Origin: Candidatus Tectimicrobiota bacterium
Lineage (GTDB): Bacteria; JACPSX01
Reading direction: 5' to 3'
Length of the DNA: 10,275 nucleotides
Assembly (NCBI GenBank): GCA_016193065.1
Contig: JACPSX010000283.1
Coordinates: 1-10,275 of the forward strand
The position numbers and the translations under genes were made by a program. Each line of letters opens with the position of its first letter. Within the stretch, counting starts at the first letter, position 1. The notes under the pieces were generated by a model. It was not told where the DNA came from and did no database searches. It saw nothing but the letters and a program-made list of their open reading frames with translations. This document shows, piece after piece, positions 1 through 10,275 of the stretch.

Positions 1-327
1 ATAGACGACCTTTTCCCCGTTCAACCGCGCTTCAAGAATCTCGCCGCCGGGATTGACGATATCGAGGCTTCCGCTCAGGAGCGCTTGAGTTGCCGTCCCT
101 GACGCAATGTATTTGAGATCGACCGCCAATCCATATCGGACGAACAACCCCTTGTCCTGGGCCAACCACAGGGGAGCCATCAGCCCGCTAGGCGACGAGT
201 AATTTGCTCTGAGCGTTTCGGTCTCGGCCCCCTGTGCGTTGCTGACAACGCCCGCCCAGCATACCAGGGCGATCCAGGCTACCGCGACGGTCCGCCTTCC
301 CCACTGCCCGCGTCTGCCTCCGGTCAT
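1..327 (-). CDS. ABC transporter solute-binding protein, NMT1/TauA-like (3' end beyond window)
   Basis: This is the N-terminal 109 codons of a periplasmic solute-binding protein for an ABC importer. The start ATG at 327 follows a purine-rich ribosome site (GGAGGGAG), and the frame stays open to base 1. Residues 1-33 form a signal peptide: basic MTGGRRGQWGRR, a hydrophobic stretch and a cleavage region near SNAQGAE. The mature part has the family pattern SGLMAPLWLAQDKGLF, then a YGL strand and the segment TQALLSGSLDIVNPGGE, typical of NMT1/SsuA/TauA-type proteins that bind small organic ligands. The next gene upstream (564-1574) has the same pattern in the same order, so the two are tandem paralogues. 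The ligand cannot be told from the sequence. The C-terminal lobe is outside the window. Confidence 0.88.
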   Translation of the reverse strand, partial: MTGGRRGQWGRRTVAVAWIALVCWAGVVSNAQGAETETLRANYSSPSGLMAPLWLAQDKGLFVRYGLAVDLKYIASGTATQALLSGSLDIVNPGGEILEARLNGEKVVY

Positions 328-563
328 CTCCCTCCCTCCTCTTCTTTACAAATACCCTCCAGTAACCCTTCCCCTCGGGAACTCTACCATCAACTCGGGT
401 GGTCGATCGCCACCTCACTGCTCCCCTCGTGCCCCAGACCGCCGGCGCGGGAGACCGGATCGCACGGAGGCATTCTTCCCGGAACATGGGGAATACGGAC
501 CCCCTCTGAAGGCCTTGCGGATCCGATTGATTCCTCTCCGGCTCAGGTACTTCCCCTCCGCAT
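328..563. other. Intergenic spacer between two solute-binding protein genes
   Basis: This 236-base gap has no convincing gene. A minus-strand frame stays open through part of it into the next gene, but its arginine/glycine-rich translation resembles no family and runs across a real gene in another frame. The only structure seen is a short inverted repeat at 398-414 (GGTGG and CCACC around TCGATCG), which could be an operator or a weak hairpin ahead of the gene at 327. No clear sigma-70 promoter was found. Confidence 0.4.
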
Positions 564-1574
564 CTACCGGTACAGATTCGCGATGAACCCGGATCCTTCC
601 AGTTCTCTGAGGAAGCTGTCGTCCACGAGGCGGTTGACGTCCACGGAAGCGATGCGCGGATTCAGGGGGACCTGGATCTTCACGACGGTTCTCAAGCCTT
701 CCAGCGTCGGGTAGGGGACCCGCGCGATCATCTTCACGCCGAAATAGTGCCGGGTTTTTTCGAGGATCTTCGGGTCCTGGATTTTGCTGTACTTCGCCAG
801 GACTTTATGAGAAGTCTCCGCATCGGTTTTGAGGATATGGATGGCGTTGACGAAGGCCTTCATGAATTTCTCGACGTTGTCCCGGTGCGCCTGGATGTAG
901 CGCCTGGTGACGGTGACGCAGGCCCCCTGCGTCGGGATCCCCAGGGTGGAGATGTCCACCACGGTGTGATAGCCCAGGTCCTCCCCCTTAAAGAGCATGG
1001 GAGGGCTCAACATCCCCACGTCCACCACTCCGGTCTCCATGGCGGAGACGACCGTCTCCGGAGGCCCGATCGGGTTGATCTTCACATCCGCGGGGGTGAG
1101 CTTCAAATACTGCAGCGCCAGGAGGAGGGAGTTGTGAGGCTCGCTGCCGGGCTTGTCCGTGGCGATCACCTTCCCTTTGAGGTCCGCCGCCGTCATCGGG
1201 GTCTTTGACATCAGCGAGAGCCCCGGGGTGTTCGTCAGGCTTGCGATGATCACCACGTCCTGCCCGGCCGCCCCGGCATTCACTACGGCATTGCCGGAAT
1301 TGACCGTGATGTCCAGGTCACCTGCCAGCAGCGCCTTGGTGGCGTTCTGGGAACCCCGGACAAACACGACCTCCGTGTCCATCCCGTACTTCTGGTACAG
1401 ATTCTTCTCTTTGGCAATCCAGATCGGGGCCATGACCCCGCTCACCGCAACCCAGGCGATCTTGGTCCTCGTCCCCTGGGCGAAAGCCGCCTGTTCGCGA
1501 CCGGCAGGCGCCACAGGACTCCAGAGAAATGCGGCAAGGACAATAATCCATACGACCCGTTTCCAGTTTCCCAT
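564..1574 (-). CDS. ABC transporter solute-binding protein, NMT1/TauA-like
   Basis: A complete periplasmic solute-binding protein of 336 residues. The ATG at 1574 is preferred over the in-frame ATG at 1589 because GGGGAG lies 7 bases before it; the longer form would add five residues. It starts with MGNWKRVVWIIVLAAFLW, a signal peptide. The mature part carries AVSGVMAPIWIAKEKNLYQK, the YGMDTEVVFVRGSQNATKAL strand-helix unit, a DLKGKVIATDKPGSEPH hinge segment and a MLSPPMLFKGEDLGY region, all usual in NMT1/SsuA-type proteins. Such proteins deliver a ligand to an inner-membrane permease and ATPase. Neither partner is in the window. It lies 27 bases downstream of the double-Sec ribbon gene and so may share its transcript. 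Ligand unknown; aromatic, sulfonate or pyrimidine-precursor substrates are all known in the superfamily. Confidence 0.9.
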   Translation of the reverse strand: MGNWKRVVWIIVLAAFLWSPVAPAGREQAAFAQGTRTKIAWVAVSGVMAPIWIAKEKNLYQKYGMDTEVVFVRGSQNATKALLAGDLDITVNSGNAVVNAGAAGQDVVIIASLTNTPGLSLMSKTPMTAADLKGKVIATDKPGSEPHNSLLLALQYLKLTPADVKINPIGPPETVVSAMETGVVDVGMLSPPMLFKGEDLGYHTVVDISTLGIPTQGACVTVTRRYIQAHRDNVEKFMKAFVNAIHILKTDAETSHKVLAKYSKIQDPKILEKTRHYFGVKMIARVPYPTLEGLRTVVKIQVPLNPRIASVDVNRLVDDSFLRELEGSGFIANLYR

Positions 1575-1601
1575 GGTAGTTCTCCCCATCAGGACCGCCT
1601 T

Positions 1602-1913
1602 TTACTTCGGCGCTTCGGCGGCAAAGGCGCCGAATTCATAGGTAAGGACAAACTGCCGGCCGCAGTGGGAAATCCGCTCTCCGGCCCGGACCCCTTCGGG
1701 AAGCACGATCGTTTTGCGGCACACCGGACAGCTCACAATCTCCGCGATCCGGGCCACAAGCTCCGTCCCCCTCCCCTTCAACCGAAGGGTAACCCCCGCT
1801 CAGTTCGGACAGTCCAACAGGTCATCCTGCTTGGCCGCCTCCGGCAAGCCGATGTACCTGCCTCACCCCGGGCACCAGATCCGATCCGGATTGGACGAAA
1901 CTCCCCCGTTCAT
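1602..1913 (-). CDS. Novel double-selenocysteine zinc-ribbon-like protein (two in-frame TGA)
   Basis: Reading TGA as Sec gives a 103-residue protein ending at TAA 1602-1604. TGA is codon 17 (1863-1865) in WCPGUGRYIGLPE and codon 38 (1800-1802) in LLDCPNUAGVTLRL. The two CxxU pairs are spaced like the two CxxC knuckles of a zinc ribbon. A second ribbon-like unit has ordinary cysteines: SCPVCRKTIVLPEG at 61-74 and SHCGRQFVLTYEFG at 82-95. Conserved-looking protein sequence continues after both TGA codons, and each TGA is followed by a SECIS-like hairpin (1829-1849 and 1774-1789). The ATG at 1913 overlaps the glutaredoxin stop as ATGA, which implies coupled translation. No signal peptide, so probably cytoplasmic. 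I do not recognise the family. CxxU could be a redox pair, as in SelW, or an unusual metal site. Decay of an ordinary CxxC protein by two C-to-A changes at homologous positions is possible but unlikely. Confidence 0.78.
1774..1789 (-). promoter_or_regulatory. Candidate bacterial SECIS hairpin for Sec38 of the ribbon protein
   Basis: On the minus strand CCCTTC pairs with GAAGGG in a perfect 6-bp stem with loop GGTT. The loop starts 16 nt after the TGA at 1800-1802. A G in the first two loop bases and this distance match the general description of bacterial SECIS elements read by SelB. Confidence 0.65.
1829..1849 (-). promoter_or_regulatory. Candidate bacterial SECIS hairpin for Sec17 of the ribbon protein
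   Basis: On the minus strand GCTTG-CC pairs with GG-C-CAAGC: seven base pairs with one bulged C, and loop GGAGGC. The loop starts 20 nt after the TGA at 1863-1865 and begins with GG. A small bulge below the apical stem is also seen in the known E. coli fdhF element. Confidence 0.6.
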
Positions 1914-2152
1914 GGCAGCTTCAGCAGCTCCTGCAGCCTGCCCCGGTCGAACCCCACGATCACTTCGCCCCCCACGGTGATCACGGGAACCGCCTGTCTG
2001 CCGCTCAAGCGCACGACTTCGTTGAGGGCCTCGAGATCTTCGGCCACATTGAATTCCTGGAAGACAACGCCTTTGGACGAAAGAAACTCTTTCGCTGAAC
2101 GGCAGGCGCTTCACGTGGGCGCCGTGTAAACTTTCACTTCCGGTTGGATCAT
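1910..2152 (-). CDS. Selenocysteine glutaredoxin (UxxC active site)
   Basis: With TGA at 2111-2113 read as Sec, this is an 80-residue glutaredoxin/NrdH-type thiol oxidoreductase. The active site at residues 10-17 is TAPTUSAC, where the family has TxPTCxxC, so Sec14 replaces the nucleophilic cysteine and Cys17 is the resolving residue. After the TGA come AKEFLSSKGVVFQEFNVAED, the cis-proline segment QAVPVITVGGEVIVGFD (47-63) and a final LQELLKL helix, together a full thioredoxin-fold glutaredoxin. The ATG at 2152 follows a strong GGAGGAGG site. A 7-bp SECIS-like hairpin lies just after the TGA. The gene itself ends with TGA at 1910-1912, so TGA is also a normal stop here. Sec glutaredoxins have been reported before from environmental sequence. 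It is the first gene of an apparent operon with the double-Sec ribbon protein, a possible redox partner. Confidence 0.9.
2078..2094 (-). promoter_or_regulatory. Candidate bacterial SECIS hairpin of the Sec glutaredoxin
   Basis: Minus-strand CGAAAGA pairs perfectly with TCTTTCG (7 bp) around the three-base loop GTT. The loop starts 23 nt after the TGA at 2111-2113. The same GTT loop closed by an A-T pair occurs in the TlpA element at 6439-6455. Confidence 0.75.
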
Positions 2153-2275
2153 CCTTTTTCCTCCTCCTGAATCATAGCCGACCCATGCGCCGCACAATTT
2201 TTCAGCTCGTTCTTAACCGCTCTCAATGTGCCACAGTGTCCCGCCAGGCCCTTTCAGCACAATTCGCGCATGATT

Positions 2276-2800
2276 TCAAAAATCGATGTCAATCTGTAGA
2301 GAATCGATAAACTTGTTGAATGAGGCAAATAATTCCATCACTCCAAGCGCTTCGATTATCTCGGCATCAGACGGGCCGGCCTCTCTAAGGGACCCGTAAT
2401 CAGAATGCGATATCTTCAGGGGAGCCACATTGGCTTTTCTTGCAAAACTGATAAGTGCTTTTTCTTTCCCGCTAAAATTCGCTTTTTCTATATTCTCTTC
2501 GATATTTCTAATCTCTTCATCCGAAACACCAATGGATTTTAAAGCGGCGGTATGGGCACGGATGCAGTAATTGCAGCAGTTGTCTCTGGAAACCAGAACA
2601 GCAATGGCCTCTTTCACTTTGCGGCTCAGGTTTCCTTCCATCATGAGCGCCTTGACCTTGTTCCAATTGGCCCCCAGAAGCGCTGGATGATGTGCATAGG
2701 TCTTAAACAGATTCGGCGCCGTGCCAAATGCGCTTTCAATTTCGTCGAGTACTTTCTCTGTTTCCTTTGATACGGTCTGGGGCGGTTTGATTCTCGACAC
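2276..2800 (-). CDS. AhpD-like / carboxymuconolactone decarboxylase family protein
   Basis: A 174-residue all-helical protein of the AhpD/CMD family, which includes alkylhydroperoxidases using a CxxC pair. The key segment is KEAIAVLVSRDNCCNYCIRA followed by HTAAL: an upstream Glu, CNYC and a His three residues after the second Cys, which is the AhpD-type proton-relay motif. A second helical half follows (KALISFARKANVAPLKISHS). I chose the GTG at 2800, with AAGGA 7 bases before it; the ATG at 2857 lies inside the TetR operator and would add 19 unlike residues. It sits directly downstream of the TetR gene and has its own operator copy, so it is the likely regulated target. Base composition is visibly AT-richer than the flanks. 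It has normal cysteines, although Sec versions of this family are known elsewhere. Confidence 0.85.
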   Translation of the reverse strand: MSRIKPPQTVSKETEKVLDEIESAFGTAPNLFKTYAHHPALLGANWNKVKALMMEGNLSRKVKEAIAVLVSRDNCCNYCIRAHTAALKSIGVSDEEIRNIEENIEKANFSGKEKALISFARKANVAPLKISHSDYGSLREAGPSDAEIIEALGVMELFASFNKFIDSLQIDIDF

Positions 2801-2848
2801 GATATTTCCTTTTCTAAATGTCCGGTTTACCCGGGAATGTCTAAAACT

Positions 2849-2862
2849 ACCGACCATTCGGT
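2849..2862. promoter_or_regulatory. Putative TetR operator ahead of the AhpD-like gene
   Basis: ACCGA and TCGGT form perfect 5-bp arms around CCAT. The surrounding ACCGACC(A/G)TTCGGTCTATTT is almost the same as the site at 3493-3507, differing at one base. It lies between the TetR stop and the AhpD-like start, where a bound repressor would block transcription of the latter. Confidence 0.75.
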
Positions 2863-2882
2863 CTATTTACTGTTAAGAGAAA

Positions 2883-3473
2883 TTACTTCTCCAATTCAAT
2901 CAGTGTCCTTAAAGAATTCAGACAATCCTTCAAGGGTTTTTCACTTTTTTCAAGGCGTGCAAGCATGATGCCTCCTTCGATAGTCATTACTATGTGCCTA
3001 GCCATCGCTTCCGCAGACAAATCACATCGTATCTGTCCTGAAGACTGAGCCGACCGAACCGCTACCCGCACTCTTTCGATCCATTCGCCGAATACCCTGT
3101 CGATAAACACAGCCACTTGTTTGTCTTTATCGCTCATTTCCAGTGCACTGTTACCAAAAATGCAGCCTCCGACGAACTTTGTACTTCTATGTTTTCCCAG
3201 AACCTTCTTAAAGAAATTATCGAGGCTTTCGCCTGCTGTCCTTCCCGTGAGAGAAGAGTCAAGAAATTCGAGGAATTCCGTACGCGCTTTTTCGAGAACG
3301 GCGTAAGTGAGTTCATTTTTATCGGAGAAATGGAAATACAAACTTCCTTTTTTAAGGCCCGTTGCTTCCATCAAATCACAAATGCTGGTGCCCTCAAAAC
3401 CCTTTCGCTGAACGAGACGGGTCGCCTCGAGTAGAATTTTCTCTTTTGTCAAAACTCCTTTAGACTGCCTCAA
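2883..3473 (-). CDS. TetR/AcrR family transcriptional repressor
   Basis: A 196-residue TetR-family regulator. Residues 8-55 form the helix-turn-helix domain: TKEKILLEATRLVQRKGFEG, then TSICDLMEATGLKKGSLYFH and FSDKNELTYAVL, with the family's KGSLYFHFxxKxEL recognition helix. The remaining residues form the helical ligand-binding and dimer domain, with a TetR_C-type pattern (TKFVGGCIFGNSALEMSDKD). The start is probably TTG at 3473, with AGGAAGG 7 bases before it; the ATG at 3480 runs into a stop within six codons in another frame. An operator palindrome overlaps its predicted transcription start, so it probably represses itself. A second copy precedes the AhpD-like gene downstream. The pair is AT-richer than the flanks, suggesting a cassette acquired together. 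The inducer is unknown, perhaps an electrophile or peroxide given the target. Confidence 0.92.
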   Translation of the reverse strand: MRQSKGVLTKEKILLEATRLVQRKGFEGTSICDLMEATGLKKGSLYFHFSDKNELTYAVLEKARTEFLEFLDSSLTGRTAGESLDNFFKKVLGKHRSTKFVGGCIFGNSALEMSDKDKQVAVFIDRVFGEWIERVRVAVRSAQSSGQIRCDLSAEAMARHIVMTIEGGIMLARLEKSEKPLKDCLNSLRTLIELEK

Positions 3474-3492
3474 TTTTCATCCTTCCTCATAA

Positions 3493-3507
3493 ACCGACCG
3501 TTCGGTC
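3493..3507. promoter_or_regulatory. Putative TetR operator ahead of the tetR gene
   Basis: ACCGACCGTTCGGTC contains two nested palindromes: ACCGA/TCGGT around CCGT, and GACCG/CGGTC around TT. It lies 20 bases before the TTG start and just downstream of a TATAAT box, the usual place for autorepression. Confidence 0.8.
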
Positions 3508-3513
3508 TATTTT

Positions 3514-3519
3514 ATTATA
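3514..3519 (-). promoter_or_regulatory. Probable -10 box of the tetR promoter
   Basis: A perfect TATAAT reads on the minus strand. Transcription would start about 7 bases further on, inside the operator at 3493-3507. No good -35 hexamer is visible: the region upstream is T-rich (TTTTTCTTTCC). Confidence 0.5.
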
Positions 3520-3559
3520 GAGGGAGACAAAAGGAAAGAAAAATTTCCCTGGACTCTCC

Positions 3560-4828
3560 TCAGGTGACGGGAATTCGCCGGTCAAAGACCACAAAGCGCG
3601 ACCGGCGGGTCTCTTCGAGAGCAGCTTGAATCAACTTGCGCTCCCTCGGCTTTGTGTATTGAGGCAAAACCGCCTCGAAAAATCGGGTGTAAAAGTGATC
3701 CGGGTAAACGACCACCTGTGTTCTCAACTGAAGACCGCCGCTTTCAATTCGCTTCCGGTACGTCCACTTCCAGCGGCCTCCCGGCGGGATCCGCGTGTCG
3801 TAGATCTCCCGGGAAAGATCCAGCTCGACCTCGCGACCAATGGATTTTTCCACAAGACTCCCCGCGATCCTCTTCCCCGCGCGCTCCTCGAGCCAGAATC
3901 GGACGATCACCTTGGGCGTCACGTAGGTGGGGAAGAAGTGCCCTGTCCCCCGGTTCGCGATTTGAAGGGTCGCCTCCAAAAGCTCTCCCGGACGATATCG
4001 GGATTTTCCGCTGGTTAGGGACACGTCAATCCCCTGGCGGACCATCTCCGGAGAGTGGATCCCCTGCCAGAGATGTCTGCGGTCCGGCATGTGACACCCC
4101 TGACAGGTAACCCCGGAGCGGGCGTAAGAACTCTCCAGCCACTCGGCGTAGGTGTTCTCCAAAAGTTTCCCGTTCAGGGCGAAGCCGTCCTCTCGGAACT
4201 GATGACAATCTTTGCAGAACTCGGATCGGCTGAAGGTCTCCTGAGAGGTAAAACCCCCGTGGGGAAGGGAGGCCTGTGCCGGCTTCGCGGATTCAGGCGG
4301 CCCGCCCCGCGGGGGAGGGCCAAAGCGCCGGTGTTTGCGCACGTGACAGGCGGCGCAAATCAACCCTCCTGCTTGCAGGTCCTCATCGAAGCCGGTGTTG
4401 TTGACGAACACTCCGGATCCGGCGGGTGAGCGCAGTTTTCTGAGTTGCTCGGACCGGGGCGCATGACAGCTCTGGCAAAGTTCCGCCGTGCCGGGGTCCC
4501 TGCCCTCCATTTCAAGCACCTGCCCGAGTACTCCCGGGCCCATGCCTCGGCTGTGCCGTGAGGTCCTCCAGGCACGATATTGCTCCACGTGGCAGGTGCC
4601 GCAATCCTCCGGCCGGAGGGATGCCTCCAGTGGACTGTATCCGGCGGGAGCCTCCCCTTGAGGGGGAATGGGCTTTCGCCAGTGAGACTCCAGAAACGAT
4701 TCAATCTCCCCGGCGGGAGACTGTTGGGGAAGGGTCCAGGAGAGCAAAAGACCCAGGCCTCCCAGGGCAAAGCCCAAGCTCACCAGGGCCGAAGGACGGA
4801 GTCGTTTTTTACCCGCTTGGATCTCCAA
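3560..4828 (-). CDS. Membrane-anchored pentahaem cytochrome c (c554-like)
   Basis: A 422-residue multihaem cytochrome with five CXXCH sites: CGTCH 76-80, CQSCH 118-122, CAACH 158-162, CKDCH 205-209 and CQGCH 242-246. Residues 13-33 form an N-terminal signal anchor (ALVSLGFALGGLGLLLSW). The haem half resembles the cytochrome c554 type of electron carrier. Residues from about 265 on lack haem sites and look like a beta-sandwich domain with IANRGTGHFFPTYVTPK and RKRIESGGLQLRTQVV. It would act outside the inner membrane, moving electrons between a quinone-linked donor and an unknown acceptor. The start appears to be TTG at 4828, with AAGGAAG about 10 bases before it and an in-frame TAA just upstream. 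It is the last gene of the redox operon, after the small NPCA protein and a hairpin at 4861-4888. Haem attachment needs the cytochrome maturation system that CcdA and TlpA proteins usually serve. Confidence 0.9.
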   Translation of the reverse strand: MEIQAGKKRLRPSALVSLGFALGGLGLLLSWTLPQQSPAGEIESFLESHWRKPIPPQGEAPAGYSPLEASLRPEDCGTCHVEQYRAWRTSRHSRGMGPGVLGQVLEMEGRDPGTAELCQSCHAPRSEQLRKLRSPAGSGVFVNNTGFDEDLQAGGLICAACHVRKHRRFGPPPRGGPPESAKPAQASLPHGGFTSQETFSRSEFCKDCHQFREDGFALNGKLLENTYAEWLESSYARSGVTCQGCHMPDRRHLWQGIHSPEMVRQGIDVSLTSGKSRYRPGELLEATLQIANRGTGHFFPTYVTPKVIVRFWLEERAGKRIAGSLVEKSIGREVELDLSREIYDTRIPPGGRWKWTYRKRIESGGLQLRTQVVVYPDHFYTRFFEAVLPQYTKPRERKLIQAALEETRRSRFVVFDRRIPVT

Positions 4829-4860
4829 GATGAATTCGCTTCCTTACCGACGAAATGACG

Positions 4861-4888
4861 GAGGGAGGGGCATTTCCTCCCCTCCCTC
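4861..4888 (-). terminator. Strong intergenic hairpin (attenuator or processing site)
   Basis: GAGGGAGGGG and CCCCTCCCTC form a perfect 10-bp GC-rich stem with an 8-base loop between the small NPCA protein gene and the pentahaem cytochrome gene. No U-run follows on the minus strand, so it is more likely a partial terminator, RNA-stability or processing element than a full terminator. Confidence 0.5.
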
Positions 4889-4907
4889 GCCTGTGGATCT
4901 ACCCGTT

Positions 4908-5276
4908 TTACTTGACCTCCCGATCCAGCTTCTCCTTGTAGATGTTCCCGCTGCCCGGAGCGGCGCACGGATTCGCCGCCGCCCAGGGGTTGGCCGCCGC
5001 CGGCCGCGCAGTCGCCTTCGGAGAACTCACCTCCCGCTCCAGTTTCTCCCTGTAGATGTTCCCGCTGCCCGGAGCGGCACAAGGATTTTGTGCCTTGGGC
5101 GCACAAGGGTTCTGTGCCTTTGGGGCACATGGGTTGGCTGCCGGGGTGGCCGGAGAGGAGACCTCCCGTTCCAACTTTTCCCTATAGATCCTCTCCTGGG
5201 ACCAGGAGACTCCAACAGAGCCGACCAGAAAAGTCAGCACGGCCATCAGGACCACAACTGCCTTTACGGACCTCAT
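4908..5276 (-). CDS. Small secreted repeat protein with NPCA and IYREKLEREV repeats
   Basis: A 122-residue protein of unknown function. Residues 1-26 are a signal peptide (MRSVKAVVVLMAVLTFLVGS, cleavage near SWSQ). The mature chain has three copies of IYREKLEREV at 30-39, 74-83 and 112-121 (last copy IYKEKLDREV). Linkers carry NPC at 48-50, 56-58, 64-66 and 102-104, in the pattern NPCAPKAQNPCAPKAQNPCA. A fifth unit at 96-98 reads NPW, one base from Cys (TGG for TGC/TGT). GAGSGNIY-like junctions (APGSGNIY) precede copies two and three, so the protein grew by internal duplication. The ATG at 5276 follows AGGGG. It sits between ccdA and the pentahaem cytochrome gene, and the monohaem cytochrome of the same cluster has the same NPCA units. 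This suggests a shared periplasmic partner or metal, but that is inference. I do not recognise a family. Confidence 0.8.
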   Translation of the reverse strand: MRSVKAVVVLMAVLTFLVGSVGVSWSQERIYREKLEREVSSPATPAANPCAPKAQNPCAPKAQNPCAAPGSGNIYREKLEREVSSPKATARPAAANPWAAANPCAAPGSGNIYKEKLDREVK

Positions 5277-5398
5277 CGTTCCCCTCCCTCCTGGATCGCT
5301 TATAGCAATCCTCTACTGGAATACACCCGAACTCAACCGGGAAAGCAATTCACCAGCGGTTCGGGAACCTACAAATCTCGAAATTAATTCCTCCGCAT

Positions 5399-6145
5399 CT
5401 ACAGCCGCTCCAATAACCATCGGGGCGTGATCTGGATCGCATAGCTGTTCAACGCCGTGAACGTATTCGTCAAAAGGAGGACTCCGACGATGACCAATAC
5501 AAGCCCTCCGACTGTATGGATCACGGGAACCAGGCCTCGATAACGGCGAAACAGCCGCAAGAACGAGTTCATCCCCAATGAACTCAGAAAGAAAGGGACC
5601 GCAAGGCCGATGGAATACAATCCCAGCAGGGCAATTCCTTGACGCACTTCCTCTGAGGTTGTTGCCAACAGCAAAATCGAACTAAGCACCGGCCCCACGC
5701 AGGGAGTCCAACCGACAGCAAAGGTGACTCCGACCAGAAAGGCCCCCAGATAGCTGCCCGGCCGGCTTTTCACCTGGAACTGCTTTACTTGCATGAGCGG
5801 CCCAAACCGGATCAGGCCGCTAATCGCAAGCCCGAACAGAACGATCAGGCCGCCCCCGATCTGACGGATGAGATCCTGGTACTGGAACAGGGAGCGGCCA
5901 GCCAGCGAAAAGGACCCTCCCAATGTCAGGAAGACGAGGGAAAATCCCAGGATGAACCAGAGGGACCGCACAATCACACGACCGCGCACCTCTTTGAGCT
6001 TCCCGGGATCTTGCAATTCCTCCAGAGAACTCCCCGCCACGAAGGAGAGGTACGACGGGACCAGGGGTAAAACACAGGGCGACAGGAAAGAAAACGCCCC
6101 GGCACCCAGCGCAATGACCGAGCTGACTTCGGCAGGCGCCACCAT
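5399..6145 (-). CDS. ccdA: Cytochrome c biogenesis protein CcdA (thiol-disulfide transporter)
   Basis: A 248-residue six-helix inner-membrane protein of the CcdA/DsbD-beta family, which carries reducing equivalents from cytoplasmic thioredoxin to periplasmic thioredoxin-like proteins. The two redox cysteines are in their usual places: Cys24 in FSFLSPCVLPLVPSYLSF and Cys149 in VTFAVGWTPCVGPVLSS. Both segments carry the conserved prolines. Other helices are RSLWFILGFSLVFLTLG, GGGLIVLFGLAISGL and VGGLVLVIVGVLLLTN. The ATG at 6145 fits the family start and lies 5 bases past the TlpA stop, which implies coupled translation; an ATG at 6187 would overlap TlpA. Its partner is almost certainly the adjacent Sec TlpA. 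Together they would keep cytochrome haem-site cysteines, or other periplasmic thiols, reduced. Confidence 0.95.
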   Translation of the reverse strand: MVAPAEVSSVIALGAGAFSFLSPCVLPLVPSYLSFVAGSSLEELQDPGKLKEVRGRVIVRSLWFILGFSLVFLTLGGSFSLAGRSLFQYQDLIRQIGGGLIVLFGLAISGLIRFGPLMQVKQFQVKSRPGSYLGAFLVGVTFAVGWTPCVGPVLSSILLLATTSEEVRQGIALLGLYSIGLAVPFFLSSLGMNSFLRLFRRYRGLVPVIHTVGGLVLVIVGVLLLTNTFTALNSYAIQITPRWLLERL

Positions 6146-6150
6146 GATCG

Positions 6151-6711
6151 CTACTTCACTTTCAGGGCCGAAATCAGCTGGTCCCATTCGGGCCTGCTCA
6201 GGTCTCGTCCCCCCACGGCCTTCCCGGCGATTCTTCCTTTCCCGTCGATGAGAACCAGCGTCGGCGGGGCAAAAAATTCATAGGACCGGGCCACCTTCAT
6301 GTCCTTGTCCAAGAGGATCGGGAACGTCGCTCCCTTCTCCCGCACAAAGGGGCGGACCACCTTCTCTCCTTCCGCATCGATGGAGATCCCCAGGACCACC
6401 AGGTTTTCAGCTTTGTGCTTCTTGTAGAACGCCTCGAAGGAAGGAAACTCCTCCCGGCAGCTTGGTCACCAGGTGGCCCAGAAAACCAGCAGGATGGGTT
6501 TTCCCCGCCAATCGGAGAGTTTCTTCTTCCCTCCGTTGAGGTCCGGCAAAGTAAAATTCGGAGCCGGACGAACCGTCTGCGGCTCAAACCCCAGGGCCTT
6601 GAGGAGCCCCGGTTCGACCCCCATTGCCGTGGCGCGAAAAGCAAACATCACGAGAACAATGATGCTCAGGCCATAAACCCACCGGGACGTTCCTTTACGT
6701 TGCTTTCCCAT
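6151..6711 (-). CDS. Selenocysteine TlpA/ResA-family thioredoxin (WUPSC active site)
   Basis: Reading TGA at 6466-6468 as Sec gives one 186-residue protein instead of two broken frames. It has an N-terminal signal anchor (VYGLSIIVLVMFAF, residues 12-27), then the TlpA/ResA core: APNFTLPDLNGGKKKLSDWR, the strand LLVFWATW ending at residue 81, Sec82, PSC with Cys85 and REEFPSFEAFYKK. The rest holds VVLGISIDAEGEKV, FPILLDKDMKVARSY, and the cis-proline segment FFAPPTLVLIDGKGRI. Canonical relatives have WCPPC, so Sec sits exactly at the nucleophilic Cys. A 7-bp SECIS-like hairpin follows at 6439-6455. The start ATG at 6711 has a G-rich ribosome site (GGGAGGGGG). It acts in the periplasm, probably reduced by CcdA (next gene) and reducing haem-site or other disulfides. 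A decayed copy lies at 8446-8679. A frameshift or sequencing error is unlikely because frame and homology continue directly. Confidence 0.92.
6439..6455 (-). promoter_or_regulatory. Candidate bacterial SECIS hairpin of the Sec TlpA gene
   Basis: Minus-strand GGGAGGA pairs with TCCTTCC (7 bp, one G-U) around loop GTT. The loop starts 17 nt after the TGA at 6466-6468, close to the spacing in E. coli fdhF. Loop and closing pairs match the glutaredoxin element at 2078-2094. Confidence 0.75.
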
Positions 6712-6754
6712 CGGATATCCCCCTCCCCCTTATTCTCCCCGTGTCATCCAGATC

Positions 6755-6776
6755 CGAGATCGTGTCGGGGATCTCG
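6755..6776 (-). other. Inverted repeat between doxX copy 1 and the TlpA gene
   Basis: CGAGATC and GATCTCG form a perfect 7-bp stem around 8 bases in the 82-base gap. There is no U-run, so a terminator is doubtful. It could be an operator or an RNA element setting relative output of the two genes. Confidence 0.4.
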
Positions 6777-6793
6777 TTAAGATCCGATCAATC

Positions 6794-7177
6794 TCATTGC
6801 AAACTCCAAGGCCAGGAAGAGATGAATGTGATCAGAAGCGCCCCTCCAGACAGGGCGATGTTTTTCCAGAAATGGTGCAACTGGTTCATGCGGACCATGG
6901 GGTCCTTCTCCGCCCAGAAGTTGTGCATCTTAAAGGCAGTGGGAACGAGGAAAATGATCAAGAGCCATCCCCCAAGCACCGGCTGGTAGCCCAGCAGGAT
7001 ACTAAGACCGCCCAATAGCATCAAAATCCCGGTGCCCGCCACGGCCAGGCCGGGGGCCGGGATCCCCTTGCTGCGGGAGTACGCAGTCAGTTGGCCCATA
7101 TCCGCAAAGTGATGGATGCCATTCCAGATAAAAAACCCGCCAAAGACGATGCGACCGATCAGGAAGAGTACGTTCAT
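6794..7177 (-). CDS. DoxX family membrane protein (copy 1)
   Basis: A 127-residue DoxX-family protein with about four membrane helices: NVLFLIGRIVFGGFFIW, a helix in GLAVAGTGILMLLGGLSIL, GGWLLIIFLVPTAF, and a C-terminal IALSGGALLITFISSWPW. The family pattern LTAYSRSKGIPAPGLAV and the loop MHNFWAEKDPMVRMNQLHHF are clear. DoxX-type proteins sit in the inner membrane and are linked to quinone-dependent sulfur or thiol oxidation in some organisms, though the role of many members is unknown. The ATG at 7177 follows GCGAGGAG and overlaps the stop of a tiny upstream frame. It is followed by Sec TlpA and CcdA, which suggests membrane thiol redox work. Copy 2 at 8680-9063 is about 78% identical by hand count. 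Confidence 0.93.
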   Translation of the reverse strand: MNVLFLIGRIVFGGFFIWNGIHHFADMGQLTAYSRSKGIPAPGLAVAGTGILMLLGGLSILLGYQPVLGGWLLIIFLVPTAFKMHNFWAEKDPMVRMNQLHHFWKNIALSGGALLITFISSWPWSLQ

Positions 7178-7242
7178 GGCTCCTCGCCTTTCTCGCTGTT
7201 GCCCTTTCCAGGGTTCTCAGGGGATGGGGTTTCAGGAGCCAT
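7174..7242 (-). CDS. Possible 22-residue ORF coupled to doxX
   Basis: An ATG at 7242 opens a 22-codon frame rich in Pro, Glu, Gly and Lys (MAPETPSPENPG...). Its TGA overlaps the DoxX start as ATGA, so it could be a leader that couples translation. The ribosome site is weak (AAGG about 11 bases upstream). About 40 bases before the ATG of DoxX copy 2 resemble this stretch, but the frame there is not the same, which argues against a conserved peptide. Confidence 0.25.
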   Translation of the reverse strand: MAPETPSPENPGKGNSEKGEEP

Positions 7243-7309
7243 TTTTAAGCTGCCTTCCTTTGTCGATCAAGCTTCTTTTCCCGGGCGGTTTCCTGCCCTC
7301 ACCCGGATG

Positions 7310-7969
7310 CTACTTGGGGGCGCAAGGATTCTTGGGAGCGCAAGGGTTACCCGCCGCCCCGCAAGGGTTCTTTGCCGCACAGGGATTCTTTGCCCCGGCG
7401 GGTTTCTTGGAAGCAGCGGCCTTGAACTTCTTTTGAACCTCACCGGAGTAGGCAGTTAGCGCTGCCAGCTCCTTCGAATCCCAGGCCAGCGGCTTGGCCG
7501 CCATGGGGACCACCATGCAGATCTGCACCATTTCATCCAGGTGGATCTTGGCCAAACCGGCCTTCTCCTGCACCATATCCACCGCATGCGGGTAAGGCTT
7601 GGCAAATCCGGGCTTGAAGGCTGCATTGTTCTGATGGCAGGTCTGGCAGGACAGGCCGTTGGTGCTCAGCTTGGTATCTTTCCAGAGCTGCTCTCCCAGC
7701 TTGACCAGCTCGGCCCGCTTGCCGGCAAAGAGCTTGGTCCCGGCAGGACGCGTGATCAGTTTGGGGTCCACTTCCCATTTTCCGGCCTTGGCTGGCTTGG
7801 CGGCACACGGGTTTGTTGGCGCGCACGGATTCGCCGCCTTTTTTGGTGCGCACGGGTTGGCTGCCGCGCACGGGTTAGCTGCCTTTTGCGCTGCATCGGC
7901 TGCTATGAGACCCAACCCGAGAATACCGGCAATCAGCATCACGACGATTAGCAAACCTCGAAGTCTCAT
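7310..7969 (-). CDS. Secreted monohaem cytochrome c with NPCA repeats at both ends
   Basis: A 219-residue c-type cytochrome. Residues 1-27 are a signal peptide (MRLRGLLIVVMLIAGILGLG, cleavage near DAAQK). A repeat tract at 31-58 has four NPC units (AANPCAAANPCAPKKAANPC then NPCA). The cytochrome domain at about 65-183 has one haem site CQTCH (108-112) and a candidate distal Met at 152 or 156 in ICMVVPMAAKPLAWDSKELA, a pattern seen in class I cytochromes. A second tract at 194-219 has four more NPC units (NPCAAKNPCGAAGNPCAPKN...). The ATG at 7969 follows GGAGGGG; 19 extra upstream codons are not needed. Electron transfer in the periplasm is likely. The eight NPC cysteines might bind metal or form disulfides, but this is unproven. 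It heads the run of redox genes, with a complex hairpin leader 84 bases upstream. Confidence 0.9.
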   Translation of the reverse strand: MRLRGLLIVVMLIAGILGLGLIAADAAQKAANPCAAANPCAPKKAANPCAPTNPCAAKPAKAGKWEVDPKLITRPAGTKLFAGKRAELVKLGEQLWKDTKLSTNGLSCQTCHQNNAAFKPGFAKPYPHAVDMVQEKAGLAKIHLDEMVQICMVVPMAAKPLAWDSKELAALTAYSGEVQKKFKAAASKKPAGAKNPCAAKNPCGAAGNPCAPKNPCAPK

Positions 7970-8052
7970 GAAATCCCCTCCTCTCAGTTCGGCGTTAGCT
8001 TCAAAGGCCACGCACAAAATAACCAACTCTGAGGTTGTAACCTTTTAACTTG

Positions 8053-8115
8053 CCAGATAGTATGGTTGCCTCATGCTATCTGGGGTCTGATGAACAGACT
8101 GTAGTTCAGACTACA
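8053..8115 (-). other. Three back-to-back hairpins (possible structured leader or 3' RNA element)
   Basis: Read on the minus strand: TGTAGT/ACTACA with loop CTGA (8100-8115); directly next to it GTCTG/CAGAC with loop TTCAT (8085-8099); and one base on, a 12-bp stem (one G-U) made of CCAGATAGCATG and CATACTATCTGG with a 7-base loop (8053-8083). The GTCTG in the first hairpin could instead pair with the CAGAC of the second. The block lies between the stop of the candidate Sec peptide and the cytochrome start. Confidence 0.55.
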
Positions 8116-8133
8116 AATCCCTCGCTTCGGTCC

Positions 8134-8229
8134 TCAAAAGATCAACTTATAGATGATCGCCCCTACCCCTCCCAGGAGTAGCAACCACGTGGAGGGTCAC
8201 ATCTGCCTCCAAAGACTTTTCCTCTTCAT
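8134..8229 (-). CDS. Candidate 31-residue membrane selenopeptide (in-frame TGA)
   Basis: An ATG at 8229 with GGGAG 5-6 bases upstream opens a frame with TGA as codon 11 (8197-8199) and a TGA stop at 8134-8136. Read with Sec it is MKRKSLWRQMU followed by PSTWLLLLGGVGAIIYKLIF: a basic start, one Sec and one membrane helix. UPST resembles the UPSC of the Sec TlpA. A 7-bp hairpin with loop TGGGA begins 22 nt past the TGA, fitting a SECIS. The peptide has no Cys. Without recoding it would be a ten-residue stub followed by a hydrophobic stretch that happens to be open. It lies between the decayed TlpA copy and the cytochrome gene. It may instead be chance or a remnant; family unknown. Confidence 0.45.
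8163..8181 (-). promoter_or_regulatory. Candidate SECIS hairpin of the small Sec peptide
   Basis: Minus-strand CTACTCC pairs with GGGGTAG (7 bp, one G-U) around loop TGGGA. G is the second loop base, and the loop starts 22 nt after the TGA at 8197-8199. Confidence 0.45.
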
Positions 8230-8445
8230 GGTTCTCCCTTCTGAAGGTCTTTCCTCCCACAAGAGGAAAATGGAATCCCGGCCAGCAAACAGGTTCGGTT
8301 CTCGGCACTCTGTCGACTTATTTCATGCTAGATAGATGAAAGCGGATCCCGTTGGATTCAAAAACTTTCACTTTTTTCCGAAGCCACGGGGTTTGCAGAT
8401 CCTGAATTCGTCTTCTGGTGCAGAGTCTAGCAGAGGATTTCTTGT
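8230..8445. other. Intergenic spacer with no clear gene
   Basis: These 216 bases separate the TlpA remnant from the candidate Sec peptide. The only structure noticed is a short inverted repeat, TTTCAT/ATGAAA, at 8321-8341. The loss of TlpA similarity at about 8480 and the unrelated sequence here mark the end of the duplicated block. Confidence 0.35.
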
Positions 8446-8679
8446 CTACCTTCGGAGACATGGCCGCGCCGGACGCCGCGGACGAAGGGCAGATTTTCCC
8501 CGCCCATCGGAGAGCTTTTTGTTCCCTCCGTTGAGGGCCGGCAGTGTGAAATCCGGGGCGGCCTGAAGCGCCCCTGGCTCAAATCCCAGAGCCTTGAGGA
8601 GGTCCGGCTCGATCCCCAGTGCCCGCCCGATGGCCCCGAAGACGAGCAGAACCGCAAGATCCGTCCGGATTGGCCACGC
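8446..8679 (-). pseudogene. Decayed 5' copy of the Sec TlpA gene
   Basis: Directly after the DoxX copy 2 stop, the same frame reads into LAVLLVFGAIGRALGIEPD, LLKALGFEPGALQAAPDF and TLPALNGGNKKLSDGRGK. This matches the N-terminal half of the intact Sec TlpA (MGVEPGLLKALGFEPQTV, APNFTLPDLNGGKKKLSDWR). Similarity is lost after the GRGK segment, and the frame stops at TAG 8446-8448 before any FWATWU active site. No start codon or ribosome site remains, so it is a truncated remnant of a duplicated DoxX-TlpA pair. Confidence 0.85.
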
Positions 8680-9063
8680 TCATTGCAGGCTCCAGGGCCA
8701 TGAGGAGATGGACGTGATCAGAAGAGAGGCTGCAGCCAGGGCGATGTTTTTCCAGAAATGGTGCATCTGGTTCATGCGGATCATGGGGTCCTTCTCCGCC
8801 CAGAAGTTGTGCATCTTATAGGCGCTCGCAATGAGGAAGATCACCAGCAACCATCCTCCAATCACCGGCTGGTAGCCCAGCAGGATACTCAACCCACCCG
8901 CCAGCATCAGTAGTGCGGTGCCCACAACGGCCAGGCCGGGAGCCGGAACCCCCTTGCTGCGGGAGTATGCAGTCATCTGCTTCAATTCGACAATGTTATA
9001 GATACCGCGCCAGACGAAGAAGCCCCCAAAGACAATGCGACCAATCAGGAAGAGAACATTCAT
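8680..9063 (-). CDS. DoxX family membrane protein (copy 2)
   Basis: A 127-residue paralogue of the DoxX protein at 6794-7177, the same length and about 78% identical by hand count. Differences cluster in the first periplasmic or cytoplasmic loop (GIYNIVELKQMTAY against GIHHFADMGQLTAY) and in conservative membrane positions. The C-terminal SSWPWSLQ is unchanged. The ATG at 9063 follows AAGGAGAAGAG and matches the start of copy 1; a longer start at 9105 is not supported. The frame is intact with no disabling changes, so it is probably still functional although its TlpA partner has decayed. A hydantoinase remnant lies 60 bases upstream, so its promoter is not obvious. Confidence 0.92.
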   Translation of the reverse strand: MNVLFLIGRIVFGGFFVWRGIYNIVELKQMTAYSRSKGVPAPGLAVVGTALLMLAGGLSILLGYQPVIGGWLLVIFLIASAYKMHNFWAEKDPMIRMNQMHHFWKNIALAAASLLITSISSWPWSLQ

Positions 9064-9123
9064 GACTCTTCTCCTTTCTCGAAGTTGTCCTTCCCAGAAA
9101 AACACCCGCCCCCAAAACCGGGT

Positions 9124-9393
9124 TTAAGGTCGACACGCCGAACCGGTTCTCCGTTTCTCCGTAAGCACCCAGTCGATCTCTAACGAGTCTTCTTTCAAGA
9201 AAACGCCGTAGGCGGCCTGGGCGGTCGCTATGGACACATAGCCGCGCCCGACGTCCCGGACGACCCGCTCCACTTCCCTGTGGAGCGGGTCTCCGTATCC
9301 ACCGCCTCCCGGGTACTCGATGAGGATGCGGTCTTCCCTGGAGAAGATGGATCCGCATTCGTTAGAGACGGCAAGGACCCCGCCCCCATGGGA
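9124..9393 (-). pseudogene. C-terminal remnant of hydantoinase B (HyuB)
   Basis: A frame with no start codon encodes GGGVLAVSNECGSIF, then RILIEYPGGGGYGDPLHREV, ERVVRDVGRGYVSIATAQAA and YGVFLKEDSLEIDWVL, and ends at TAA 9124-9126. The PGGGGYGDP signature followed by a DV..GYVS..A...YGV tail is typical of the extreme C-terminus of N-methylhydantoinase B / acetone carboxylase-type alpha subunits, normally more than 500 residues long. The frame is closed by TGA at 9427-9429, and nothing upstream resembles the missing body. It is a leftover of a deletion or rearrangement. Confidence 0.85.
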
Positions 9394-9421
9394 TCGAAGT
9401 CCCCTCGCACAGTTTGCAAAA

Positions 9422-9476
9422 AACTTTCAAGAAGTTGGAGTCCAATTCTCAAGCCCTTGAGGTCTAACTGTCAAGG
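9422..9476 (-). promoter_or_regulatory. Palindrome cluster with a possible promoter
   Basis: Four short inverted repeats overlap here: AACTT/AAGTT (9422-9436), TTGGAGTCCAA (9435-9445), CTCAAG-CC-CTTGAG (9448-9461) and CCTTGA/TCAAGG (9455-9476). On the minus strand TTGACA (9469-9474) and GAGAAT (9445-9450) lie 18 bases apart, a passable promoter. It points at the HyuB remnant and the DoxX copy 2 gene. An operator or an old recombination joint are both possible. Confidence 0.4.
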
Positions 9477-9539
9477 CTTTTTCGAAGAAGTTACGCGAAA
9501 GAGTACCGTCGTCTGGAAAAAATGCCAGCGGCCCCTGCC

Positions 9540-10275
9540 CTATTCCGCCGGCTTTTGCCGGAGGTGCTTGGGGATGACCAGGTTCTCCAGCAACTCAAAG
9601 GCAAACTCGGCGAGGACGGCCAGCAGCGCGGCGGGAACCGCGCCTTCCAAAATCAGAGAGGGATCATTCAGAGCGAGCCCGGTCACAATCGGCTCACCCA
9701 GACCCCCGGCTCCGATGAAGGCGGCCAGCGTGGCTGTGCCGATGTTGATGACGGCGGCCGTCTTGATGCCGGCCAGAATCATCGGAGCGCCCAGAGGGAG
9801 CTCGACGTGCCGCAGCCGCTGCCAGGCGGTGAGGCCCATGCCCACGGCGACTTTTTTCAGCACCGGATCGATGGAAAACAGGGCGGCCGCCGTGTTCCTC
9901 AAAATGGGAAGAAGCGCGTACAGAAAAAGCGCCACGATGGCGGGCGTGGGGCCGATCCCAAGCAGTGGGATCATGAAGGCCAGGAGAGCGATGGAGGGGA
10001 TGGTCTGCAGCAACCCCGCCACGTAAATGACCGGCCGGGAGATCACGCGCAGCCGGTAGACGAAAACTCCAAAGGGGATCGCCACGGCCATCGCCGCCAG
10101 GAGTGCAATCAGGGTCAGCTTGAGGTGCGTGGCGACACGGGAGAGCAAGGTGACCCACTTACCCGGCTCCACGAAACCGCCCTGGCCGTGCAGCAACCCT
10201 TTTTTGCTTAGAAACCCCCGGGCGATTTCCGCAAAGCTCTTCCCCTCCAGAACGGCCATTCCGTTGAGTTCCTGC
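9540..10275 (-). CDS. Osmoprotectant-type ABC transporter permease, probably fused to a binding domain (5' end beyond window)
   Basis: The visible part ends at TAG 9540-9542 and encodes an OpuB/OpuC/YehW-type permease for quaternary amines such as glycine betaine or choline. Helices include LKLTLIALLAAMAVAIPFGV, VIYVAGLLQTIPSIALLAFM and PAIVALFLYALLPILRNTAA. The EAA-like cytoplasmic loop reads VAVGMGLTAWQRLRHVELPL then GAPMILAGIKTA, before IGTATLAAFIGAGGLGEPI. An ATG at 10257-10259 could start it, but the frame continues to the window edge as QELNG, and the stretch QELNGMAVLEGKSFAEIARG FLSKKGL resembles the C-terminal end of an OsmX/OpuBC binding domain (MQELNxxV...EGK.P.EVAR.FL..KGL). It is therefore probably the end of a binding-protein/permease fusion. 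The ATPase is not in the window. Confidence 0.88.
   Translation of the reverse strand, partial: QELNGMAVLEGKSFAEIARGFLSKKGLLHGQGGFVEPGKWVTLLSRVATHLKLTLIALLAAMAVAIPFGVFVYRLRVISRPVIYVAGLLQTIPSIALLAFMIPLLGIGPTPAIVALFLYALLPILRNTAAALFSIDPVLKKVAVGMGLTAWQRLRHVELPLGAPMILAGIKTAAVINIGTATLAAFIGAGGLGEPIVTGLALNDPSLILEGAVPAALLAVLAEFAFELLENLVIPKHLRQKPAE

Follow-up and report, generated by a model that had tools for sequence, protein, structure and literature searches.

A predicted double selenoprotein with tandem zinc ribbons, paired with a selenocysteine glutaredoxin and mostly found near mercury-resistance-type genes

In a 10,275-nt stretch of bacterial DNA (the window), we identified a tandem zinc-ribbon protein in which two in-frame TGA codons, each standing in for the second Cys of its own CxxC knuckle, encode selenocysteine (Sec) with near certainty. 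Because members of this family usually lie in mercury-detoxification operons, and nearly always with a Sec-glutaredoxin, the ribbon probably handles mercury. A full-text literature search for selenoproteins with a LysW or zinc ribbon found nothing, and none of the papers found on selenoproteins and mer operons describes, by title or abstract, such a family, which may be mentioned in Haft's selenoprotein work. There is no LysW-type or tandem zinc-ribbon family in a prokaryotic selenoprotein catalogue from 2026 (119 families; PMC13188914), and NCBIfam (June 2026) has models for this glutaredoxin type, a UxxU protein and MerB-like selenoproteins, with the window ribbon passing none. The ribbon therefore appears to belong to a selenoprotein family outside both resources, with Sec as a ribbon metal ligand in a mercury context.

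Mercury has a far higher affinity for selenium than for sulfur, yet we know of few natural proteins that use Sec as a deliberate metal ligand for detoxification. Double-Sec ribbons and a Sec-glutaredoxin in mer-type operons offer a concrete, testable case of such a ligand, and the family points to an overlooked mercury-resistance component in uncultured bacteria.

Recoding of two TGA codons

The ribbon gene is read on the minus strand (1913→1602), a direction that the sequence-only reading did not give; a plus-strand reading of the same interval, which contains no knuckles, was rejected. With TGA translated as U, the protein reads MNGGVSSNPDRIWCPGUGRYIGLPEAAKQDDLLDCPNUAGVTLRLKGRGTELVARIAEIVSCPVCRKTIVLPEGVRAGERISHCGRQFVLTYEFGAFAAEAPK and has the geometry first described, with CPGU and CPNU 21 residues apart and then CPVC and HCG. 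Its ATG overlaps the stop codon of the upstream glutaredoxin gene (ATGA, 1910-1913). An Rfam scan of the whole window gave no match.

Table 1. Features of the window at and around the ribbon gene
Feature	Position	Strand	Basis
Tandem zinc-ribbon double selenoprotein, 103 aa	1602..1913	minus	Translation with TGA as U, 51 aligned homologues, AlphaFold model
TGA codon, Sec17 (CPGU, knuckle 1)	1863..1865	minus	Cys/Sec in 50/51 homologues; at least 7 Sec/Cys changes on tree
TGA codon, Sec38 (CPNU, knuckle 2)	1800..1802	minus	Cys/Sec in 51/51 homologues; at least 6 Sec/Cys changes
SECIS-like hairpin after Sec17 (GCTTGCC-GGAGGC-GGCCAAGC, one bulge)	1829..1849	minus	Fold z −2.8
SECIS-like hairpin after Sec38 (CCCTTC-GGTT-GAAGGG)	1774..1789	minus	Stem of at least 5 pairs in 33/33 TGA homologues
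Glutaredoxin selenoprotein (YruB / Uxx-star type, APTUSAC)	1910..2152	minus	Pfam Glutaredoxin, 62.8 bits
TGA codon, Sec14 of glutaredoxin (UxxC active site)	2111..2113	minus	Translation; same UxxC in partners at other loci
ABC-transporter substrate-binding protein (NMT1/THI5-like), downstream; link to ribbon uncertain	564..1589	minus	Pfam NMT1, 67.2 bits
CMD/AhpD-like protein (Cys form), upstream; link to ribbon uncertain	2276..2857	minus	Pfam CMD, 56 bits

A first search returned a paralogue in the window's genome and a distant relative with the two TGAs retained. A contig scan with Cys-spelled patterns reached only five loci, and whole-genome searches supplied the rest: the family is present in 34 of 95 genomes of one phylum, that of a Rokubacteria (AR4) genome, and in 8 of the 386 scattered bacteria searched, the window's own genome included. 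Further members occur in Nitrospinota and Tectomicrobia records, and a tblastn search of plasmids gave no match.

Sites were counted in 51 homologues with a clean match that align through both TGA positions; many come from related Methylomirabilota and are not independent, and contig ends truncate some of the loci. At site 1/site 2 these carry Sec/Sec (20 members), Cys/Cys (15), Cys/Sec (13), Sec/Cys (2) or Arg/Cys (1). The spacer between the knuckles is exactly 17 residues in every member, and all 55 in-frame TGAs within the aligned cores fall at the two knuckle positions, with none elsewhere. On a family tree built from few columns, in which many forks are unresolved, the state has changed at least seven times at site 1 and at least six times at site 2. 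The sequence-only reading had looked to homologues for Cys or Sec opposite residues 17 and 38, which is what 50/51 and 51/51 of them carry, and had proposed that protein-like sequence continues through both TGAs; the homologues do not stop at the first TGA, and their frames are intact in all loci except L096 (G127:C56). There the ribbon gene is split between two reading frames in overlapping pieces; no other decayed member was seen, and this one is either an assembly error or a pseudogene.

One SECIS-like hairpin had also been proposed for each TGA. That at site 2 was found exactly as described, a clean 6-bp stem with loop GGTT, and that at site 1 is bulged, with only four contiguous pairs around GGAGGC. 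In folding against shuffled sequences, the window's site 1 scored better than the shuffles (z −2.8) and site 2 alone was not significant (z −0.8). Across the family, we counted contiguous stems of at least five Watson–Crick pairs with G at the loop start within 50 bases after the site, which occur in ∼11% of shuffled sequences. These follow site 2 in 33/33 cases after TGA versus 7/19 after Cys-type codons, and site 1 in 17/23 cases after TGA versus 2/29 after other codons; in the site-1 homologues the stem has its loop 20 nt after the TGA. When the stems were held to fixed alignment columns, 91% of site-2 cells were paired in TGA rows versus 49% in Cys rows (35–53% when slid), and 88% versus 59% at site 1 (29–61% when slid). 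In L088, knuckle 1 has TGT (Cys) and a 7-bp SECIS-like stem is still present, as expected of a recent Sec-to-Cys reversion.

The sequence-only reading had asked for selA, selB, selC and selD in the window's genome, where part of this set was found. selB and selD share one contig, and selD itself contains Sec (CAGUAGK). Neither selA nor a convincing tRNA-Sec (selC) was found in the 86%-complete assembly, where the RF01852 matches examined were Trp, Ser, Leu and other tRNAs; the two genes are presumably missing because the assembly is incomplete. Their absence would fit a decaying gene in which the TGAs are true stops, a reading to which we give hardly any credence. It is contradicted by the family alignment, with 51 intact homologues and every core TGA at a ligand position, and by the repeated Sec/Cys swaps, the matching SECIS stems and the presence of selB and selD. 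We hold it as almost beyond doubt that the ligands of ribbon 1 went from Cys4 to Cys2Sec2 through SelB-dependent recoding of two UGAs, each with its own SECIS hairpin. Ribbon genes are probably truncated or missed wherever annotation takes TGA as a stop.

A double ribbon of the LysW type

Sequence searches tied the family to the LysW/ArgW amino-group carriers. The Pfam LysW zinc ribbon (PF21344) matches 45/51 members and the NCBIfam LysW/ArgW model NF041070 matches all 51 at E 0.001 or better, with the window ribbon at 44.9 bits, under the curated cut-off of 75. A search of PDB sequences with the ribbon returned LysW (3vpb, E 1e-4). An AlphaFold model of the window ribbon (mean pLDDT 88, pTM 0.70) had LysW as its five best structural matches, with Z from 7.1 to 5.7 and the next at 3.5, values that are modest and in agreement with the sequence searches. 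These matches cover both halves of the protein, two falling on the first and three on the second, so each half resembles LysW best. As structure and sequence agree, we describe the ribbon as a tandem LysW-type double ribbon. All four ligand positions of ribbon 1 are Cys or Sec in 50/51 members, whose alignment, together with the LysW-type fold and the hairpins, upheld the original proposal of a zinc ribbon in which Sec takes the second place of each knuckle. Ribbon 2 (SCPVC and SHCG in the window) keeps its CxxC in Rokubacteria, Nitrospinota and others and reads CAVG...ECHG in many members.

LysW ends in an EDWGE-type tail whose terminal Glu carries an amino acid. The window ribbon ends in FGAFAAEAPK, and since it lacks such a tail and has other gene neighbours, it is not a LysW. 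The zinc-ribbon fold is common to both; the family here is set apart by its tandem of two ribbons, Sec at ligand positions, the missing tail and a mercury gene neighbourhood.

The ribbon was also compared with other known proteins. The nearest entry is an FmdB-family zinc-ribbon selenoprotein (TIGR02605, U/CxxU), predicted from two GOS metagenome reads (PMC2398784, PMC9312934). By its description, it shares with the ribbon the zinc-ribbon character and Sec within a CxxC knuckle, and it is known from two sequences without gene context. TIGR02605 matches 14/51 members at E 0.001 or better, and the window ribbon scores 19.5 bits, under the curated cut-off of 31.3. A SelW-like CxxU protein had been among the initial suggestions, and this found no support, as Pfam gave no SelW/Rdx match.

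Partner genes and proposed function of the ribbon

The gene upstream of the ribbon in the window encodes a Sec-glutaredoxin that scores 84.4 bits with NCBIfam TIGR02196 and 66.2 bits with NF041212. Such a gene lies on the ribbon's strand in 49/51 loci and directly upstream in 46. At least one mercury-resistance-type gene was found within 3 kb in 43/51 loci, and the counts within this distance were 22 for MerB, 29 for MerT-like, 23 for MerF-like, 30 for UxxU MerP-like and 18 for MerR genes. The profiles for these counts were built from genes near the first few loci, and representatives were then checked against libraries: MerB (111.5 bits), MerF (43 bits), HMA (60 bits) and MerR matched, the UxxU protein exceeded the cut-off of NF041115 (109 bits), and the MerT match was weak (21.7 bits, under cut-off). 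The paralogue in the window's genome follows a MerR gene.

Some of these neighbours are themselves selenoproteins or resemble known ones. In the Rokubacteria loci, MerB has a TGA within its C-terminal motif (SLUTTINFFRS), presumably at the catalytic Cys position of canonical MerB. The same TGA was seen in L012 (2702-3364), L058, L060, L062, L063, L065, L070, L073, L075 and others, and other loci of this set keep Cys there. The neighbour MerB often has Sec at the catalytic Cys place, like the MerB-like selenoproteins (SaoL, NF040728); it is a different protein from the ribbon, and the enzyme that would deliver Hg(II) to it. The UxxU selenoprotein NF041115 (MerP/CopZ-like) is likewise a small double selenoprotein that binds metal and is encoded in these operons. 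It differs from the ribbon in its HMA fold and in having both Sec in one UxxU motif, and is a neighbour, not a relative.

MerA C-termini with vicinal Cys (SCCA) lie next to the ribbon in L087 and, in the window's genome, on contig C46. MerA exceeds the TIGR02053 cut-off in only 2/43 genomes, which we count against a mercury carrier. Related flavoproteins give TIGR02053 matches in every one of the 43 genomes, and these matches were not used as evidence, the visible SCCA C-termini excepted. A flavoprotein beside the ribbon in L070 was rejected as MerA, being nearer to glutathione reductase. Neither merB nor a UxxU MerP over cut-off was found in the window's genome; the merB search matched in no control genome, and so its null result proves little. 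In the window itself there is no recognised mer gene, and the ribbon's neighbours are CMD, TetR and ABC-transporter genes. The glutaredoxin–ribbon pair can therefore also live outside mer operons.

We consider it likely that the ribbon works as a unit with the upstream Sec-glutaredoxin in mercury or organomercury detoxification. The explanation we lean towards overall, by a little, is that it is a soft-metal (mercury) acceptor or carrier serviced by this glutaredoxin. The ribbon protein is probably cytoplasmic, and we infer that its Cys2Sec2 site binds Hg(II) or organomercury. The selenolate–thiolate knuckles would be a very soft acceptor for Hg(II) or RHg+ that has come in by MerT/MerF-type transporters or been handed over by MerB, and the ribbon would then pass the mercury on or hold it. 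The Sec-glutaredoxin might reduce oxidised Se–S/Se–Se bonds, or remove the metal by thiol/selenol exchange and link it to a flavin disulfide reductase (MerA or GR-like). Read most simply, the operons would have mercury come to the ribbon from transporters or MerB, be exchanged with the Sec-glutaredoxin and end up at a flavin reductase. We count as a precedent the Synechocystis MerA-like enzyme, which depends on glutaredoxin 1 (as cited in PMC8261052). We give even odds to the wider proposal of a selenium-based mercury pathway in several bacterial phyla, in which selenium has replaced sulfur at one organomercury-detoxification step after another (the catalytic Cys of MerB, the UxxU binder, the glutaredoxin and the ribbon ligands), with the ribbon as a new dedicated mercury carrier. 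Sister proteins with Sec or Cys form a set for measuring selenium's added value.

The near-constant glutaredoxin partner would also suit a redox relay, in which the Sec-glutaredoxin makes and breaks C-x-x-Sec selenenylsulfides and the ribbon is a reductant or a redox-controlled metal-release switch, not a carrier. CxxU is a common redox motif of selenoproteins (PMC13188914), and the window's neighbours include CMD, DsbD/CcdA-like and Sec TlpA-like proteins; the occurrence of the pair outside mer operons at this locus keeps the relay alive. We nevertheless think it rather unlikely, as the fold is that of a metal ribbon, not a thioredoxin, the four knuckle positions are almost invariably Cys or Sec (50/51), and most of the surrounding genes are for mercury transport or MerB rather than for general redox functions.

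The sequence-only reading had raised Hg, Zn or Cu sensing among the possible functions, beside a diselenide or selenol redox switch. The gene neighbourhood strongly favours its heavy-metal part, and favours a carrier more than a sensor. A sensor or regulator accessory, in which the mercury-bound ribbon signals to MerR or to an ECF sigma/anti-sigma pair, draws on the MerR genes within 3 kb in 18 loci, on ECF sigma-like genes beside the paralogue and on the stand-alone TRASH-domain proteins of Sulfolobus mer operons, which have been proposed to handle mercury (PMC3466566). The latter, also small metal binders proposed for mercury trafficking, belong to a different domain family without Sec and were confined, in that survey, to archaeal mer operons. 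The ribbon has no DNA-binding part and its gene shows translational coupling, or something close to it, with the glutaredoxin and not with a regulator, making such a role quite improbable. Kinship with LysW in sequence and fold would fit a role outside mercury handling, as an amino-group carrier or some other Zn-ribbon adaptor. This is highly improbable given the lack of an EDWGE tail and the presence of two ribbons instead of one; no lysine or arginine biosynthesis neighbours were recognised, and Sec would have no explanation.

Other genes of the window and related loci

A TlpA/ResA-like thiol oxidoreductase gene in the window (6151-6711, minus strand) carries a TGA in frame within its active-site motif (WATWUPSC, codon 6466-6468) and adjoins DsbD/CcdA-like and DoxX genes; its product is likely another selenoprotein. 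Part of this region (6151-7177, minus strand) is duplicated at 8449-9105 (minus strand), where another DoxX gene precedes a degenerate TlpA-like piece that ends before the Sec motif.

At locus L120 (G000:C85, ∼2400-3300, minus strand), also in the window's genome, an HMA-domain gene with an in-frame TGA (VCGLUALRV) lies just after a Rieske-type ferredoxin gene and possibly encodes a CxxU heavy-metal selenoprotein. Genes for ECF sigma factors or for anti-sigma-like proteins lie near the glutaredoxin–ribbon pair in L103 (G000:C64), L086 and L093, perhaps as a metal-responsive regulatory module, and the latter two loci also encode an HMA-like protein (CSGU in L093). Proteins with NPCA(A/P)KNPC repeats are encoded in the window at 4908-5276 and 7310-8026 (minus strand), and in two Nitrospinota loci (L013, ∼1402-1539; L014, ∼3-71) the Sec-glutaredoxin gene is immediately preceded by one for a short NPC-repeat protein.
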